Shown piece by piece: positions 1-64,000 of a stretch of 64,000 bases of DNA. The notes under the pieces are model-generated. The model was not told the DNA's origin. It was given only the letters and a program-made list of their open reading frames with translations, and ran no database searches. Every line of letters begins with the position of its first letter. The stretch's first letter is position 1. The stretch comes from Methylomonas sp. AM2-LC (GTDB lineage Bacteria; Pseudomonadota; Gammaproteobacteria; Methylococcales; Methylomonadaceae). The DNA is taken from positions 2,604,001 to 2,668,000 of the forward strand of contig NZ_CP157005.1 of assembly GCF_039904985.1 (NCBI RefSeq). The letters run 5' to 3'. The position numbers and the translations under genes were made by a program.

Positions 1-955
1 GTTTGATCAGCGGATGTTTGCTTAGCCAGGTTTGCTGTTCGGAGCTTAAGTTTAAGTTTTGTTTCTCAACTGGGGCTTCAAAACCGATCCAGCGGTTATA
101 AATGGTCTGTTTTTCTTGTGCTGAAATGGAGTTTAAGGCTTTTTGCAGTATAGCTGCCAATTCTGGCTGATCATTGCGGCTGATCATATGTATGGGGTGG
201 CTGTCCAGCTCTCTAGCCGATTTGAAGGGAATAATAGTGTTTACCCCTTCTTTTTTGAGTGCATAACTAATGCTGGCATAGGTGTCGTATAACATATCGG
301 CGCGGTTTTCCAATACGGCATCAATGGCTGCGGTAAAGGTATCGACATTGACAATGATTACTTTTGGAAACGCTAGTCTTAGATGTTCTGCATAAACATA
401 GTTCTTGGGTATGGCCACTCTTTTGCCATCAAGATCGTCCAGGGACTTGATATCGAGATCACTGCGGATAAAAAAATAGTCTAAGGCTTGGAAATAGGCG
501 CTAGTAAAATTGACATAGCTTGCGCGTTCTTTGCTATAGAAGGCTGCGGGTAAAATATCGATTTGCCGATTGCGGATTTTGTCTAGTAAATCGTTCCAGA
601 TACCGAGTTTAATCTCAAATTTTAAGCCGGTTTTTTCGGCAATCAAGCTTAAATAATCGTAAGCTACGCCATTATATTGGCCTTCGGCGTTAACAAAATC
701 GAACGGTGCCCAGTCATGTTCTGCACCTACGATCAGTTTAGGATGTTGTTTGATCCATTTTTTTTCTTTGGCGGTTAAGGTCTGGTTAATGGCTTTGGCT
801 TTGCCAGTAATTAATGCCTGTGGCTGGTTATCAATTGCAGGCTGTTCAAACGAAGTAATGGCTGCTGCGCTTGCGGGTATGATGATTAAAAATAGCAGTA
901 AAATATAGATGGAAGCAGCAGTACTTAGGAATTTAGCCAACCTGCCCAAGAACAT
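1..955 (-). CDS. Sensor protein with periplasmic substrate-binding (SBP_bac_3) domains, 3' part outside window
   Basis: Reading the minus strand from the ATG at 955 gives an uninterrupted frame of about 318 codons that runs off the window start. It opens with a charged segment and a hydrophobic stretch (about residues 16-31, ending in ASAAA), consistent with a signal peptide or anchor. An amino-acid-binding-protein-like domain follows, starting at LTAKEKKWIKQHP and containing AEHDWAPFDF and DILPAAFYSKERA. The segment LSSEQQTWLSKHP near the window edge repeats the start of that domain, so a second copy begins there, as in BvgS-type sensors. The start lies 6 bp past the stop of the HD-GYP regulator, so the two are probably cotranscribed. 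A C-terminal kinase is inferred and not visible. Confidence 0.75.
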   Translation of the reverse strand, partial: MFLGRLAKFLSTAASIYILLLFLIIIPASAAAITSFEQPAIDNQPQALITGKAKAINQTLTAKEKKWIKQHPKLIVGAEHDWAPFDFVNAEGQYNGVAYDYLSLIAEKTGLKFEIKLGIWNDLLDKIRNRQIDILPAAFYSKERASYVNFTSAYFQALDYFFIRSDLDIKSLDDLDGKRVAIPKNYVYAEHLRLAFPKVIIVNVDTFTAAIDAVLENRADMLYDTYASISYALKKEGVNTIIPFKSARELDSHPIHMISRNDQPELAAILQKALNSISAQEKQTIYNRWIGFEAPVEKQNLNLSSEQQTWLSKHPLIK

Positions 956-961
956 CACTAT

Positions 962-2038
962 TTATTCTATTGCAGCTATGGCGATAAATTCATCAATATG
1001 CTGTATAAAAATATCGACTAACTCAGGATCGAAATGGCTGCCGCTTAGCGATTTAATGTAGTCAACGGCTTCGGTAATGGACCAGGCATTTTTATAGCGT
1101 CTAGAGTGGGTTAGGGCATCAAAGACATCGGCCAAGGCGACAATGCGGCCGTAAATGTGAATATCGGCACCTTTTAAGCCGCGCGGATAACCGGAACCAT
1201 CCCATTTCTCATGATGTTCATGGGCAATAATGGCGGCCGCTTTCATCAGTTTGCGTGGTGAACGGCTGAGTAGCTGATAAGCCAAGCCACTGTGTTGCTT
1301 CATGACCTCAAATTCGGCATCGGTGTAACGTCCGGGTTTGTGCAAAATTTCTGCCGGAATCATAATTTTGCCGATATCGTGCATGGGGGCCGCATTAAAA
1401 ATGGTGTCTATATCTTCGTCATTTAAACTGGGATAGAGTTTAGCCAGTAAGCGGGATAACTCGGCCATGCGTTTAATGTGTTTGCCGGTTTCATCTGAAG
1501 TGGATTCCATCACTTCTGTTAAGATGTAAATCATTTCCTTTTGATTTTGTTCCAGTTCAGTTAATAAACGCAGGCGCTCGACCTGAGATTTTATTTCGAG
1601 CTTAACATTCTGTGTTTTAAGGATTTTTTTGGCGCCGTAGAGTTCAAGATGGGTGCGTACTCTGGCCAGTAACTCGCTGGCATGAAAAGGTTTGCTGATG
1701 TAATCGACACCTTTGCATTCAAAACCTTTGGTGATGGAATCTACATCCGTTTTAGCCGATAAAAAAATGACCGGCACGTCCTGACAGTTGGGTAATGATT
1801 TTATCTCCTTGCATATCTGGAAACCATCTTTGCCAGGCATCATAATATCCAGCAAGATTAAATCGAAAACGACATTATTTTCATTAATCAGCGTAATTGC
1901 TTTTTCGCCGCTATCCGCAAACGAAAATTCATAATCATCTTCTTGTAAAATATTCATGGCTAATTGAATATTTTCAGCAACATCATCAACAATTAAAATA
2001 TGCGGAGTTTCGCTTATTATGGACTCTATCATCAGCAA
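962..2038 (-). CDS. Two-component response regulator with HD-GYP domain (RpfG-like)
   Basis: An N-terminal receiver domain (about residues 12-130; DD at 18-19, phospho-acceptor Asp64 in ILLDIMMPG, Lys in the SKPF turn) is joined by a helical linker to an HD-GYP phosphodiesterase domain (HD at 220-221 in MHDIGK, HHEKWDGSGYP around 275-285). Proteins of this architecture hydrolyse cyclic-di-GMP. The longest frame uses a TTG start at 2038; the ATG two codons in (2032) is equally possible. It precedes the substrate-binding sensor gene by 6 bp, so the sensor is the likely partner. All expected catalytic residues that can be recognised are present. Confidence 0.92.
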   Translation of the reverse strand: MLMIESIISETPHILIVDDVAENIQLAMNILQEDDYEFSFADSGEKAITLINENNVVFDLILLDIMMPGKDGFQICKEIKSLPNCQDVPVIFLSAKTDVDSITKGFECKGVDYISKPFHASELLARVRTHLELYGAKKILKTQNVKLEIKSQVERLRLLTELEQNQKEMIYILTEVMESTSDETGKHIKRMAELSRLLAKLYPSLNDEDIDTIFNAAPMHDIGKIMIPAEILHKPGRYTDAEFEVMKQHSGLAYQLLSRSPRKLMKAAAIIAHEHHEKWDGSGYPRGLKGADIHIYGRIVALADVFDALTHSRRYKNAWSITEAVDYIKSLSGSHFDPELVDIFIQHIDEFIAIAAIE

Positions 2039-2208
2039 TATATTGTTTTTTTAATGGTTGATGTTAATTGTCATGATATGGCCAATCATGCTAATGCTGT
2101 GTTTAGTTTAGCACCAACTTATATTATTGCTCAATTATAGAAGCACATATACCCTGTGGTTAATGGTTTGCTGGTCGACCCGCTTACTCTGGTATAAGTA
2201 AAAATTGC

Positions 2209-2889
2209 TTATACGTCTACCCAGAACCTTAGCAAGTTGTGATAACAGCCTGATAGCCTTAGTAACGCCGGATTTTCCAGGCTATTAGACTGTTGTTGAT
2301 GCAAGGCTATGATGGATTGATCCATATCGTATAATAACCTGCGCTGGGCATCGTCACGCACCATGCTTTGTATCCAGAAGAAACAGGCATTGCGGGTGCC
2401 ATGCGTCACTGGCGTCACTTGATGCAGACTACTGGCCGGGTAAAGCACCAGATCTCCCGCAGGCAGTTTAATATGATGCGTGCCATAGGTGTCTTCGATG
2501 ACTAATTCACCACCCTGATAATCTGCTGGGTCTGACAAAAATAAGGTTACCGACAAATCGGTGCGCATGCGATCTGTGCTTCCACGTATGGCATTGTCCA
2601 CGTGATAACCAAACTGCATACCTGTTGCATAGCTATTGAATAGAGGCGGAAATATACGGCGCGGCAAGGCCGCACTGGTAAATTGCGGACAACGTTCCAG
2701 CGCACGTAAAATTAAATCCCCCATTTCAACTGCCAATGGCGAGTTTTCTGCCAGCTGGCGATTGTTTTTGACTGCACTAGACTGATAACCCGCTGTTACC
2801 CGGCCATCTACCCAGTCGGCTTGCTTAAACAGTTGTTGTATGTTTAGTAATTCTTCTTGGCTTAAAACATTCTCAATATGGAGTAACAT
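2209..2889 (-). CDS. piuC: Fe(II)/2-oxoglutarate-dependent PKHD-type hydroxylase, PiuC family
   Basis: A 226-residue protein matching the PiuC/YbiX PKHD-type hydroxylase family in length and motifs. The iron ligands are visible as His96 and Asp98 (FGYHVDNA) and His156 (SSLHQVTP), with the 2-oxoglutarate-binding Arg at about 166 (GTRNACFFW). The family is found beside TonB-dependent catecholate siderophore receptors; its substrate is not established. It is the last gene of a three-gene run, following the Sel1-repeat protein by 56 bp and the receptor, as in the Pseudomonas piuA locus. It is likely iron-repressed through the Fur site upstream of the receptor. Confidence 0.93.
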   Translation of the reverse strand: MLLHIENVLSQEELLNIQQLFKQADWVDGRVTAGYQSSAVKNNRQLAENSPLAVEMGDLILRALERCPQFTSAALPRRIFPPLFNSYATGMQFGYHVDNAIRGSTDRMRTDLSVTLFLSDPADYQGGELVIEDTYGTHHIKLPAGDLVLYPASSLHQVTPVTHGTRNACFFWIQSMVRDDAQRRLLYDMDQSIIALHQQQSNSLENPALLRLSGCYHNLLRFWVDV

Positions 2890-2945
2890 AATAATCTGTT
2901 TGCATTTAAGTGTTTAAAACTGCGTCAGTGGTGTATGGCACTGAC

Positions 2946-3860
2946 TTAAGTAATAACGTCTTGCTTAAGCTCAGCAGCGCGATTTAGCCAATACTGGGCT
3001 TTGTCTGGCTCTGGGGCTCCTGATAAACCCTGCAATAAAGCCAGTGCATAGTGCTGAAAATCTTGCGCTGCGCCGTTTTCGCAGCAATATTCCAGCACGG
3101 TTAATGCGTTGGCTTGCAGATGAGGATGCGGGCTTTGTACTAATTGCCTGGCAATGGTTCTGCGTACATTTTGTGTACCTTGTTTGGCGGCAAGTAAAAA
3201 CCATTCTGCCGCTTCATGAATACGACCTGCATCTACCAATAAGCTGGCCCAATTGTATTGACCACGAAAATAACCGCTTTCTGCGGATTTGTGATACCAG
3301 TGGTAAGCGGTTTTCAGCTGGCGTTCCACGCCCCAGCCTTCTTCGTAGCAACGTGCGAGTAAATTCATGGCGCGGCCGTGTCCTTGGTTAGCGGCTTTCT
3401 GATACCAATAAAAGGCGAGTAGCGGATCGCGCTGTGTGCCCAGACCATCCAGAAAGCAATGGCCCAGATTGTATTGCGCCCAATCATGATCTAGCTGTGC
3501 CGCTTGGGCGTAGTGCTGAAAGGCCAAAGTGTGGTTTAGGGTGACACCCCAACCGTTTTCGTAACAGCGAGCTAGCATATTGATGGCATCTGCATCCTGG
3601 CTGGCAGCCGCTCGTTGAAACCAGCTAAAGGCTTCGGCAGGATTTTTATTGACACCATAGCCTTCCAGGCACATACGTCCTAAACGGATTTGTGCGGCAG
3701 TAATACCCTTAATTGCCGCCATACGTACCCAAATGGCTGCTTGTTTGGCATCGCCAGTTAATAAGCGTTCCAGCTCGACACTGCTTAGTTGCGTAAGTTT
3801 ATCTAAATAGAGATCGGGTAAATGTAAAGCTGGGCTGGTTTTTTCATCACTTTTAATCAT
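2946..3860 (-). CDS. Sel1-like repeat (TPR-like) protein of the piu iron locus
   Basis: A 304-residue soluble protein with no signal peptide, made of consecutive Sel1-like repeats: AQIRLGRMCLEGYGV, AINMLARCYENGWGV, AQYNLGHCFLDGLGT, AMNLLARCYEEGWGV. Such repeats form helical solenoids for protein-protein contacts. The start is 2 bp downstream of the siderophore receptor stop (3863), so translation is probably coupled. A Sel1 gene at this position between receptor and piuC is also seen in pseudomonads. Its function there is undefined; a cytoplasmic partner of iron uptake is inference from position. Confidence 0.88.
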   Translation of the reverse strand: MIKSDEKTSPALHLPDLYLDKLTQLSSVELERLLTGDAKQAAIWVRMAAIKGITAAQIRLGRMCLEGYGVNKNPAEAFSWFQRAAASQDADAINMLARCYENGWGVTLNHTLAFQHYAQAAQLDHDWAQYNLGHCFLDGLGTQRDPLLAFYWYQKAANQGHGRAMNLLARCYEEGWGVERQLKTAYHWYHKSAESGYFRGQYNWASLLVDAGRIHEAAEWFLLAAKQGTQNVRRTIARQLVQSPHPHLQANALTVLEYCCENGAAQDFQHYALALLQGLSGAPEPDKAQYWLNRAAELKQDVIT

Positions 3861-3862
3861 CT

Positions 3863-6052
3863 TTAAAAGCTGACATTCAGTGTCAGATATCCGGTACGCC
3901 CAGGCCCAGGAACGGCATGACTTTCTGATGAACTGGAATAATAGGCGCTCTGCAAATAATATTTATTGGTGACGTTATCAAGATTCAGTTGCACGTTAAA
4001 ATGTTTATCAATCTGGTAAGAAGTCATCATATTCCATAGCGCGTAGCCTGCCATGCGTGCGGAGTTATCCGGAGAAGCGTATCGCGGTCCATAGACATAC
4101 ACACCGCTGCCTACTTTCCAGCTATCGGTTGGCGTATAAGTCGTCCATAAATTATAGGTGTCGCTGGCGACATTCGGCACTTTGTTGCCCACTTCGCTTA
4201 AGCCCGTATCTGTATTTATGCCGTTGACGATTAAGGCATTGAGATGGGTGTAACCAGTATTGATTTCCCAGTTTTGGGTGATTCGGCCATTTAGGGTTAA
4301 TTCTAATCCTCTGACGCGTTCGCCGAAAGTGACCGCTTGTAAGGTTGGATCGTTCGGGTCTGCCACTCTTAAATTGTCAGCTTGGAGTTGAAATAAAGCA
4401 CCGTTCAATGACAGTTTGCCGTTTAACAAACTTAGCTTGCCGCCCAGTTCCAGATTAGTGGTTTTTTGCGGTGTTAACGACGTAGTGGAGGGGGCTAGGG
4501 TTAAATACTGTATGGCTGGGTTATAAGATGTGCCGTAAGAGAAATAATAGCTTTGCGTGTCGAATGGCTTAAAAACCAATGCCGCGCGCGGACTTAGCAA
4601 GGAATTGTTTTCGGTAAAAGAATTTCCGGATTGACTGTCATAAAATTTGGAGATAAACCGATCAAAATTCAACCCCGCCATTACATCCCATTGCTCGGTT
4701 ACATGTAAGGTATCGACTGTGTATAAATTAATATCATCACCACGTGATCCGGGCTGCGCAGCAATTTGTGACTGGATGGACAACACCTGTTGCGGATTAG
4801 GGTTCAATAAGGATGTGGGTGTTATTTGGTCAATTTGATTGGCATAGCGTGTGGTGCTCATGCTTTCGCGGCTTAAGCCCAGTCCTGTGACCAGATCGTG
4901 TTTAAATTGGCCGGTATTAAATTGCGTCGTTAAATTCATGCGGTCGGCAAATAGCGTGGTGTATCCGGCGCTACTGGGTTGATCGCGATATACCAGAATT
5001 TGATCGAGTGCGGTGCCTATAGACGGCGGGTTGTCGCCTAATGTTGGCGATGTGACTTGGTAGTTAAAGTCATAGCTGCCATAGCGAAAGGTATTGGTGA
5101 ATTTTGTTTTTGAATTGAATGCATGTTCAAAACTGGCTGTTAGTACATTGGTGTCTGTTTGTGTGCGATCATAATTTGCTAATCCGTAAAATTTATTACG
5201 TGCTACCGGGGCAACCGATCCCCAGAGAATTGGAATGCCATAGTCTGGAATATTGTTCTCTTCCTGATGCAAATAACTGAGGGTTAATCGTGTCGGTCCA
5301 TCCATGCCGAAACTGATAGAGGGGGCAAATCCATAACGCCGGTTTAGAGCGATGTCGCGATCTGCAATATTGGAACGTTCGGCCATGAGTGCAAGCCGAA
5401 CCGCAGTACCGGGATTGATGACTTCATTAAAATCACCCGTTATACGTGCTAAAGCATTGGTGCCGCCTTTTACGGCAAAGGAACGCAGTGTGGTTTGTGT
5501 TGGCATCTTGCTTTCCTGATTAACCACGCCCGCTGTCGAACCATAACCAAACATGACCGATGAGGAACCTTTGATGACATCCACTGATTCCAGATTGAAA
5601 CTGTCGCGGGTGTAGTTACCAGGGTCGCGTAAGCCATCCATGAAAAATCCGTTTTGCACCACCAGACCACGAAGATTGACATTATCGCCATGAGCGCCGC
5701 CTTCGCCAGAGTTCATGGTAATGCCTGCTACGTTTTTTAGGGCATCTTGTAAGCGGGTAATCGATTGGTTTTGTAGTTGCTCTTTGTCAATGACATCTAT
5801 GGCTTGCGGGGTATCTTGAATAGGTGCTGAATATAGATCCAGATTGAGTTTACGCAGATTGTTATTGTCGTTAGTAGTTGAACTTGCTTCAACATTGACT
5901 TCTGGCAAAACGCTGTCATTATCCGCTTTAGCGACTTGCGACCAGGTGCTGGAAGCCGCAATGCCAAATACCGTTGCCCCTATGAACTGACTAGGTGTAT
6001 TGACTAAATGAGTTTTACGACTTTTGTTATGCGGGTAACTTCGAATAGGCAT
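3863..6052 (-). CDS. TonB-dependent catecholate siderophore receptor (Fiu/PiuA-like)
   Basis: A 729-residue outer-membrane receptor. After the N-terminal export region come a TonB-box-like segment, a plug domain (QAIDVIDKEQLQNQSITRL, then NVNLRGLVVQNGFFMDGLRD and VDVIKGSSSVMFGYG) and a long beta-barrel ending in an aromatic residue (LTLNVSF), the usual outer-membrane insertion signal. Position upstream of a Sel1 gene and piuC supports a catecholate siderophore receptor of the Fiu/PiuA type. A Fur-box-like site lies about 100 bp upstream. The exact ligand cannot be told from sequence. Confidence 0.93.
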   Translation of the reverse strand: MPIRSYPHNKSRKTHLVNTPSQFIGATVFGIAASSTWSQVAKADNDSVLPEVNVEASSTTNDNNNLRKLNLDLYSAPIQDTPQAIDVIDKEQLQNQSITRLQDALKNVAGITMNSGEGGAHGDNVNLRGLVVQNGFFMDGLRDPGNYTRDSFNLESVDVIKGSSSVMFGYGSTAGVVNQESKMPTQTTLRSFAVKGGTNALARITGDFNEVINPGTAVRLALMAERSNIADRDIALNRRYGFAPSISFGMDGPTRLTLSYLHQEENNIPDYGIPILWGSVAPVARNKFYGLANYDRTQTDTNVLTASFEHAFNSKTKFTNTFRYGSYDFNYQVTSPTLGDNPPSIGTALDQILVYRDQPSSAGYTTLFADRMNLTTQFNTGQFKHDLVTGLGLSRESMSTTRYANQIDQITPTSLLNPNPQQVLSIQSQIAAQPGSRGDDINLYTVDTLHVTEQWDVMAGLNFDRFISKFYDSQSGNSFTENNSLLSPRAALVFKPFDTQSYYFSYGTSYNPAIQYLTLAPSTTSLTPQKTTNLELGGKLSLLNGKLSLNGALFQLQADNLRVADPNDPTLQAVTFGERVRGLELTLNGRITQNWEINTGYTHLNALIVNGINTDTGLSEVGNKVPNVASDTYNLWTTYTPTDSWKVGSGVYVYGPRYASPDNSARMAGYALWNMMTSYQIDKHFNVQLNLDNVTNKYYLQSAYYSSSSESHAVPGPGRTGYLTLNVSF

Positions 6053-6541
6053 CGTTAATTCTCCAAGATAGTGGTAGTGCTTTGCTATAGGATCATTTAT
6101 TGGTTGATGTACTGTAAAGTAATCTCAAATAATAAAAACTATACAAAAGATAATCATTATCATTAGCATTGTAAAGCGTGTGTAAAAGAAAACCTGTAGG
6201 GCAGGGCATGCAGCTGGTTTTACCCCACAACACAACTAGAGTATTGGGAAACCCGAAATGTCTGAATAGGTGGTAATCGGCGCTGCTGTATTGCGACACT
6301 GTTGCTTTAGGCTGAAGTTGCTTGAAACAATTAGAGCGTATGCTTGCTGTTAGTGTAAAATTGACTAACACTGTATCAGTTGGTGATTCAGCCTTTCGTG
6401 ACTATATAGAAAACAGCCACCCCATCAATTCGTGTTTATGCAAAGATAAAGATCGATAGCCGGATGTAGAATCAATAACCATTAGTCTTGCTCAATGCGC
6501 AGTCTCTAGGATAAGCATAGAATTAATAATGAGGACATTAA
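6053..6541. other. Intergenic region between divergent siderophore-receptor and 6542 operons
   Basis: About 490 bp separating two divergent transcription units. It contains the Fur site at 6149-6167. A possible minus-strand frame at 6093-6371 has no recognisable domain and overlaps the Fur region, so I do not call it. Nothing else is recognised; promoters for both directions must lie here. Confidence 0.5.
6149..6167 (-). promoter_or_regulatory. Fur box upstream of the siderophore receptor operon
   Basis: The plus-strand sequence GATAATCATTATCATTAGC reads on the minus strand as a 17/19 match to the classical Fur consensus GATAATGATAATCATTATC. It lies about 97 bp upstream of the receptor start on the coding strand, where a promoter would be. 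This predicts iron-dependent repression of the receptor, Sel1 and piuC genes. Confidence 0.8.
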
Positions 6542-8008
6542 ATGCGAATAACCTTGTACGTAATTGGACTGCTGTTTAGTTTTATTGCCTTATTTTGTTT
6601 TTTGTTGTTGTTTGGCACCCCTAAAGATTGGTTAATTGGCTTAATTGTTGGCTGTAGTTTTTTATTTGGCGGTGCAGTGCTATTAACTGCAGCAATCAAA
6701 AACTATCTGGGTGGCTGGTACTTTCTATCCGCAATACTGTTGCTGTCGATAGCCCTGTTTTTCTTGGGTGGGGTTTACCATTTTATTGCCACCGGAGTCT
6801 CAGGTTCATTTATTCCACTGCTGTGGGCTGGATTAGTGTGTCTGGTGTTAGGTTTAATACTGTTACGATTAGGACACAAGCTTCATAAAAAGCGTTGGGC
6901 TGTGTTGGTTAGCGAGGCGTTAGCCGCCGCCAATGCCTTGGCAATAAAAACAGAAGTAGAGAGCTTAAGAACTGGCAACGATAGTTTAGCCCCATTTCCA
7001 AGCAAAGTGCCAGTCGCAGCACTTTATCCTCCTATGACTACTTGGAGAACATTTCTGTTAATGGTGTTTAGCGGGTCATTGTATTCGATTTTTTTAACCT
7101 ATAGAACCAGTAAAGATTTGTACACTTTGGGTGAGAATTCATTTCGTCCCAAACGCGATGCGGCGTTAATATTAATGCCCTTATATGGGCTGTTGGTGTT
7201 TATGCGCATGGCCAAAACCATTGCCAGCTTAACCAAAAAGCAAGGGATGGTGAATAAAGTATCTGCCTCTATGCTAACTGTCTTATTGATATTGGCGGGT
7301 ATATTATCGGTGAGTATGCCGACCTTTTTATATCCACTGACAATTTCTGTGGTAGTGATACCTTGGTTGATATTACACCAGCAAATGAATCGCCTTCGGC
7401 AGGGGCAATCTACAGATTGGTTGCAACCTGTAAACCAATACACTTGGCGACAACGGTGTGTGTTTATCTTAGGTGTACCCCTGATGGGCTTGGCTATCTA
7501 TGGCAGCAAAGCAGATTTTCAATATTTTAAAGCTGACAATCTAGCCGTCGGTGCTGCGCTTGTCGGGCAATCATTACCCTATCAGTTGCATATACCAGAT
7601 CGAAATTGGCGAGTCGTGCCAGTAGGTACCATGTATAACGATACCGACATGGAATTGATGAATAAGCCTAGCAATGAATGGGTTGTGATCCGTGTTCAAC
7701 CGAATCAACATCAAACATTAGATAGTTTAGTCGATAACCGTAAGGCGATTATTGCTGCCAATTGGAAAGATTTTAAGGTGGTTGAAACGCGTACTCTCGA
7801 TTCTGGTGCGCACTTAACGCCAGTTTCTATTGCACATTACTCCCATTCACAAACGTCTAACTTTTTTAATCAATCATTTTTTGTCGCCACTATCGTTACA
7901 ACAAAAACCATTTACGAGGTGATAGGACAAGGTTCTAAGCATCCGGCAAGTACAGTGCAAGAGCTGGTAAATAGTTTTCAATTAACTGCTACGGAAGGTA
8001 ATCAATGA
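6542..8008 (+). CDS. Polytopic membrane protein of unknown function, partner of the DUF3857/transglutaminase gene
   Basis: A 488-residue protein I do not recognise as a named family. Four hydrophobic helices occupy roughly the first 110 residues. Further helices around 170-185, 208-222, 240-285 and 305-320 surround cytoplasmic loops, and a soluble C-terminal domain (about 330-488, beginning after YGSKADFQYF) follows. The sequence TWRTFLLMVFSGSLYSIFLTYR is followed by a charged loop. The stop overlaps the next start by 4 bp (ATGA at 8005-8008), so the two genes are translationally coupled and probably act together at the cell envelope. Confidence 0.8.
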   Translation: MRITLYVIGLLFSFIALFCFLLLFGTPKDWLIGLIVGCSFLFGGAVLLTAAIKNYLGGWYFLSAILLLSIALFFLGGVYHFIATGVSGSFIPLLWAGLVCLVLGLILLRLGHKLHKKRWAVLVSEALAAANALAIKTEVESLRTGNDSLAPFPSKVPVAALYPPMTTWRTFLLMVFSGSLYSIFLTYRTSKDLYTLGENSFRPKRDAALILMPLYGLLVFMRMAKTIASLTKKQGMVNKVSASMLTVLLILAGILSVSMPTFLYPLTISVVVIPWLILHQQMNRLRQGQSTDWLQPVNQYTWRQRCVFILGVPLMGLAIYGSKADFQYFKADNLAVGAALVGQSLPYQLHIPDRNWRVVPVGTMYNDTDMELMNKPSNEWVVIRVQPNQHQTLDSLVDNRKAIIAANWKDFKVVETRTLDSGAHLTPVSIAHYSHSQTSNFFNQSFFVATIVTTKTIYEVIGQGSKHPASTVQELVNSFQLTATEGNQ

Positions 8009-9966
8009 AAATATCGGCTTGTTTATGGTTATCTTTACTGCTGTTGGCTTGTACTGTGACAGTGGCTGATACTTCGAACCGGGTGTTTAAACTAGCCGGC
8101 AATATGCCGAATCAAGTGCTGTGGTCTCCTGTTAACCCAAGCTACCAGTATCGGGATCTGTTACCGCAACCCGATAAAATTGCTACCTTTAAAAAACTGG
8201 GTTATGGCAGCGTAACCTTGGGCGAAACACACCAAATTTGGTTGCGAGATGATAAAACCGTTGAAGAAACTGTCAGTGTATCTCGGTTTTACATGGACTC
8301 TAACGGCATCGAAACCGTTGGTAATAGCGGATTTTGGATTGACAGCACAAGTCAGCGCGTGGAAATTAAAGAAGCGTATGTTTTGCAACCTGACGGCAGT
8401 TTGGTGAGTGTTGATGCGGGAAACATTCAGATTAACGGCGATAATTCAACGAGTATTTTCAATGATTATAGTTATGTAACCATCCCTTTTTCTCAATTAA
8501 TACCAGGTAGTATTTCTATTCTGACTTACAAAATCGTTACCTATTACGATAAATTACCTTTGCCTTGGTTTCGCGCGTTAAATCCGGCCAATTTTGGTCA
8601 TATAGAGCGTTTTCAAGCCCAGATAAATTGGGCGAAGGAAAAGCAGAAACCGGCGTGGAAAACCGATTATGCAAAGTTGGTGTGCAAGGAGGGCGCATTA
8701 AGCCTGACTTGCAACACGCTTGAACCCAGTTTACCTGTGCCAACGGAAAGAGGTATGCCTGCCTATAATGATGTTTTACCCGTGTTGGTATTAGCCGAGG
8801 CAACCGATTGGAACGCTATTTCCAACAAAATGCAAACGTATACTGAACCGGCTTTATCCAACACTACAGTCATTAAAGACTTAGCCGATCAGTTGCTTAA
8901 AGAAGCGAGTAGTGCGGAAGACAAGTTACAGCGTTTAGCTACGTATGTGGCACGAGAAATACGCTATGTGGGTATTGAACATGGTTATAACGGTGTGGTA
9001 CCCAGACCCACTCTCAAGACATTGGAACGTCGTTTTGGTGATTGCAAAGATAAAACCATGTTATTTGTGGATTTGGCCAGGCAAGCGGGGCTGGATGCTT
9101 ATCCGGTATTGACTTCGACAAATCGGCACGCATTGTCGAAATTATTGCTTCCCTCCTTAAATTACTTTAACCATATGATAGCCTGCGTTAAGCTGAGTGC
9201 TTACAAAGATGCTTGCATAGACTTAACAGACTCCCAAACTTCTCCTGCCTATTTACCCAACACGTTACAGGGTGCGGTAAGTTTGTCGGTTGGTCGCGGA
9301 GCGGATGCGCCCTCTACCCTAGATTCTGAACCTTATACTTGGGTGGTGGATATTAAAGCGAATCATCAACTGACTGACGACGGTTCTATTATTGAAACAC
9401 TTGAACGGCATTATGATTCGCATTGGGCTGCCGGGTTACGGCATAGCTTGGTGTCTAAGTCTCAAGACGATCAGGATCGCTCATTGTTAGAGTATTACCG
9501 TTCTGTGATGGGTGACAAAGTAACGCCCACCGTTAAATTACAAGGGTTGGAGGACCCTAATTCACTGTTGGTACTTAGCACCAATACAGAGTTTCGCAAC
9601 GCTTATAACGCTAAGCAATTGATTAATTTTAGCGAAATAGATCATTGGTTAAGAAACCTGATCAATAATACCAAAACCACTAACGTTATTTACCCCTATA
9701 GCTTTCAAGGTATTAATTATAAAAGTCAAATAAGCTATAAACTTGAAAATCAAAAACGTATTAATAACATTGGTCCTAAGCTGGATTACACGGCAGAGTG
9801 GGGCAGTCTGCACCGCTATTATCGTAATGACGAGACCAGCATCACCGCGTTTACAGAATTAAAAATGCCCCGTCTGCAAATACCTGTCGAGAAAATTGCT
9901 GAATTTAACCGCTTTCTTGATTTATTAAACCAGGAAACGCGTATCGTGTTTAGTGTGCAGAAATAG
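8005..9966 (+). CDS. Exported DUF3857 and transglutaminase-like domain protein
   Basis: A 653-residue exported protein. The N-terminus is a signal sequence; Cys16 in LLLLAC could be a lipobox, or cleavage may follow VTVA at 18-21. A DUF3857 domain (about 60-240) is followed by a transglutaminase-like papain-fold domain with all three catalytic residues visible: Cys347 (RRFGDCKDKT), His390 (YFNHMI) and Asp406 (CIDLTD). Proteins of this architecture are periplasmic and mostly uncharacterised; protease or cross-linking activity is possible but unproven. It overlaps the upstream membrane-protein gene by 4 bp. Confidence 0.88.
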   Translation: MKISACLWLSLLLLACTVTVADTSNRVFKLAGNMPNQVLWSPVNPSYQYRDLLPQPDKIATFKKLGYGSVTLGETHQIWLRDDKTVEETVSVSRFYMDSNGIETVGNSGFWIDSTSQRVEIKEAYVLQPDGSLVSVDAGNIQINGDNSTSIFNDYSYVTIPFSQLIPGSISILTYKIVTYYDKLPLPWFRALNPANFGHIERFQAQINWAKEKQKPAWKTDYAKLVCKEGALSLTCNTLEPSLPVPTERGMPAYNDVLPVLVLAEATDWNAISNKMQTYTEPALSNTTVIKDLADQLLKEASSAEDKLQRLATYVAREIRYVGIEHGYNGVVPRPTLKTLERRFGDCKDKTMLFVDLARQAGLDAYPVLTSTNRHALSKLLLPSLNYFNHMIACVKLSAYKDACIDLTDSQTSPAYLPNTLQGAVSLSVGRGADAPSTLDSEPYTWVVDIKANHQLTDDGSIIETLERHYDSHWAAGLRHSLVSKSQDDQDRSLLEYYRSVMGDKVTPTVKLQGLEDPNSLLVLSTNTEFRNAYNAKQLINFSEIDHWLRNLINNTKTTNVIYPYSFQGINYKSQISYKLENQKRINNIGPKLDYTAEWGSLHRYYRNDETSITAFTELKMPRLQIPVEKIAEFNRFLDLLNQETRIVFSVQK

Positions 9967-10065
9967 AAATGCTATTAAGTGACAGTCTTACGCCAGCTGC
10001 AAAATAGGTTACTGATAGATCCGAAACATTGTATGATTTAGTTTTACGACAGCTTTGGAGTCTAG

Positions 10066-10611
10066 GTGGATAAGCAGCAATTGAGTATGACCATGCGTTC
10101 ATTACATTGGTTAGTCGCATTAGGTATGATTTTTTTAACGGTAGTTGGCTTTTACATGTCAACTTATGAAGTATGGGATTTATATGATATACACAAAGAG
10201 GTGGGTGTTATTGCATTGCTTATCATCCTGCCCCGTATAGTATTAAGGCTGAAAAAAGGTTGGCCAACACCGGTTCGAGAGTACCCTGTATTAGAGCATA
10301 AGCTGGCTGTTGTTGTGCATTGGGTTTTGTTAATTTCGACTATTTTGATGCCAATTTCTGGTTTTATAATGTCTAGCGCCGGTGGTCATGGTGTAGATGT
10401 GCTTGGCTTTGTTCTGTTTCCATCTAACTTTAGCAGTGCCAATCCTTCTGAGGCGATTCCGTTAAACGCTACGCTTGCAGAGTTTGCGGAAGAAACGCAT
10501 GGACTGCTGGGTTATGTGCTTGCAGCAACTATTATACTGCACGTGGTTGGTACACTTAAGCATCACTATTTTGACAAAGACCGTACTTTGCTGAGAATGT
10601 TAGGTAAATAG
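10066..10611 (+). CDS. Cytochrome b561 family protein
   Basis: A 181-residue protein with four predicted transmembrane helices and the histidines typical of the bacterial cytochrome b561 family that binds two b hemes (MRSLHWLVALG, YDIHKEVGVI, AVVVHWVLLIS, ILHVVGTLKHH). The family moves electrons between quinol and periplasmic acceptors. The start is a GTG at 10066, with a GGAG ribosome-binding sequence at 10057-10060. It stands alone between the transglutaminase gene and a REP-like palindrome. Confidence 0.9.
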   Translation: MDKQQLSMTMRSLHWLVALGMIFLTVVGFYMSTYEVWDLYDIHKEVGVIALLIILPRIVLRLKKGWPTPVREYPVLEHKLAVVVHWVLLISTILMPISGFIMSSAGGHGVDVLGFVLFPSNFSSANPSEAIPLNATLAEFAEETHGLLGYVLAATIILHVVGTLKHHYFDKDRTLLRMLGK

Positions 10612-10661
10612 GGGGTTGTTAAGGGTATGAAACCACTATTGCGGCCAAGTTAAGCGCTAGG

Positions 10662-10701
10662 TAGGATGTGCTGCCCCCCGTTGGTTGGCACATCCGGTCC
10701 T
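10662..10701. repeat. REP-like palindrome, left flank of the protease-lectin gene
   Basis: The arms GGATGTGC and GCACATCC are inverted around a short GC-rich centre and form a hairpin. The core CCCGTTGGTTGGCACATCC recurs at 13185-13203 on the other side of the protease-lectin gene. Related arms also end the 72-bp repeats near 52.1, 56.3 and 60.8 kb. Confidence 0.7.
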
Positions 10702-10730
10702 ATTTTGTCTAGGTGTCGCCATTCGAGATT

Positions 10731-10755
10731 GTTGGGGTGCTTTCCTCACCCCAAC
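10731..10755 (-). terminator. Hairpin downstream of the protease-lectin gene
   Basis: A perfect 9-bp inverted repeat (GTTGGGGTG and CACCCCAAC, 7-nt loop) lies 5 bp beyond the stop codon of the minus-strand gene. The hairpin is GC-rich but lacks a clear T-run, so it may be an imperfect intrinsic terminator or an mRNA-stabilising structure. Confidence 0.55.
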
Positions 10756-10759
10756 GACC

Positions 10760-12553
10760 CTAAAGCCTGGCCTCTCCACCCCAACCGCTGTTGGGTGCCG
10801 TCTGGGCTTTGTGGTAGATCTTGTCATCAACGCCGACGTAGAACACTTCCAGGCGACCGTCTTGGTTCCGCCCGACGACGATCTGCTTGGCGTTGCCGCC
10901 GAAGTAGCTCTCGCCATTCCAGGAGCCGTTGGGCTTGATCTGCCAGTTGTGGAACAAGGCTGTATTCGTACCGACGTAAAACACTTCCAGGCGACCATCC
11001 TGGTTTGATGCCACGGCGATCTGCTTGGCCAAGCCGCCGAGAGCCACCTCTCCACCCCAACCGTTGTTGGGTGCCGTCTGGGCTTTGTGGTAGATCTTGT
11101 CATCAACGCCGACGTAGAACACTTCCAGGCGACCGTCATGGTTCCGCCCGACGACGATCTGCTTGGCGTTGCCGCCGAAGTAGCTCTCGCCATTCCAGGA
11201 GCCGTTGGGCTTGATCTGCCAGTTGTGGAACAGGGCTGTACTCGTACCGACGTAAAACACTTCCAGGCGACCATCCTGGTTCGACGCCACGGCGATCTGC
11301 TTGGCCAAGCCGCCGAGGGCCACCTCTCCACCCCAACCGCTGTTGGGTGCCGTCTGGGCTTTGTGGTAGATCTTGTCATCGACACCGACGTAGAACACTT
11401 CCAGGCGACCGTCTTGGTTCCGGCCGACGACGATCTGCTTGGCGTTGCCGCCGAAGTAGCTCTCGCCATTCCATGAGCCGTTGGGCTTGATCTGCCAGTT
11501 GTGGAACAGGGCTGTACTCGTACCGATGTAAAACACTTCCAGGCGACCATCCTGGTTCGACGCCACGGCGATCTGCTTGGCCGAGCCTGTCAGCGGTCTT
11601 TCGGCACACCAACTTCCGTTCGGTTGCGTTTGGGTCCTTTGGTAGATCCTGTCGTTTCTGCCGATTAAGAAGACCTCAAGCCGGCTATCCTGGTTCAAGC
11701 CAACTTCGACCTCCTTAAAGTACGGTGGTGGAATCGTTCCTCTGTAGGTGTGGATGTCCCAACCAAAGTTGATGACAGGGCTCTTGAACTCGCTGTAGGC
11801 GAGATGGAAGAAGCCCTGTTCTCCCCAGTCGGTGTCCCAGCTGTTCTTGCAGTGGAAAGCCTGCAGGCCGTCGTCATAGCCGACGAGCAATACGGCGTGG
11901 AAGCCGCCGGATGTCGCTGTCGTGTTCTTGTAGACGCCGCTCTTGTAATAAAAGAAGTCGTCGGGCGCGTTCATGGTCGTGACCACGGGTCCGTTGTCAA
12001 TCAGCAGAGCCTTGACCTCGTCGATGGTGGTTGGGTAGTAGCAGGACCAATCGACGACCTTGTAGGTCTCGTCCTTCCAGCCCGGTTTGGCCGACGCGAG
12101 GCTACCCGTGAACCAGCTCTCGGGCGGCAGCCCGGTATTTTGAATGAAGGCAGCGATGCCGTGGAGGTTACCGCTGCAGCCATCGGGGCTTGAGATGATG
12201 GAATGCTCGGAGAGGTCGATGGTCGTATTCGCTTCACCGGCGCAGATCACACTAGACTCCATCGCGGCGGTCGAGGCGTAGACTGTGCATGTGCCGCCAT
12301 CCTGCATCTTCACCGAGGTGACGTAGTTCTTGCCGTCCAGATTCGACCAGTCGAACACGATCGGCAGCGGTGGCGGCGGCGGCAGTGGCTTGCCGGGCGG
12401 GATCGGCCCTATCGGTCGTGGCGACACGAGTCTCGCACGGACCTCTGGGGACAGTCGTGAAACGGAGGTTTCGCCCGCGATCCAGGTAGCGCCCGCCTTA
12501 AGGATTGCCGCCTGGACTCTGACCAACTCGCCGGAAATGTTGGTCGTATTCAT
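10760..12553 (-). CDS. Papain-like (C1A) cysteine protease fused to a seven-bladed PLL-type lectin propeller
   Basis: A 597-residue protein. Residues 9-42 form a short helical leader (AGATWIAGETSVSRLS), followed by a proline-rich linker (about 45-65) and a C1A peptidase domain (66-285) with oxyanion Gln84, Cys89 (GGTCTVYAS), His219 (GGFHAVLLVGYDD) and Asn237 (CKNSWDTDWGEQGFF). The C-terminus holds seven repeats of about 46 residues (KQIxV..NQDGRLEVFYVG), matching the blade pattern of Photorhabdus PLL-type fucose-binding lectins. No classical signal peptide is seen, so release would need another route. The last blade ends early at GGEARL. The gene is clearly more GC-rich than its neighbours and is flanked by REP-like repeats, suggesting horizontal acquisition. 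A secreted or injected glycan-binding protease is inference. Confidence 0.87.
   Translation of the reverse strand: MNTTNISGELVRVQAAILKAGATWIAGETSVSRLSPEVRARLVSPRPIGPIPPGKPLPPPPPLPIVFDWSNLDGKNYVTSVKMQDGGTCTVYASTAAMESSVICAGEANTTIDLSEHSIISSPDGCSGNLHGIAAFIQNTGLPPESWFTGSLASAKPGWKDETYKVVDWSCYYPTTIDEVKALLIDNGPVVTTMNAPDDFFYYKSGVYKNTTATSGGFHAVLLVGYDDGLQAFHCKNSWDTDWGEQGFFHLAYSEFKSPVINFGWDIHTYRGTIPPPYFKEVEVGLNQDSRLEVFLIGRNDRIYQRTQTQPNGSWCAERPLTGSAKQIAVASNQDGRLEVFYIGTSTALFHNWQIKPNGSWNGESYFGGNAKQIVVGRNQDGRLEVFYVGVDDKIYHKAQTAPNSGWGGEVALGGLAKQIAVASNQDGRLEVFYVGTSTALFHNWQIKPNGSWNGESYFGGNAKQIVVGRNHDGRLEVFYVGVDDKIYHKAQTAPNNGWGGEVALGGLAKQIAVASNQDGRLEVFYVGTNTALFHNWQIKPNGSWNGESYFGGNAKQIVVGRNQDGRLEVFYVGVDDKIYHKAQTAPNSGWGGEARL
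10771..11581 (-). repeat. Near-identical 276-bp tandem repeats encoding pairs of propeller blades
   Basis: Units begin at 10771, 11047 and 11323 (period exactly 276 bp, two 46-residue blades) and differ at only scattered positions. The third unit diverges near 11582. Such identity in coding DNA implies recent amplification or ongoing homogenisation. It is also a site where assembly or copy number could vary. Confidence 0.9.
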
Positions 12554-13070
12554 GTTCTTCTCCTAAATTTCTTGTCATTAATGTTGTTATACACCATAAA
12601 AAATTTGTTCTTGAACAAACCAAATCTTATGGTTGTTGAACAAAGGGATCCGAGAGCATCCCCAAATTCTTGGTTAATTGGATCACACTTAATACAAAAA
12701 AAATATTCGTATAACTACCTAAGTTTATTCGGAAATGAGATATTAAATGGTTCGAATCGGAAGGCGGGCAATGATTAGACAGTCTGAACTCAAATGTCTG
12801 ATGTTTAAAATATGTGCCTTAACATTGGCGATGCATACAGCTGGCTTAAAATAGCCAAACAGTAGACAAAAAGATGAAAACTTAAAATTTTATAGTACCT
12901 ATGCCGTCTAATTTACACCCCACAAAAGGTTAATTTAACATAAGCCCACTTATCCAAGGCATCTTCAGTAAACGCAATTTAGAAATGTCCTGAATTGGCA
13001 AACACTTGACTGGCCGGATTGCATCAATATTGCTGTTTTGCTAATGACCAATCAATGGGTAAAAAATGTG

Positions 13071-13139
13071 CAAGAATGGCCGTATTCAAGTTATTACCGT
13101 TATGTCGTAGCAGGGATTTATCCAAGAAATTGAGGTAAC
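13071..13139 (+). pseudogene. C-terminal relic of a REP-associated tyrosine transposase (RAYT)
   Basis: The translation QEWPYSSYYRYVVAGIYPRN, then a TGA where the family has Trp, then GN, matches the conserved C-terminal tail of IS200-like RAYT transposases (DWPYSSFHRYV..GIYPxDWG). The rest of the gene is absent. It sits 40 bp from a REP-like palindrome, the expected companion of a RAYT. The match is short, so confidence is moderate. Confidence 0.6.
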
Positions 13140-13175
13140 ATAATCCCGCCTGATATTTGGGTATTGAACTCGATT

Positions 13176-13211
13176 GATGCGCCGCCCGTTGGTTGGCACA
13201 TCCTACGCGCT
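13176..13211. repeat. REP-like palindrome, right flank of the protease-lectin gene
   Basis: It carries GCGCCGCCCGTTGG and GGCACATCCTACGCGC, sharing CCCGTTGGTTGGCACATCC with the copy at 10662-10701. Both copies also have GCGCTAG beside the TAGGATG arm. Together they bracket the GC-rich protease-lectin gene. Confidence 0.7.
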
Positions 13212-13220
13212 AGCTATTTG

Positions 13221-13595
13221 TCAAATGGTGCCAAGATGTGTAACTTTAAACCCTTCTGGATATTTGAGTCCATAACCTAACATCCGATCAAAACCAATAT
13301 GCACAAACCAAATAAGAGCCAAGGCTAATGACATGGTGCTTTCTGTACCCATGGCAACAAGAGCTAAAGTGCTAGGCAACAACGTTGAGTGGGTAATGTT
13401 GTAGACCTTTGCGCCAAATTGGGCATTAACTAGATACCCAAGGATTGCTAAGTCTGGTACTAATATAGTTGACCAAAATAGAGGCCATCCCCCGAATGAA
13501 TGTTGCCAATAGATTGTTAGTGCCATGAGAAAGACAGCAAAGCCTTCTAGCTTTAACAAGGCTATGGGTGTTTTGAATAGCGTAAACATCATCAA
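13221..13595 (-). CDS. DUF4260 family membrane protein
   Basis: A 124-residue hydrophobic protein with about four helices, matching the small DUF4260 family in length and motifs (LKLEGFAVFLMALTIY, WFVHIGFDRMLGYGLKY near the end). No function is known for the family. It is divergent from the adjacent LysR regulator with a gap of about 160 bp, a typical arrangement for a regulator controlling its neighbour; that control is inference. Confidence 0.88.
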   Translation of the reverse strand: MMMFTLFKTPIALLKLEGFAVFLMALTIYWQHSFGGWPLFWSTILVPDLAILGYLVNAQFGAKVYNITHSTLLPSTLALVAMGTESTMSLALALIWFVHIGFDRMLGYGLKYPEGFKVTHLGTI

Positions 13596-13755
13596 CTTCT
13601 CTCTATTTAGATTAAAAAATTTGGGTAAGGACTAGTACTAGGGAGCTACTTTAATTAACTTCATACTCTCCTTCAGACTGATTGGTGATTTTCGAATTTA
13701 ATCATGAATTAAAATGCATTACAATTGCATATTTAATCAACCAAGCTATGCAAAT

Positions 13756-14655
13756 ATGATGGATGTTAAAAAACTTGATTGGTCATTACTACGCAGCTTC
13801 TTGGCTGTTATAGATTGCGGCAGCCTTCTTGGGGCGGCCAAAAAACTTGGCACCTATCAACCCACGCTTTCCCGCCAGATTACTGAGCTTGAGTCTCAAC
13901 TGGGTGTGCCGCTATTCGAACGCACTGGTCGTGGTCTTAATCCTACGGTTACTGCACTAAAAATTGTTGAGGCAGCAAGAGAGATGGCGGTGGCTGCTGA
14001 TAAAATTCAATCCGGTTTGCTTAAGGAACAAGGAAACAAGCTGGGGTCTGTCCGCATATCATGTAGCGAAATTGTTGGCTCTTTTCTAATGCCTATTTGC
14101 ATCAAAAAATTGCGTATGGTTCATCCAGGCATTCAAATTGATCTTGTCGTTACAAATGAAGTAAGTAATCTATTGAGACGCGAAGCTGACATAGCATTAC
14201 GCATGAGACAACCCACACAAACATCTTTGATTACGAAACATATTGGTGATATCGCATTTGGTGTGTTTGCGGCACCAAGCTATCTTGAGCGGTGTGGTAT
14301 TCCCAATCAAGTCGATGATTTGCTTAAACACGATTTGCTCGGCTTTGATAAGGATGAGTCATTGATTCGGGGATTACAAGTAGCAGGTATATCAATTTCA
14401 CGGAGCGATTTTTCTGTGCGTACGGATGATCAAGTCGCTTATATAAATTTGTTAGTAGAGGGTTGCGGTATTGGTTTTATCCCTAAGTATGTTGCGCATA
14501 TGCTTAATGTTACATCAGTATTACCACATTTACCCCTCCCAACGCTTCCTGTTTGGCTTGTGGTTCATCGAGAAATAAACGGAAACCCGCTGATACGCAC
14601 GGTTTTCGATTTTCTCTCGGATTCAATACCAATTGAGAGAGAAACATGGGAATAG
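13756..14655 (+). CDS. LysR-family transcriptional regulator
   Basis: An N-terminal winged helix-turn-helix (LRSFLAVIDCGSLLGAAKKL, then QPTLSRQITELE, then LFERTGRG) is followed by a substrate-binding-protein-like effector domain (about residues 85-295). The length of about 299 residues is normal. I place the start at ATG 13756 (a second ATG is at 13759) because the 14 residues added by ATG 13714 are not part of the family; no strong ribosome-binding site decides it. The likely target is the divergent DUF4260 gene. Confidence 0.9.
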   Translation: MMDVKKLDWSLLRSFLAVIDCGSLLGAAKKLGTYQPTLSRQITELESQLGVPLFERTGRGLNPTVTALKIVEAAREMAVAADKIQSGLLKEQGNKLGSVRISCSEIVGSFLMPICIKKLRMVHPGIQIDLVVTNEVSNLLRREADIALRMRQPTQTSLITKHIGDIAFGVFAAPSYLERCGIPNQVDDLLKHDLLGFDKDESLIRGLQVAGISISRSDFSVRTDDQVAYINLLVEGCGIGFIPKYVAHMLNVTSVLPHLPLPTLPVWLVVHREINGNPLIRTVFDFLSDSIPIERETWE

Positions 14656-15434
14656 GGCAGGGTTGAATGACAATGAAACCTAGCAAATGCTGTGAAATAA
14701 CCAAATCTATAGTTATTTAATTTATGATTTGCATTTCAATTCTTATCTGTAACGGCTCGCATTTGAAAACAGTCGGGCTCGCATTTAGCGCCGTTTTGGG
14801 CTCAAAATAATTGCAAATGAAATAGCCGTCGGGCTCAGATTATCTGCAAATGAGCTTGCATTTATCCGTGTCGGCTCGCAATCCATTTTCGTGGGCTCAT
14901 TTTATTTGCAAATGAATTCCCTGAAACCGGGGCATTCAGAATTAACTATCTTTCCCTTTTTGGGGTTATTTAACCAAAAGAACGGTTTGTTTCACGACAC
15001 CTCTGGAGTCCTTGGTATTAGCGGCTTCCAGCCGAAATATCGATTTCAAATTCGCCAATTAGTTTTTTTATAACCTATTGAATATTAACAATATGTTCCG
15101 TATTATATAATTCATACTTGCCAATGAAGTTAATATGCTGCCAGTGAATGACTGAAAAACGCTGTATTTCTATGGAATACTTGCGATTTTTTGATTTAAA
15201 TCAAAAATTACGCTTTAACAATAATGCCCACTATTGTTCCCTGTAGGCAGGATGTTCAATGCGGTTATACAGGGTTGGGCAATAATAGCCATTTTAAAAT
15301 TGCTAATAAAATTTTTAATAACTTCTTGAATGTTAAGGTAACTCTTTCCATTGCAAAATTCATATTTGGTGATTAAATCTAAGCTGTGCAATATCTGCTA
15401 AATTACATTTAGCCCTTTTCACCCAAGACTTTCC
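14656..15434. other. Gene-poor region with repeat cluster
   Basis: About 780 bp after the LysR gene and downstream of the exosortase cluster. Its only recognised content is the repeat cluster at 14753-14916. The remainder (14917-15434) is AT-rich with scattered stops, and I see no gene or clear RNA in it. Confidence 0.5.
14753..14916. repeat. Cluster of GGGCTC-type short repeats, possible transposon end
   Basis: Six imperfect units begin with CGGCTCG or GGGCTC within 164 bp. Some continue CGGCTCGCATTT; three continue into a TTGCAAATGA-type element (AATTGCAAATGA, TCTGCAAATGAG, TTTGCAAATGAA). Multiple short direct repeats of this kind are typical of the ends of elements whose transposase binds repeated sites (Tn7/Tn5053- or IS21-like). 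No transposase gene is present, so it would be an orphan end. Confidence 0.55.
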
Positions 15435-16073
15435 TTACTGCATACTTGTTACGTTGACTTGCACACCCCGTATTAACCTACGTTGTAATTGAATACATAA
15501 CCAAGCCGCCGTAATTCCCAACAGCCAGCGACCGCCCATTTCGCAAAACACCATCCAATCTACAAACCACGGGATAGGGCGTGGATTTTGACCTGTTAAA
15601 GCCATATCCTGAAAAGACATTTCCAGTATCCCCAGCAGATGGGCCGGTAAGATCGCTATGATGACTAGCACCGCCGTCAACAAACCCAACACAATCAGCA
15701 ATAAACGCTGCGGCCAGCGCTGAACCGGCCAAACCAGCAGAATTGATCCCTCAATGACCAGCGGAACCAGGGAGTGCAGCAAGTGGATTGATGATTTTAA
15801 ATCGGTTCCCGGTGGAATGACGAGCTTTGCGTTGATATAAACCGGGCGAAGCACCCAGGCGGATAATTCAATCGAATAGTCCAATTGGGATTGCGCCGAC
15901 TTGACCACTTTTAAGTTGAGGGACAGTTCCTGCGACATCATCATCATGACTGCCCTAATCACAGGGAATAGCCCTTTTACCAGCCATTCCCCGAAATACA
16001 AAACCAAGCCGGACAAGATCAGCCAAGCCAGCAAGCCTTTCAGAGCCAGGAAAATTAAATCACGCCGGTTCAT
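15435..16073 (-). CDS. Exosortase H-associated membrane protein
   Basis: A 212-residue protein from the ATG at 16073 (MNRRDLIFLALKG). It has an N-terminal helix, a periplasmic segment (about 45-85) and three further helices near 90-110, 115-145 and 175-200. I chose this start because the upstream extension overlaps xrtH without membrane-protein character, while 16073 gives the normal 14-bp overlap with the xrtH stop at 16060. Exosortase H is commonly encoded next to such a membrane protein of unknown role. The pair lies directly downstream of the probable substrate gene. Confidence 0.75.
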   Translation of the reverse strand: MNRRDLIFLALKGLLAWLILSGLVLYFGEWLVKGLFPVIRAVMMMMSQELSLNLKVVKSAQSQLDYSIELSAWVLRPVYINAKLVIPPGTDLKSSIHLLHSLVPLVIEGSILLVWPVQRWPQRLLLIVLGLLTAVLVIIAILPAHLLGILEMSFQDMALTGQNPRPIPWFVDWMVFCEMGGRWLLGITAAWLCIQLQRRLIRGVQVNVTSMQ

Positions 16074-16569
16074 GGACCTTATTAACAGAACCGAGCGCCC
16101 ACAAGATGAAATAGGCGCAACTGGTAATGACCATGAATGTCGGAGCCAGATAGGCATGAATGAACTGAAACCAGCCAGGGTGATAAGCAATGACGAAATA
16201 TAACCCGCTGATGCGCAGCAGATTAATGATATAGATTAAGCTTATGCCCAACGCTACTCCAATCAGTTTCCAGCCCAGTTTTGACGGAAAGGCCAGAATG
16301 GCCGAAATCACCAAAAACAATACTCCGGCACCATCACAGCCGCGCACGATCTCCAGATCGGCTTTGGCTGAAATCAAATGATTTTGCAGCGGTAAAATCT
16401 GTTCCAGCGGGACGATCATATTGATTAAATCGGCACAAACCGTCACCATACCGTGGTAATAAATCACATTGATGAAGGTATCGATCGAAATTTTAAAATA
16501 AGCGTAGTCAAGCAGCACGTAACAGCCGACAAATAGAATAAATCTTAGCCATCCGTACTGATTTTTCAT
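16060..16569 (-). CDS. xrtH: Exosortase H (archaeosortase/exosortase-family transpeptidase)
   Basis: A small polytopic protein with all three family active-site residues visible: Cys78 (EIVRGCDGAG), Arg119 (LLRISGLYF) and His138 (FQFIHAYLAP), numbered from ATG 16569. Exosortases cleave C-terminal tripartite signals on exported proteins; XrtH is paired with IPTLxxWG-type (IPTL-CTERM) signals. GTG 16605 or ATG 16587 are alternative starts; none has a clear ribosome-binding site. The gene follows by about 55 bp or less the RCC1 protein that carries a variant of that signal. Confidence 0.85.
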   Translation of the reverse strand: MKNQYGWLRFILFVGCYVLLDYAYFKISIDTFINVIYYHGMVTVCADLINMIVPLEQILPLQNHLISAKADLEIVRGCDGAGVLFLVISAILAFPSKLGWKLIGVALGISLIYIINLLRISGLYFVIAYHPGWFQFIHAYLAPTFMVITSCAYFILWALGSVNKVHEPA

Positions 16570-16623
16570 CGGATATATAATTAGCATTCGCGTTGTTTCG
16601 ATCACAAACGAGAGAGTGAGCGA

Positions 16624-17796
16624 CTACCTTAGATGACTGTCCTTTTCTTTTTGAATTACAAACGAAATAAGCAGAAGTAAAGCTCCCATTATCATGATCC
16701 CAAACTCAGAAAGTGCTGGAACGGTAGTACTCGTATAAGGTGGTGGTGGCGAAACGTATGCTACACCAACTGAAACAGGGCTAGCACTGCCCTTCAATGT
16801 TCCATTCCCTAAAAGACCGTTAGCCGAAACATTCCCCCAATCATAGACCGTCCCATTCTGACCTACTGCATAAAAAACAAAACCACCAAGGCCAATTTGT
16901 ATCGATTGAATATTGCTTAATCCGTTAATTTGTGAAGCTACCGGACTAGGACTATTTTGGAAAAGCCAAGCTGTTCCATCATTTTTTAAAGCCAAGGAAT
17001 AGTCTCCGCCACCTTGAGATGAACCACCAGCAGCGATAGCTGTGATATTGTTAAGTCCAGCAACTTTTATAAAACTTAATCCATTAGTACCGCCTGCTAC
17101 CCATACCGATCCATCATTTTTTAGGATCACTGTGTGATTAGAACCACTTGCAATTGCCTTAACTCCAGATAAGCCAAATATTTGCGTGGGAGTCGATATA
17201 CCGCAAAACATCACTCCACAGGTTGCTCCATTTCCGAATTGACCAGAGTAATTGTTCCCCCATGCCCAGACCGTACCATTATTCATCACTGCATAACTGG
17301 AAATTTCACTAGAGTTTGAATTGCTTGCAGCAATATCGACAATACCTGTAAGTCCAATTGCTTGCACCGGAGAGGATTGAGTATAAGTAAATTGACCTAT
17401 GCCAAGCTCACCTACCTGATTATCACCCCATCCCCATACTGTACCATCCGATTTTAAGGCAAGAGCATGAGAACCACTGGTAGAAATTTTTTGAACATTA
17501 GAAATTCCAAATTGAACTAATCCAGAAGTAGCCGAGCCATTAGCTAGGCTCCAGACTGTTCCGTCATTTTTGACAAAGTAGCCACTATTTGTCAGTACTA
17601 CCCCAGTTAAGCCGGGAATCGATACAGGTAAAAGGTAGGGACCGCCCCATGTTTGAACTGTCCCGTCTGCTTGCACAGAATAACTGTAATATTCATAAGT
17701 CCCATAACCAAAGTTTCCTCCATTAGCCATTGGAGTTATAGCATATAAGTTTGGTGCAATAAAACAGCATAAAAGCAATAGAGCATACTTTTTCAT
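16624..17796 (-). CDS. Exported RCC1-repeat protein with IPTL-CTERM-like sorting signal (XrtH substrate)
   Basis: A 390-residue protein: signal peptide (about 1-19, MKKYALLLLCC to LYA), then repeated RCC1-type blades (HALALKSDGTVWGWGDNQ, YAVMNNGTVWAWGNNYSG, HTVILKNDGSVWVAGG) forming a beta-propeller. A proline-rich linker leads to the tail VPALSEFG (359-366), a hydrophobic helix and QKEKDSHLR. The tail has the IPTLSEWG plus helix plus charged-end plan of XrtH substrates, with conservative changes. The xrtH gene is next downstream, about 20-55 bp away depending on its start, so a dedicated enzyme-substrate operon is likely. The ligand of the propeller is unknown. Confidence 0.85.
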   Translation of the reverse strand: MKKYALLLLCCFIAPNLYAITPMANGGNFGYGTYEYYSYSVQADGTVQTWGGPYLLPVSIPGLTGVVLTNSGYFVKNDGTVWSLANGSATSGLVQFGISNVQKISTSGSHALALKSDGTVWGWGDNQVGELGIGQFTYTQSSPVQAIGLTGIVDIAASNSNSSEISSYAVMNNGTVWAWGNNYSGQFGNGATCGVMFCGISTPTQIFGLSGVKAIASGSNHTVILKNDGSVWVAGGTNGLSFIKVAGLNNITAIAAGGSSQGGGDYSLALKNDGTAWLFQNSPSPVASQINGLSNIQSIQIGLGGFVFYAVGQNGTVYDWGNVSANGLLGNGTLKGSASPVSVGVAYVSPPPPYTSTTVPALSEFGIMIMGALLLLISFVIQKEKDSHLR

Positions 17797-17839
17797 GATT
17801 AGAAACCATATAGGTTAAATAACAAAACAACTCCAAATA

Positions 17840-17859
17840 GATAGGCTACGTGGCCTATC
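17840..17859 (-). terminator. Hairpin between the OGT-like and RCC1 genes
   Basis: A perfect 7-bp inverted repeat (GATAGGC and GCCTATC, loop of 6) lies about 210 bp downstream of the OGT-like gene stop. On the minus strand it is followed by T-rich sequence. A terminator before the RCC1 operon is plausible but weak. Confidence 0.4.
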
Positions 17860-18070
17860 GTCATGGGTTTTTGTTGAATATTTTGTTGGTGTGCATATGC
17901 TTAGCTTATGTGGCCCACGCACCCTATTTTTCATCAAATAATCTGTAATCTTAATCATACTTTCTGTAGATGTCATTTCGATGACAAATCCGAATACTCA
18001 TGATATATGCTAGATGCACAGTGATATATGGTATGCTGTGTTCCAGCTGAGGAGAGCAACGTGTCATAAA

Positions 18071-20104
18071 CTATTTTTCAATAGATGAATTTAATGCGTT
18101 GGTAAAAAAGTCTTCCCACCGTTCCAACACTTTTCTGTCTTTGAATAATTTTGAATTTCTTTCGAGGATTTTACTAGAGATAGTTTTTCTTAAAGTGTTA
18201 TCAGAGGCTAAGTGAACAGCCAACTCAGTATAGTCGATTGGATTGTGTGCAATGCATTCCTCTATTTCCATTTTTCGATACATGCTAGATGTATGCCTTC
18301 CCCGTTGAAATTTGCCTGGAAGGGTAACGACTGGAGTACCGACAGTAAAAGCCTCAAGACTCGTATTCATTCCGTTAAAATGAATGGTATCGAGCACCAC
18401 ATCTGAAAGGATCAATAAATTGAGGTAATCGTTGTAATTCTGGCGAGGCAAAAACAATATGCGATCTGCGGCTTTGCCGATGGAGAGCTGAAATCGTTGT
18501 TTCAGTAATTTAGTCCAATACGGTATGTGCGCTTCCAAGCAAACGATGACGCCTTGCGAATCTCTGTTCAATATGTTTGCCAGAATAAGGTCAAAATCTG
18601 GATGAAATTTAAACAAAGTTTGCGGGCAAAAATAAAGGTGAGTTTGATCTTTAAGCCCAAAATAAGAACGTTTATTGACTTTGAAATTTATATTCGGAGC
18701 GTAGTAATAAGTGGGCGTCCCTACATTATGTAATCTGATTAATTTTTCGCTGTAATGAGAGTCTGCTTCTAGTGTTTCAAAAAAGTCGGTTGAAACAAAA
18801 TAGTCAATATTATCAATTCCAGTTGTATCGGGATGTCCAAACGATACGCACTGTACCGGCGCTAAGCGGGAAAAAGCTAGATAATAAGTAAAGGGCTCCA
18901 TACCTATATCTTGATAGAAAAGAATATCAAGCTTCAAATCGGCAATCACTTTTCTGGCGTCTTCAAGTGAATTAGGCAGAATGTGATAATGATCTGACGA
19001 ATCCTGTATTAATTTAGAAACTGGATCGTTGATTACTGGTGGTACAAATAATGAGTGAACTTCAAACCGGTTTCTGGAAAGCTCTGCAATCAGCCCTCGG
19101 CTGGTTTTACCGATACTATGCAAATGGAAAAAGTTTGAAATAAATCCGACCCGAATTCGACTTTGTGTTTGACGTATTGTTAAACAGTGAGGTGCTGTCC
19201 AAACCAATGACGGGCAGGCCGACACCATCAGTTGAGCCACTTTGTTGTTTAGCTCAAGGTTGTCGAAGCCCTGAAATGCAAGATAGAAATTTGTTTTCCC
19301 TAATTCTTTCAACGGATCTTTTATCCGCACGCCAGTTTTTATGAGTTCATCTATTTTTGATGAAAATTCATTCCGCCAATCGACCAGAGCTTGTACAGAG
19401 GGAGCGATAATCGGTATTTGCAAAGCCGCTTTTATTTTAAGCGCGTCGGTAGGATAACTATGCAACAGCTTTTCAAATACTTGTTGTGCCTCGCTCATTC
19501 GACTTTGATTCGCTAAAACGCCTGCCAAACTGTATAGGGCTATTTGATGTGTTGGCTCTAACGCTAAGACTTTTTCGTAACATTCGATTGCGTCATCATT
19601 TTCATTTTGCTCAGCAAGTATGGAACCGAGATTTATCAAAGACTCTGGATTCAATGGGTTAAGACTCACCCAGCTTCTGAATATTTTGGCCGCTTCTTTG
19701 TATTTCCCCTGATTTCGCAAAGCCATACCTAAATGAAAATATAGGATCGGAAACTTAGGGTTTAAGCGTATAGCTAAGCGGTAGTTTTCTATGGACTTGT
19801 CCAGCTGGTGTAACGCTTTAAAACAATTGCCCAAGTTGTAAAAATAAGAAAAGTCTTTTTTTAGCGCTATGGCCTGATTAAAATAAAGTATTGCATCTTG
19901 ATATTGCCCTTCCTGCGCTTCAATGTTACCGAGTAAATTATAACAGTCCGATATTTTAGGATTGGTCGATAATATTTTATGACAGAGTATCTTGGAGTCT
20001 GCGAGATTGCCTTGTTGAAAATATCCGATAGCAATGTTTAGAGCTTCTTGGATGGTTATCGTTTTATAAGTTTGCTGCTGAGGTGAAGGGTTCTGGGTAT
20101 TCAT
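18071..20104 (-). CDS. TPR protein with O-GlcNAc transferase (GT41)-like C-terminal domain
   Basis: A 677-residue cytoplasmic protein. The N-terminal part (about 15-230) is TPR repeats (DCYNLLGNIEAQEGQYQDAI, YFYNLGNCFKALHQLDKSI, ESLINLGSILAEQNENDDAI). The C-terminal part (about 315-670) matches bacterial GT41/SPINDLY-type glycosyltransferases: FISNFFHLHSIGK, APVQCVSFGHPDTTG, RILFLPRQNYNDYLNLL, and the donor-binding segment DTIHFNGMNTSLEAFTVGTP. Such enzymes glycosylate proteins or adhesins; the substrate here is unknown. It ends about 275 bp before the RCC1/exosortase cluster on the same strand and starts 20 bp from a resolvase gene. Confidence 0.88.
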   Translation of the reverse strand: MNTQNPSPQQQTYKTITIQEALNIAIGYFQQGNLADSKILCHKILSTNPKISDCYNLLGNIEAQEGQYQDAILYFNQAIALKKDFSYFYNLGNCFKALHQLDKSIENYRLAIRLNPKFPILYFHLGMALRNQGKYKEAAKIFRSWVSLNPLNPESLINLGSILAEQNENDDAIECYEKVLALEPTHQIALYSLAGVLANQSRMSEAQQVFEKLLHSYPTDALKIKAALQIPIIAPSVQALVDWRNEFSSKIDELIKTGVRIKDPLKELGKTNFYLAFQGFDNLELNNKVAQLMVSACPSLVWTAPHCLTIRQTQSRIRVGFISNFFHLHSIGKTSRGLIAELSRNRFEVHSLFVPPVINDPVSKLIQDSSDHYHILPNSLEDARKVIADLKLDILFYQDIGMEPFTYYLAFSRLAPVQCVSFGHPDTTGIDNIDYFVSTDFFETLEADSHYSEKLIRLHNVGTPTYYYAPNINFKVNKRSYFGLKDQTHLYFCPQTLFKFHPDFDLILANILNRDSQGVIVCLEAHIPYWTKLLKQRFQLSIGKAADRILFLPRQNYNDYLNLLILSDVVLDTIHFNGMNTSLEAFTVGTPVVTLPGKFQRGRHTSSMYRKMEIEECIAHNPIDYTELAVHLASDNTLRKTISSKILERNSKLFKDRKVLERWEDFFTNALNSSIEK

Positions 20105-20123
20105 ATAGATTTACGAAAATTTA

Positions 20124-20687
20124 TTACGCATCATTTTTTTTCAAAGTGGCTAGAATACGATAAACGGTAGCCTCTCCAATACTTAAATGTTTGGCAATGT
20201 TTCTTTTGGTTTTTCCGTTTTCAGCGAGGGTAACAACTTCTTGACGGAGTTCATTCGCCAAAGGTTTTCTGCCTTTGTACTTACCAGCTACCTTAGCTTT
20301 CGCAACACCTTCCCGCTGCCGCTCAAGCATCATTTCCCGTTCGAATTGAGCAACACCACCCAAAACAGTTAACATCAATTTTCCGGTCGGGGTTTGTGTG
20401 TCCATACCTAGATTAAGAATCCGCAAACCGACGGTTTTTTGTTCCAGTGTTTTGATGATGGTCATAAGATCGGAAACTGATCGAGCTAGTCGATCAAGCT
20501 TAGTGGCAACTAATACATCGCCTTCTCGTGCAAATTCTAAAGCAGCCTCAAGCTGGATCCGAATTGAAATGGATGACACTTGCTCCCGAAATATTTTTTC
20601 GCACTGGGCAATTTCGAGTTCCCGTAGTTGTGCTTCAAGACCAGCAATTTGATCGACGGTCGAAGTTCTGGCGTAGCCGATAATCAT
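20124..20687 (-). CDS. tnpR: Tn3-family serine resolvase
   Basis: A 187-residue serine recombinase. The catalytic Ser9 lies in GYARTSTVDQ, the conserved block ATKLDRLARSVSDL and the E-helix region (VAQFEREMMLERQREG) follow, and a helix-turn-helix DNA-binding domain is at the C-terminus (RNIAKHLSIGEATVYRIL). It is complete. It is divergent from a broken Tn3 transposase with a res-like site between them, the normal Tn3 layout. It is probably the surviving part of a decayed transposon. Confidence 0.92.
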   Translation of the reverse strand: MIIGYARTSTVDQIAGLEAQLRELEIAQCEKIFREQVSSISIRIQLEAALEFAREGDVLVATKLDRLARSVSDLMTIIKTLEQKTVGLRILNLGMDTQTPTGKLMLTVLGGVAQFEREMMLERQREGVAKAKVAGKYKGRKPLANELRQEVVTLAENGKTKRNIAKHLSIGEATVYRILATLKKNDA

Positions 20688-20744
20688 TTTCGCTCAAAAG
20701 AATTTAAGATGTTGTGATAGAGTGTCAATCATAAAGCAAAAATA

Positions 20745-20790
20745 TGTCTAATGATAGATATTTATGGCATTTTCGAATCTATCACTAGAC
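20745..20790. other. Candidate res site between resolvase and transposase
   Basis: An inverted pair GTCTAATGATAGAT and ATCTATCACTAGAC (13 of 14 matching) lies in the gap between divergent tnpR and tnpA. Related half-sites occur at 20714-20730 (TGATAGAGTGTCA) and 20806-20820. Several inverted subsites in this position are expected for a Tn3-family resolution site. Confidence 0.6.
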
Positions 20791-20922
20791 CATGGCCTAA
20801 TGGTAGGCTAAATCTATCTTAATTTTACTCAGCTATATTTGCATAGTTAACCAACACCCAGAAAGGCGGTGGTGCAGAAAAAACCGTGCCATAACTTTAT
20901 CCTCATCCAATATAGATTCAGC

Positions 20923-21345
20923 ATGGCTCGACTATCGATTTTAACCCCAGACGAAATCAACGCTCTTTATGAAATACCCCCGCTTGATGATGAAGAGCGG
21001 TCTTTTTTGTTCTCCCTCGATATCAACGATGTAGCCGTTCTCGAAAGCTTTGATGACAACACTGCCCGAAAAGTGGATTACATCCTACAGCTTGGTTATT
21101 ACAGGGCCGTCAATTACTTTTTCTTTTTCAGTTTCCAAAAAGTTAAAGCTGACGTAACGTTCATTATGCAGTTATATTTTCCTGAGGAACCTTTCGGTAT
21201 CGACAAGCAGTCACTACCGGAACCGCTGCGAGGTCATGAATAAATTTGGCCTGAAAGAAGTCGATACTAATTTTCAGAGCCAATTATTAAAAGAAGCAAA
21301 GGCGCTAGTCAAACGACACGCTTTATCGATATTTGTGTTGGATTG
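20923..21345 (+). pseudogene. tnpA: Tn3-family transposase, truncated and frameshifted N-terminal remnant
   Basis: The frame from ATG 20923 (MARLSILTPDEINALYEIPP) gives the DUF4158 N-terminal domain of Tn3 transposases (SFDDNTARKVDYILQLGYYRAVNYFF). It stops at 21241-21243 after only about 107 residues. Family-like sequence resumes in another frame (NKFGLKEVDTNFQSQLLKEA, then KALVKRHAL) until about 21345, then is lost. Full-length transposases have about 1000 residues, so most of the gene, including the catalytic core, is gone. Confidence 0.85.
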
Positions 21346-21421
21346 CCGAAAAATGGGGTGCTCTGTCCATTTTTTGATTTATTCAACAAAGCCCGTTTGA
21401 TTCGTTTAACTGACTTTGTTA

Positions 21422-22063
21422 TTAAAGTAAGCGTGTGTTTAATAAGTTATGTTTTATGGCATAGTGGATTACTTCTGCATTGGTTGATAGTTGCATTTTT
21501 TTGAGTATCCGAGCGCGGTAAGTGCTAATGGTTTTCTGACTTAGCGAATATTCAATACCGATGTCTACTAGACGATTTCCTTTGGCGATGGCAAGAAAAA
21601 CCAGATATTCGCGGTCGGTAAGTGATTGATGGGGTAGTCTAGTACTAGAGGTCAATTCGTTTGCCAGTAGTTCGCCTAAAGCACTACTGACATATTTGCC
21701 GCCGTTGGCTAATTTTTGAATGGCATCCACTAGTTTTTCGGCTGCGCATTCTTTACTTAAATAGCCTTGTGCGCCTGCTCTGAGTATCCTAATGGCATAT
21801 TGATCTTCTGGATATGCGCTTAATACCAAGATTGGCTTATTTGGATGATATTCTTTAGCCATTTTAATCAAATCCAAAACATTTTTGCCAGGCATAGAGA
21901 TATCCAGTATTAAAATATCCCAAAGATTAGTGCGTATTCCACTGATTGCTTCATCACCATCCGCCGCTTCAAAGGCGATTTCCATATCAGAAACCTCGTT
22001 AAGTATGAGCTTGAGGCCATTTCGAAACATGGCGTGATCATCCACCAGCATTACTTTAATCAT
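21422..22063 (-). CDS. NarL/FixJ-family response regulator
   Basis: A 213-residue protein: a receiver domain (DD at 8-9, phospho-acceptor Asp in LILDISMPG, LVLSAYPED, and the conserved Lys in GYLSKE) followed by a LuxR-type helix-turn-helix (SLTDREYLVFLAIAKG, SQKTISTYRARILKKM). It appears intact. The upstream gene in the same direction is a decayed histidine kinase 6 bp away, so its original sensor is probably lost. Targets are unknown. Confidence 0.92.
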   Translation of the reverse strand: MIKVMLVDDHAMFRNGLKLILNEVSDMEIAFEAADGDEAISGIRTNLWDILILDISMPGKNVLDLIKMAKEYHPNKPILVLSAYPEDQYAIRILRAGAQGYLSKECAAEKLVDAIQKLANGGKYVSSALGELLANELTSSTRLPHQSLTDREYLVFLAIAKGNRLVDIGIEYSLSQKTISTYRARILKKMQLSTNAEVIHYAIKHNLLNTRLL

Positions 22064-22069
22064 ACTTAT

Positions 22070-22636
22070 CTAACTCCTTATGTCTTGAAACGGCATAGGT
22101 AATACTACTGTTTTTCTAGTCACTAGGCTACTAATAATCCTGAGTTTAGCAGCTAAGTATTGTGCATGTGAATGCCTGCTCAGGATGAGGTAGCCAGAGT
22201 CTGTTTGTTGTGTAATACGAGTGCTTTCTTCCGCTCTGATCAATGCCAGATGATTAGACAATTCGCGCTGTTTATGTTGACTGTTTTGCAATGCAGTTTC
22301 GGCCTGTTTTCGGGAGGTAATGTGCAACAAAATTACCAACAGTAATAGCCCTTTATCGTCAATAAACGCTATTGCCGAAACTTTATTATCGGCTAGCGTG
22401 CCATCTAGGTGGAGGAGCTTTACTTTGATTGCGTACACTTGAAAAGCGTTTGTCCACCCCAGATCAAATTTGGTAATCACCAAAGTAATGTCTGTTCGAG
22501 TGAGGCTGTCAAGGTATTGCTTGGGGGTGGCAATGTCTATGCTTTCAATTTCGGGACAGTCGACAAACGGGATTAGCCGAGTGATAGTCTGCTGGTAGAC
22601 GTCATTATCAATTTGAAGAATTTTAAAATCACTCAT
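22070..22636 (-). pseudogene. Degenerate histidine-kinase fragment (receiver-like, PAS end, start of HisKA_3)
   Basis: The 188-codon frame joins pieces of a larger sensor. Residues 1-65 resemble a receiver (LVITKFDLGWTNAFQVY), about 100-125 is the end of a PAS domain (LHITSRKQAETALQNS), and 128-143 is the beginning of a HisKA_3 dimerisation domain (LSNHLALIRAEESTRI). The segment continues into unrelated sequence before the phospho-accepting His. No ATPase domain is present. It therefore cannot act as a kinase. It is 6 bp upstream of the intact regulator. Confidence 0.75.
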
Positions 22637-23472
22637 TTAGTTTGTAACTATTCCAGACGGGGTTATAAATATTATTTTGAATGGAATAGTTGAATCTTAA
22701 CCTCAGAAGGCCATTTTGCCAAGCTCAGAAATTTCCGTAATTCAACATACTTTGCTGCTGTTGGATAACTAAAAGATAGCATCACCTTATAAACTCACTA
22801 ACGAGTATGTTTAATAAAATCGAATTCTTAATTTAATATTTCGTTTAATTTTTGATCAAGAATACTCATCAATGTAGGGAATTTAATTGTTATTAAATCC
22901 TTACCCTACAAAAAATGAAGAGAATAACTGATTTAATTGATACCAGTACTGGTCTATCTTAAGCCGTGTACTGGAGGAATTATTCATAGGATAAATCAAG
23001 CAAGATAAGGCGAAGCAATGACCGTGGGTTATCTGGAAGCAAAAATTGGCCACTATTTATTACAGGTACCGATGCGAAGTGACATAGACACTAAACTTGC
23101 CTTTTGCAAATTTCTGAAGCCTATGAGTGATGACATAAACAGATGGGAACGTTGAAAAACCACCCTTCGATACAACACAGGAGACCCCTGTCAATGCTCA
23201 AAAGCCGGGTTTTTCGAAGTTCCCAGATGCACAAGGCTATATACCATCCGACAGAACATTGGGCGCTGTTCAAGCACAAGTTTTCGCTGATTTTAAAGCG
23301 TTTGAACCATGTGGGCCCGATATTTAAGACCACAAACAATACATTTGTGCATATTTGCTGGCTATATGGAATCGCTCTCCAATATTTTAATAATTCCGTA
23401 AAAGTCCAAGTCATTATCCGAATTTAAATCACTTTTCAGATACTCACGTTTTGTCACAGGAGAGAGAGTTAT
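22637..23472. other. Long region upstream of the chemoreceptor
   Basis: About 835 bp. The left part is AT-rich with nothing recognised. A 45-codon frame lies at 23018-23155 (separate entry). The rest up to 23472 holds short frames without domain signatures. The chemoreceptor promoter should lie near the right end, where a GGAGAGAGAG ribosome-binding sequence precedes the ATG at 23473. Confidence 0.4.
23018..23155 (+). CDS. Possible small protein, 45 residues, unrecognised
   Basis: ATG 23018 opens a 45-codon frame (beginning MTVGYLEAKIGHYLLQVPMR and ending SDDINRWER) with a purine-rich AAGGCGAAGC sequence just before the start. It has a balanced, protein-like composition and no membrane segment. 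I do not recognise a family; it could equally be the decayed start of a longer gene. Confidence 0.3.
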   Translation: MTVGYLEAKIGHYLLQVPMRSDIDTKLAFCKFLKPMSDDINRWER

Positions 23473-25965
23473 ATGAGCATTTTCAATATGTTTGCCAATC
23501 GCAGCAATCAACAATTTGATGCTGAACTTAACCGAGTTACCCAAGCTATTATCGCTGGGCGTATAAATGAGCGTTTCAATACCACGGGTAGTAGCCATGA
23601 AGCACAACACATTGGCGAGTCGATCAATCAAATTCTGGATGCGATCGTTCAGCCTCTGAAAGTAACGGCAGAATGTGTCGAAAGTATTTCCATAGGTGCT
23701 GTGCCTGCCAAAATTGTTGATCATTACACGGGTGACTTTACTGTCATTAAGAATAATCTTAATTTGATTATTGACACTATCACGCAGCAGGCAGCGGTGA
23801 CCCAAGCGTTAGCTGACGGTGATTTCTCGGTAAAAGTGAATGTACGATCGGAAAACGATGCAGTGGCTAAAAGTCTGGTGAGTGTTATTGAGGTGCAACA
23901 GAGCTTGAATAGGGAATTACAACGGCTCACCGTCGCCTCAAGAGATGGCCAGCTTAGCGAACGGGGTAAACCGGAGCTTTTCAAAGGCGGATATGGGGAA
24001 ATAGTGAGTGGTGTAAACCAGATGTTAGACGCCATTTTACTACCTATTGGTGAAGGGAATCGGATTTTAGCGCAAATTTCCAACGGTAAAATCGACGAGT
24101 TAATCGCCCAGACTTACCAGGGTGACCACGAAAAGATGAAATTAGCGGTCAACAATGTCGCTACAACACTTCAGGGCTTACAAAATGAACTCCAGCGCCT
24201 CACAGTCGCCTCAAGAGAAGGGCAGCTTGCCGAACGGGGTAAACCGGAGCTATTCAAGGGTGGATATGGGGAAATAGTTAGGGGGGTAAACCAGATGCTG
24301 GATGCTATTCTATTGCCAATTGGTGAAGGCAATCGGATTCTGGCACAAATTTCCGTAGGCAAAATTGATGAATTAATCGCTGAGACTTATCAGGGCGATC
24401 ACGAAAAAATGAAATTAGCGGTCAACAATGTCGCTACTTCACTACAAGGGCTACAACATGAATTACAGCGTCTAACCTTAGCTTCTACAGAGGGCCAGCT
24501 CTCTGAACGGGGTACGCCCGAGAAGTTCAATGGCGCCTATGGGGAAATCGTCAGTGGTGTTAACCATATGTTAGATGCCATTCTGTTACCTATCGGCGAA
24601 GGCAACCGTATTTTGAGTCTAATTAGCGGCGGAGACTTGCGCCAGCGGGTAGAAATCGCCTGTAAAGGCGATCACGATAAAATGAAACAGGCAGTTAATG
24701 GTGTGCATAGCTGGCTATCCGACTTGATTGTGTATGTTACCAAGATTGCGAGTGGTGATATGAATGCGGAAATGGCGAAAGCATCCAGTGATGACCAGAT
24801 ACACGAATGGCTATTACTGCTCAAGCGTAATATTCAGGCTTTAGTAACGGATGCTAACTTGCTGTCAGTGGATGCGATTGGAGGTCGTTTAGAAACACGT
24901 TTAGATATCAGTAAACATCAAGGCGATTTTCGTAAAGTTGTGCAAGGCTTGAACGATACCATGGATGGCGTGGTACTGCCGCTGCATGAAGCCATAGAAG
25001 TTTTGACGCTTGTCGAACAGGGCAACCTAACCCAAATAATCAAAGGTGACTACAATGGTCAGCTAGACGACTTTAAAAATACTGTTAACAATACCATCGC
25101 TAAGTTATCGCAAACCATCGCCGAAGTTATCAGTTCCGCTGACCAATTAAGTAATGCCTCTGAACAAATCAGCGCTACTTCGCAGTCCTTGTCTCAAGCT
25201 TCCACCGAACAAGCCGCTAGCGTCGAGGAAACAACGGCCAGTGTTGAACAAATGGCAGCCAGTATCAACCAGAATGCCGAGAACGCCAAAATCACCGACG
25301 GTATGGCGGGAAAAACTAACAAAGAGGCTATCGAAGGCGGTGCAGCAGTAAAACAGACCGTGGATGCTATGAAGCTCATTGCCAATAAAATCGGCATCAT
25401 CGACGACATTGCCTATCAAACCAATATGTTGGCCTTGAACGCCGCTATCGAAGCGGCGCGGGCTGGTGAGCACGGTAAAGGTTTCGCGGTGGTGGCGGCT
25501 GAAGTCCGCAAGCTGGCTGAGCGCAGCCAAATTGCGGCACAGGAAATCGGTACACTAGCCGAAACCAGTGTCAAGACAGCTGAAACCGCAGGTACACTAC
25601 TGGATAACATTGTACCGAGCATTGCTAAAACCTCTGATTTAGTGCAGGAAATTGCCGCCGCCTCACTGGAACAATCGTCAGGAGTCAGCCAGATCAATAT
25701 CGCAATGAACCAGATGAATCAGATTACCCAGCAAAATGCCTCTACCAGTGAAGAATTGGCAGCAACTGCTGAAGAAATGACTGGACAGGTTGAACAACTG
25801 CAAAAATTGATGAGTTTTTTCAACATTACCGATCACAATGATGCATCGTTACGGCATTCCGCAACAAAAAGCCCCCATAAGGCGGTTAAATCTAAACCAA
25901 TCTTGCAGGTTAATCGGACTAACGCCAAATCCGAATTTGAATTAAAGAATTTCGAACGCTTCTAG
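23473..25965 (+). CDS. Cytoplasmic methyl-accepting chemotaxis protein with tandem HAMP-like repeats
   Basis: An 830-residue chemoreceptor with no signal peptide or membrane helix. From about residue 150 it carries near-identical 91-residue units ([20 protein letters not shown], then [20 protein letters not shown]), preceded and followed by more divergent HAMP-like segments. The C-terminal 300 residues are the signalling coiled coil with the conserved tip ([20 protein letters not shown], then [18 protein letters not shown]). No sensor domain other than the HAMP-like array is visible, so the signal is probably intracellular or relayed by a partner. It heads an operon with cheW, cheR and cheD. 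Confidence 0.92.
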
Positions 25966-25971
25966 GAGTGG

Positions 25972-26526
25972 ATGATGGCAACAACGATCACAACACTGAC
26001 CAAGAAATCGGCAACTGTGCTGACTGACGATCAAGCTGTCAGTACTGGCCAATATCTCACCTTTTTGTTGAGCGGTGAGGTTTATGCGCTGGGCATATTA
26101 AATACCAAGGAAATTATTGATTACGATTACCTGACCGAAGTGCCGATGATGCCCGCTTTTGTGCGCGGCGTCATCAACTTACGCGGAAGTGTAGTGCCGA
26201 TAATTGATCTATTGGCGCGTTTCGGCAAGGGAATGACTCCGATTGCTAAACGCACGGGGATTGTTATCGTCGAAATCCCAAACGATAGCGAAGACGACAG
26301 TCAACAATACATTGGTATTATAGTTGATGTAGTGAATGAAGTTGTTGATATCAGTCCACAAGAGATTGAACCCGCACCGAATTTTGGCACTGGCATTCGC
26401 CCTGATTTCATCAATGGTATGGCAAAGCGAAATGACCGATTTATTATTTTGCTTAACATCGACAGGGTGTTGTCGGTTAATGAGATGGCAAGCTTAAGTA
26501 AAACTGTTGTGGATGGTTTTGTATGA
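25972..26526 (+). CDS. cheW: Chemotaxis coupling protein CheW
   Basis: A 184-residue CheW-domain protein (QYLTFLLSGEVYALGI, MPAFVRGVINLRGSVVPIID, IGIIVDVVNEVVDI), which couples chemoreceptors to the kinase CheA. It starts 6 bp after the receptor stop; ATG 25972 and ATG 25975 are adjacent candidates. The end overlaps the 5' region of cheR. No CheA gene is found in the window, so the partner kinase must be encoded elsewhere. Confidence 0.95.
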   Translation: MMATTITTLTKKSATVLTDDQAVSTGQYLTFLLSGEVYALGILNTKEIIDYDYLTEVPMMPAFVRGVINLRGSVVPIIDLLARFGKGMTPIAKRTGIVIVEIPNDSEDDSQQYIGIIVDVVNEVVDISPQEIEPAPNFGTGIRPDFINGMAKRNDRFIILLNIDRVLSVNEMASLSKTVVDGFV

Positions 26527-26527
26527 G

Positions 26528-27379
26528 ATGGCGATGATAAATGTGGAGAATATGCTCAGTTCTCGGGTCACGCCAGTATTGGAAAATCACGAGTTTATGT
26601 GGATCAAGGACTATCTCTATAAACATGCGGGCATTGTGTTAACCGACAACAAACATGCGCTAGTTTCTGGACGCTTGGATAATCGTGTACGTAGCCTTGG
26701 ATTATCCAGTTATAGCGAATATTTTCGATTACTCGGTAAGCCAGGATGCGAGTTAGAAACTCTGATGGCCATCGATTTGTTGACTACCAATGAGACCTAT
26801 TTCTTTAGAGAACCTAAACATTTCGACTTTCTCAAAAACCAGATTTTCCCCCAGCATCCGGCTGGTCAGCATTTGCGGATTTGGAGTGCCGCCAGTTCTA
26901 GCGGTGAAGAAGCCTATACGCTGGCCATGATAGTGGCTGAGTATGCAAAAACCAGTCAATGGGAAATCGTCGGCACCGATATTTCCACTCGAATACTGGA
27001 AAAAGCACGTAATGGTTTATATCCTATGAGCGCTTCGGAAAAAATCCCTATGCAGTTGTTAAAAAAATATTGTTTGAAAGGTAAAAATGAACGTGATGGC
27101 TTTTTCATAATTGATTCAGTTCTACGCAGTCGAGTTAAATTTATCTATGCCAATTTGATTGAACAATTACCTGATATAGGTAGTTTTGACATTATTTTTT
27201 TACGCAATGTCATGATTTATTTTGATAGTCGGACAAAACAACGCTTGCTTGAACGTATTCAGTGCTATTTGCGAGCTGGCGGTTATTTTATTATTAGCCA
27301 TTCTGAAAATCTTAATGGCATGCAAAGTGATTTGAACATGATTTCTCCATCGATATACCGGAAAATTGGCTATGAATAG
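26528..27379 (+). CDS. cheR: Chemoreceptor methyltransferase CheR
   Basis: The protein has an N-terminal helical CheR_N domain and a C-terminal SAM-dependent methyltransferase domain (DLLTTNETYFFREPKHFDFL, LRIWSAASSSGEEAYTLAM, IVGTDISTRILEKARNGLY, FDIIFLRNVMIYF). It methylates glutamates of chemoreceptors. ATG 26528 (or 26534) is preferred because these begin directly after the cheW stop; an upstream in-frame ATG at 26507 lies inside cheW. The stop overlaps cheD. Confidence 0.95.
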   Translation: MAMINVENMLSSRVTPVLENHEFMWIKDYLYKHAGIVLTDNKHALVSGRLDNRVRSLGLSSYSEYFRLLGKPGCELETLMAIDLLTTNETYFFREPKHFDFLKNQIFPQHPAGQHLRIWSAASSSGEEAYTLAMIVAEYAKTSQWEIVGTDISTRILEKARNGLYPMSASEKIPMQLLKKYCLKGKNERDGFFIIDSVLRSRVKFIYANLIEQLPDIGSFDIIFLRNVMIYFDSRTKQRLLERIQCYLRAGGYFIISHSENLNGMQSDLNMISPSIYRKIGYE

Positions 27380-27872
27380 CGAATTAACGACCCCCGATTT
27401 TTGCGTGGATGTTTTTTTGAACCCCGGCGAATTTTATTTTGGTGCTAAGGATACGCGGATCAGAACCATGCTGGGTTCTTGCGTGGCGATTACCCTATGG
27501 CATTCGTGTTTGAAGATTGGTGGCATGTGTCACTACATGTTACCCGTGCGGGACAGTCGAAATAGGAACACAGAGCTGGATGGTCGTTATGCTGATGATG
27601 CGATGACTTTATTCATGCGTGAGCTTAACAAAACAGCTAGCCTACCGATCAATTATGAAGTCAAAATGTTTGGTGGTGGCGATCAATTTCCCGGATATGC
27701 TAATGGCGAATTGATCAGTATACCGGCTAATAATATCCAGATTGGCCACAAATTATTAAAACAGTATGGATTTTCCATTACAGCCGAGCATATTGGTGGT
27801 ACCGGTCATCGGAATGTGATTTTTGATGTTTGGAGCGGTGAAGTTTGGATCAAGCATGTTGCCATATGTTAG
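27372..27872 (+). CDS. cheD: Chemoreceptor glutamine deamidase CheD
   Basis: The 166-residue CheD deamidase has its catalytic Cys in MLGSCVAITLW, His in CHYMLP and the conserved block VKMFGGGDQF. It converts receptor glutamines to methylatable glutamates. The start at ATG 27372 overlaps the cheR stop by 8 bp; a TTG at 27366 is a weaker alternative. The usual follower cheB is missing; a hairpin and convergent katG come next. Confidence 0.94.
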   Translation: MNSELTTPDFCVDVFLNPGEFYFGAKDTRIRTMLGSCVAITLWHSCLKIGGMCHYMLPVRDSRNRNTELDGRYADDAMTLFMRELNKTASLPINYEVKMFGGGDQFPGYANGELISIPANNIQIGHKLLKQYGFSITAEHIGGTGHRNVIFDVWSGEVWIKHVAIC

Positions 27873-27889
27873 CGCTTGAATCAAAGGTG

Positions 27890-27922
27890 GCGCTGTTCAA
27901 TTATGAATAAATTGAACAGCGC
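27890..27922. terminator. Bidirectional terminator between cheD and katG
   Basis: A perfect 13-bp inverted repeat (GCGCTGTTCAATT and AATTGAACAGCGC) with a 7-nt loop lies between the convergent cheD and katG genes. It has short A/T stretches at the base of the stem rather than a long T-run. Confidence 0.75.
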
Positions 27923-27933
27923 TGCTTAACGTA

Positions 27934-30641
<2,708 letters not shown>

Positions 30642-31466
30642 ATGAAAAATCAGATCGAAAAGTCCAAGGAGTTTGTGGAGTTACATCAAAGCGGGAATTG
30701 TTTTGTGATGCCAAATCCTTGGGATATTGGCTCGGCTAGGTTACTTGCACAGCTTGGCTTTAAAGCCATAGCCTCAACTGGAGCAGGATTTGCTTTTTCT
30801 CGAGGCAGCAGCGACTTGAGCATTAATGTACGTGATATGCTTCCACACCTTGCTGAATTGTCAATGGCAACTGATCTGCCGCTAAGTGCAGATTTGCAAA
30901 ATGGATTTGGTGACAGTGCAGATGATGTTGCGCAAACCATATTGGCGGTGGCAAAAACGGGTATCGTTGGTGGTTCCATAGAAGATGCTAGCGGAAATGC
31001 AGATAATCCTATCTATGACATTGAATTAGCCGCTGAACGCATTTTAAGTGCCGCAGCGGCAGCCAAAACGCTGGGTTTTAAGTTTATGTTAACAGCGCGT
31101 GCGGAGAATTATCTCTATGGTAAACCCGATATTGGTGACACCATTCGGCGTTTACAAGCGTATCAAGAAGCGGGTGCCGATGTTTTGTTTGCACCGGGTA
31201 TTCAATCGAAACATGACATTCAAGCCATCTTGCAAAACATTGATAAACCGCTCAATGTTATCATGGGTTTTAATGGTATTCAGCTAAGCGTGTCGGAGTT
31301 ACAAGAACTAGGTGTGACACGTATTAGTTTAGGCGGCTCACTGGCAAGAGCGGCCTACGGCGCTTTTCTGCGTGCTGCCACAGAAGTACAATCGGCTGGC
31401 ACTTTTAATTATGCGACTGAAGCAGTGTCTGCTAAAGAATTGAATGGCATATTCGCATCTTACTAA
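30642..31466 (+). CDS. Isocitrate lyase / PEP phosphonomutase family protein
   Basis: A 274-residue TIM-barrel protein of the ICL/PEPM superfamily: MPNPWDIGSARLLAQLGFKA, the metal-binding ADLQNGFGD block, GGSIEDASG, MLTARAENYLYG and AGADVLFAPGI. Members cleave or form C-C or P-C bonds of 2-oxoacids (for example oxaloacetate hydrolase or carboxyphosphonoenolpyruvate mutase-like). The canonical isocitrate-lyase KKCGH motif is absent, so it is not isocitrate lyase. The exact substrate cannot be set from sequence; no phosphonate genes adjoin it. Confidence 0.85.
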   Translation: MKNQIEKSKEFVELHQSGNCFVMPNPWDIGSARLLAQLGFKAIASTGAGFAFSRGSSDLSINVRDMLPHLAELSMATDLPLSADLQNGFGDSADDVAQTILAVAKTGIVGGSIEDASGNADNPIYDIELAAERILSAAAAAKTLGFKFMLTARAENYLYGKPDIGDTIRRLQAYQEAGADVLFAPGIQSKHDIQAILQNIDKPLNVIMGFNGIQLSVSELQELGVTRISLGGSLARAAYGAFLRAATEVQSAGTFNYATEAVSAKELNGIFASY

Positions 31467-31512
31467 AAGTTTAAATAAAGAAATCAATCGAGTCTGACCC
31501 TTTGATATGCTT

Positions 31513-34164
31513 TTAAAACAAAGCCTTAATCTCCGGCAGACAAGATCCACAGTTTGTACCAGCTTTTAGGCAGCGCCCCACCTCTTGAACGGTTTTTAAA
31601 CTCTGGCTGGCAATGGCGTTACGTATTGTGGTTTCGCCCACGTTAAAACAGGCACAGATGATGGCGCCACAATCCGGTTTGCCTTGCGGAGGTTTACCGC
31701 TGAGTAATGCACTACGTTCTGAGGTATCCAGTTGGTTTTTGGCAAATAAGCTGCCTAGCCAGGCGCGTTCTGGCAGGGTGTTGGTACCATCAATAAAAAT
31801 AACCGTATCTAATTCGTTCTCATGCAGATAGGCGGCTCTATATTGTTGTAAGCCAGAGTCTGCATATTCCATTACATCGTTTGCGGTTTGATGACTATTT
31901 GGCAGATGCTGGCTTATCCAATCCGGCCAGGATTGCGATAAAGCCGCGCTTGCCAACTCGTATCGGTAATAATGATCTGCTTTATTTTTAATCCAGTACT
32001 CAATATTATCCAGCTTTAATGCGTGTCTGGATAATATAAAAGCGTACCAATCGGGTGTGTAGGGGCTAATGCGTACCGGGGTATGTTTGCTTTCTGCTTG
32101 TTTGGAAATGGGATCGACAACTGGATTAACCAGGCTGCCCATGCGACCCTGACTGGCATATTGAGCTGTCCAGTGCATGGGTACAAATAGCTGGCCGGAT
32201 TGCTGTTGGTCGGTGATGGTTACCCGTGCCAGCATACTTCCCCAAGCCGTTTCGATTTTTGCCAGACTGTTAGCTATTAAGCCATACTGTTGGGCGTCTA
32301 GCGGATGTATTTCGACACAGGGCTCTGGTTTATGTTGATTCAGTTTGGCTGACAGCGCTGTGCGCGTCATAGTGTGCCATTGATCACGCAAACGCCCGGT
32401 GTTTAAAATCAGTGGGTAGTGTTTATTGGGTTGATTTACGGGTAATCGGGGTGTAATGGCAATAAATTGCGCTTTACCCGATGCGGTAAAATACTGCCCA
32501 TCCGCAAACAAACGCGCACGTCCTTCTGGATAGTGTTGATTAACTGGCCATTGTGTGGGTTGCAGTTGCTCATAACTTACTGGCGTAATATCCGCATACG
32601 CGGAAATATCAAAATCACGTTCACCGTGTTGCTGATTATTCTCAAAACCGGATAAGGCCGCATGTTCTCTAAAAATATCGGCAGCACTTTGATAGGAGAA
32701 CGCCTTTGCAAAGCCAAGTCGTTTGGCAACTTCACTGATTATCCACCAATCGGGTTTTGCTTCACCTGCGGCGGGGAATAAGGCTCTTTGTCTGGAAATG
32801 CGGCGTTCAGAATTGGTTACCGTGCCGTCTTTTTCGCTCCAACCCACGGCGGGTAATAATACATGGGCGTAAGCGGTGGTGTCGGTTTTCTCTATACAAT
32901 CAGACACTACCACAAACGGGCATTTTGCAAGGGCTTGTTTTACCTTATCGGCATTCGGCATGCTCACAACCGGATTGGTACCCATAATCCACACAGCTTT
33001 TACCTTGCCATCATGTATGGCGTCGAATAGCTCCACTGCCGCATAGCCCGGTTTTTGGGCAATGTTGTCAGTACCCCAAAAACGCGCCACTCGTTCTATA
33101 TCGGCTGCATTGGAAAAATCCATATGTGCTGCCAATTGATGCGATAAGCCTCCCACTTCCCGTCCGCCCATGGCGTTGGGTTGTCCGGTTAAAGAAAACG
33201 GCCCCATGCCGGGTTTACCTATTCTGCCCGTGGCTAAATGGCAATTGATGATGCTGTTAACTTTATCGGTACCTGAGGAGGATTGATTTACGCCTTGACT
33301 GTACAAGCTCATGACTTTTTCGGTTTCGCTAAACCAGCGGTAAAACAAGTCGATATCGGCTTTGGGTAAGCGGCAAACGCTAGCGATTTTTTTAAGGGTG
33401 AGCGTGGCTTGTGATAATGCCGCGGAAAATCCCTCTGTATGGGTTTCAATATAAGGCTGGTCTAGCGCGTTATGTGCAGCTAAGTACTGTAATAAACCAT
33501 TGAATAAAGTGGTGTCGCTACCGATAGCAAGGGGTAGATGTAAATCGGCGATATCGCAACTGTTGGTTCTGCGTGGATCTATCACTACCACTTTGAGTGC
33601 CGGATTTGCTGCCTTGGCGGCTTTGATGCGTTGAAAACTAACCGGATGACACCAAGCTGCATTAGAACCTATTAACAGTATCAGGTTGGCGGATTCAAAA
33701 TCTGCGTAACAACCGGGTACTGTATCTGCACCAAAGGCGCGTTTGTGGCCAGCTACCGAAGACGACATACATAAGCGGCTATTGGTATCCATATTGCCAC
33801 TGCCGATAAAGCCTTTCATCAGTTTGTTGGCAACATAATAATCTTCGGTTAGTAATTGTCCTGAGCCGTATATTGCCACTGCGTCTGGGCCGTGTGTATC
33901 GATAATGTCTCTGAATGTGCTTGCAACTAGATCGAGTGCCGTCGGCCAGTGACTGTCTTGTCCGGCAATTTTGGGTTGTAACAAGCGGCCGTCTAAAATA
34001 ACGGTATCGGCCAATGCCGAGCCTTTTGAACACAAACGTCCAAAATTGGCCGGATGCGACTTATCACCCTGAATAATCACCTGGCGCAGGTCGGTGTTTA
34101 CTTCAGCATCTATACCGCATCCGACGCCACAATAAGGACACGTGGTTTTAACAAGAGTAGCCAT
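31513..34164 (-). CDS. nasA: Assimilatory nitrate reductase, catalytic molybdopterin subunit
   Basis: An 883-residue cytoplasmic molybdoenzyme. The N-terminal [4Fe-4S] cysteines (TTCPYCGVGCG, later Cys in GRLCSKGSAL), the Mo-bisMGD domains (NSRLCMSSSVAGHKRAFG, VVVIDPRRTNSCDIADLHL) and the C-terminal MGD-binding domain are present. A C-terminal BFD-like [2Fe-2S] domain (CACFNVGE, then CLKAGTNCGSC) is characteristic of NasA-type enzymes. It reduces nitrate to nitrite. It is the last gene of the nirB-nirD-phzF-FAD reductase-nasA operon, starting 5 bp after the FAD reductase stop. Confidence 0.95.
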   Translation of the reverse strand: MATLVKTTCPYCGVGCGIDAEVNTDLRQVIIQGDKSHPANFGRLCSKGSALADTVILDGRLLQPKIAGQDSHWPTALDLVASTFRDIIDTHGPDAVAIYGSGQLLTEDYYVANKLMKGFIGSGNMDTNSRLCMSSSVAGHKRAFGADTVPGCYADFESANLILLIGSNAAWCHPVSFQRIKAAKAANPALKVVVIDPRRTNSCDIADLHLPLAIGSDTTLFNGLLQYLAAHNALDQPYIETHTEGFSAALSQATLTLKKIASVCRLPKADIDLFYRWFSETEKVMSLYSQGVNQSSSGTDKVNSIINCHLATGRIGKPGMGPFSLTGQPNAMGGREVGGLSHQLAAHMDFSNAADIERVARFWGTDNIAQKPGYAAVELFDAIHDGKVKAVWIMGTNPVVSMPNADKVKQALAKCPFVVVSDCIEKTDTTAYAHVLLPAVGWSEKDGTVTNSERRISRQRALFPAAGEAKPDWWIISEVAKRLGFAKAFSYQSAADIFREHAALSGFENNQQHGERDFDISAYADITPVSYEQLQPTQWPVNQHYPEGRARLFADGQYFTASGKAQFIAITPRLPVNQPNKHYPLILNTGRLRDQWHTMTRTALSAKLNQHKPEPCVEIHPLDAQQYGLIANSLAKIETAWGSMLARVTITDQQQSGQLFVPMHWTAQYASQGRMGSLVNPVVDPISKQAESKHTPVRISPYTPDWYAFILSRHALKLDNIEYWIKNKADHYYRYELASAALSQSWPDWISQHLPNSHQTANDVMEYADSGLQQYRAAYLHENELDTVIFIDGTNTLPERAWLGSLFAKNQLDTSERSALLSGKPPQGKPDCGAIICACFNVGETTIRNAIASQSLKTVQEVGRCLKAGTNCGSCLPEIKALF

Positions 34165-34169
34165 GTGTA

Positions 34170-35411
34170 TTAAACAGGGGAGGGGGCTGCGGCATTGCCC
34201 GATAACGGCCCGCCAAAAATCAATGCTTGCCGCTGATCAGCAATATTGGTTTTTTGTTCAATTAATTCTTGATACCAGCTACCTAATGCGGTGTCGCCAT
34301 ATAACACAGCGCCCTGTAATTGGTTGTGCTTAACGATGAGTTTTTTGTAGATGCCTTGTTTTACATCATTATAATGAATCTGTTCGCACTGCTCATCACC
34401 CAAGAAATTACCCACCGAAAAAAGCTGGATGCCTGTTACTTTTAGTTTGGTGGCGGTAGGCAAGGTGACATATTCTGCCATACCGTGTGCGCTTAGATGA
34501 TTGGCACAGACTTTGGCTTGTTCAAATAAGGGTGCCACTAAACCAAACGTGGCGCCACGATGTTGTATACATTCGCCGACGGCATACACACAGGGATCAT
34601 AGGTTTGTAGGGTATCGTTCACCACAATGCCACGCTCACAATACAAGCCCGCACGTTTGGCCAAGCTAATATCGGGCTGCACACCAATGGCCATAATCAA
34701 TAAATCACAGGGCAACTGGCTGCCATCGCTAAAGTACACTGTTTGGATATGCTGTTCTGCATTGCCGACTAAATGGCTTATTTGTGCAGACATTTTGAAT
34801 TTAACGCCCCGGTTTTCCAAGTTGCTTTGCAGCATTTGTCCAGCCTGTCTATCCAATTGCCGATTAAGCAATATCTCGTTATTATGAATAACGGTAACAT
34901 CCATACCTCTTTGCAATAAACCATTAGCGGCTTCCAAACCTAATAAGCCACCACCCAACACCACGGCTTGTTGGTGAGTTTCGCAGTATGACAGCATGGT
35001 ATTAACATCTAAAATGTCGCGAAAACCAATGACACCCGTTAAGTTGATGCCGGGAATATCTGGAACCACTGGTTTGGAACCCGTGGCTATCAGTAAACGA
35101 TCATATTCTGCGACGGTGCCATCGCGTGCGACTACTTTGCGCAGACCACGCTCAATGCTGACTACTGCTTTATCGTGGCCTGCATGCAATTGCAAACCGT
35201 TGTCGTCATACCATTGTTTGTTATTAATAATAATGTCTGCCATGTTTTTCTCACCGCTTAATACGGCAGATAACAGTATGCGATTATAGTTGCCGTAGGG
35301 TTCTGCGCCGAATACGGTGATACTGTATTTGTCGGGTGCCGACTGTAATAATTCTTCGACCGTTTTCATACCGGCCATGCCGTTGCCAATGACGACGAGT
35401 TTCTGTTTCAT
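34170..35411 (-). CDS. FAD-dependent NAD(P)H oxidoreductase, electron donor of assimilatory nitrate reductase
   Basis: A 413-residue flavoprotein resembling the N-terminal half of NirB: FAD motif VVIGNGMAGMKTVEELL, the YGNYNRILLSAVLSGE block, NAD(P) motif VVLGGGLLGLEAANGL and the second FAD motif YAVGECIQHRG. Between the nir genes and nasA it most likely passes electrons to the BFD domain of nitrate reductase, the NasB/NasC role in other bacteria. It overlaps the phzF stop by 4 bp. It has no siroheme or BFD cysteines, so it is not a nitrite reductase. Confidence 0.88.
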   Translation of the reverse strand: MKQKLVVIGNGMAGMKTVEELLQSAPDKYSITVFGAEPYGNYNRILLSAVLSGEKNMADIIINNKQWYDDNGLQLHAGHDKAVVSIERGLRKVVARDGTVAEYDRLLIATGSKPVVPDIPGINLTGVIGFRDILDVNTMLSYCETHQQAVVLGGGLLGLEAANGLLQRGMDVTVIHNNEILLNRQLDRQAGQMLQSNLENRGVKFKMSAQISHLVGNAEQHIQTVYFSDGSQLPCDLLIMAIGVQPDISLAKRAGLYCERGIVVNDTLQTYDPCVYAVGECIQHRGATFGLVAPLFEQAKVCANHLSAHGMAEYVTLPTATKLKVTGIQLFSVGNFLGDEQCEQIHYNDVKQGIYKKLIVKHNQLQGAVLYGDTALGSWYQELIEQKTNIADQRQALIFGGPLSGNAAAPSPV

Positions 35412-36322
35412 AATTCGAAGGCTCCCGTTGCCGTTAGTACGGCATGTCCACCAATGCGAACCGTTAACGATTCTTCGTGTTTATTATCCATTTCCAGATT
35501 AATAACACTGCGACGGCTATGTTCATCGCCTCTATCGACACTAAATACATGTGTACCTTTGCGTGTATGTTCAAAAGAACATAAATAGGCACAAAAAGCG
35601 GGCATAGCACTGCCTACTGGCGGGTCTTCATGCAGTGCGATACGTGGGCCTAACAAGCGTACGTTGAAATCGGCGTCCGCATAAGGCGATTTTGGCGCAA
35701 AAATGATAATTTCCTGAGCGGCGGTTTGCGGTGCAATTGATTGGCTCCAAGCGGCGTAGTTGAAGCGGGCGGCTCTGACGGCTTCATAATTCCATACCGA
35801 CACTATCAGATAGGGAAACCCGCATGATACCAAACGCGGTGCGTATTTCTTGTGATCCAGTGCTGATAGCTTAATGCCCAGAAATTGTGCCAATTCTTCA
35901 TCACTGGGTGCAAATCTATCCACTAGGGGTTTAACCGTGCGTGAAAATTGCACAAAATTGGGTTTGTGATCTGCGCCGGAGATATAAACATCGATAGCGC
36001 CAGCATTTTGTTCAAACACCATGGCTGATAGCGGGGTGGATAGATCGACTTCGCCACATAATCCTAATATATAGCCAGCAGCGATGATTGGATGTCCGCC
36101 AAAATCTACTTCTATTAACGGCGTAAAAATACGCATGCGCCTATGCTGTATACCCTGGCTGCTTTTAAAAATAAACACGGTTTCTGATAAGTTTATTTCA
36201 CGGGCAATTAAGGCCATGTGTTTGGCATCGAGACCATCGGCGTGCGGAAATACTGCAATCTGCGCACCATTAAAAATTTGTTGCGTAAATACATCGGCAA
36301 TATAGTAATTATATTTCATCAA
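35408..36322 (-). CDS. PhzF-family isomerase-like protein inside the nitrate assimilation operon
   Basis: A 304-residue protein with the PhzF fold: YYIADVFTQQIFNGAQIAVF at the start, the catalytic-Glu segment INLSETVFIF, and VDFGGHPIIAAGYIL. PhzF is an isomerase in phenazine synthesis, but most relatives have unknown substrates, and no other phenazine gene is near. The gene is embedded in the operon: its start abuts the nirD stop (36323) and its stop overlaps the reductase start by 4 bp. It is therefore coexpressed with nitrate reduction; any metabolic link is undetermined. Confidence 0.85.
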   Translation of the reverse strand: MMKYNYYIADVFTQQIFNGAQIAVFPHADGLDAKHMALIAREINLSETVFIFKSSQGIQHRRMRIFTPLIEVDFGGHPIIAAGYILGLCGEVDLSTPLSAMVFEQNAGAIDVYISGADHKPNFVQFSRTVKPLVDRFAPSDEELAQFLGIKLSALDHKKYAPRLVSCGFPYLIVSVWNYEAVRAARFNYAAWSQSIAPQTAAQEIIIFAPKSPYADADFNVRLLGPRIALHEDPPVGSAMPAFCAYLCSFEHTRKGTHVFSVDRGDEHSRRSVINLEMDNKHEESLTVRIGGHAVLTATGAFEL

Positions 36323-36658
36323 TTATTCTGCCTCTATTTTGACCGCAACACGGTTATTTTCGATAAGTACCGCATAAGTGTCTATTTTTATGTCTGCATG
36401 TTCAAAGCAATGGCCAGTAATTAAGCTGTAATGCTGTTTATACAGTGGCGATGCCAGCATGGGTTCGCCAGCGATATCGCCTATCATGCCGCGTGATAAC
36501 ACATTGGCTTTACCTATGGGATCGAAATTGGCGACCGCAAAAATTTGCTGGGTTTTAGTTACATAAAACAAGGCAAGCTGTTGTCCTGCCACTAGCGCAC
36601 ACACGCCAGAGTCGGGTTGCAAATCATCGACACTGCACACATCTATCCAGGTGCTCAT
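36323..36658 (-). CDS. nirD: Nitrite reductase small subunit NirD
   Basis: A 111-residue Rieske-like small subunit (VDDLQPDSGVCALVAGQQLALF, GEPMLASPLYKQHYSLITG). The family-typical absence of the Rieske [2Fe-2S] Cys/His pairs is seen. It pairs with NirB for NADH-dependent reduction of nitrite to ammonium. The start overlaps the nirB stop by 4 bp (ATGA), giving coupled translation. Confidence 0.93.
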   Translation of the reverse strand: MSTWIDVCSVDDLQPDSGVCALVAGQQLALFYVTKTQQIFAVANFDPIGKANVLSRGMIGDIAGEPMLASPLYKQHYSLITGHCFEHADIKIDTYAVLIENNRVAVKIEAE

Positions 36659-39195
36659 ACGGGCACCTCAACCAGTTCGAAATGCTGACGTTCTGATGCG
36701 TTGGCCGGGCGTACTTGGCCGCGTTCTTCGACAAATACAATATGGTTGTCTGCCATGTCGCTATTGATAAAATGGCGGAAGCGTTTTAGTTTGTTGTCAT
36801 CTGCCAGTGTGGTTTTCCATTCGCATTGGTAGGTGTCGATAACATGCTGCATTTGCTGTTCGAATTCGCTGCACAGTTGTAATCTATCGTCGATAACCAC
36901 TGCTTTAAGATAATCCAGGCCACCTTCAATGTTTTCCATCCATACTGAGGTGCGTTGCATGCGCTCTGCGGTACGAATATAGAAAATCAACACCCGATCA
37001 ATATATTGAATTAAGGTAGCCTTATCCAGATTGGTGGCAAACAAATCTGCATGGCGCGGTTTCATACCACCGTTACCACACACATACAGGTTCCAGCCGC
37101 CTTCTGTTGCAATAATGCCTATATCTTTACTTTGCGCTTCTGCACATTCCCGCGTACAGCCGGATACCGCAAATTTAATTTTGTGCGGCGCACGTAATCC
37201 TTTGTAGCGATTTTCCAGTTCTATGGCCAAACCAACACTGTCGTCGACCCCGTAGCGACACCAACTGCTACCTACACAAGATTTTACCGTGCGTAAGGAT
37301 TTACCGTAGGCATGACCCGATTCGAAGCCTGCCGCAATCAGTTCGGCCCATATGAGTGGTAATTGTTCTACCCGCGCTCCAAATAGGTCTACACGTTGAC
37401 CGCCGGTAATTTTTGTATACAGCCCATATTTTTTGGCGACTTGTCCCAATACAATTAAACCATCTGGCGTAATTTCGCCGCCTGTAACACGTGGTACTAT
37501 AGAGTAAGTTCCATCTTTCTGAATATTTGCCAGAAAGGTGTCGTTAGTATCCTGTAAACCAATATGCGGTTTTTCTAGAATATACTCATTCCACTGCGAG
37601 GCCAATATAGAGCCGACGGCCTGTTTACAGATTTCGCAGCCCAGACCGCGACCATGGTTATCGATTAAATCAGTAAAGGTTTTGATTTTTTCAATACGTA
37701 TCAGGTTATATAGGTCTTGACGGGTATAGTGGAAATGTTCACAAATATCGGTATTGACTGCAACGCCGGATTTTTTTAGTTCGCAATCCAGTACCGATTT
37801 TAATAAGGCGGCACATCCGCCGCAACCGGTACCTGCTTTAGTTTCGGCTTTTAAGTTAGGTAGAGTGGTGCAACCTGCCGCAATGGCTTGACATACATCA
37901 CCCTTGCTAACAGCGTAACAGGAGCAAATTTGCGCAGCATCTGGTAAGGCATCGGGTCCTAACCCCACCGACTGATCGGAGCGCGGCGGTAAAATCAATG
38001 AATCTGGATTTTCTGGCAGTTCGATACCATTTAAACAATATTGCAGCAGGGTGCTATAACCATTGGCATCGCCAACCAATACCGCACCCAGTAGTTTTTT
38101 ATTATTGGCATCGACCACTAAACGTTTGTAGATCTCTGCGCGTCCATCTTGATAGGTATACACCAATGAGCCTGGCGTTTTAGCATGGGCGTCACCAATA
38201 CTGGCTACATCCACACCCAATAATTTTAGTTTGGTGCTCATGTCTGCACCGGTGAATGCGGCTGTTTTCTCTGTTAAATGCGCCACTACTGTGCGTGCCA
38301 TACTGTAGCCGGGTGCTACCAAACCAAATATTTGCCCGTTCCAAAGCGCACATTCACCGATGGCATAGATAGCTTCGTCAGAAGTTTGGCAAACATTATT
38401 AATCACAATACCGCCGCGCTGACCGACATCCAGGCCGCTGGCACGTGCCAGATCGTCCCGTGGCCGAATACCCGCAGAAAATAAGATAATATCAGTTTCC
38501 AGTATCTCACCATCGGCAAAGGTCATGCGGTGATAACATTGCTTGCCTACGTCGATTAAGGTGGTGTTTTTATTCAGATGCACGCTAACGCCCAATGCTT
38601 CTATTTTGCGTTTTAATAGCGCTCCACCGCCTTCATCCAGTTGTACTGCCATTAAACGCGGAGCAAATTCGACTACATGGGTTTCCAGACCTAAATCCTG
38701 TAACGCTTTTGCCGCTTCTAATCCCAACAGGCCGCCACCAATGACAGTACCCACGCGTGAGTTTAGTGCAGCTGCTTGCATGGCTTCTAAATCTTCAATG
38801 GTACGATAGACCAAACATTGTGGTCTTTCATGACCGGGTACCGGTGGCACGAATGGATAGGAGCCGGTTGCTAAGATTAATTTGTCGTAGTTAACCCTGA
38901 CGCCTTGGGCAGACACTACCTGTTTTAACTGTCTATCTATGCTTACCGCTCTGTCGCCCAGCAGTATGCGTATATCATTTGTTTCAAAAAATCCGTCGGG
39001 CACCAGAGACAAATCAGCCGCGCTTTTACCGCTAAAAAATTCTGACAAATGCACACGATCATAAGCTGCTCTGGGTTCTTCGCAAAATACCACGATCTGA
39101 AACTGACCGGGTGTAGCATTTTCCAGCAGTTGTGCCAGAAAGTGTTGACCGACCATGCCGTTACCAATAACCACCAAGGTTTGTTTGTAACTCAT
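36655..39195 (-). CDS. nirB: Assimilatory nitrite reductase large subunit NirB
   Basis: From ATG 39195 (MSYKQTLVVIGNGMVGQHFL) the protein is about 846 residues, normal for NirB. Order: FAD/NAD oxidoreductase domain (VVIGNGMVGQ, GTVIGGGLLGLEAAKAL), BFD-like [2Fe-2S] domain (CSCYAVSKG, then TGCGGCAALL), and sulfite/nitrite reductase domains with the siroheme-[4Fe-4S] cysteines (SCVGSSWCRYG, VSGCTRECAEAQS). It reduces nitrite to ammonium with NADH. The frame stays open upstream to 39297, but that extension crosses the leader terminator, so I reject it. It heads the operon under NtrC/sigma-54 and a leader terminator. Confidence 0.95.
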   Translation of the reverse strand: MSYKQTLVVIGNGMVGQHFLAQLLENATPGQFQIVVFCEEPRAAYDRVHLSEFFSGKSAADLSLVPDGFFETNDIRILLGDRAVSIDRQLKQVVSAQGVRVNYDKLILATGSYPFVPPVPGHERPQCLVYRTIEDLEAMQAAALNSRVGTVIGGGLLGLEAAKALQDLGLETHVVEFAPRLMAVQLDEGGGALLKRKIEALGVSVHLNKNTTLIDVGKQCYHRMTFADGEILETDIILFSAGIRPRDDLARASGLDVGQRGGIVINNVCQTSDEAIYAIGECALWNGQIFGLVAPGYSMARTVVAHLTEKTAAFTGADMSTKLKLLGVDVASIGDAHAKTPGSLVYTYQDGRAEIYKRLVVDANNKKLLGAVLVGDANGYSTLLQYCLNGIELPENPDSLILPPRSDQSVGLGPDALPDAAQICSCYAVSKGDVCQAIAAGCTTLPNLKAETKAGTGCGGCAALLKSVLDCELKKSGVAVNTDICEHFHYTRQDLYNLIRIEKIKTFTDLIDNHGRGLGCEICKQAVGSILASQWNEYILEKPHIGLQDTNDTFLANIQKDGTYSIVPRVTGGEITPDGLIVLGQVAKKYGLYTKITGGQRVDLFGARVEQLPLIWAELIAAGFESGHAYGKSLRTVKSCVGSSWCRYGVDDSVGLAIELENRYKGLRAPHKIKFAVSGCTRECAEAQSKDIGIIATEGGWNLYVCGNGGMKPRHADLFATNLDKATLIQYIDRVLIFYIRTAERMQRTSVWMENIEGGLDYLKAVVIDDRLQLCSEFEQQMQHVIDTYQCEWKTTLADDNKLKRFRHFINSDMADNHIVFVEERGQVRPANASERQHFELVEVPV

Positions 39196-39283
39196 ACTTT
39201 GACCTCTACAATGTATATATTTCGTGTCGCCATTTAGGCGATAGCAAAACTCTCGCGAATTAGAGTGATCATTTTTTCCAGGC

Positions 39284-39335
39284 AAAAAAAAAGGCATCCC
39301 AATGGTAATGAATAATTCATTCCATTAGGACGCCT
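39284..39335 (-). terminator. Leader terminator upstream of nirB
   Basis: On the minus strand a 14-bp stem (AGGCGTCCTAATGG pairing with CCATTGGGATGCCT, two G-U pairs) continues into an AATGAAT/ATTCATT inner stem, and nine U residues follow. It lies between the sigma-54 promoter and the nirB start, so transcription would stop before nirB unless antiterminated. The block GACAAAGGCGTC at its 5' side is identical in the nrtA leader terminator. Confidence 0.88.
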
Positions 39336-39388
39336 TTGTCCAAGGTAACAATGATCAAATTAATCTCAGCGGGAGATTGCTTATGGTT

Positions 39389-39405
39389 AAGCAAGCTGTG
39401 TGCCA
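39389..39405 (-). promoter_or_regulatory. Sigma-54 promoter of the nirB operon
   Basis: The minus strand reads TGGCACACAGCTTGCTT, a perfect match to the sigma-54 consensus TGGCAC-N5-TTGCT with the GG and GC dinucleotides spaced by 10 nt. It is about 195 bp from the nirB start and upstream of the leader terminator. Confidence 0.9.
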
Positions 39406-39466
39406 GTTTTAAATATGATTTGAGTCAATGGTTTATCGGATGTTGGGTGTTTGGGTTTAGAGTATT

Positions 39467-39513
39467 TGCACCGAAATGGTTCATTTTTGAGGGTATTTGC
39501 ACCAAAAGGTGGA
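39467..39513. promoter_or_regulatory. Paired NtrC-type enhancer sites upstream of nirB
   Basis: TGCACCGAAATGGTTCA at 39467-39483 matches the NtrC consensus TGCACCAAAATGGTGCA at 15 of 17 positions. A second site, TGCACCAAAAGGTGGA, begins at 39498, 31 bp (three turns) away. They lie about 60-110 bp upstream of the sigma-54 element, suitable for NtrC activation under nitrogen limitation. Confidence 0.82.
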
Positions 39514-40000
39514 TTTTAGGGGGTGGTTTAAGTCAACATAAAGTGTAAAAGTCAGGATTAGATTTGATGATTTAGAGAACTACCTTGCGTAGCCGCGATT
39601 AGCAATGCGTAATCCCGGGAATATATTGCAGACCAAACTTACCGCTAAACCTAACAGAAGTAAATTGCCAATTAATATAATATTCCCGTTTTGGAAAACT
39701 TTAAAATATTCCAAGGCTAACAATTCCTGCGATAACGCGTTGCTTATAGAGGCTACGCGGGCTCCTTAAAACAAAGCTAGGAACGTGTGGCAAACGGTAG
39801 TATCTCCATCAAATTCGACATTTCTCTAATGTACCAGTTCCAGACGAGAGTGTTTGAGAAGTCAACATCTACTGGATTAACGCAAAGTGTCCGCGCGCCG
39901 GACTTAGATGCCCAACTGTCATTTAGGGAGTTACCTACAAAAAGAATGTCGATTGGTTCGCAGGCTAAGTCGTTCAGAGGAAAAGCCTAAAGACGAAGCA
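39514..40000. other. Intergenic region with two short dispersed repeats
   Basis: Sequence between the nir regulatory region and the SLOG-like gene. It contains two copies of a short repeat: GCGTAGCCGCGATTAGCAAT at 39587-39606 and a diverged inverted copy at 39737-39766 (GCGTTGCTTATAGAGGC, then TACGCGGGCT). A possible short frame at 39787-39990 has no family signature, and I do not call it. Confidence 0.45.
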
Positions 40001-40627
40001 TTAGCGGAGTTCGCTGGAGCGTTTAGTTAAGCTTGGATGTTTAACAAGTACAATAGCTTCAACAGGCTGTTCATCAAACAAGTCGCGTTGAATGGACTTT
40101 AGTGATTCAATTTTTTTAAATAATCCGATTTTTTCATCTGCTCTTTTGAGCGATGTTACACTCATAAAATTGATTAGAGTTTCGAGGTCTTGAATATTTT
40201 TAATTTTAATAAATTCTTTGGTTTTGTTTACGTAAACTAAACCAACTTTGTTTTTTTCAACAAGTTCAATTACATTACTCAGGGTTCCTGTACTGCTGGC
40301 GTCCCAAATCATAAAACCATAGTCGCAGTCCGCAGCCATAGCTTTATCTTTTGCGGTAAAATATTGTCGAGTACCGGGTTTGTAGTTGGAGCTAATTTTC
40401 TTAGTGACCCAATTCCCAAGATTGTTTCTTGGCGTATCTCCAGAGCAATATACGACAACAGAACGCAACCCGTTGCATTTAAAGAACTCTTGAATAGAGC
40501 TATCAACCCCATCAGCATCACCAATAATTACCTCAAGTTTCGATGAAATAATATTTTTTAGTCGCTCAATGACTTTAGTGTCGAGCTTTTTAATCTTGAT
40601 TGAGCCGGATACAAAAACATTTGTCAT
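40001..40627 (-). CDS. SLOG/YpsA-like nucleotide-binding protein of unknown function
   Basis: A 208-residue protein with a Rossmann-like N-terminal domain: FVSGSIKIKKLD, VIIGDADGVDSSIQEFF (resembling the GxxxGxD nucleotide-binding turn of SLOG/YpsA families) and ADCDYGFMIWDASSTGTLSN. The C-terminal 70 residues are charged and helical. SLOG proteins are predicted to bind or process nucleotide-derived ligands, often in conflict systems. It overlaps the upstream phosphoribosyltransferase by 4 bp, so the two form one translationally coupled unit. Family assignment is by motif only. Confidence 0.7.
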   Translation of the reverse strand: MTNVFVSGSIKIKKLDTKVIERLKNIISSKLEVIIGDADGVDSSIQEFFKCNGLRSVVVYCSGDTPRNNLGNWVTKKISSNYKPGTRQYFTAKDKAMAADCDYGFMIWDASSTGTLSNVIELVEKNKVGLVYVNKTKEFIKIKNIQDLETLINFMSVTSLKRADEKIGLFKKIESLKSIQRDLFDEQPVEAIVLVKHPSLTKRSSELR

Positions 40628-41208
40628 GGGTTTTTCCTGGTTATTGTAGCGACAAAAATTTTCTTGATTTTTGTGTATTGCCTTAACATAGCTGTAGCTG
40701 CTTCGAGTGATGACCCAGTGTCATAAAGATCATCTACAATCAGTGCATTATATGAGCCTTCCACTAAAACGTCATTAATCTTAAAGGCTTTACAGAGCGC
40801 TTTAACGCGATCTTCCTTTGATGGCATATTTTTAACTTGATCCGTAGATGCAGTTTTTACTAGAACATTGTCAATGTAGGGAATGTTCATTAATGCCGCA
40901 ACTTGATTTGCAACTTCATTTACAGGCTGGAAAGCTCTTAGCTTGGATGCCGGCATGGGCAAGATAAATGATGCACTTTGGAAAAAATGCCCCAGAGAAT
41001 CGACAATCTGTTGCCCAAGTGCGTCAACTTGGTTACGATCAGAACGGAATTTTAACTGATATAAAGCCTCGCCAATCTCTGTTCTTGTCGTATCAAACAT
41101 AGGGTGCCCGTAATTGTTGTAACCGATAAAAACACTACCGAGAGAGTGCTTGTCAAGAGAATAACCAGTATCCCAGTTGCCAAATATTTTTTGTACGTTT
41201 ACTTTCAA
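40624..41208 (-). CDS. Phosphoribosyltransferase (ComF-like) paired with the SLOG-like protein
   Basis: A 194-residue protein. The PRPP-binding loop is visible as ALIVDDLYDTGSSLEAA, preceded by SFILPMPASKLRAFQPVNEV, typical of ComF-like type I phosphoribosyltransferases. There is no zinc-finger N-terminus as in ComF itself; instead residues 1-60 are a distinct segment (NNYGHPMFDTTRTEIGEALY). With the SLOG-like partner it could make and sense a ribosyl nucleotide signal, but that is speculation. No competence gene is nearby. Confidence 0.78.
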   Translation of the reverse strand: MKVNVQKIFGNWDTGYSLDKHSLGSVFIGYNNYGHPMFDTTRTEIGEALYQLKFRSDRNQVDALGQQIVDSLGHFFQSASFILPMPASKLRAFQPVNEVANQVAALMNIPYIDNVLVKTASTDQVKNMPSKEDRVKALCKAFKINDVLVEGSYNALIVDDLYDTGSSLEAATAMLRQYTKIKKIFVATITRKNP

Positions 41209-41828
41209 AAGTCACCTAAATATGAGGGTTTTCTTTTCAATTTGAGTAAGTAGACTAGCGTTGGTGTTGCATTCCTTCGTGGGTTCAGGGCCCTAGGCTG
41301 GGTTGAACAACGTGAAACCCAGAAAATTCTTTGAAATTACCGGGTTTCTTTGCATTGAAGTTTTCCTTTGGATTACAACGCTTATCAGCTTCGAAGCAGG
41401 GTTTTATTATCATTCAACTAAGCCTTCTTCTGCAAGCCAAACATTGGCTTATTTCCAGTTTTTGGTTGTAGGTAAAATCGTACCAACTGGCGCTACTTGG
41501 CCGCACTTTGTCAGTCTTTGCCCCATCTAATCTGAGCAAGCAAACTTAAATGTTGGCTATTATTTGAATTTTTACAACTACTCTCGGCTACGTTGGCTTA
41601 ATAACACTGATTTGTGTCTCCATCTATTTCTCATCAGCTATGCCTACGTGTAAAACCTAAAACTACGTTATATCACGTATTTTTGAATTAATTATTGTGT
41701 TATATAACATAGTTTAATTAACTTCTAATTATACGATAAGTATATCTATTTGAATTATATTCTGTTTATATTCTGGGCATATACTTTGCTTTTGTTGTTG
41801 TTTTTATAATAATAAATGAGGCATTGTA
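41209..41828. other. Intergenic region upstream of the TonB receptor
   Basis: About 620 bp. It contains a 22-bp element at 41531-41552 (TCTGAGCAAGCAAACTTAAA plus TG) shared with 51935-51956, and a sigma-54-like promoter near its right end. The frame 41303-41530 contains no recognisable domain and I reject it. Confidence 0.45.
41775..41790 (+). promoter_or_regulatory. Sigma-54-like promoter upstream of the TonB receptor
   Basis: GGGCATATACTTTGCT matches TGGCAC-N5-TTGCT with correct GG-to-GC spacing of 10 nt; the first T and final C of the -24 box differ. It lies 38 bp upstream of the GTG start at 41829. No clear enhancer site was found close by. Confidence 0.5.
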
Positions 41829-44225
41829 GTGGACTTTAAACGCAAACTTTTATACTTGGCGGTTTCTACAGCTTTATTGCCTAGCACAATGGTTCTGGCT
41901 GCTGATACTGTTGCGGGTACAGGTAATTCTGAGCCAACAGTGAGTTCAGAGAGTGATGCGGTTAATACTTTAGATACCGTAAAAGTTTCTGCAGTGAGTG
42001 TGGGGCGAGGCAGTAATGTTGAAAAAATGGATATTAGTACCACTGTTATTTCCAGACAGCAAATTCAGGAAAGTGCGGAGCTGACTCTCGATCAAATTTT
42101 GAATCGGCAAATGGGCATTTTTACGTCCAATACCTTGCCTGGTCAAACTGACCCTACCGGTGCCACGGTGCAAATGCGTGGTTTTGGTGCCAGCGGCGAA
42201 AAAGTATTGGTTACTGTGGACGGTGTGCCCATCAATGACGGATTTTTCAGAACTATAGACTGGAACCAAGTTCCAAAGGATACCATTGAAAAAATCGAAA
42301 TTATCCGTGGTGGCGGTGGGGCGGCCATGTGGGGTAATCTTGCTGAAGGTGGGGTTATCAATATTATCACTCGCGAGCCAATAAAAGATGAAAAACGCGC
42401 TGGCGCAGCCTACGGTTCTTTTAATACTGTAGCTGGTGATTTGGCGGGTACTTTGTATCACAGCAGCGATGTGAAAGTAGGGGCTAACTTTAATGCCATT
42501 TCGTCTGATGGCTATAATATGACGCCTAACGCTTATCATGTGACACCTAATATCAGCGCGACGGTTAATAGCACCAATAACGGTTTAATATCTGCCTATT
42601 TTACACCTAACGATTATTCCAAATATTTTGTAAAGTTTCTGGCTTCTGAGCAGTTGATGGATAAAGGGGCGGGTGGTTTTGCGCTGGGTAATAACCAATG
42701 GTACAAATACGATTTTCGCAGCGGTGGTGAAATTAAATATTCCAAAACCGGTAGTATGAACTTCAATGCCTATTACAATCACTCGGAACAGGACCGAATG
42801 AATGGTGCTTTGATACAGCCAAATGGTTCAGGCTTAACCATCAGTGGTGTAGCCAATGATCCTAATCAATCTTATTTGACACTACTGGCAAATTCTAAAG
42901 CCTATGCCCAGCAAATTGAATCTCAGCAATACCAAACCTATGGTGCTGCGGCTTTTATTCAGGAACAGTTTCATGGCAATTGGGGCGATGCTAAAGATGT
43001 TAAAGTAGGTTTTGATGCGCGCGGTATTAATATTGATGATACTATGCAAGTTAATGCAGCTGTATCATCATCAACCTCTTCAACGTTAAATCCCGGATCG
43101 TTTTTGGCTAATGGCAGCACTTACAAGTATGCCAACATTAACACGAGTGCCAGCAATGCCTTTGAAGGTATTTTTGCACAAGCCACATTCAGCCCAAAAG
43201 ATATACCACTGGATGTAACCGTTGGTTTGCGGGACGATTTTTGGCAAGCGTTTGACGCTTATGGTACTACCAGTTTGTATAAAACCAACGGTACTTTTAA
43301 CAAACCTACGTTCGCTAACAAAACACCTAGCCAGGGATTTTATCAGTTTAATCCGCGCTTAGGTTTAAAGTATATGTTTGATTCTGGCGTGGATTTACGC
43401 GGTGCCATTTACAGAAATTTTGCCGCCCCTGGTATGAATAATCTGTATAGAACTTATTATGGTTCTAATGCTGCTTACGAGGCAAACGCTTCCTTGAATC
43501 CAGAAACCAACTTTGGTCAAGAGATTGGGATCGATTTTACTAATGATACGGTCAAAACCAAGTTTACTGCTTACCATAATGAACTGAGTAATTTTATTAA
43601 CAGTGTCACCTTGTGTAACACGGGTGCTACCTGTACAGCTGGTGGTGCTAATAGCTATGTTAACCAATTTAATTTAAGTTCTAATACTACCTCAATCGGT
43701 TGGAATCAAAACATCGGCACGGCTACTATGGAAGGCGGTGAGTTTTCGGTGGATTGGCAAGCAACCCCCACCTTTGATATTAATGCTGGCGTAAATAGAA
43801 CATGGGCGTATATGAACTCATTTACTGGTCAATTTGCTGCGCTAAATGCTGCTTCTGCGGCGGGTAACCATGGTGTTGCTGCGTATTATTTGAATAGACA
43901 AATTCCTAATGTGCAGCCCTGGACTCTGAATTTGGGTGGTAAATGGGATTTCTATCCAGACTTCTCTGTCTCTTGGACAATTAAAAGCTGGCCAGCCTAT
44001 TGGACCAATACACAGGCAATACCTGGTAGTAACCAGCAAAATACTGCGGCCACTACTGCGGACATGCACTTTAATTACAAAGCCAATAAACGTCTTGATT
44101 TGTATATCAATGCGCAAAACTTGTCTAATGCTTCTTATATCACCACCAACTCAAATGGCACTTCTTCCATACCAACCATGGGTATGCCACGAAATATCAT
44201 GGGTGGTTTTAAGTTTAGCTGGTAA
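41829..44225 (+). CDS. TonB-dependent outer-membrane receptor
   Basis: A 798-residue receptor starting at GTG 41829. The signal peptide ends near VLAAD (about 24), the plug domain includes STTVISRQQIQESAELTLDQ, VQMRGFGASGEKVLVTVDGV and IEIIRGGGGAAMWGNLAEGG, and the barrel ends in FKFSW with a terminal aromatic residue. It is followed by a sialidase-fold lipoprotein on the same strand, with a hairpin between. The ligand is unknown; the partner's His and CxCC motifs raise metal uptake as a possibility. No Fur box was seen upstream; a sigma-54-like element is. Confidence 0.93.
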   Translation: MDFKRKLLYLAVSTALLPSTMVLAADTVAGTGNSEPTVSSESDAVNTLDTVKVSAVSVGRGSNVEKMDISTTVISRQQIQESAELTLDQILNRQMGIFTSNTLPGQTDPTGATVQMRGFGASGEKVLVTVDGVPINDGFFRTIDWNQVPKDTIEKIEIIRGGGGAAMWGNLAEGGVINIITREPIKDEKRAGAAYGSFNTVAGDLAGTLYHSSDVKVGANFNAISSDGYNMTPNAYHVTPNISATVNSTNNGLISAYFTPNDYSKYFVKFLASEQLMDKGAGGFALGNNQWYKYDFRSGGEIKYSKTGSMNFNAYYNHSEQDRMNGALIQPNGSGLTISGVANDPNQSYLTLLANSKAYAQQIESQQYQTYGAAAFIQEQFHGNWGDAKDVKVGFDARGINIDDTMQVNAAVSSSTSSTLNPGSFLANGSTYKYANINTSASNAFEGIFAQATFSPKDIPLDVTVGLRDDFWQAFDAYGTTSLYKTNGTFNKPTFANKTPSQGFYQFNPRLGLKYMFDSGVDLRGAIYRNFAAPGMNNLYRTYYGSNAAYEANASLNPETNFGQEIGIDFTNDTVKTKFTAYHNELSNFINSVTLCNTGATCTAGGANSYVNQFNLSSNTTSIGWNQNIGTATMEGGEFSVDWQATPTFDINAGVNRTWAYMNSFTGQFAALNAASAAGNHGVAAYYLNRQIPNVQPWTLNLGGKWDFYPDFSVSWTIKSWPAYWTNTQAIPGSNQQNTAATTADMHFNYKANKRLDLYINAQNLSNASYITTNSNGTSSIPTMGMPRNIMGGFKFSW

Positions 44226-44309
44226 GTAAAGTCCATGCAGAGTGCAGGTGCGGTTGCTGATAGGGGTAACTCGGAACACTGTTGCTTTATCAAGATAGGC
44301 TATTATTTC

Positions 44310-44335
44310 AACGCTACTGTTATGTCAGTAGCGTT
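44310..44335 (+). terminator. Hairpin between the TonB receptor and the lipoprotein gene
   Basis: A perfect 10-bp inverted repeat (AACGCTACTG and CAGTAGCGTT) with a 6-nt loop lies 85 bp after the receptor stop. The T-run is short (GTTTCACTCTTT), so it may attenuate rather than fully end transcription into the following lipoprotein gene. Confidence 0.6.
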
Positions 44336-44400
44336 TCACTCTTTAGCGGGCAAACTGAAAACGACACCATTTAGTGCGACCAACTGCTGTTCTTAGGATT

Positions 44401-45639
44401 ATGAATTATAAAAACTTATTGCTTGTATTATTTACCTTAACACTATGTGCTTGTGCAACGGATTACAGTACCCCGTTGGCTACCCAGGCCAGCCATCAAC
44501 AGCACCATGGTGCTGAAAGCCCTCAATGCTCGGCCAGTAAAACACCCAGTATTCAGTGTTCAAAGACTGTGACTTCTGCTTTTGATCATCAAGGCAGATT
44601 GTGGGTAACGTGGGTTGATCATAATCATATCTATCTGCAATCATCACTTGATCAGGGTGATCATTTTTCCGCACCGCAGTTGGTTAATCGTGTAGAGGAA
44701 GCTGTGATTGCTCACGGGGAATATCGTCCAAAAATCAAGTTCAATGCTCAGGATACTATTTTTATTACCTGGACAGTGGCATTGGAAAAGAAAAACACCG
44801 GACATATACGTTTTAGTCGATCTAGTGATGGCGGAAATACCTTTAGTGAGCCAGTTACCATTAACGATAATCTGGACGTTATTGGGCATCGTTTCGACAG
44901 TTTACTTATCGGTAAAAACGGTGAATTATGGATAGCTTGGCTGGATGCACGCGATAAAGAACAAGCAAAACTTGTTAACCAACCGTTTGAAGGATCGAGT
45001 TTGTATTTTGCTTACTCTGAGGATGGTGGTATTACTTTTCATGCAAACCAGATGGCAATCAATCATACCTGTGAATGTTGTCGGTTAGGGTTGGAGTTGG
45101 ATAACAATAATTTGCCTGTTGTTCTCTGGCGGCATGTGTTTGCTGGAAATATTCGCGATCATGCTTTGCTACGCTTTCAGGATAGCCTTAAACCTGGGAC
45201 CTTACATCGAGTAAGTAATGAAAACTGGCAAATTGACGCCTGTCCACACCACGGACCCGCCTTGGCAATAGACAGTAGCGGCAACTATCATGTGGCCTGG
45301 TTTAGTGGTGCCAGCGGACGGCAGGGCTTGTTTTATGCTAACTCTTCGGATGGTGGATTACATTTTTCCAACCCTTATCCTTTTGCTAGTCAGGGGGCAG
45401 GGCATCCTGCTGTGATATCTCAAGGACAGACAGTGGCATTACTTTGGTCGCAATTTGATGGTGAACAGAATCAATTAATCTTACAGCTGTCGCATGATTC
45501 CGGTGTTAGTTGGAATTCTCCGCAAACAATTGCTAGAACGGCGCTAAGTGCTGATGATGGCTTTTTATTAACGGATGGACAGCAATTATATGTGTCTTGG
45601 CAAACGGGGGATGGCTATCAATTCATGCAAATTGAATAA
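44401..45639 (+). CDS. Sialidase-fold (BNR repeat) lipoprotein with CxCC motif
   Basis: Starting at ATG 44401 (MNYKNLLLVLFTLTLCACAT), the product is about 412 residues with a lipobox (LTLCAC). BNR/Asp-box repeats (SSDGGNTFS, SEDGGITFH, SSDGGLHFS, SHDSGVSWN) define a sialidase-type beta-propeller. It lacks an obvious arginine triad, so glycosidase activity is doubtful. It carries HQQHHG near the N-terminus, HTCECCRLGL and ACPHHGP, which look suited to metal binding. The frame can start nine codons earlier at 44374, which would bury the lipobox. It probably acts with the upstream receptor; a copper or heme role is only a guess. Confidence 0.8.
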   Translation: MNYKNLLLVLFTLTLCACATDYSTPLATQASHQQHHGAESPQCSASKTPSIQCSKTVTSAFDHQGRLWVTWVDHNHIYLQSSLDQGDHFSAPQLVNRVEEAVIAHGEYRPKIKFNAQDTIFITWTVALEKKNTGHIRFSRSSDGGNTFSEPVTINDNLDVIGHRFDSLLIGKNGELWIAWLDARDKEQAKLVNQPFEGSSLYFAYSEDGGITFHANQMAINHTCECCRLGLELDNNNLPVVLWRHVFAGNIRDHALLRFQDSLKPGTLHRVSNENWQIDACPHHGPALAIDSSGNYHVAWFSGASGRQGLFYANSSDGGLHFSNPYPFASQGAGHPAVISQGQTVALLWSQFDGEQNQLILQLSHDSGVSWNSPQTIARTALSADDGFLLTDGQQLYVSWQTGDGYQFMQIE

Positions 45640-45739
45640 CAGTAGGCATGCGTTTATATCACTTTTATACTGAATTACCCTGTTTTTATATTTGTATTCG
45701 TGATGAGTTATGAATTTTTAAAGTTACCGTGTCATTTCA

Positions 45740-45768
45740 TTGTTGCTAATCGCAGCTACGCGGGCTGA
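45740..45768 (+). repeat. Short dispersed repeat (TTGCTAATCGC type)
   Basis: TTGCTAATCGCAGCTACGCG followed by GGCT. It is a close copy of the element at 46880-46907 and, inverted, at 39587-39613. Confidence 0.6.
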
Positions 45769-45805
45769 AGTAGCTGGAGAAGGGCTCACTGCTATAAGGA
45801 GTTAT

Positions 45806-46225
45806 TCAATCATTTTCCAATAAATTTTGAAACGGCTGGCGATTTTTCCAGCGATACGCACCAAAGTCACGTTTGTCAGTAGAAACGATGCGACCATGCC
45901 CCAAATGCTCTGCAAGTACAACTAATGAAGCATCTGCAAAATCCATGGGCAAATCAGCATATTGCGACATCAACTCTTCACAGCGAAACAGATGAGATGC
46001 TGTAATATCAAAAAGTCGAAAGGCACTGCGGTGATGACTACGTAAAAAAGCTGTTGCGAAGCGCTCACCCCTGCGCTTTTGTAACAGGTAACAAACTTCT
46101 GTAATAACGGGGATTGTGGTTATAAGCGGCTCTTGAAGCGTTTTAGCTACTTGAAGTGCAAGGTCATGAAAATTATCACTATCATCTAAAATTGCAACCC
46201 AAAAACCAGTGTCCGCAATAATCAC
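45806..46225 (-). CDS. PIN-domain toxin (VapC-like ribonuclease)
   Basis: A 139-residue PIN-domain protein. The acidic metal-binding residues expected for VapC ribonucleases are visible: Asp5 (MIIADTGF), Glu in VITEVCYL, Asp in PMDFADASLV and Asp in VSTDKRDFGAYR. Its start overlaps the upstream antitoxin gene by 4 bp, the usual toxin-antitoxin arrangement. The RNA target is not predictable. Confidence 0.9.
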   Translation of the reverse strand: MIIADTGFWVAILDDSDNFHDLALQVAKTLQEPLITTIPVITEVCYLLQKRRGERFATAFLRSHHRSAFRLFDITASHLFRCEELMSQYADLPMDFADASLVVLAEHLGHGRIVSTDKRDFGAYRWKNRQPFQNLLEND

Positions 46226-46473
46226 TCATTGCCCCATAGATGCTGTTTATAATTAACAGAAAGATTTCCGTCGCCATGTAGACAGCCAATTAATCCTTCA
46301 TCAGCAAAAATACTTAGCATTTTTTGCCCTTCAGTTTCAGGGGCTTCAACTCTTTCATCAATTGCTTTTGTCACAATGTCAGCCACGATTTCAGAAAGTG
46401 GTTTTTGTAGGCGTTGTTGTAACTCTAGTAGACGTTCGGCATAAACATCGTCTAATTCAGCTTCAATGTGCAT
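46222..46473 (-). CDS. Antitoxin of the PIN-domain toxin
   Basis: An 83-residue protein preceding the PIN toxin with a 4-bp overlap. The N-terminal half (AERLLELQQRLQKPLSEIVA) resembles ribbon-helix-helix or CopG-like antitoxin helices, and the C-terminal tail (LSIFADEGLIGCLHGDGNLS) would wrap the toxin. The antitoxin role rests mainly on gene order and size. Confidence 0.78.
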   Translation of the reverse strand: MHIEAELDDVYAERLLELQQRLQKPLSEIVADIVTKAIDERVEAPETEGQKMLSIFADEGLIGCLHGDGNLSVNYKQHLWGNE

Positions 46474-46924
46474 TGCAGATTCCCCAAAAGTTATTTGTAA
46501 ATTTTACGCTATTTTTTGCGAATCGTGATTATTCTTGAGCCACTCAGTTTACCGATAGTAATTTCTACGGAGTTGTCTTTCAGCCAGTCTAGGTAACACA
46601 ATATTTATGCGCCACTAGCTCGGTTATTAGTTAATGGTATTACTGGGCGTTGATTACGCAATGTACCAAAATATAATTATATAATTGATAGACATACATA
46701 TTATTTCTGCTACGTTTAATGGTAAGGTTGGACTGCAATTTATTCCCTCGATTACGCGTTGAGACTGTTAAAGTATTCAATTTTTAAAATATTTACCAGT
46801 ATATCTAGTGGTAAAAAATCACAAAAACAACTATATATAGGATATTTTGACAAAAATTATGAATACTTTCACCGTCTCCGTTGCTAATCGCGGCTACGAG
46901 GGCTGATTAGTTGATAGGTTGCCA
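46474..46924. other. AT-rich region with a short dispersed repeat
   Basis: About 450 bp between divergent genes. It carries the repeat GTTGCTAATCGCGGCTACGA, then GGGCTGA (46880-46907), immediately upstream of the small membrane protein. The toxin-antitoxin promoter should lie in the left part; nothing else is recognised. Confidence 0.45.
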
Positions 46925-47215
46925 ATGAACATAGCAAAATTATATTTTGGACTTGCATCATCAATCGTTATTTTCATAGTCAGTCTGCCTTGGCTTATGC
47001 GCTATTTTGTACCTGGTACAGAAATGTTAATTTTGATTGTTGGTTCACTTTTGTTAGCTTTCGCCACAGTCGCAATCTTATCCATGCTGAGTCAAAGCGC
47101 TAGACAATTTATAAAATCAAACAAAGCTAAATACCTTATTTATTTATCAGTATTTATCTCTGTTTTATATAGTGCTTTTGCTGTGTTACTTATTATTTAC
47201 CCATTAGATATATGA
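46925..47215 (+). CDS. Small three-helix membrane protein, unrecognised
   Basis: About 96 residues from ATG 46925 (a TTG at 46919 is also in frame). Three hydrophobic segments are clear (around 5-25, 33-52 and 70-92), with a short charged loop (SARQFIKSNKAK). No family was recognised. The dispersed repeat ends just upstream, so its promoter context is unusual. It is likely real because the helix pattern is coherent over the full length. Confidence 0.55.
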   Translation: MNIAKLYFGLASSIVIFIVSLPWLMRYFVPGTEMLILIVGSLLLAFATVAILSMLSQSARQFIKSNKAKYLIYLSVFISVLYSAFAVLLIIYPLDI

Positions 47216-47469
47216 TCCTTGTGATTAGGGTGGGTTTAATCAAACATACGAATGTTTCGTAAACTATCCTATTGTAAAACAAAGCTATATAGAAATTCAG
47301 ACTTAACATGTTGTCTTGCGGCTAAAACCACCCTTAAACCTTTTGTCTATTCATTATACAAAGAGCAATGCGATTAAAAAATTCGACATAATCTAACATT
47401 GCAAATTATTCCATGAATGTGTAATATTTAATTTCTGTCAATTACATTGAACATTAACTGGTATAAACA

Positions 47470-49359
47470 ATGAAGGATCAGCAGCAGCGCATTAACCCTT
47501 ATAAAATAGCTTTTTATATTCTGGCTATTGTTATCCTTACATTATCTGGACTGCTGGTATTGAACCACGGCTCACTAATTTATCCTCCACCTATCAGTGT
47601 TGTACCCGCTAATATCACGCCAGCCATAACACCAAAACCGCTATTGTCTCAACAAGATATTGATACGGAAGTGAGTAAACTAATCGGTACATCGCCTGAT
47701 TATCCAACACGCTTCGAGCAAGCTATGCGCGTAAGGGCTAATATAAACAAAGGTGAATTTCCTGCTGCAAATACGATAATTTCAGACTTTCTGCATCAGG
47801 GATTGAAAAACAACTGGCGCTTTCAACCTACCAAGTATTTTTTTGATTTAATTACCGAAGATTCTAATGAAAAATATCTGGAAAGCTTAAACAACTGGGT
47901 TAAAAAACAGCCTAACAACGCTATTCCTTATTTGCTACGCACAAAATATCATTACAATACTGGTTGGGATATACGCGGGAATGGTTATGCCAATAAAGTA
48001 CCGGATCAACGTATGAACCAGTTTATACAGCATTTGGAATTAGCTATGCAGGATTTAAACAAGGCTATGCAGCTAGATGACAATCCCTATTATGCCAAAC
48101 TGTTAATCGATATTCTGGGTGCTTTTGGCGATGATGACAGTCAGGCAACAGCTTTTCAGAAAATTCTGGCAAAATATCCACAACATTTAGGTTTGTTTCA
48201 AGCCCGTTTGAATAATTTGCCACCAAAATGGGGCGGATCTGTTGAGCAAATGTATGCATTTGTTGATAAATACGCAAAGCCTGCCCCTATAGATTCGCCT
48301 TTAAAAATTCTGTATTTAAATCTTTATACTGGACTTTTAGATGTGGCATCCAGTCATTGTTATGCAAAAAAAGCCAAACCTGTTGAGGACTGCGTTCAGT
48401 CGTCCATTGCTGAACTTGCTACTGCCGAATTGCAACAAAACGTTCAGGATGCTTTGCAAATGCAGCATTATGCGGATCATTATCAGTTTATTCTGTCGGT
48501 GTATGATGCCTTAGATCAAATAACGCATTGCCGATGCTATGAAAAAACAAATGGCACTTTATTGCAATGGGCTGCCAATGGCATAGGCAATAATAATGAA
48601 CTGCTGGCGCCAGAGCCTGCGAAAAACAATTTCATGCTGGACAGTTTAATTGCCAAAATATGGGTTAATAAGCAACATTATGGCGAAGCGGAAAAATTGT
48701 ATCAGCGTGCAATTGCCAATGTGCCAAATTTTCAGTTTTCCAGTCAGGAGTTAAAAGACCTTTCTATGGCAAATCTTTATGATGATTTGGCGTTTCTATA
48801 TGCTGATATGCAACAATATCAAAAAACAATCATTTATCAAAAAGCAGCAGAACGCCTTGACGGAATTTATCGTCCAAACCGCAGTTACCTGCAATGCTTA
48901 GCTTATTATAATCTTAAGCAATTTGATAATGCCTTACAGGCATGCTCACAACAGATAGATATCGGTGATGATGTGAATTCTCGGTATTTACGTGGCCGCA
49001 GCTATCAGGACATGGGTAATCTTCAGTTGGCAATTGATGATTTCCATGCAGTAGCTGAACAATCACGGACGGACGGCTATCAGAACGATGCGGCTATTAA
49101 AATCGGGCACATTTATACGGTAAACGGTGACTTTCAGAAATCGCTGGATACACTTAATCACTATACTTACCTGTTTGATGACGACTTACAGAACGACCAC
49201 GTTCTTGCCATCAGTTACAACAATCGGTGCTACGCCTACATGAAACTGGATAAACTTAATGAAGCATTAGCCGATTGCAATAAGTCCTTAACTTACGAAC
49301 AACTACCTGATGCCCTGCAAAAACAGCATGATATTCAACAACGACTGAATGGCAAGTGA
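47470..49359 (+). CDS. Membrane-anchored TPR protein with DUF4034-like region
   Basis: A 629-residue protein with one N-terminal membrane anchor (about 11-30, IAFYILAIVILTLSGLLVL) and a large soluble remainder. Residues about 60-260 resemble DUF4034 (AIPYLLRTKYHYNTGWDIRG). The C-terminal third is TPR-like (AEKLYQRAIANVPNFQFSSQ, NDAAIKIGHIYTVNGDFQKS, NNRCYAYMKLDKLNEALADC). It is probably a periplasm-facing scaffold. Function is unknown. It precedes the broken DUF2569 gene by about 110 bp on the same strand. Confidence 0.75.
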   Translation: MKDQQQRINPYKIAFYILAIVILTLSGLLVLNHGSLIYPPPISVVPANITPAITPKPLLSQQDIDTEVSKLIGTSPDYPTRFEQAMRVRANINKGEFPAANTIISDFLHQGLKNNWRFQPTKYFFDLITEDSNEKYLESLNNWVKKQPNNAIPYLLRTKYHYNTGWDIRGNGYANKVPDQRMNQFIQHLELAMQDLNKAMQLDDNPYYAKLLIDILGAFGDDDSQATAFQKILAKYPQHLGLFQARLNNLPPKWGGSVEQMYAFVDKYAKPAPIDSPLKILYLNLYTGLLDVASSHCYAKKAKPVEDCVQSSIAELATAELQQNVQDALQMQHYADHYQFILSVYDALDQITHCRCYEKTNGTLLQWAANGIGNNNELLAPEPAKNNFMLDSLIAKIWVNKQHYGEAEKLYQRAIANVPNFQFSSQELKDLSMANLYDDLAFLYADMQQYQKTIIYQKAAERLDGIYRPNRSYLQCLAYYNLKQFDNALQACSQQIDIGDDVNSRYLRGRSYQDMGNLQLAIDDFHAVAEQSRTDGYQNDAAIKIGHIYTVNGDFQKSLDTLNHYTYLFDDDLQNDHVLAISYNNRCYAYMKLDKLNEALADCNKSLTYEQLPDALQKQHDIQQRLNGK

Positions 49360-49471
49360 CGAGGGCTTACTGCTCACCACGAACGGACGCATAATTACTT
49401 TTTACCAGACGCTTTTTACTATCCAGTGACGGCCGTTTATATAAACCATCAGTGATATTAGAGGTAATAAT

Positions 49472-49945
49472 ATGGAGGATGAAAATCTACGTGGAATAAA
49501 GGGTTGGTTGATATTTGTTGCAGTTGGTATTGTTTTAACACCATTGCTAATGATTAGGCAAATTTATCTGGATTACCAGGAATTACTCAACAATGGTTTA
49601 TGGACTGCCCTGACAACTCCAGGTTTCGATACGTATATGCCTGCTTGGAAAACCTTGGTATGGTGTGAACGGTTAACCAACGGTGGAATGGTGCTGATTT
49701 GGTTTTATATCGGATTTCTATTTTTTTATGGAAAAAAATCTTTTCCAATCTGGTAAATCAGTATTTTGGTTTTTCAGGTGCTGTTTTTATTTGCTGATTC
49801 TTTAGCCTTGAAGTCCATGTTTCCAGATCAAACTATTTTTGTATCCGAAACTACTGATCAGATTATTCATTCCTTTCTAGTAGCATTAATTTGGGTACCC
49901 TATATTCGGGTGTCAAAACGTGTGAAAACTACTTTTGTTAATTAA
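49472..49945 (+). pseudogene. DUF2569-like membrane protein interrupted by one nonsense codon
   Basis: ATG 49472 opens a frame (RGIKGWLIFVAVGIVLTPLL) with the DUF2569 N-terminus and two helices. A TAA at 49754-49756 ends it after 94 residues (KKSFPIW). The same frame then continues without further stops for 62 codons (ISILVFQVLFLFADSLALKS, then VALIWVPYIRVSKRVKTTFV) to a stop at 49943-49945, matching the missing C-terminal half of the family. Full length would be 157 residues. A Tyr codon changed to TAA is the simplest explanation; a sequencing error is possible. Confidence 0.82.
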
Positions 49946-49985
49946 ACTAAAGGTTACTCAAATGGTATTGTTCTATATCCCACAC

Positions 49986-50675
49986 TTACTGACTTCGCGT
50001 AGCGATGCCCGTTTCCGGCGAAACATACACATTAGCGGGATCGATATCTTTTGACATGGGGTTTTCGGCTAAGGGCGCTTGAGAATCGGTGCGCGTATTC
50101 GCAAGCGTAGCGATACCGGTTTCTGGCGAAATAGAAATATCCTTCGGGTTTACGCCTTCCGGGATCGGATTCTCAGATGGAAATTGCTGAGTATTGGCTT
50201 GCGCATGCGTGAGAGTGGCGATACCCGTTTCTGTTGATACTTGCATGTCCTTCGGGTTCACGCCTTCCGGCAGTGGAGTAGTGGCAAGCGGCGGCTGCCT
50301 GGAATTGCTATTCGTTCGCATAAGAGTCGCTATGCCCGTCTCCGGTGAAATATAAACATCAGCTGGGTTTACGCCTTCCGGCAGCAGGTTCTTGGTCGGC
50401 GGTTGTTGAATATTGGTTCGTAAATGGGTGACTGTGGCAAAACCAGTTTCCTGGGAAATTTCGATATCTTCCTGGCTTGCATCCCGCTGCGCCTTATCGG
50501 TTTCCGATAAACTACGGGGTTGTTTATCTTCTGTTGGCTTGTCGTTATTTCCACTCAGCACTGTAGATTTAGGCTGCGTTGCATTTGGATCTTGAAAAAC
50601 GCCACTGTAAAACCCAAACAGCAATGTCACCAGCAAGCACGTAGACAGTTTGATAACAAGTTTACTTTTTTGCAT
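49986..50675 (-). CDS. Exported protein made of ETGIAT tandem repeats
   Basis: A 229-residue protein: an N-terminal signal or anchor (about 6-27, KLSTCLLVTLLFGFYSG), a polar linker rich in D/K/Q (28-70), then five units of about 36 residues sharing the core [VI]xxSxETGIAT and the connector LPEGVNPxD. The first unit varies to ETGFAT, and the last is cut to a 14-residue C-terminal piece. I do not recognise the family. The regular short repeat suggests a structural or binding array in the periplasm. It is convergent with the DUF2569 pseudogene. Confidence 0.75.
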   Translation of the reverse strand: MQKSKLVIKLSTCLLVTLLFGFYSGVFQDPNATQPKSTVLSGNNDKPTEDKQPRSLSETDKAQRDASQEDIEISQETGFATVTHLRTNIQQPPTKNLLPEGVNPADVYISPETGIATLMRTNSNSRQPPLATTPLPEGVNPKDMQVSTETGIATLTHAQANTQQFPSENPIPEGVNPKDISISPETGIATLANTRTDSQAPLAENPMSKDIDPANVYVSPETGIATRSQ

Positions 50676-50828
50676 CGATTCTTCTCAGAGGTTTGAGCGG
50701 CTTAAGTCTAATTCTAGTTTAGAGGGTGAAAAACGCCTGGGGCAGGCCTAGTTTTCCTGATAGCCTGAGTCTGGCAAAAAAAACTGGGCAATGCGAAGGC
50801 ATTTTTCAGCGGATTTCCACCAAATCAA

Positions 50829-51353
50829 TTAATTGGCATCAATCAGGTAACCATGCACTGTCGCGCTGGAATCGAAGCCTACTATGCTGCCTGGCACCAG
50901 GATCTTAATCTTGGGCGTGGTGCCAGGTTCGTAGTAAACCCGCGCTTCCCGGTCAAGATTCCAAAACGTTGAGCCTGATATATTGATACCGGCTGAAAAA
51001 TCCGGTTTTATCACCGCCACGATGCCGGTGTTTGTAGATAAATCCTCGCCGAAGGCAACCAAATTGGGTGCGCCGCCGGTAGTGGCGATTAGGAGCGTGA
51101 CGTGTTCAACCACAAGGCGTTTTCCAGCCGGTACGGCGTTGAAGCTGACGAGGCAAGCGTTTGTATTACCCGAAAAAGTGTTGCAGTTGCCGATAATTGA
51201 ATTAAATTGCACCGTTTGCTGATAAGGCAGTCTGCCAGGCTGTTCAACGTTTTTTACCAGAGCAGCAGCGGCAGCGGCCTCCTGTGCCGGCAGCAACGTT
51301 GCGGCAGACAGAATAGCGGCGACCAGCGCCAGGGATTTTATTTGCAGTTGCAT
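50829..51353 (-). CDS. Exported protein of unknown function
   Basis: A 174-residue protein with a clear signal peptide (MQLQIKSLALVAAILSAATL, cleavage near AAAAA). The mature part is mostly beta-strand in character (LVVEHVTLLIATTGG, REARVYYEPGTTPKIKILV), ending HGYLIDAN, with two cysteines (GNCNTFSGNTNACLV) that could form a disulfide. It is not recognised as a named family. It lies 150 bp upstream of the ETGIAT repeat gene on the same strand and may share a transcript. Confidence 0.72.
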   Translation of the reverse strand: MQLQIKSLALVAAILSAATLLPAQEAAAAAALVKNVEQPGRLPYQQTVQFNSIIGNCNTFSGNTNACLVSFNAVPAGKRLVVEHVTLLIATTGGAPNLVAFGEDLSTNTGIVAVIKPDFSAGINISGSTFWNLDREARVYYEPGTTPKIKILVPGSIVGFDSSATVHGYLIDAN

Positions 51354-52311
51354 GGAGTTTCTCCTGTGTTAAAAGTTCGTTTTTTGTGGTGAATATTTCT
51401 TGATTGTCCTGCATGCCTATTTATGTAGAAAGGGCGAAGGATGTGCCAACCAACGAGCCGCGCATCATTCGATTTCGATACTCTAAATATCAGGCGGGAT
51501 TATGTTACCCCAGTTTATTTGCATAAACCCCTTCGTCTACAACTATTACTAACTGAAATTCTTTCCCAGTTTTCAATTTTTTTGGAGAATGCGCCTTTAA
51601 GCCTATTCCAGCGTGTTGAAAAACTGGTATCGTCGTCAGGTAATGTCAATATACAACGAAGATGATCGATCAATAATTGGTTTACCTTGCGTTCGGCAAG
51701 ATTAACGGTAAAAAATCATGTGGCACCCGGAATGTAATGTCTACGCTATTTGGTCATGATGATAGATTAACTTTCAAGTGATGCGCTCATCTGGTATGGA
51801 TAGTAATAAATTGAACGTCAAGTTTCAAGCATTTACGTGCCATAGATCAGAAATACCAGCCTGTCGGATTTTGTTAAGGGATGTCAGATGCCTGCCTTTC
51901 AACTCAAGACTGCAAGATGCAACGTCCTATCTGATCTGAGCGAGCAAACTTAAATGACAAATTTGGTTTGGATTTTTATGTCTAAAGCTATGTATTTAGT
52001 AACTATTTGCCGCATGTTTTCCAGTAGGCGACAAGTTTGGTTTTAAGTGCAGGGCGCATCAATCTCGTCAGATGTGCTTCACATCGTTCAGCACATCCTA
52101 TATGCCATTGATTCTTAATTATAAATACGACGTTATTTGTGTTTTTTTATTATTCAGTGAGGCAATTCGAAATATCACCACTAATGTTTGTTCCAAAATA
52201 ACGTTGAGAACACGTGTTAATATTTGCTAGTGTAAGCAGATTTTCGTACCTGTGGTTAATGGTATGTAAAATGCTTAAATTATTTCAATATTGTTAACTT
52301 GTACTGCCGCC
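51354..52311. other. Gene-poor region upstream of narK
   Basis: About 960 bp. It contains the 22-bp element at 51935-51956 (shared with 41531-41552) and a partial 72-bp-family repeat at 52051-52102. A frame at 51441-51665 has no recognisable domain. I found no NtrC or sigma-54 site for narK here comparable to those of nrtA and nirB. Confidence 0.45.
52051..52102 (-). repeat. Partial copy of the 72-bp dispersed repeat
   Basis: On the minus strand it reads TATAGGATGTGCTGAAC, then GAAGCACATCTG and GATTGATGCGCCCT, aligning with the first 50 bp of the full copies at 56320 and 60755. It lacks the GTCGGCACATCCTAT end. Confidence 0.7.
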
Positions 52312-53790
52312 ATGCCTATTTCTCCTTTCAAACTGTTCTCTATGCAAGGCAAAACCAAAATATTGCATATGAGCTGGATGGCTTTTTTTGTCAGTTTTGT
52401 GGTTTGGTTTAATCATGCGCCTTTAATGATGCTGATTAAACAGGAAATGGGGCTTACCCAGCAGCAAGTTGAAATTATTTTGCTATTAAATGTGGCGCTT
52501 ACTATTCCCGCCCGTGTGATTATTGGCATGGTAGTAGACCGATTTGGTGCAAAAATTAGTTACAGTATATTGCTGGCGGCCTCCAGCATCCCTTGCTTTA
52601 TGTTTGCTCTGGCTGATAATTTTGTGGAGCTTGCCTGGTCGCGTTTTTTACTGGGATTTATTGGTGCTGGTTTTGTTGTAGGTGTGCGCATTATTGGCGA
52701 TTGGTTCCCTGCCAACCAGATTGGTACTGCGGAAGGTATTTATGCGGGTTGGGGTAATTTTGGTTCTGCCATAGCAACCCTATTATTGCCTGGTTTGGCT
52801 TATTATTTGGGGGCGGAGCAGGGCTGGCGTTTAGCGGTTGCTAGCACTGGAGTATTGGCCATTATCTATGCGGTTATTTATTACCTAAATGTTGAGAATC
52901 TTCCGCCCGAATTAGCTGGGTTAAAAACTAAACGTGCAGCGACGATGGAGGTAAGCAGTATCAGTGATTTATTTCTGTATATGTTAAGCCTGATACCCTT
53001 ATATGCCAGCATGTCTTTATTGACTTGGAAACTTTCCAGTCCAGAAAGCCCTTTAATTTCTCTTAGTTGGGCCACCTTAAGCCATGTGTGCATTTGGTTG
53101 GTGTTTTTTATGCATGCTTATCAATTGGTTAATACCAATGCGCAGCGTTTAACACAGCCGATTGCCAGTATTCATCATTATCGCTATAGGCAAGTGTTTA
53201 TTTTGGCGATTGCCTATTTAATTACCTTTGGCTCCAAACTGGCTGTGTTGTCTATGTTGCCGATGTTTTTTTATACGACCTTTAGTGTTTCTCAGCATTT
53301 GTCCTTGTTCGATGCGGGATTATTGGCTTCCAGCTTTGTCATTACCAATATTATTGCCCGTCCTGTGGGAGGATTACTGAGTGATACTTGGGGGCGTAAA
53401 CTGGCCTTAACGGTGTTTTCCGTCGGATTAACGCTTGGTTATCTGCTGATGTCCATGATTTCTGCGGATTGGTCGTTATTGTTAACGGTATTGGTAACCT
53501 TGCTGTGTTCTGTCTTTATGCAAGCTGCTGAGGGAGCCATTTTTGCTTTTGTGCCGTTAGTTAGACGTGCCATTACTGGCGAAGTAGCCGGTATAGTGGG
53601 TGCTTATGGCAATGCGGGGGCAATAGTGTATTTGATATTATTGACTTTCTTGACACCCAGTCAGTTTTTTTTGTTGTTAGGCGGTTGTTGCATTGTGTTA
53701 CTAGGCCTGATTTTCTATTTGGAAGAACCGCGTAGTTTTATTACACAAATCATGCCGGATGGTACGGTACTTAAAATCGAGATTAATTAG
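52312..53790 (+). CDS. narK: NarK/NasA-type nitrate/nitrite MFS transporter
   Basis: About 492 residues and twelve hydrophobic segments, with the NarK-family signatures FNHAPLMMLIKQEMGLT, ARVIIGMVVDRFGAK, FVVGVRIIGDWFP and AEGIYAGWGNFGSA. It moves nitrate across the inner membrane. I use ATG 52312; the in-frame TTG at 52291 adds residues outside the family. It is followed after 2 bp by nasT, so transporter and regulator are cotranscribed. A second, ABC-type uptake system lies just downstream. Confidence 0.92.
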   Translation: MPISPFKLFSMQGKTKILHMSWMAFFVSFVVWFNHAPLMMLIKQEMGLTQQQVEIILLLNVALTIPARVIIGMVVDRFGAKISYSILLAASSIPCFMFALADNFVELAWSRFLLGFIGAGFVVGVRIIGDWFPANQIGTAEGIYAGWGNFGSAIATLLLPGLAYYLGAEQGWRLAVASTGVLAIIYAVIYYLNVENLPPELAGLKTKRAATMEVSSISDLFLYMLSLIPLYASMSLLTWKLSSPESPLISLSWATLSHVCIWLVFFMHAYQLVNTNAQRLTQPIASIHHYRYRQVFILAIAYLITFGSKLAVLSMLPMFFYTTFSVSQHLSLFDAGLLASSFVITNIIARPVGGLLSDTWGRKLALTVFSVGLTLGYLLMSMISADWSLLLTVLVTLLCSVFMQAAEGAIFAFVPLVRRAITGEVAGIVGAYGNAGAIVYLILLTFLTPSQFFLLLGGCCIVLLGLIFYLEEPRSFITQIMPDGTVLKIEIN

Positions 53791-53792
53791 AG

Positions 53793-54371
53793 ATGGCTGC
53801 CCTTAAAGTGCTGGTCATTGATGAATTTGATTCGGGTGGCCTAATAGAAAAAAGTTTGCAAGCGTATGGTTTTGAAATTGCCACTTTAAAGTTGCAAGCT
53901 TTACATTTGCTGGATGTGGTTAAAACGCTGCAACCGAATGTGGTGGTATTAAATTTATACAGCCCCAATGCTAATGTATTAAACATGATGCGCGAGCTTA
54001 ATCAACAGTATGCGGTGCCGGTGGTGGTATTTGCCGAAGATCAGCAAACCGATACCATTAATCAGGTGATTAAGGCGGGTGTCAGTGCTTATATCGTCGA
54101 TGGTCTGGAACCCAAACGTTTAAAAGCCATTATCGATATTGCTATTGCACGTTTTAATGAGCATAAGGAACTGAAAGACGAGCTTAAAAAGACTAAAACG
54201 CAGTTGGAAGATCGTAAGTTGATTGATCGAGCGAAAGCAATTTTGATTAAATCGCAAGCGTATACTGAGGAACAGGCTTATCAATCTTTACGTAAATTGG
54301 CTATGGATAGAGGGATTTCGCTTGGAGAAATGGCTAAAAATGTGATTGCTATGGCTGAGTTGTTTAAGTGA
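53793..54371 (+). CDS. nasT: ANTAR-domain antitermination regulator NasT
   Basis: A 192-residue protein: an N-terminal receiver-like domain (about 5-120) and a C-terminal ANTAR RNA-binding domain (LIDRAKAILIKSQAYTEEQA, YQSLRKLAMDRGISLGEMA). NasT binds a two-hairpin leader RNA and prevents termination in front of nitrate-assimilation genes. The usual phospho-acceptor Asp is Asn54 here (VVVLNLYSP), although the acidic pocket (IDEFD) remains. NasT proteins are normally held inactive by NasS when nitrate is absent; no nasS is adjacent. The leader it should recognise is about 360 bp downstream, before nrtA. Confidence 0.92.
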   Translation: MAALKVLVIDEFDSGGLIEKSLQAYGFEIATLKLQALHLLDVVKTLQPNVVVLNLYSPNANVLNMMRELNQQYAVPVVVFAEDQQTDTINQVIKAGVSAYIVDGLEPKRLKAIIDIAIARFNEHKELKDELKKTKTQLEDRKLIDRAKAILIKSQAYTEEQAYQSLRKLAMDRGISLGEMAKNVIAMAELFK

Positions 54372-54531
54372 GTGGTATTTTTTGAGGTGTTGCTGTTTTT
54401 AGGGTCGGTGTGGAGTCGGGGTATTGGTTTTAACGTGGCTCACATTCGGCATATCATTTTTGTGTTTGGGTGATTTTTAATGCTTGGGCTTCGAATCCCT
54501 GATTCCATTTCATTGCATCCAGGCTACATTT

Positions 54532-54569
54532 TGCACCAAGAATTCACCCTTACGCACCAAAATTGTGCT
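54532..54569. promoter_or_regulatory. NtrC-type enhancer sites upstream of nrtA
   Basis: CGCACCAAAATTGTGCT at 54553-54569 is a good match to the NtrC consensus TGCACCAAAATGGTGCA. A half-site TGCACCAA begins at 54532, 21 bp (two turns) away. They lie about 130-165 bp upstream of the sigma-54 element. Confidence 0.7.
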
Positions 54570-54697
54570 GTTTATTACATTAATGCCAATTAAACAGGAC
54601 GTGGTTTAATTTTATTTTATTATTTTTTTGGTTTTAAAAATTTCAAGTGATTGAATTGATGTAATAAATAAAACTAAGGGTTTGCTTTAAAAAATAA

Positions 54698-54714
54698 TGG
54701 CATCTAATTTGCTT
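54698..54714 (+). promoter_or_regulatory. Sigma-54 promoter of the nrt operon
   Basis: TGGCATCTAATTTGCTT matches TGGCAC-N5-TTGCT at all but one position, with GG (54699-54700) and GC (54711-54712) separated by exactly 10 nt. Transcription should begin near 54725, just before the first leader hairpin. Confidence 0.88.
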
Positions 54715-54727
54715 TAAGTAAAGCAAT

Positions 54728-54767
54728 ACCCCAGCGTTGGGGTTAACAATTTGGCTCAATGTTGAGC
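54728..54767 (+). promoter_or_regulatory. ANTAR-target leader RNA: two hexaloop hairpins
   Basis: Hairpin 1: ACCCC-AGCGTT-GGGGT (54728-54743). Hairpin 2: GCTC-AATGTT-GAGC (54754-54767). Both loops are six nucleotides with A at position 1 and G at position 4, the defining signature of ANTAR-protein RNA targets. They are followed 9 nt later by an intrinsic terminator and preceded by the nasT gene. NasT binding is expected to permit read-through into nrtA. Confidence 0.9.
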
Positions 54768-54776
54768 AAACCAGAC

Positions 54777-54829
54777 AAAGGCGTCTTTCGAGTATGGCTA
54801 ATACCCTACGCGAAGGCGCCTTTTTTTTT
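54777..54829 (+). terminator. Leader terminator of the nrt operon
   Basis: The stem AAAGGCGTCTT pairs with AAGGCGCCTTT (one G-U, one bulge) and is followed by nine T residues at 54821-54829. It stands between the promoter and the nrtA start at 54863, so it must be overcome for expression. The 5' block GACAAAGGCGTC is shared exactly with the nirB leader. Confidence 0.92.
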
Positions 54830-54862
54830 GGCCTAAATTTTTTCAATCAACGGGTTTTATTT

Positions 54863-56245
54863 ATGAAATTTCAGAAGACATGCCTAGCAAGACATTTACT
54901 GACCACGGCAATTTTGATAGGACTTGGCTTTTCTAGCCAGGTTTCTGCTGCCGGAAAACTGGAGAAAGAAGATTTAAAATTCGGGTTTATCAAGCTCACT
55001 GATATGGCGCCTTTGGCTGTAGCTGCCGAAAAACGCTTTTTCGAAGACGAAGGCTTATTTGTGCAACTGGAAGCACAAGCCAATTGGAAAGTGGTTATGG
55101 ATCGGGTTATCAATGGTGAGCTTGACGGATCACATATGTTAGCTTCAGCGCCGTTGGCGTCCAGTTATGGTTTTGGTACTAAAGCCGATTTAGTGACTGC
55201 GTTTAGCATGGGGTTCAATGGCAGCGCAATTACGGTGGGGAATGATATCTGGGCACAAATGAAGCCTAATGTTGCTATGGAAGGTGGTAAGCCTGTGCAT
55301 CCAATTAAAGCAGATGCTTTAAAACCTGTGGTGGAAAAATATAAAAGTGCCGGTAAACCTTTCAATATGGCCATGACATTTCCAGCCGGTACCCATAATC
55401 TAAAATTACGTTACTGGTTAGCCGCAGGTGGTATTAATCCGGGTTTTTATGCGCCACCACAAGATATATCCGGCCAGATAAATGCAGATGCATTATTGTC
55501 TGTAACACCTCCACCGCAAATGCCAGCAACCTTGGAAGCAGGCACTATCTTTGGTTACTGCGTGGGTGAACCTTGGAATCAACAAGCCGTGTTTAAAGGA
55601 ATCGGGGTGCCGGTGATCACTGATGATGAATTATGGAAAGACACACCCGAAAAAGTGTTTGCCGTTACCCAAGCTTGGGCCGACAAATATCCCAATACCC
55701 ATAAAGCGGTGGTGAAGGCATTGATTAGAGCGTCCATTTGGCTAGATGCTGAAAATAATAAAAATCGTAAAGAAGCGATAGAAATGTTATCGCAAAAACA
55801 ATATGTGGGTGCTGATTTTGATGTTCTAGCTAACAGTATGACCGGAACCTTTGAATACGAAAAAGGTGATAAACGTAACTTGCCTGACTTTAATACTTTT
55901 TTCCGTAAAGGCGCCAGCTTTCCCTCTTATAGCAGTGCTATCTGGTATCTGACACAAATGCGCCGCTGGGGTGAAATTAACGAATACAAACCCGATGCCT
56001 GGTACATGGAAACAGCCAAAAAAGTTTATAGACCGGATATTTATTTGGCTGCTGCACAAGAACTGGTGGCAGAGGGCAAAGCCAAAGCCGAAGACTTTCC
56101 AGCGGATACCGGTATCAAACCTTCACAAAATTATTTTATCGACAAAATTCCATTTGATGCTGAAAAACCCAACGATTATCTCAGTAAGTTTACGATTGGT
56201 TTAAAAGGCAAACAAACCGTATCGGGTGGCAAAGTTGTTGATTAA
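54863..56245 (+). CDS. nrtA: Nitrate ABC transporter periplasmic substrate-binding protein NrtA
   Basis: About 460 residues from ATG 54863 (MKFQKTCLARHLLTTAILIG), the first start beyond the leader terminator. A Sec signal peptide of about 29 residues (cleavage near QVSAA) sends it to the periplasm, which separates it from the cytoplasmic sensor NasS. The body matches NrtA/CmpA-type binding proteins (FGFIKLTDMAPLAVAAEKRF, GELDGSHMLASAPLASSYGF, MTFPAGTHNLKLRYWLAAGG, YCVGEPWNQQAV). It delivers nitrate, possibly also nitrite, to NrtB/NrtCD. It heads the nrt operon. Confidence 0.94.
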   Translation: MKFQKTCLARHLLTTAILIGLGFSSQVSAAGKLEKEDLKFGFIKLTDMAPLAVAAEKRFFEDEGLFVQLEAQANWKVVMDRVINGELDGSHMLASAPLASSYGFGTKADLVTAFSMGFNGSAITVGNDIWAQMKPNVAMEGGKPVHPIKADALKPVVEKYKSAGKPFNMAMTFPAGTHNLKLRYWLAAGGINPGFYAPPQDISGQINADALLSVTPPPQMPATLEAGTIFGYCVGEPWNQQAVFKGIGVPVITDDELWKDTPEKVFAVTQAWADKYPNTHKAVVKALIRASIWLDAENNKNRKEAIEMLSQKQYVGADFDVLANSMTGTFEYEKGDKRNLPDFNTFFRKGASFPSYSSAIWYLTQMRRWGEINEYKPDAWYMETAKKVYRPDIYLAAAQELVAEGKAKAEDFPADTGIKPSQNYFIDKIPFDAEKPNDYLSKFTIGLKGKQTVSGGKVVD

Positions 56246-56319
56246 TTAAAAATTAAATTATACCACGCGGTTCGAGGGTGCTTACCTAGACCGATATGTA
56301 CAGTGTAAGGGTAAGTTTT

Positions 56320-56392
56320 TATAGGATGTGCCGACGCCAGAGGGCGCATCAATCGCGACAGATGCGCTTCATTCTGTTCAACGCATCCTATA
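56320..56392 (-). repeat. Full copy of the 72-bp dispersed repeat, inside the nrt operon
   Basis: It sits in the 235-bp gap between nrtA and nrtB. On the minus strand it begins TATAGGATGCGTTGAAC, has GAAGCGCATCTGTCGCGATT in the centre and ends GGCGTCGGCACATCCTAT. The ends are inverted (TAGGATG and CATCCTA), giving a MITE-like or REP-like unit that may fold in the nrt mRNA. Confidence 0.82.
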
Positions 56393-56480
56393 ACCCTGCT
56401 TAACGCTGGTAACACCTAAACCTAGCTGCACTGATGCGGCGATATTTAACGATAGCTTTAACCACTTACAGGTAATAGCC

Positions 56481-57494
56481 ATGATCAAAAAACTGATTAA
56501 ATTTTTTAACATTACCGGTCTCATCTGGTTTGTACCGCTACTTAAAATTGCCGCTGGCGAAAATCCAAAACAGCAACTGCGCCAATTATGGTTAATTATG
56601 GGATTGCCCATTATTGCTTTTATGTTGTTTTTGGGTTTTTGGAGTGTTTCGGCTTCAGGTGTTAATACCAGTTTGGGTGCCATACCGGGCCCTGTAGCGG
56701 TTTGGACTGAAGTGAGTGGGCTGATTACTGAACACAGTGCCGAAATGCAGAAGCGCAGCGAGTTTTACCAACGCCAGGAACTGCGTAATAAAGAAAAATT
56801 GGCCGAAGATCCTAAAGCAGAAATAAAGTTTAGACCCTATACCGGCAAACCCACTTACTTAGATCAGATTTTTACTAGTTTGCGTACCGTATTTGCTGGT
56901 TTTATGATTGCCACCTTAATCGCCGTACCACTGGGCATACTGTGCGGTATGAATCCTTTATTGAATACCGCCATTAATCCTTTAATCCAGATTTTTAAAC
57001 CTGTATCACCTTTAGCTTGGTTGCCTATCGTCACCCTAGTTGTTAGTGCTGTGTACGTAACAGGTGATGATGCTTGGTTTGCTAAATCCTTTGTCACTTC
57101 CGCTATTACCGTTACTTTATGTTCACTATGGCCTACTTTAATTAATACGGCAGTTGGGGTGTCTTCTATTGATCGGGATTTGGTCAATGTCGGTAAAGTG
57201 CTGCGTTTAGATTGGAGTACGCAGATTAAGAGCATCATTCTGCCCTCAGCCTTACCTTATATCTTTACCGGCATGCGTTTATCGCTGGGGGTGGGTTGGA
57301 TGGTATTGATCGCCGCAGAAATGTTGGCGCAAAATCCGGGCTTAGGCAAGTTTATCTGGGATGAATTCCAAAACGGCAGCGCCAATTCACTTAGCCGCAT
57401 TATGGTGGCAGTATTCACTATCGGCTTCATCGGTTTTATTTTGGATCGCATTATGCAGTCCTTACAAAATGTATTTTCGTTTCAAAAAATTTAG
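56481..57494 (+). CDS. nrtB: Nitrate ABC transporter permease NrtB
   Basis: A 337-residue inner-membrane permease of the binding-protein-dependent family (YLDQIFTSLRTVFAGFMIAT, PVSPLAWLPIVTLV, the EAA-loop region DRDLVNVGKVLRLDWSTQIK, then LSLGVGWMVLIAAEMLAQNP). An extra N-terminal segment of about 100 residues with one helix is present, as in other NrtB proteins. It forms the channel with NrtCD. It starts 9 bp before the nrtC region and follows nrtA after the repeat-containing gap. Confidence 0.94.
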   Translation: MIKKLIKFFNITGLIWFVPLLKIAAGENPKQQLRQLWLIMGLPIIAFMLFLGFWSVSASGVNTSLGAIPGPVAVWTEVSGLITEHSAEMQKRSEFYQRQELRNKEKLAEDPKAEIKFRPYTGKPTYLDQIFTSLRTVFAGFMIATLIAVPLGILCGMNPLLNTAINPLIQIFKPVSPLAWLPIVTLVVSAVYVTGDDAWFAKSFVTSAITVTLCSLWPTLINTAVGVSSIDRDLVNVGKVLRLDWSTQIKSIILPSALPYIFTGMRLSLGVGWMVLIAAEMLAQNPGLGKFIWDEFQNGSANSLSRIMVAVFTIGFIGFILDRIMQSLQNVFSFQKI

Positions 57495-57503
57495 GAGCGA
57501 ATC

Positions 57504-59258
57504 ATGCAACAAGCAACCGCTAAAATATTTCAACTGTCTATGTCTGATACTTTGCATACCACACCCGCCAACGATGCCTATAAACCATTGTTGGAATTAA
57601 AAAATGTAAATAAATCGTATGGGGAGGGTAATGCCCGTGTAAACATACTAAAAGACATTAATCTTGAGATTCGTGCTGGGGAATTTATTGCGATTGTGGG
57701 CTTTTCCGGTAGTGGAAAAACCACGCTAATTTCTTTGATAGCTGGATTAATCCAAGCTGATAGTGGCGAAGTGTTAAAAAATGGCTTAGCCATACTACAG
57801 CCAGGACCAGATCGCGGTGTGGTATTTCAAAATTATTCGTTAATGCCGTGGTTGACTGTGTTTGATAATGTGGCGCTGGCTGTGGATGCCATATTTAAAG
57901 ATTGGACACCCAGTCAACGCCGCGCGCATACCGAAAAATATGTGCGTATGGTCAATTTGGGTGCAGCCATGGATAAAAAGCCGGCGGAATTATCCGGTGG
58001 TATGCGGCAACGGGTGAATGTGGCACGTGCTTTAGCTGCAAATCCAGATATATTATTGTTGGATGAACCGTTGAGTGCCTTGGATGCCTTAACCAGAGGC
58101 AATTTACAGGACGAGATACTGCAAATTTGGGAGCAGGAAAAAAAGACCGTTATTCTTATTACCAATGATGTTGATGAAGCCATTTATATGGCTGATCGGG
58201 TTATACCGCTTAAGCCTGGCCCCAATGCCAGTTTTGGCCCGGCTTTTAACATTGATCTTGAGCGACCACGCGATAGAACAGCTTTAAATCATAATCCGGA
58301 ATTTAAACGTTTACGGGCAGAAATTACCCGTTATTTAATGGCTATTGGTATGGAAAAAAACCAAACCGAAGCCGTAGATAAAATTATCCTGCCAGCGGTG
58401 CGACCCAATACCAGCAACGACTGGAAGTTGGATAGCTCGGCACTAAAACCCAGCCAAACACAATTAGGTAAAGCTCGTTATCTGGAATTTGCCAATTTGT
58501 CTAAAGTATATCCCACGCCTGACGGTAATAGCACTGTGACGGTGGTTGATGGTTTTGATCTGAAAATTAAAAAAGGCGAATTCATTTCTATTATTGGTCA
58601 CTCCGGTTGTGGTAAGTCAACTGTGTTATCCATGACTGCTGGATTGAACGAAATTTCTGATGGCAGCATTATTCTGGATAATCGCGAGATTGACGGAGCC
58701 GGACCTGATCGTGGTGTGGTGTTTCAAGCGCCCAGTTTGTTTCCGTGGCTGACTGCTTTTCAAAATGTGATGCTGGGTGTGGATAAAGTCTATCCACATG
58801 CCCAACTAGAAGAACGTGAAGATATCGTTGAATATTATCTGACTCGTGTGGGTTTAGCCGATGCTATGTATAAAAAAGCAGCGGATATGTCCAATGGTAT
58901 GCGACAACGAGTGGGTATTGCCCGTGCTTTTGCTTTATCACCAAAATTACTGTTACTGGATGAACCCTTTGGCATGTTGGATTCGCTAACGCGCTGGGAA
59001 TTACAGGAAGTATTGATGGAAGTTTGGGAGCGTACCCATGTTACGGCTATTGTTGTGACGCATGATGTGGACGAAGCCATACTACTGGCCGACCGCGTGG
59101 TAATGATGACCAATGGTCCGCGCGCCAAAATTGGCAAAATTCAAGACATTGATTTACCCAGACCACGTACCCGCAAAGCTTTGCTGGAACATCCTGATTA
59201 TTACCAATACCGGGAAAGTTTATTGAGCTTTCTTAGCGCCTGTGACCACACGCATTAA
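57504..59258 (+). CDS. nrtC: Nitrate ABC transporter ATPase, fused NrtC-NrtD (two nucleotide-binding domains)
   Basis: A 584-residue protein with two ABC ATPase domains in tandem. Domain 1 (about 30-275): Walker A GFSGSGKTT, signature LSGGMRQRV, Walker B ILLLDEP, but the switch position reads ITNDVDEA (Asn in place of His). Domain 2 (about 325-575): Walker A GHSGCGKST, signature MSNGMRQRV, Walker B LLLLDEP and an intact THDVDEA. It corresponds to NrtC and NrtD joined, without the NrtA-like C-terminal regulatory domain of cyanobacterial NrtC. An ATG at 57540 is an alternative start. The asymmetry suggests only one efficient hydrolysis site. Confidence 0.92.
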   Translation: MQQATAKIFQLSMSDTLHTTPANDAYKPLLELKNVNKSYGEGNARVNILKDINLEIRAGEFIAIVGFSGSGKTTLISLIAGLIQADSGEVLKNGLAILQPGPDRGVVFQNYSLMPWLTVFDNVALAVDAIFKDWTPSQRRAHTEKYVRMVNLGAAMDKKPAELSGGMRQRVNVARALAANPDILLLDEPLSALDALTRGNLQDEILQIWEQEKKTVILITNDVDEAIYMADRVIPLKPGPNASFGPAFNIDLERPRDRTALNHNPEFKRLRAEITRYLMAIGMEKNQTEAVDKIILPAVRPNTSNDWKLDSSALKPSQTQLGKARYLEFANLSKVYPTPDGNSTVTVVDGFDLKIKKGEFISIIGHSGCGKSTVLSMTAGLNEISDGSIILDNREIDGAGPDRGVVFQAPSLFPWLTAFQNVMLGVDKVYPHAQLEEREDIVEYYLTRVGLADAMYKKAADMSNGMRQRVGIARAFALSPKLLLLDEPFGMLDSLTRWELQEVLMEVWERTHVTAIVVTHDVDEAILLADRVVMMTNGPRAKIGKIQDIDLPRPRTRKALLEHPDYYQYRESLLSFLSACDHTH

Positions 59259-59297
59259 TTTCTGATTGTCAGCTAAAACTACCGTCCTGGAGACTTT

Positions 59298-60623
59298 ATG
59301 AAAAAACAAAAAATGAAGCAATGGCTTTTGCCAACGGCGTTAATATCAATGAGTATGGCTAATACGGCTGCCTTTGCTGATTACACCCAAGATGTTGAAG
59401 ATGCATTGAATTTCTATCATTATGGTAATAATGGTGCTGTAAAAGCGGATATTAATTATCGCTATGAAAATGTCAATCAGGATAAAGGTCCCACTTTTGG
59501 TCCGCATAAACAATTTGTGGAAACAGCGAACGCCAACACAGCGCGTTTACGTTTAGGTTTGTTATCGCCAACCTTATATGATTTTCAGGCGTATGCAGAA
59601 TATCAAGGTTTATATGCATTGGAAAATGATTATAACCAAGGGGTTTTATCACCCAACACACAATACTCTAAGGTACAGGACCCGCAACGCAGTGAGTTGG
59701 ATCAATTATGGTTAAGCTATAAAGGCATAGATGATACGTTAGTCAAATTTGGTCGGCAACGCATAAAGTACGATGATGATCGCTTTATTGGTAACGTGGG
59801 TTGGCGGCAGTTGGAACAAACCTATGATTCGGTGACTTTGCTACACAACTATCAGGCTTTGTTTGGCTTAACCATTAACGCGGCTTATTTAGGCCATATG
59901 CAAGATCCACTGGGACAAAATGCCAAACTAAGCGCTCCTTTGTTGAATCTTAACTACAAGATTAACGACTGGGGTAATGTTATTGGTTACGGTTATTGGC
60001 TGGATTTTCAAGATAAGGTTAATTACGCTAAGTCTTCTCAAACCTATGGTCTACGCTTCGACGGTAAATCGCCGAAATTTTATGATACCGTTAATTTCTT
60101 GTACACCGCAGAATGGGGTATACAATCGAATTACGCCAGTAATCCCAATTCCTATACGGCGGATAGGGTAAATTTAATGGGGGGTTTAACGGCATTTGAT
60201 TTTACCTTACAAGGGGCAATGGAACAGCTAGATGGCTATGGTGTTAATAAAACTTTTAATACACCATTAGGTACCAATCATGCTTTTCAAGGCTGGGCGG
60301 ATGTCATCAAAAATCCGTTATCCTTACCGGGTAATACGGGTGCAACTGCACTTGCTGCCGCTGCGTTGGGTAAAGGCATACGTGACGTTTTTGCTACTGC
60401 CAGTTATAAAATGATGAATGATAGCCTCATTTTAACTGGTGTTTATCATGATTTTTTCGATGATACCGGTGGGGTAAAATTTGGCTCTGAATGGGATTTT
60501 TCGGTGCTGAAAAAATTTGGTAAACATTATTCCTTGCTGGCTAAATATGCAGATTTTTATACAGCCAACAGTGCGTTTACGGATACGCAAAAGATTTGGT
60601 TGCAAGGTAATATCACTTTCTGA
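59298..60623 (+). CDS. Alginate-export-family outer-membrane porin of the nitrate uptake operon
   Basis: A 441-residue beta-barrel protein with signal peptide (about 1-27, MKKQKMKQWLLPTALISMSM to AFA). It shows the alginate-export porin pattern (ADINYRYENVNQD, LRLGLLSPTLYDFQAYAEYQ, LVKFGRQRIKYDDDRFIGNV) and ends WLQGNITF with the C-terminal aromatic residue. It lies 40 bp after nrtCD, so it is probably the outer-membrane entry route for nitrate rather than an alginate exporter; that specificity is inference from the operon. Confidence 0.87.
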   Translation: MKKQKMKQWLLPTALISMSMANTAAFADYTQDVEDALNFYHYGNNGAVKADINYRYENVNQDKGPTFGPHKQFVETANANTARLRLGLLSPTLYDFQAYAEYQGLYALENDYNQGVLSPNTQYSKVQDPQRSELDQLWLSYKGIDDTLVKFGRQRIKYDDDRFIGNVGWRQLEQTYDSVTLLHNYQALFGLTINAAYLGHMQDPLGQNAKLSAPLLNLNYKINDWGNVIGYGYWLDFQDKVNYAKSSQTYGLRFDGKSPKFYDTVNFLYTAEWGIQSNYASNPNSYTADRVNLMGGLTAFDFTLQGAMEQLDGYGVNKTFNTPLGTNHAFQGWADVIKNPLSLPGNTGATALAAAALGKGIRDVFATASYKMMNDSLILTGVYHDFFDDTGGVKFGSEWDFSVLKKFGKHYSLLAKYADFYTANSAFTDTQKIWLQGNITF

Positions 60624-60671
60624 AGTATTTATTCATTGTTCAGATAAATTAAACTCGCCAGGATGTTTGCA

Positions 60672-60692
60672 TGGGCGTATTTTGTACGCCCA
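60672..60692 (+). terminator. Hairpin after the nitrate porin gene
   Basis: A perfect 8-bp inverted repeat (TGGGCGTA and TACGCCCA, 5-nt loop) lies 50 bp after the porin stop. No T-run follows directly, so termination is probable rather than certain. Confidence 0.5.
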
Positions 60693-60754
60693 AACTGCAT
60701 AATCATTGTCATTTCTTTACTATTTAGATTGGTTTTTTTTAAAAATGAATGGAT

Positions 60755-60826
60755 TATAGGGTGTTCTGGACTGTGTGAAGTGCATCGGTCGCGATCGATG
60801 CGCCTCCTGACGTCGGCACATCCTAT
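60755..60826 (+). repeat. Full copy of the 72-bp dispersed repeat
   Basis: Starts TATAGGGTGTTCTGGAC, continues GAAGTGCATCGGTCGCGAT and GATGCGCCTCCTGACG, and ends GTCGGCACATCCTAT. It aligns end to end with the reverse complement of the copy at 56320-56392, with substitutions throughout. Confidence 0.82.
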
Positions 60827-60990
60827 CTAGGTTTACTTTTCGGCGTATCGTTCCCATAGAATAGCCAGTATTTTTTGTTTAGTAACGGTGTGTTAACCAA
60901 TTACAAATTAAACAGATAGTAGTAGCCGCTGTGGATGGTGTAGAATTTTCATTAACCTCTATGCCAACTACCATTGCCTAGCATGACTCG

Positions 60991-61734
60991 ATGCTTTTTC
61001 TTAACCCCAAAACCCTATTTGCACTGCCTTTTTCCCGATTAGTATTTTTACTATGCTATTGCTCATCGGTAATGGCTGAGTGGCATGGTGAGGTGAGTTT
61101 TCGCAGTGATTATGTCTATCACGGCTATAGTAAAAGCCGTGGCAACCCAGTGGCGCAGGCCGATTTAAATTATGTGTCGGATAGTGGCTGGTATGCGGGC
61201 AGTGGGCTTTCTCAAGTCAGTTTTGATGACCATGTCAATCCCAGCTATTCGGCTTTGGAAGTTAAGCCTTATGCGGGTGTCAATTTGCCTATAGATGACG
61301 ATTGGCACACTAATTTAGCTACAACGGGTTATGTGTATAACAGCAAGGTATTTTCAGAAGATGCCGATTACGTAGATTTCTCTGCGAGTTTGCATTATCA
61401 GGACTGGATAAGTGGCAAAGTTATTCTGGCACCTGACGCTTATCAACGTCATGCCACTGTGCCTAGCTACGATTTGAATTTACGTCATGATCTGGCAGAC
61501 GATTTTCAGTTATCTGCAGGCCTTGGCTATTCTCAGGCTAAGGCATTGTTTAGGCAGGATTACTTTTACTGGAATGTGGGTGCTTCCTGGTATTTAACTC
61601 GTTATCTAGTGGTCGATATGCGTTATGTGGATGTGCAATTGCATAATTATCCAGCTGACGGTGCTTATCCAGACTATTTTTATCCACGCCCAGTCGAAAA
61701 TAAATATCTGTTCTCTGTTTCATTAGGATTTTAA
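60991..61734 (+). CDS. TorF-family putative outer-membrane porin
   Basis: A 247-residue protein with a signal sequence (about 1-29, ending SSVMA) and alternating beta-strands of the TorF (TIGR02001-type) family: WHGEVSFRSDYVYHGYSKSR, YAGSGLSQVSFDD, LEVKPYAGVN. It ends FSVSLGF with a terminal Phe for outer-membrane assembly. The family is uncharacterised. It is a single gene ahead of the ECF sigma cluster. Confidence 0.83.
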   Translation: MLFLNPKTLFALPFSRLVFLLCYCSSVMAEWHGEVSFRSDYVYHGYSKSRGNPVAQADLNYVSDSGWYAGSGLSQVSFDDHVNPSYSALEVKPYAGVNLPIDDDWHTNLATTGYVYNSKVFSEDADYVDFSASLHYQDWISGKVILAPDAYQRHATVPSYDLNLRHDLADDFQLSAGLGYSQAKALFRQDYFYWNVGASWYLTRYLVVDMRYVDVQLHNYPADGAYPDYFYPRPVENKYLFSVSLGF

Positions 61735-61823
61735 AAAAATATTCTATCCGTTGAACTTTGTCGCGACTTTTTGGAATAGACTTTTGAAAGTTAACTTAAA
61801 TGATAGGGATTATAGATTGAACT

Positions 61824-62420
61824 ATGCTGCGCTTAGTCCAAACCCAACCACCCGCAACTAAAGCCATTTTAAGCAATGCTGATATGGATGAATCGGCGTT
61901 ATTGACCGCTATTGCTGAACAAAATACGGCTGCGTTTGAAATGTTTTATAAAATCTATTATCCACGCTTGTATCGGTTTATTTTGCGTATGACGCAGTTT
62001 CCTGATGTGGTTGAGGAATTAATCCAAGAAACATTACTGGTGATCTGGGATAAACCACATAGTTTTAATCACACCAGTAAAATATCAACCTGGGTGTTCG
62101 GCATTGCCTATAACAAGTCGCTAAAAATGATGTCTATCAGTAAGCAGCGCAGTTTTGATATTGATATTGACGAACTGAACGATAGTTTGGGTGATCCGCT
62201 CGCCAATCCTGCCCACTATCTGGAAAACGCAGACTGGTTAAGCAGCGCAATGACAACTTTATCCGCAGAACAGCGTGCAGTCATTGAATTAACTTTTTAT
62301 CATGGCTTTGCCTATCAGGAAATTGCCAAAATATTGAACTGCCCGGAAAACACGGTTAAGACCCGAATGTTTCATGCGCGAAAAAAACTGCAATTATTTG
62401 TAGATACAGAAGAGAATTAA
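61824..62420 (+). CDS. ECF-type RNA polymerase sigma factor
   Basis: A 198-residue sigma factor with region 2 (FEMFYKIYYPRLYRFILRMT, VVEELIQETLLVIWDKPHSF) and region 4 (LSAEQRAVIELTFYHGFAYQ, EIAKILNCPENTVKTRMFHA). No region 3 is present, as expected for the extracytoplasmic-function group. The zinc-finger anti-sigma gene follows after 4 bp, and a subtilisin-like protease follows that. It probably directs transcription of this cluster and others in response to an envelope signal. Confidence 0.93.
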   Translation: MLRLVQTQPPATKAILSNADMDESALLTAIAEQNTAAFEMFYKIYYPRLYRFILRMTQFPDVVEELIQETLLVIWDKPHSFNHTSKISTWVFGIAYNKSLKMMSISKQRSFDIDIDELNDSLGDPLANPAHYLENADWLSSAMTTLSAEQRAVIELTFYHGFAYQEIAKILNCPENTVKTRMFHARKKLQLFVDTEEN

Positions 62421-62424
62421 TACC

Positions 62425-63126
62425 ATGCATCCACTCGATTCCCAGTCAGCAGCACAACACCAGCACATTAAACTGCTATTGCCCTGGTATATTAATCAAA
62501 GCTTAGACTTGCAGGAACAACAGCAAGTGGAGATGCATTTGCAACAGTGTTTGTTATGCAGTTGTGAGTTGGCAGAATTGCAAAGTCTTGCCTTTTTAAT
62601 CAAAAAATCTGCTGAAAATCAATTAACACCGACAGCTTCATTTGCTGATTTACAGGCTAAAATACAGAATAGAAAACATGCTCAGCAAGCGGCTTATCAA
62701 ACCAATGCGGTTAAACGGGGTAAGTTGATGCGCTGGGCTACAGGTTTTTTAAATCCTACTCTGCGTAGGTCAGGTAATGCGCACTATTGGGCTGTTGCAG
62801 CGTCCATCGTTGTGGCTTTGCTACCGGCTATCTATTTTGCATGGCAATTGCCAGCCATCAATACTTTCCACACACTGGCCAGTAATGAAGCTGTTTTGGC
62901 TACACCCAACCGCTTACATGTTGTGTTTACCCAGTCTATCAGTGATACAGATATTGATGCCTTGCTGTTGCCTATTCATGCGCATCGACTAGATGGTCCT
63001 AATAGTGTTGGCATGTACACGCTATTAGTTGATAATAAAGATGACAGTCAAACACTGGATAAAGCCGTGAGCTATTTGCGTAATCAATCGATAGTCATGC
63101 TGGCTGAGCCAACTTCACAGCCCTAA
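62425..63126 (+). CDS. Zinc-finger anti-sigma factor, membrane-anchored
   Basis: A 233-residue protein with the zf-HC2 motif HxxxCxxC (His38, Cys42, Cys45 in VEMHLQQCLLCSCELAE) that binds the sigma factor, one transmembrane helix at about 125-145 (WAVAASIVVALLPAIYFAW), and a periplasmic C-terminal domain of about 85 residues (LHVVFTQSISDTDIDALLLP). It would hold the upstream ECF sigma factor inactive at the membrane. It lies 4 bp after the sigma gene and 6 bp before the protease gene. Confidence 0.9.
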   Translation: MHPLDSQSAAQHQHIKLLLPWYINQSLDLQEQQQVEMHLQQCLLCSCELAELQSLAFLIKKSAENQLTPTASFADLQAKIQNRKHAQQAAYQTNAVKRGKLMRWATGFLNPTLRRSGNAHYWAVAASIVVALLPAIYFAWQLPAINTFHTLASNEAVLATPNRLHVVFTQSISDTDIDALLLPIHAHRLDGPNSVGMYTLLVDNKDDSQTLDKAVSYLRNQSIVMLAEPTSQP

Positions 63127-63132
63127 ACAGAT

Positions 63133-64000
63133 ATGAAAAAAATGCAGATAATACTATGGGTGTTTATGCTATCGGTGTTGGTGGCGTGTGCTGAAAATAG
63201 TGTTATTTACCCACTCGATCCCCAGACTAGTGTAGAAAACCGTCGGCTACTGGTTACTTTTTCTGATCAAAGTATTAACCGAACTATCAATGGCAATGCG
63301 CAAGATAATTATAAATCTCCAGCGCAATATCTTAATTCCAGCTGGAGCCATCGGCAGGCATCAGCGCTGGCGGAACGTCATCATTTAAAACTTATTACGC
63401 AATGGCCGATGACAGAATTGGGCCTGAGCTGTGTGGTTTATGAAGTGGCCGATCAAGAACAGTTGCAAAGTGCAATCAATAATTTGCAACACGATACACA
63501 GGTTGTTTCTGTGCAACGTATGAACAGCTTTAAAGTATTAGCAGAACAGCCACTATCCATTAACAACAACGATCCTTATCTGACTTTACAAGCGGGTTAT
63601 CGCGCCATGGGCATTGCCGATTTGCATGCAATAGCCACGGGTCGTGGCGTACGCATTGCCTTAATAGACAGTGGTGTTGATATCGATCATCCTGATCTGC
63701 AAGGGCAAATTAAAGTTGCGCAAAATCTGGCACCCGAAACTAGCGATCACGATATGGCCGATGTGCATGGCACAGCGGTGGCAGGTATTTTATCTGCACG
63801 ACCCGATAACGGTATTGGTATTGCCGGTATAGCGCCAGAGGCCGAAGTGTATGCGTTGCGCGCCTGTTGGCCTGATCGCCCTGGCTCGTTGGCAGCAAGT
63901 TGCAATAGTTTTACCCTGGCACTGGCCTTAAACCAGGCTATACGGCTAGATAGCCGTATTATTAACATGAGCCTGACTGGTCCAGATGATCCCTTGTTAA
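63133..64000 (+). CDS. Subtilisin-like (S8) serine protease lipoprotein, 3' end outside window
   Basis: The first 289 codons of an S8 peptidase that continues past the window. A lipoprotein signal (LSVLVACA, Cys19) is followed by an N-terminal region with inhibitor-I9-like features (about 35-135) and the catalytic domain: Asp179 (ALIDSGVDIDHPDL) and His212 (VHGTAVAGIL). The catalytic Ser lies beyond position 64000. It is 6 bp after the anti-sigma gene. It may be the output of the sigma factor or take part in releasing it; neither can be decided here. Confidence 0.88.
   Translation, partial: MKKMQIILWVFMLSVLVACAENSVIYPLDPQTSVENRRLLVTFSDQSINRTINGNAQDNYKSPAQYLNSSWSHRQASALAERHHLKLITQWPMTELGLSCVVYEVADQEQLQSAINNLQHDTQVVSVQRMNSFKVLAEQPLSINNNDPYLTLQAGYRAMGIADLHAIATGRGVRIALIDSGVDIDHPDLQGQIKVAQNLAPETSDHDMADVHGTAVAGILSARPDNGIGIAGIAPEAEVYALRACWPDRPGSLAASCNSFTLALALNQAIRLDSRIINMSLTGPDDPLL

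Follow-up and report, generated by a model that had tools for sequence, protein, structure and literature searches.

The window, that is, the whole 64,000-nt stretch of the Methylomonas sp. AM2-LC genome that was analysed, encodes a narK-type transporter and the ANTAR protein NasT directly upstream of nrtABC. The region between nasT and nrtA holds promoter, hairpin and terminator elements, and a sibling leader lies before nirB on the opposite strand. The features are, in window coordinates:

39286..39413, minus strand: nirB leader with a sigma-54 element (TGGCACACAGCTTGCT), a non-canonical first hairpin, a P3 block (GGACAAAGGCGTCC) and a terminator; 30.3 bits, E 0.004 with the covariance model R1 described below.
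52260..52275, plus strand: sigma-54-like element TGGTATGTAAAATGCT, 5' of narK-nasT.
52291..53790, plus strand: narK-type nitrate/nitrite transporter gene (TIGR00886, 305.5 bits, just below the cut-off of 311.7).
53793..54371, plus strand: nasT, coding for a pseudo-receiver and an ANTAR domain; the genome's single ANTAR match.
54554..54568, no strand assigned: NtrC-type palindrome GCAC-N7-GTGC, about 140 nt 5' of the sigma-54 element.
54698..54713, plus strand: near-perfect sigma-54 -24/-12 element TGGCATCTAATTTGCT, with TGGCAT-N5-TTGC at 54698-54712 and GG-N10-GC spacing.
54729..54742, plus strand: hexaloop hairpin P1, stem CCCC/GGGG, loop AGCGTT; in the RNAalifold consensus, A1/G4 in 26/29 leaders.
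54754..54767, plus strand: hexaloop hairpin P2, stem GCTC/GAGC, loop AATGTT; in the RNAalifold consensus, A1/G4 in 26/29 leaders.
54773..54786, plus strand: hexaloop hairpin P3, stem AGAC/GTCT, loop AAAGGC; its loop and 3' arm are the 5' arm of the terminator.
54777..54829, plus strand: intrinsic terminator with nine Us (nine Ts at 54821-54829); in the consensus fold of 29 leaders.
54863..56245, plus strand: nrtA, nitrate ABC transporter binding protein (NMT1_2, 317.5 bits), the first gene of nrtABC.
56481..57494, plus strand: nrtB-like permease gene (TIGR01183, 160.2 bits, under the cut-off of 209.05).
57504..59258, plus strand: gene of an nrtC/D-like fused ATPase (TIGR01184, 603.9 bits).

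NrtA carries an N-terminal signal peptide, as judged by eye from its sequence. The true start of narK may be the ATG at 52312, and its stop codon lies 2 nt 5' of nasT. Similar repeat-like stretches (gggcgcatcaat followed by cacatcct or cgcatcct) were seen by eye at about 52052-52101 and 56342-56391, flanking narK-nasT-nrtA. Elsewhere in the window, two large proteins (41829-44225 and 3863-6052) look like TonB-dependent receptors, also by eye.

The conservation of the leader was studied in a set of related loci. A NasT search retrieved 56 loci, all in Methylococcales records. An NrtA start was in reach in 28 of them, and together with the window 29 leaders were compared. A TGGCA-type sigma-54 element followed by a T-run terminator is located at the same place in 29/29. 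The strict form TGGCAY-N5-TTGC occurs twice in the window, in the nrtA leader and at 39405 on the minus strand before nirB, versus 0.14 per strand in mononucleotide shuffles. No sigma-70-like site was found on the plus strand between 54457 and 54900. From the promoter sequence we infer a transcription start of nrtA near 54725.

The palindrome GCAC-N7-GTGC has no second perfect copy within the window; a TGCACC half-site is located at 54532. With at most one mismatch, the palindrome is present in 22 of the 29 nrtA regions, window included, versus a mean of 1.6 and a maximum of 5 of 29 random stretches in 300 draws. Perfect copies are present in 4/29, versus a random mean of 0.08/29 and a maximum of 2 in the same number of draws. 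Within the genus, all 27 nrtA loci with the full pattern set, again including the window, have a perfect palindrome, a count made without a control run. The initial annotation had placed NtrC sites and a sigma-54 promoter here. Both elements are present where it located them, with the correction that the palindrome is a single one accompanied by the half-site. A sigma-54 -24/-12 element with an NtrC site upstream is also the NalA-type arrangement. NtrC is encoded in the genome (737.4 bits, cut-off 558.6), and this, together with the kept NtrC site and sigma-54 element, supports the earlier reading that low nitrogen acts at initiation.

The narK-nasT pair has a sigma-54-like element of its own, in the window a weak match. 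Among nine regions examined, such an element lies at -49 to -99 of narK in seven (window, L008, L009, L012, L013, L062 and L036, in the last of which narK does not adjoin nasT); it was not found in L010 and L011. The element suggests that the NasT supply itself is nitrogen-controlled.

Two hairpins of at least 3 bp with A1 and G4 in their hexaloops, the mark of ANTAR leaders, follow the promoter. RNAalifold on the 29 leaders returned P1, P2 and the terminator. P1 is paired in 97.1% of the cells, with changes on both sides in 3/5 pairs, and P2 in 99.1%, with both-side changes in 3/4 pairs. Six of nine pairs thus changed on both sides, a value reached in 0/500 shuffles and opposed to 1 to 3 in slid versions, although related sequences can exceed shuffles without any structure. 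The loop A1s of P1 and P2 are 25 nt apart. A1/G4 are kept in P1 together with P2 in 24/29 leaders, in P3 in 28/29 and in all three in 23/29; the leaders that miss them include that of a close relative, L008. In both P1 and P2, the folding program pairs A1 with U6 and therefore draws tetraloops. A1 is present in 27 (P1) and 28 (P2) of the leaders, and position 6 is a U in only 13 and 21, respectively. The near-fixed A1 beside a variable position 6 indicates that A1 is not kept solely for the A1-U6 pair.

Such an arrangement is rare by chance. A pair of A1/G4 hexaloops 23-30 nt apart with a downstream T-run occurs once on the plus strand and not on the minus strand of the window; in 40 first-order simulated strands the mean was 0.025, and none had such a pair together with the sigma-54 element. 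The leader transcript folds with a z of -4.6. The hexaloop hairpins, the nine-U terminator and nasT upstream of nrtA are all present as first described, and the hairpin pair with its T-run exceeds chance in simulations.

A covariance-model search had been proposed as a check of the ANTAR leader. Rfam at gathering scores gave no match in the window. Below these thresholds, P11 (RF00625) scored 15-18.7 bits (gathering score 70) and narK RNA (RF03032) 19.9 bits (gathering score 43.2); the sub-threshold matches to PyrR, Phe leader, ctRNA, MicX, sR58 and MIR319 were taken as chance. A model of our own, R1, was built from 24 leaders, none of them of the window clade; left out were the window and L008, L011 and L012 as test cases as well as the duplicate L053. 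R1 found the nrtA leader at 68.5 bits (E=6e-12). Only this site and the nirB leader had E <= 1 in the genome; scoring covered 150 of the 1437 candidates from the first look, and weaker sites may be missed. Across the genus, 33 of 37 genomes, including this one, had an R1 match at E <= 0.05, with only 28.6 bits in G118. Coordinates shared by G150 with L008 and by G152 with L011 identify this genus as Methylomonas. Promoter, P3 block and terminator were recognised by pattern in 28 of 31 genus loci (30 nrtA leaders including the window, and one nirB leader). Of these 28, 22 show P1, 23 show P2 and 20 show the two together. The other three of the 31, L085, L097 and L098, did not show the full pattern set and are not counted. 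The 12-mer GACRAAGGCGTC was rejected as a marker on its own: it had four matches in the genome versus five for the reversed control, and two of the four fall inside genes that look by eye like ilvB and trpS.

The initial annotation recognised P1 and P2, which are real, and mentioned neither P3 nor the nirB leader. The gene behind the latter is identified as nirB by 1340 bits on NF011565. In the window, the first hairpin of this leader is a pentaloop (CCGCT between AATCTC and GAGATT) and there is no clear P2. The nirB leader L071 is without canonical P1 and P2, so these two hairpins may not be strictly needed. With a sibling leader before nirB, nitrate uptake and reduction are probably under joint control, in a small predicted regulon of nrtABC and nirB.

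P3 differs from P2 in its relation to the terminator. The sequence 54774-54829 folds at -22.5 kcal/mol (z -4.7), and termination there would yield a leader RNA of about 105 nt. P2 ends nine bases short of the terminator start, and the two structures thus do not exclude each other, so the terminator overlap expected of an antiterminator hexaloop is found in P3 and not in P2. The bases GAC and GGCGTC of P3 are invariant in 29/29 leaders, and the GAC of the 5' arm is unpaired in the terminator fold. Since the P3 stem never varies, covariation cannot test it, and conservation of the block could reflect direct contact with a protein rather than pairing. In silico, P3 forms transiently, in competition with the terminator: its pairing probability is 0.95-0.97 with the transcript end at 54788-54796, 0.48-0.86 at 54800-54816 and 0 from 54820 onwards. 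Forcing P3 costs 12 kcal/mol relative to the terminator fold, which would leave NasT little time to act. The Rfam consensus lines for P11 (GGACAAAGGCGUCC) and narK RNA (GACAAAGACGUC) also contain P3-like blocks; with these and the copy before nirB, the block is not confined to methanotrophs. For the eut system, PMC8934654 describes the second hexaloop, which overlaps the terminator, as the antitermination hairpin and the first as the recruiting one. We propose P3, which alone overlaps the terminator, as a better candidate for the antiterminator than P2, with P1 and P2 as putative recruitment hairpins.

The NasT protein, a putative hexaloop binder, provides further support for antitermination. 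By alignment, it keeps seven RNA-contact positions of EutV: R141, K142, R146, K148, E159, Y163 and M171, corresponding to R142, K143, K147 (a lysine in EutV), K149, E160, Y164 and M172. The EutV contacts N173, R175 and R177 are not kept; by position, NasT has D172, G174 and S176. These mostly kept contact residues and the conserved, covarying hairpins support the NasT-type antitermination first suggested. The phosphoacceptor position of the receiver is an Asn, as in all 11 aligned Methylococcales NasTs; Methylocella NasT and EutV have an Asp. The protein is of the NasT kind of NasS-NasT systems. It has a receiver domain instead of the fused NIT nitrate-sensing domain of the NasR-nasF type. A structure of NasT predicted alone (pLDDT 77) added nothing.

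NasS is the nitrate sensor that inhibits NasT in described systems. It was not found in this genome by searches with NMT1_2 and with a NasS query, in an assembly scored 100% complete. NMT1_2 matched NrtA and two other binding proteins. The first of these was rejected as NasS as it sits among ABC transporter genes, and the second as it is lipoprotein-like and lies beside a sensor-like gene (both by eye). The query, a Methylocella CmpA/NrtA family protein encoded beside an ANTAR gene, which we read as NasS, matched NrtA only. As this Methylocella protein reaches 235 bits on NMT1_2, the NMT1_2 search should have found a NasS. The earlier claim that nitrate is sensed at elongation is therefore not supported as it was put: NasS, the nitrate route of described NasT systems, was not found in the genome, and nitrate sensing at this step is unproven here. 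In Paracoccus, loss of NasS leads to constitutive expression, according to PMC3795266; without NasS, NasT would be expected to be active here as soon as it is produced.

The neighbours of nasT differ across the order. An ANTAR match is present in 109 of 151 order genomes; 108 were kept for the overlap count of sensors, in which the five weakest ANTAR places were left out. NasS-grade matches (at least 316 bits, with a natural gap down to 239) occur in 26 genomes, 24 of family f4, one of f6 and one (G046) of the own family. NasS adjoins nasT in 17 of them and is farther off or on another contig in 9. A triple-GAF protein is encoded in 33/151 order genomes, all from other genera of the own family, and lies beside nasT in 26, following it on the same strand in 24 and convergent with it in 2. 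In the other 7, the gene is more distant or sits on a different contig. The NarK class to which the window protein belongs (at least 687 bits, gap down to 602.5; lower NarK matches among those listed were compared by eye with the ANTAR places) occurs in 31 genomes, where it always precedes nasT in the same orientation, within 700 nt of the ANTAR domain. NasS, triple-GAF and NasT-linked NarK are mutually exclusive, and 18/108 ANTAR genomes have none of them. The genome studied here has the NarK form. These three mutually exclusive NasT neighbours within one order suggest that the sensor in the NasS-NasT pair can be exchanged. That NarK, as a membrane transceptor controlling elongation, replaced the soluble NasS as the gate of NasT in Methylomonas-type methanotrophs, with triple-GAF in the same slot in sister genera, is a reading we regard as quite unlikely.

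The triple-GAF protein is conserved and about 305 aa long (example L046:6619-7533), and no genome that encodes it has a NasS-grade match. Its AlphaFold model (pLDDT 84) matches many GAF domains, those of phosphodiesterases and plant transcription factors first. Entries of the nitrate receptor NreA are among the matches (6k2h at rank 33, TMt 0.57; 6izj at rank 47, TMt 0.60), which is only a lead.

From the computed anatomy, conservation, NarK linkage and NasS searches we infer the binding, read-through and signal of a two-stage control of nrtABC, which we consider probable: initiation by NtrC and sigma-54, then antitermination by NasT via P1/P2 and P3, with a gate other than NasS. When nitrogen is limiting, phosphorylated NtrC bound to the palindrome at 54554 would activate sigma-54 RNA polymerase at 54698. 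By default, the transcript would end at the terminator 54777-54829. NasT may bind the emerging P1 and P2 hexaloops as recruitment sites and then hold P3, which shares bases with the 5' arm of the terminator, so that the polymerase would pass; both steps are modelled on EutV. A gap of 2 nt separates narK from nasT, and a sigma-54-like element precedes the pair. Most likely, therefore, the NasT level follows nitrogen limitation in a feed-forward AND gate; in this simplest model, nitrogen limitation would be read at two points. A further gate on NasT might come from the co-encoded NarK or from another ligand.

AmtB and GlnK are an example of a transporter that holds and releases a regulator. By this analogy, NarK itself could be the gate, keeping NasT at the membrane as long as nitrate is absent and releasing it during transport. 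The linkage in all 31 genomes of the NarK class, none of which has a NasS-grade or triple-GAF protein, is consistent with this idea. However, gene linkage is what it offers, and co-expression of uptake genes explains linkage equally well. The class was also delimited by a search with a NarK that is itself linked to NasT, a choice that favours linked copies, though the gap to the next match is wide, and NarK matched only MFS/NarK-type models. Overall, such a gate seems unlikely. Another ligand of NasT, such as cyclic di-GMP, is rather improbable here. The review PMC12830290 reports that cyclic di-GMP weakens NasT-NalA binding in P. putida, and some Methylobacter-type loci have P1/P2-like hairpins before EAL-domain genes (by reading), which could form a loop; the R1 search of this genome, within the candidates scored, gave the nrtA and nirB sites only. 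These Methylobacter-type loci lie near nasT and combine the hairpins with a sigma-54 element (L042:1526-1650, L027:8388-8501, L027:11493-11613, L061:9985-10120, L018:2529-2644 and L036:8504-8609, by reading). Three of them (L018, L036 and L027:8388) lack a terminator and have a start codon after P2; NasT might act on translation there or be sponged.

A classical two-hairpin ANTAR leader, in which binding to P1/P2 alone blocks termination and NasS senses nitrate, is very unlikely. The P1-P2 loop spacing is close to the 24 nt in eutP (A29 and A53; Ramesh et al., PMC3369931), and within the same order 24 of the 26 f4 genomes with an ANTAR match have a NasS-grade match. Against it, NasS was not found in this genome, only G046 of the own family has a NasS-grade match, and P2 and the terminator are not mutually exclusive. 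That the hairpins are conserved to stabilise the mRNA or to act as a small RNA, and not for NasT, is extremely improbable: a short terminated leader would be made and Pseudomonas P11 is filed as a small RNA in Rfam, but the A1/G4 loop identity, the near-fixed spacing, the nearby nasT and the P3 block shared with the nirB leader speak against it.

The probable two-stage control places NasT-type antitermination in methanotrophs, bacteria living on methane. With P3 named as the likeliest antiterminator hairpin, ANTAR control without the usual partner becomes directly testable. Among the matches listed, the accessible parts of the literature on NasT/ANTAR and on nitrogen control in methanotrophs contained no account of this leader or of a NasS-free NasT.

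Rfam P11, which we take to be NalA, shares with the leader described here initiation by sigma-54 and NtrC and antitermination by NasT, both probable in the latter, and the GGACAAAGGCGUCC block at the terminator. In Pseudomonas, this combination is known from the NalA leader of the nirBD operon and is described with NasS in a review (PMC12830290). As the combination is already published, the leader belongs to a known type. In contrast to NalA/P11, which works with NasS according to that review, searches of this genome gave no NasS, and the target that matches better is the nrtABC transporter. The narK RNA consensus, matched below its gathering score, starts with a sigma-54-like GGCaC...UUGC and ends with GACAAAGACGUC, close to the P3 block. 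Paracoccus denitrificans likewise has a NasT-type ANTAR protein and a hairpin leader before nitrate assimilation genes, as described in PMC3795266 and PMC5424462; it has NasS, whereas none was found here and nasT adjoins narK instead. EutV of Enterococcus shares A1/G4 hexaloops, a similar loop spacing and one hexaloop overlapping the terminator, according to PMC8934654 and PMC3369931. Unlike in the EutV system, there are three hexaloops, the third being the overlapping one, and the NasT receiver has an Asn in place of the EutV Asp. The apparent exchange of NasS is what sets this system apart from known NasT systems.
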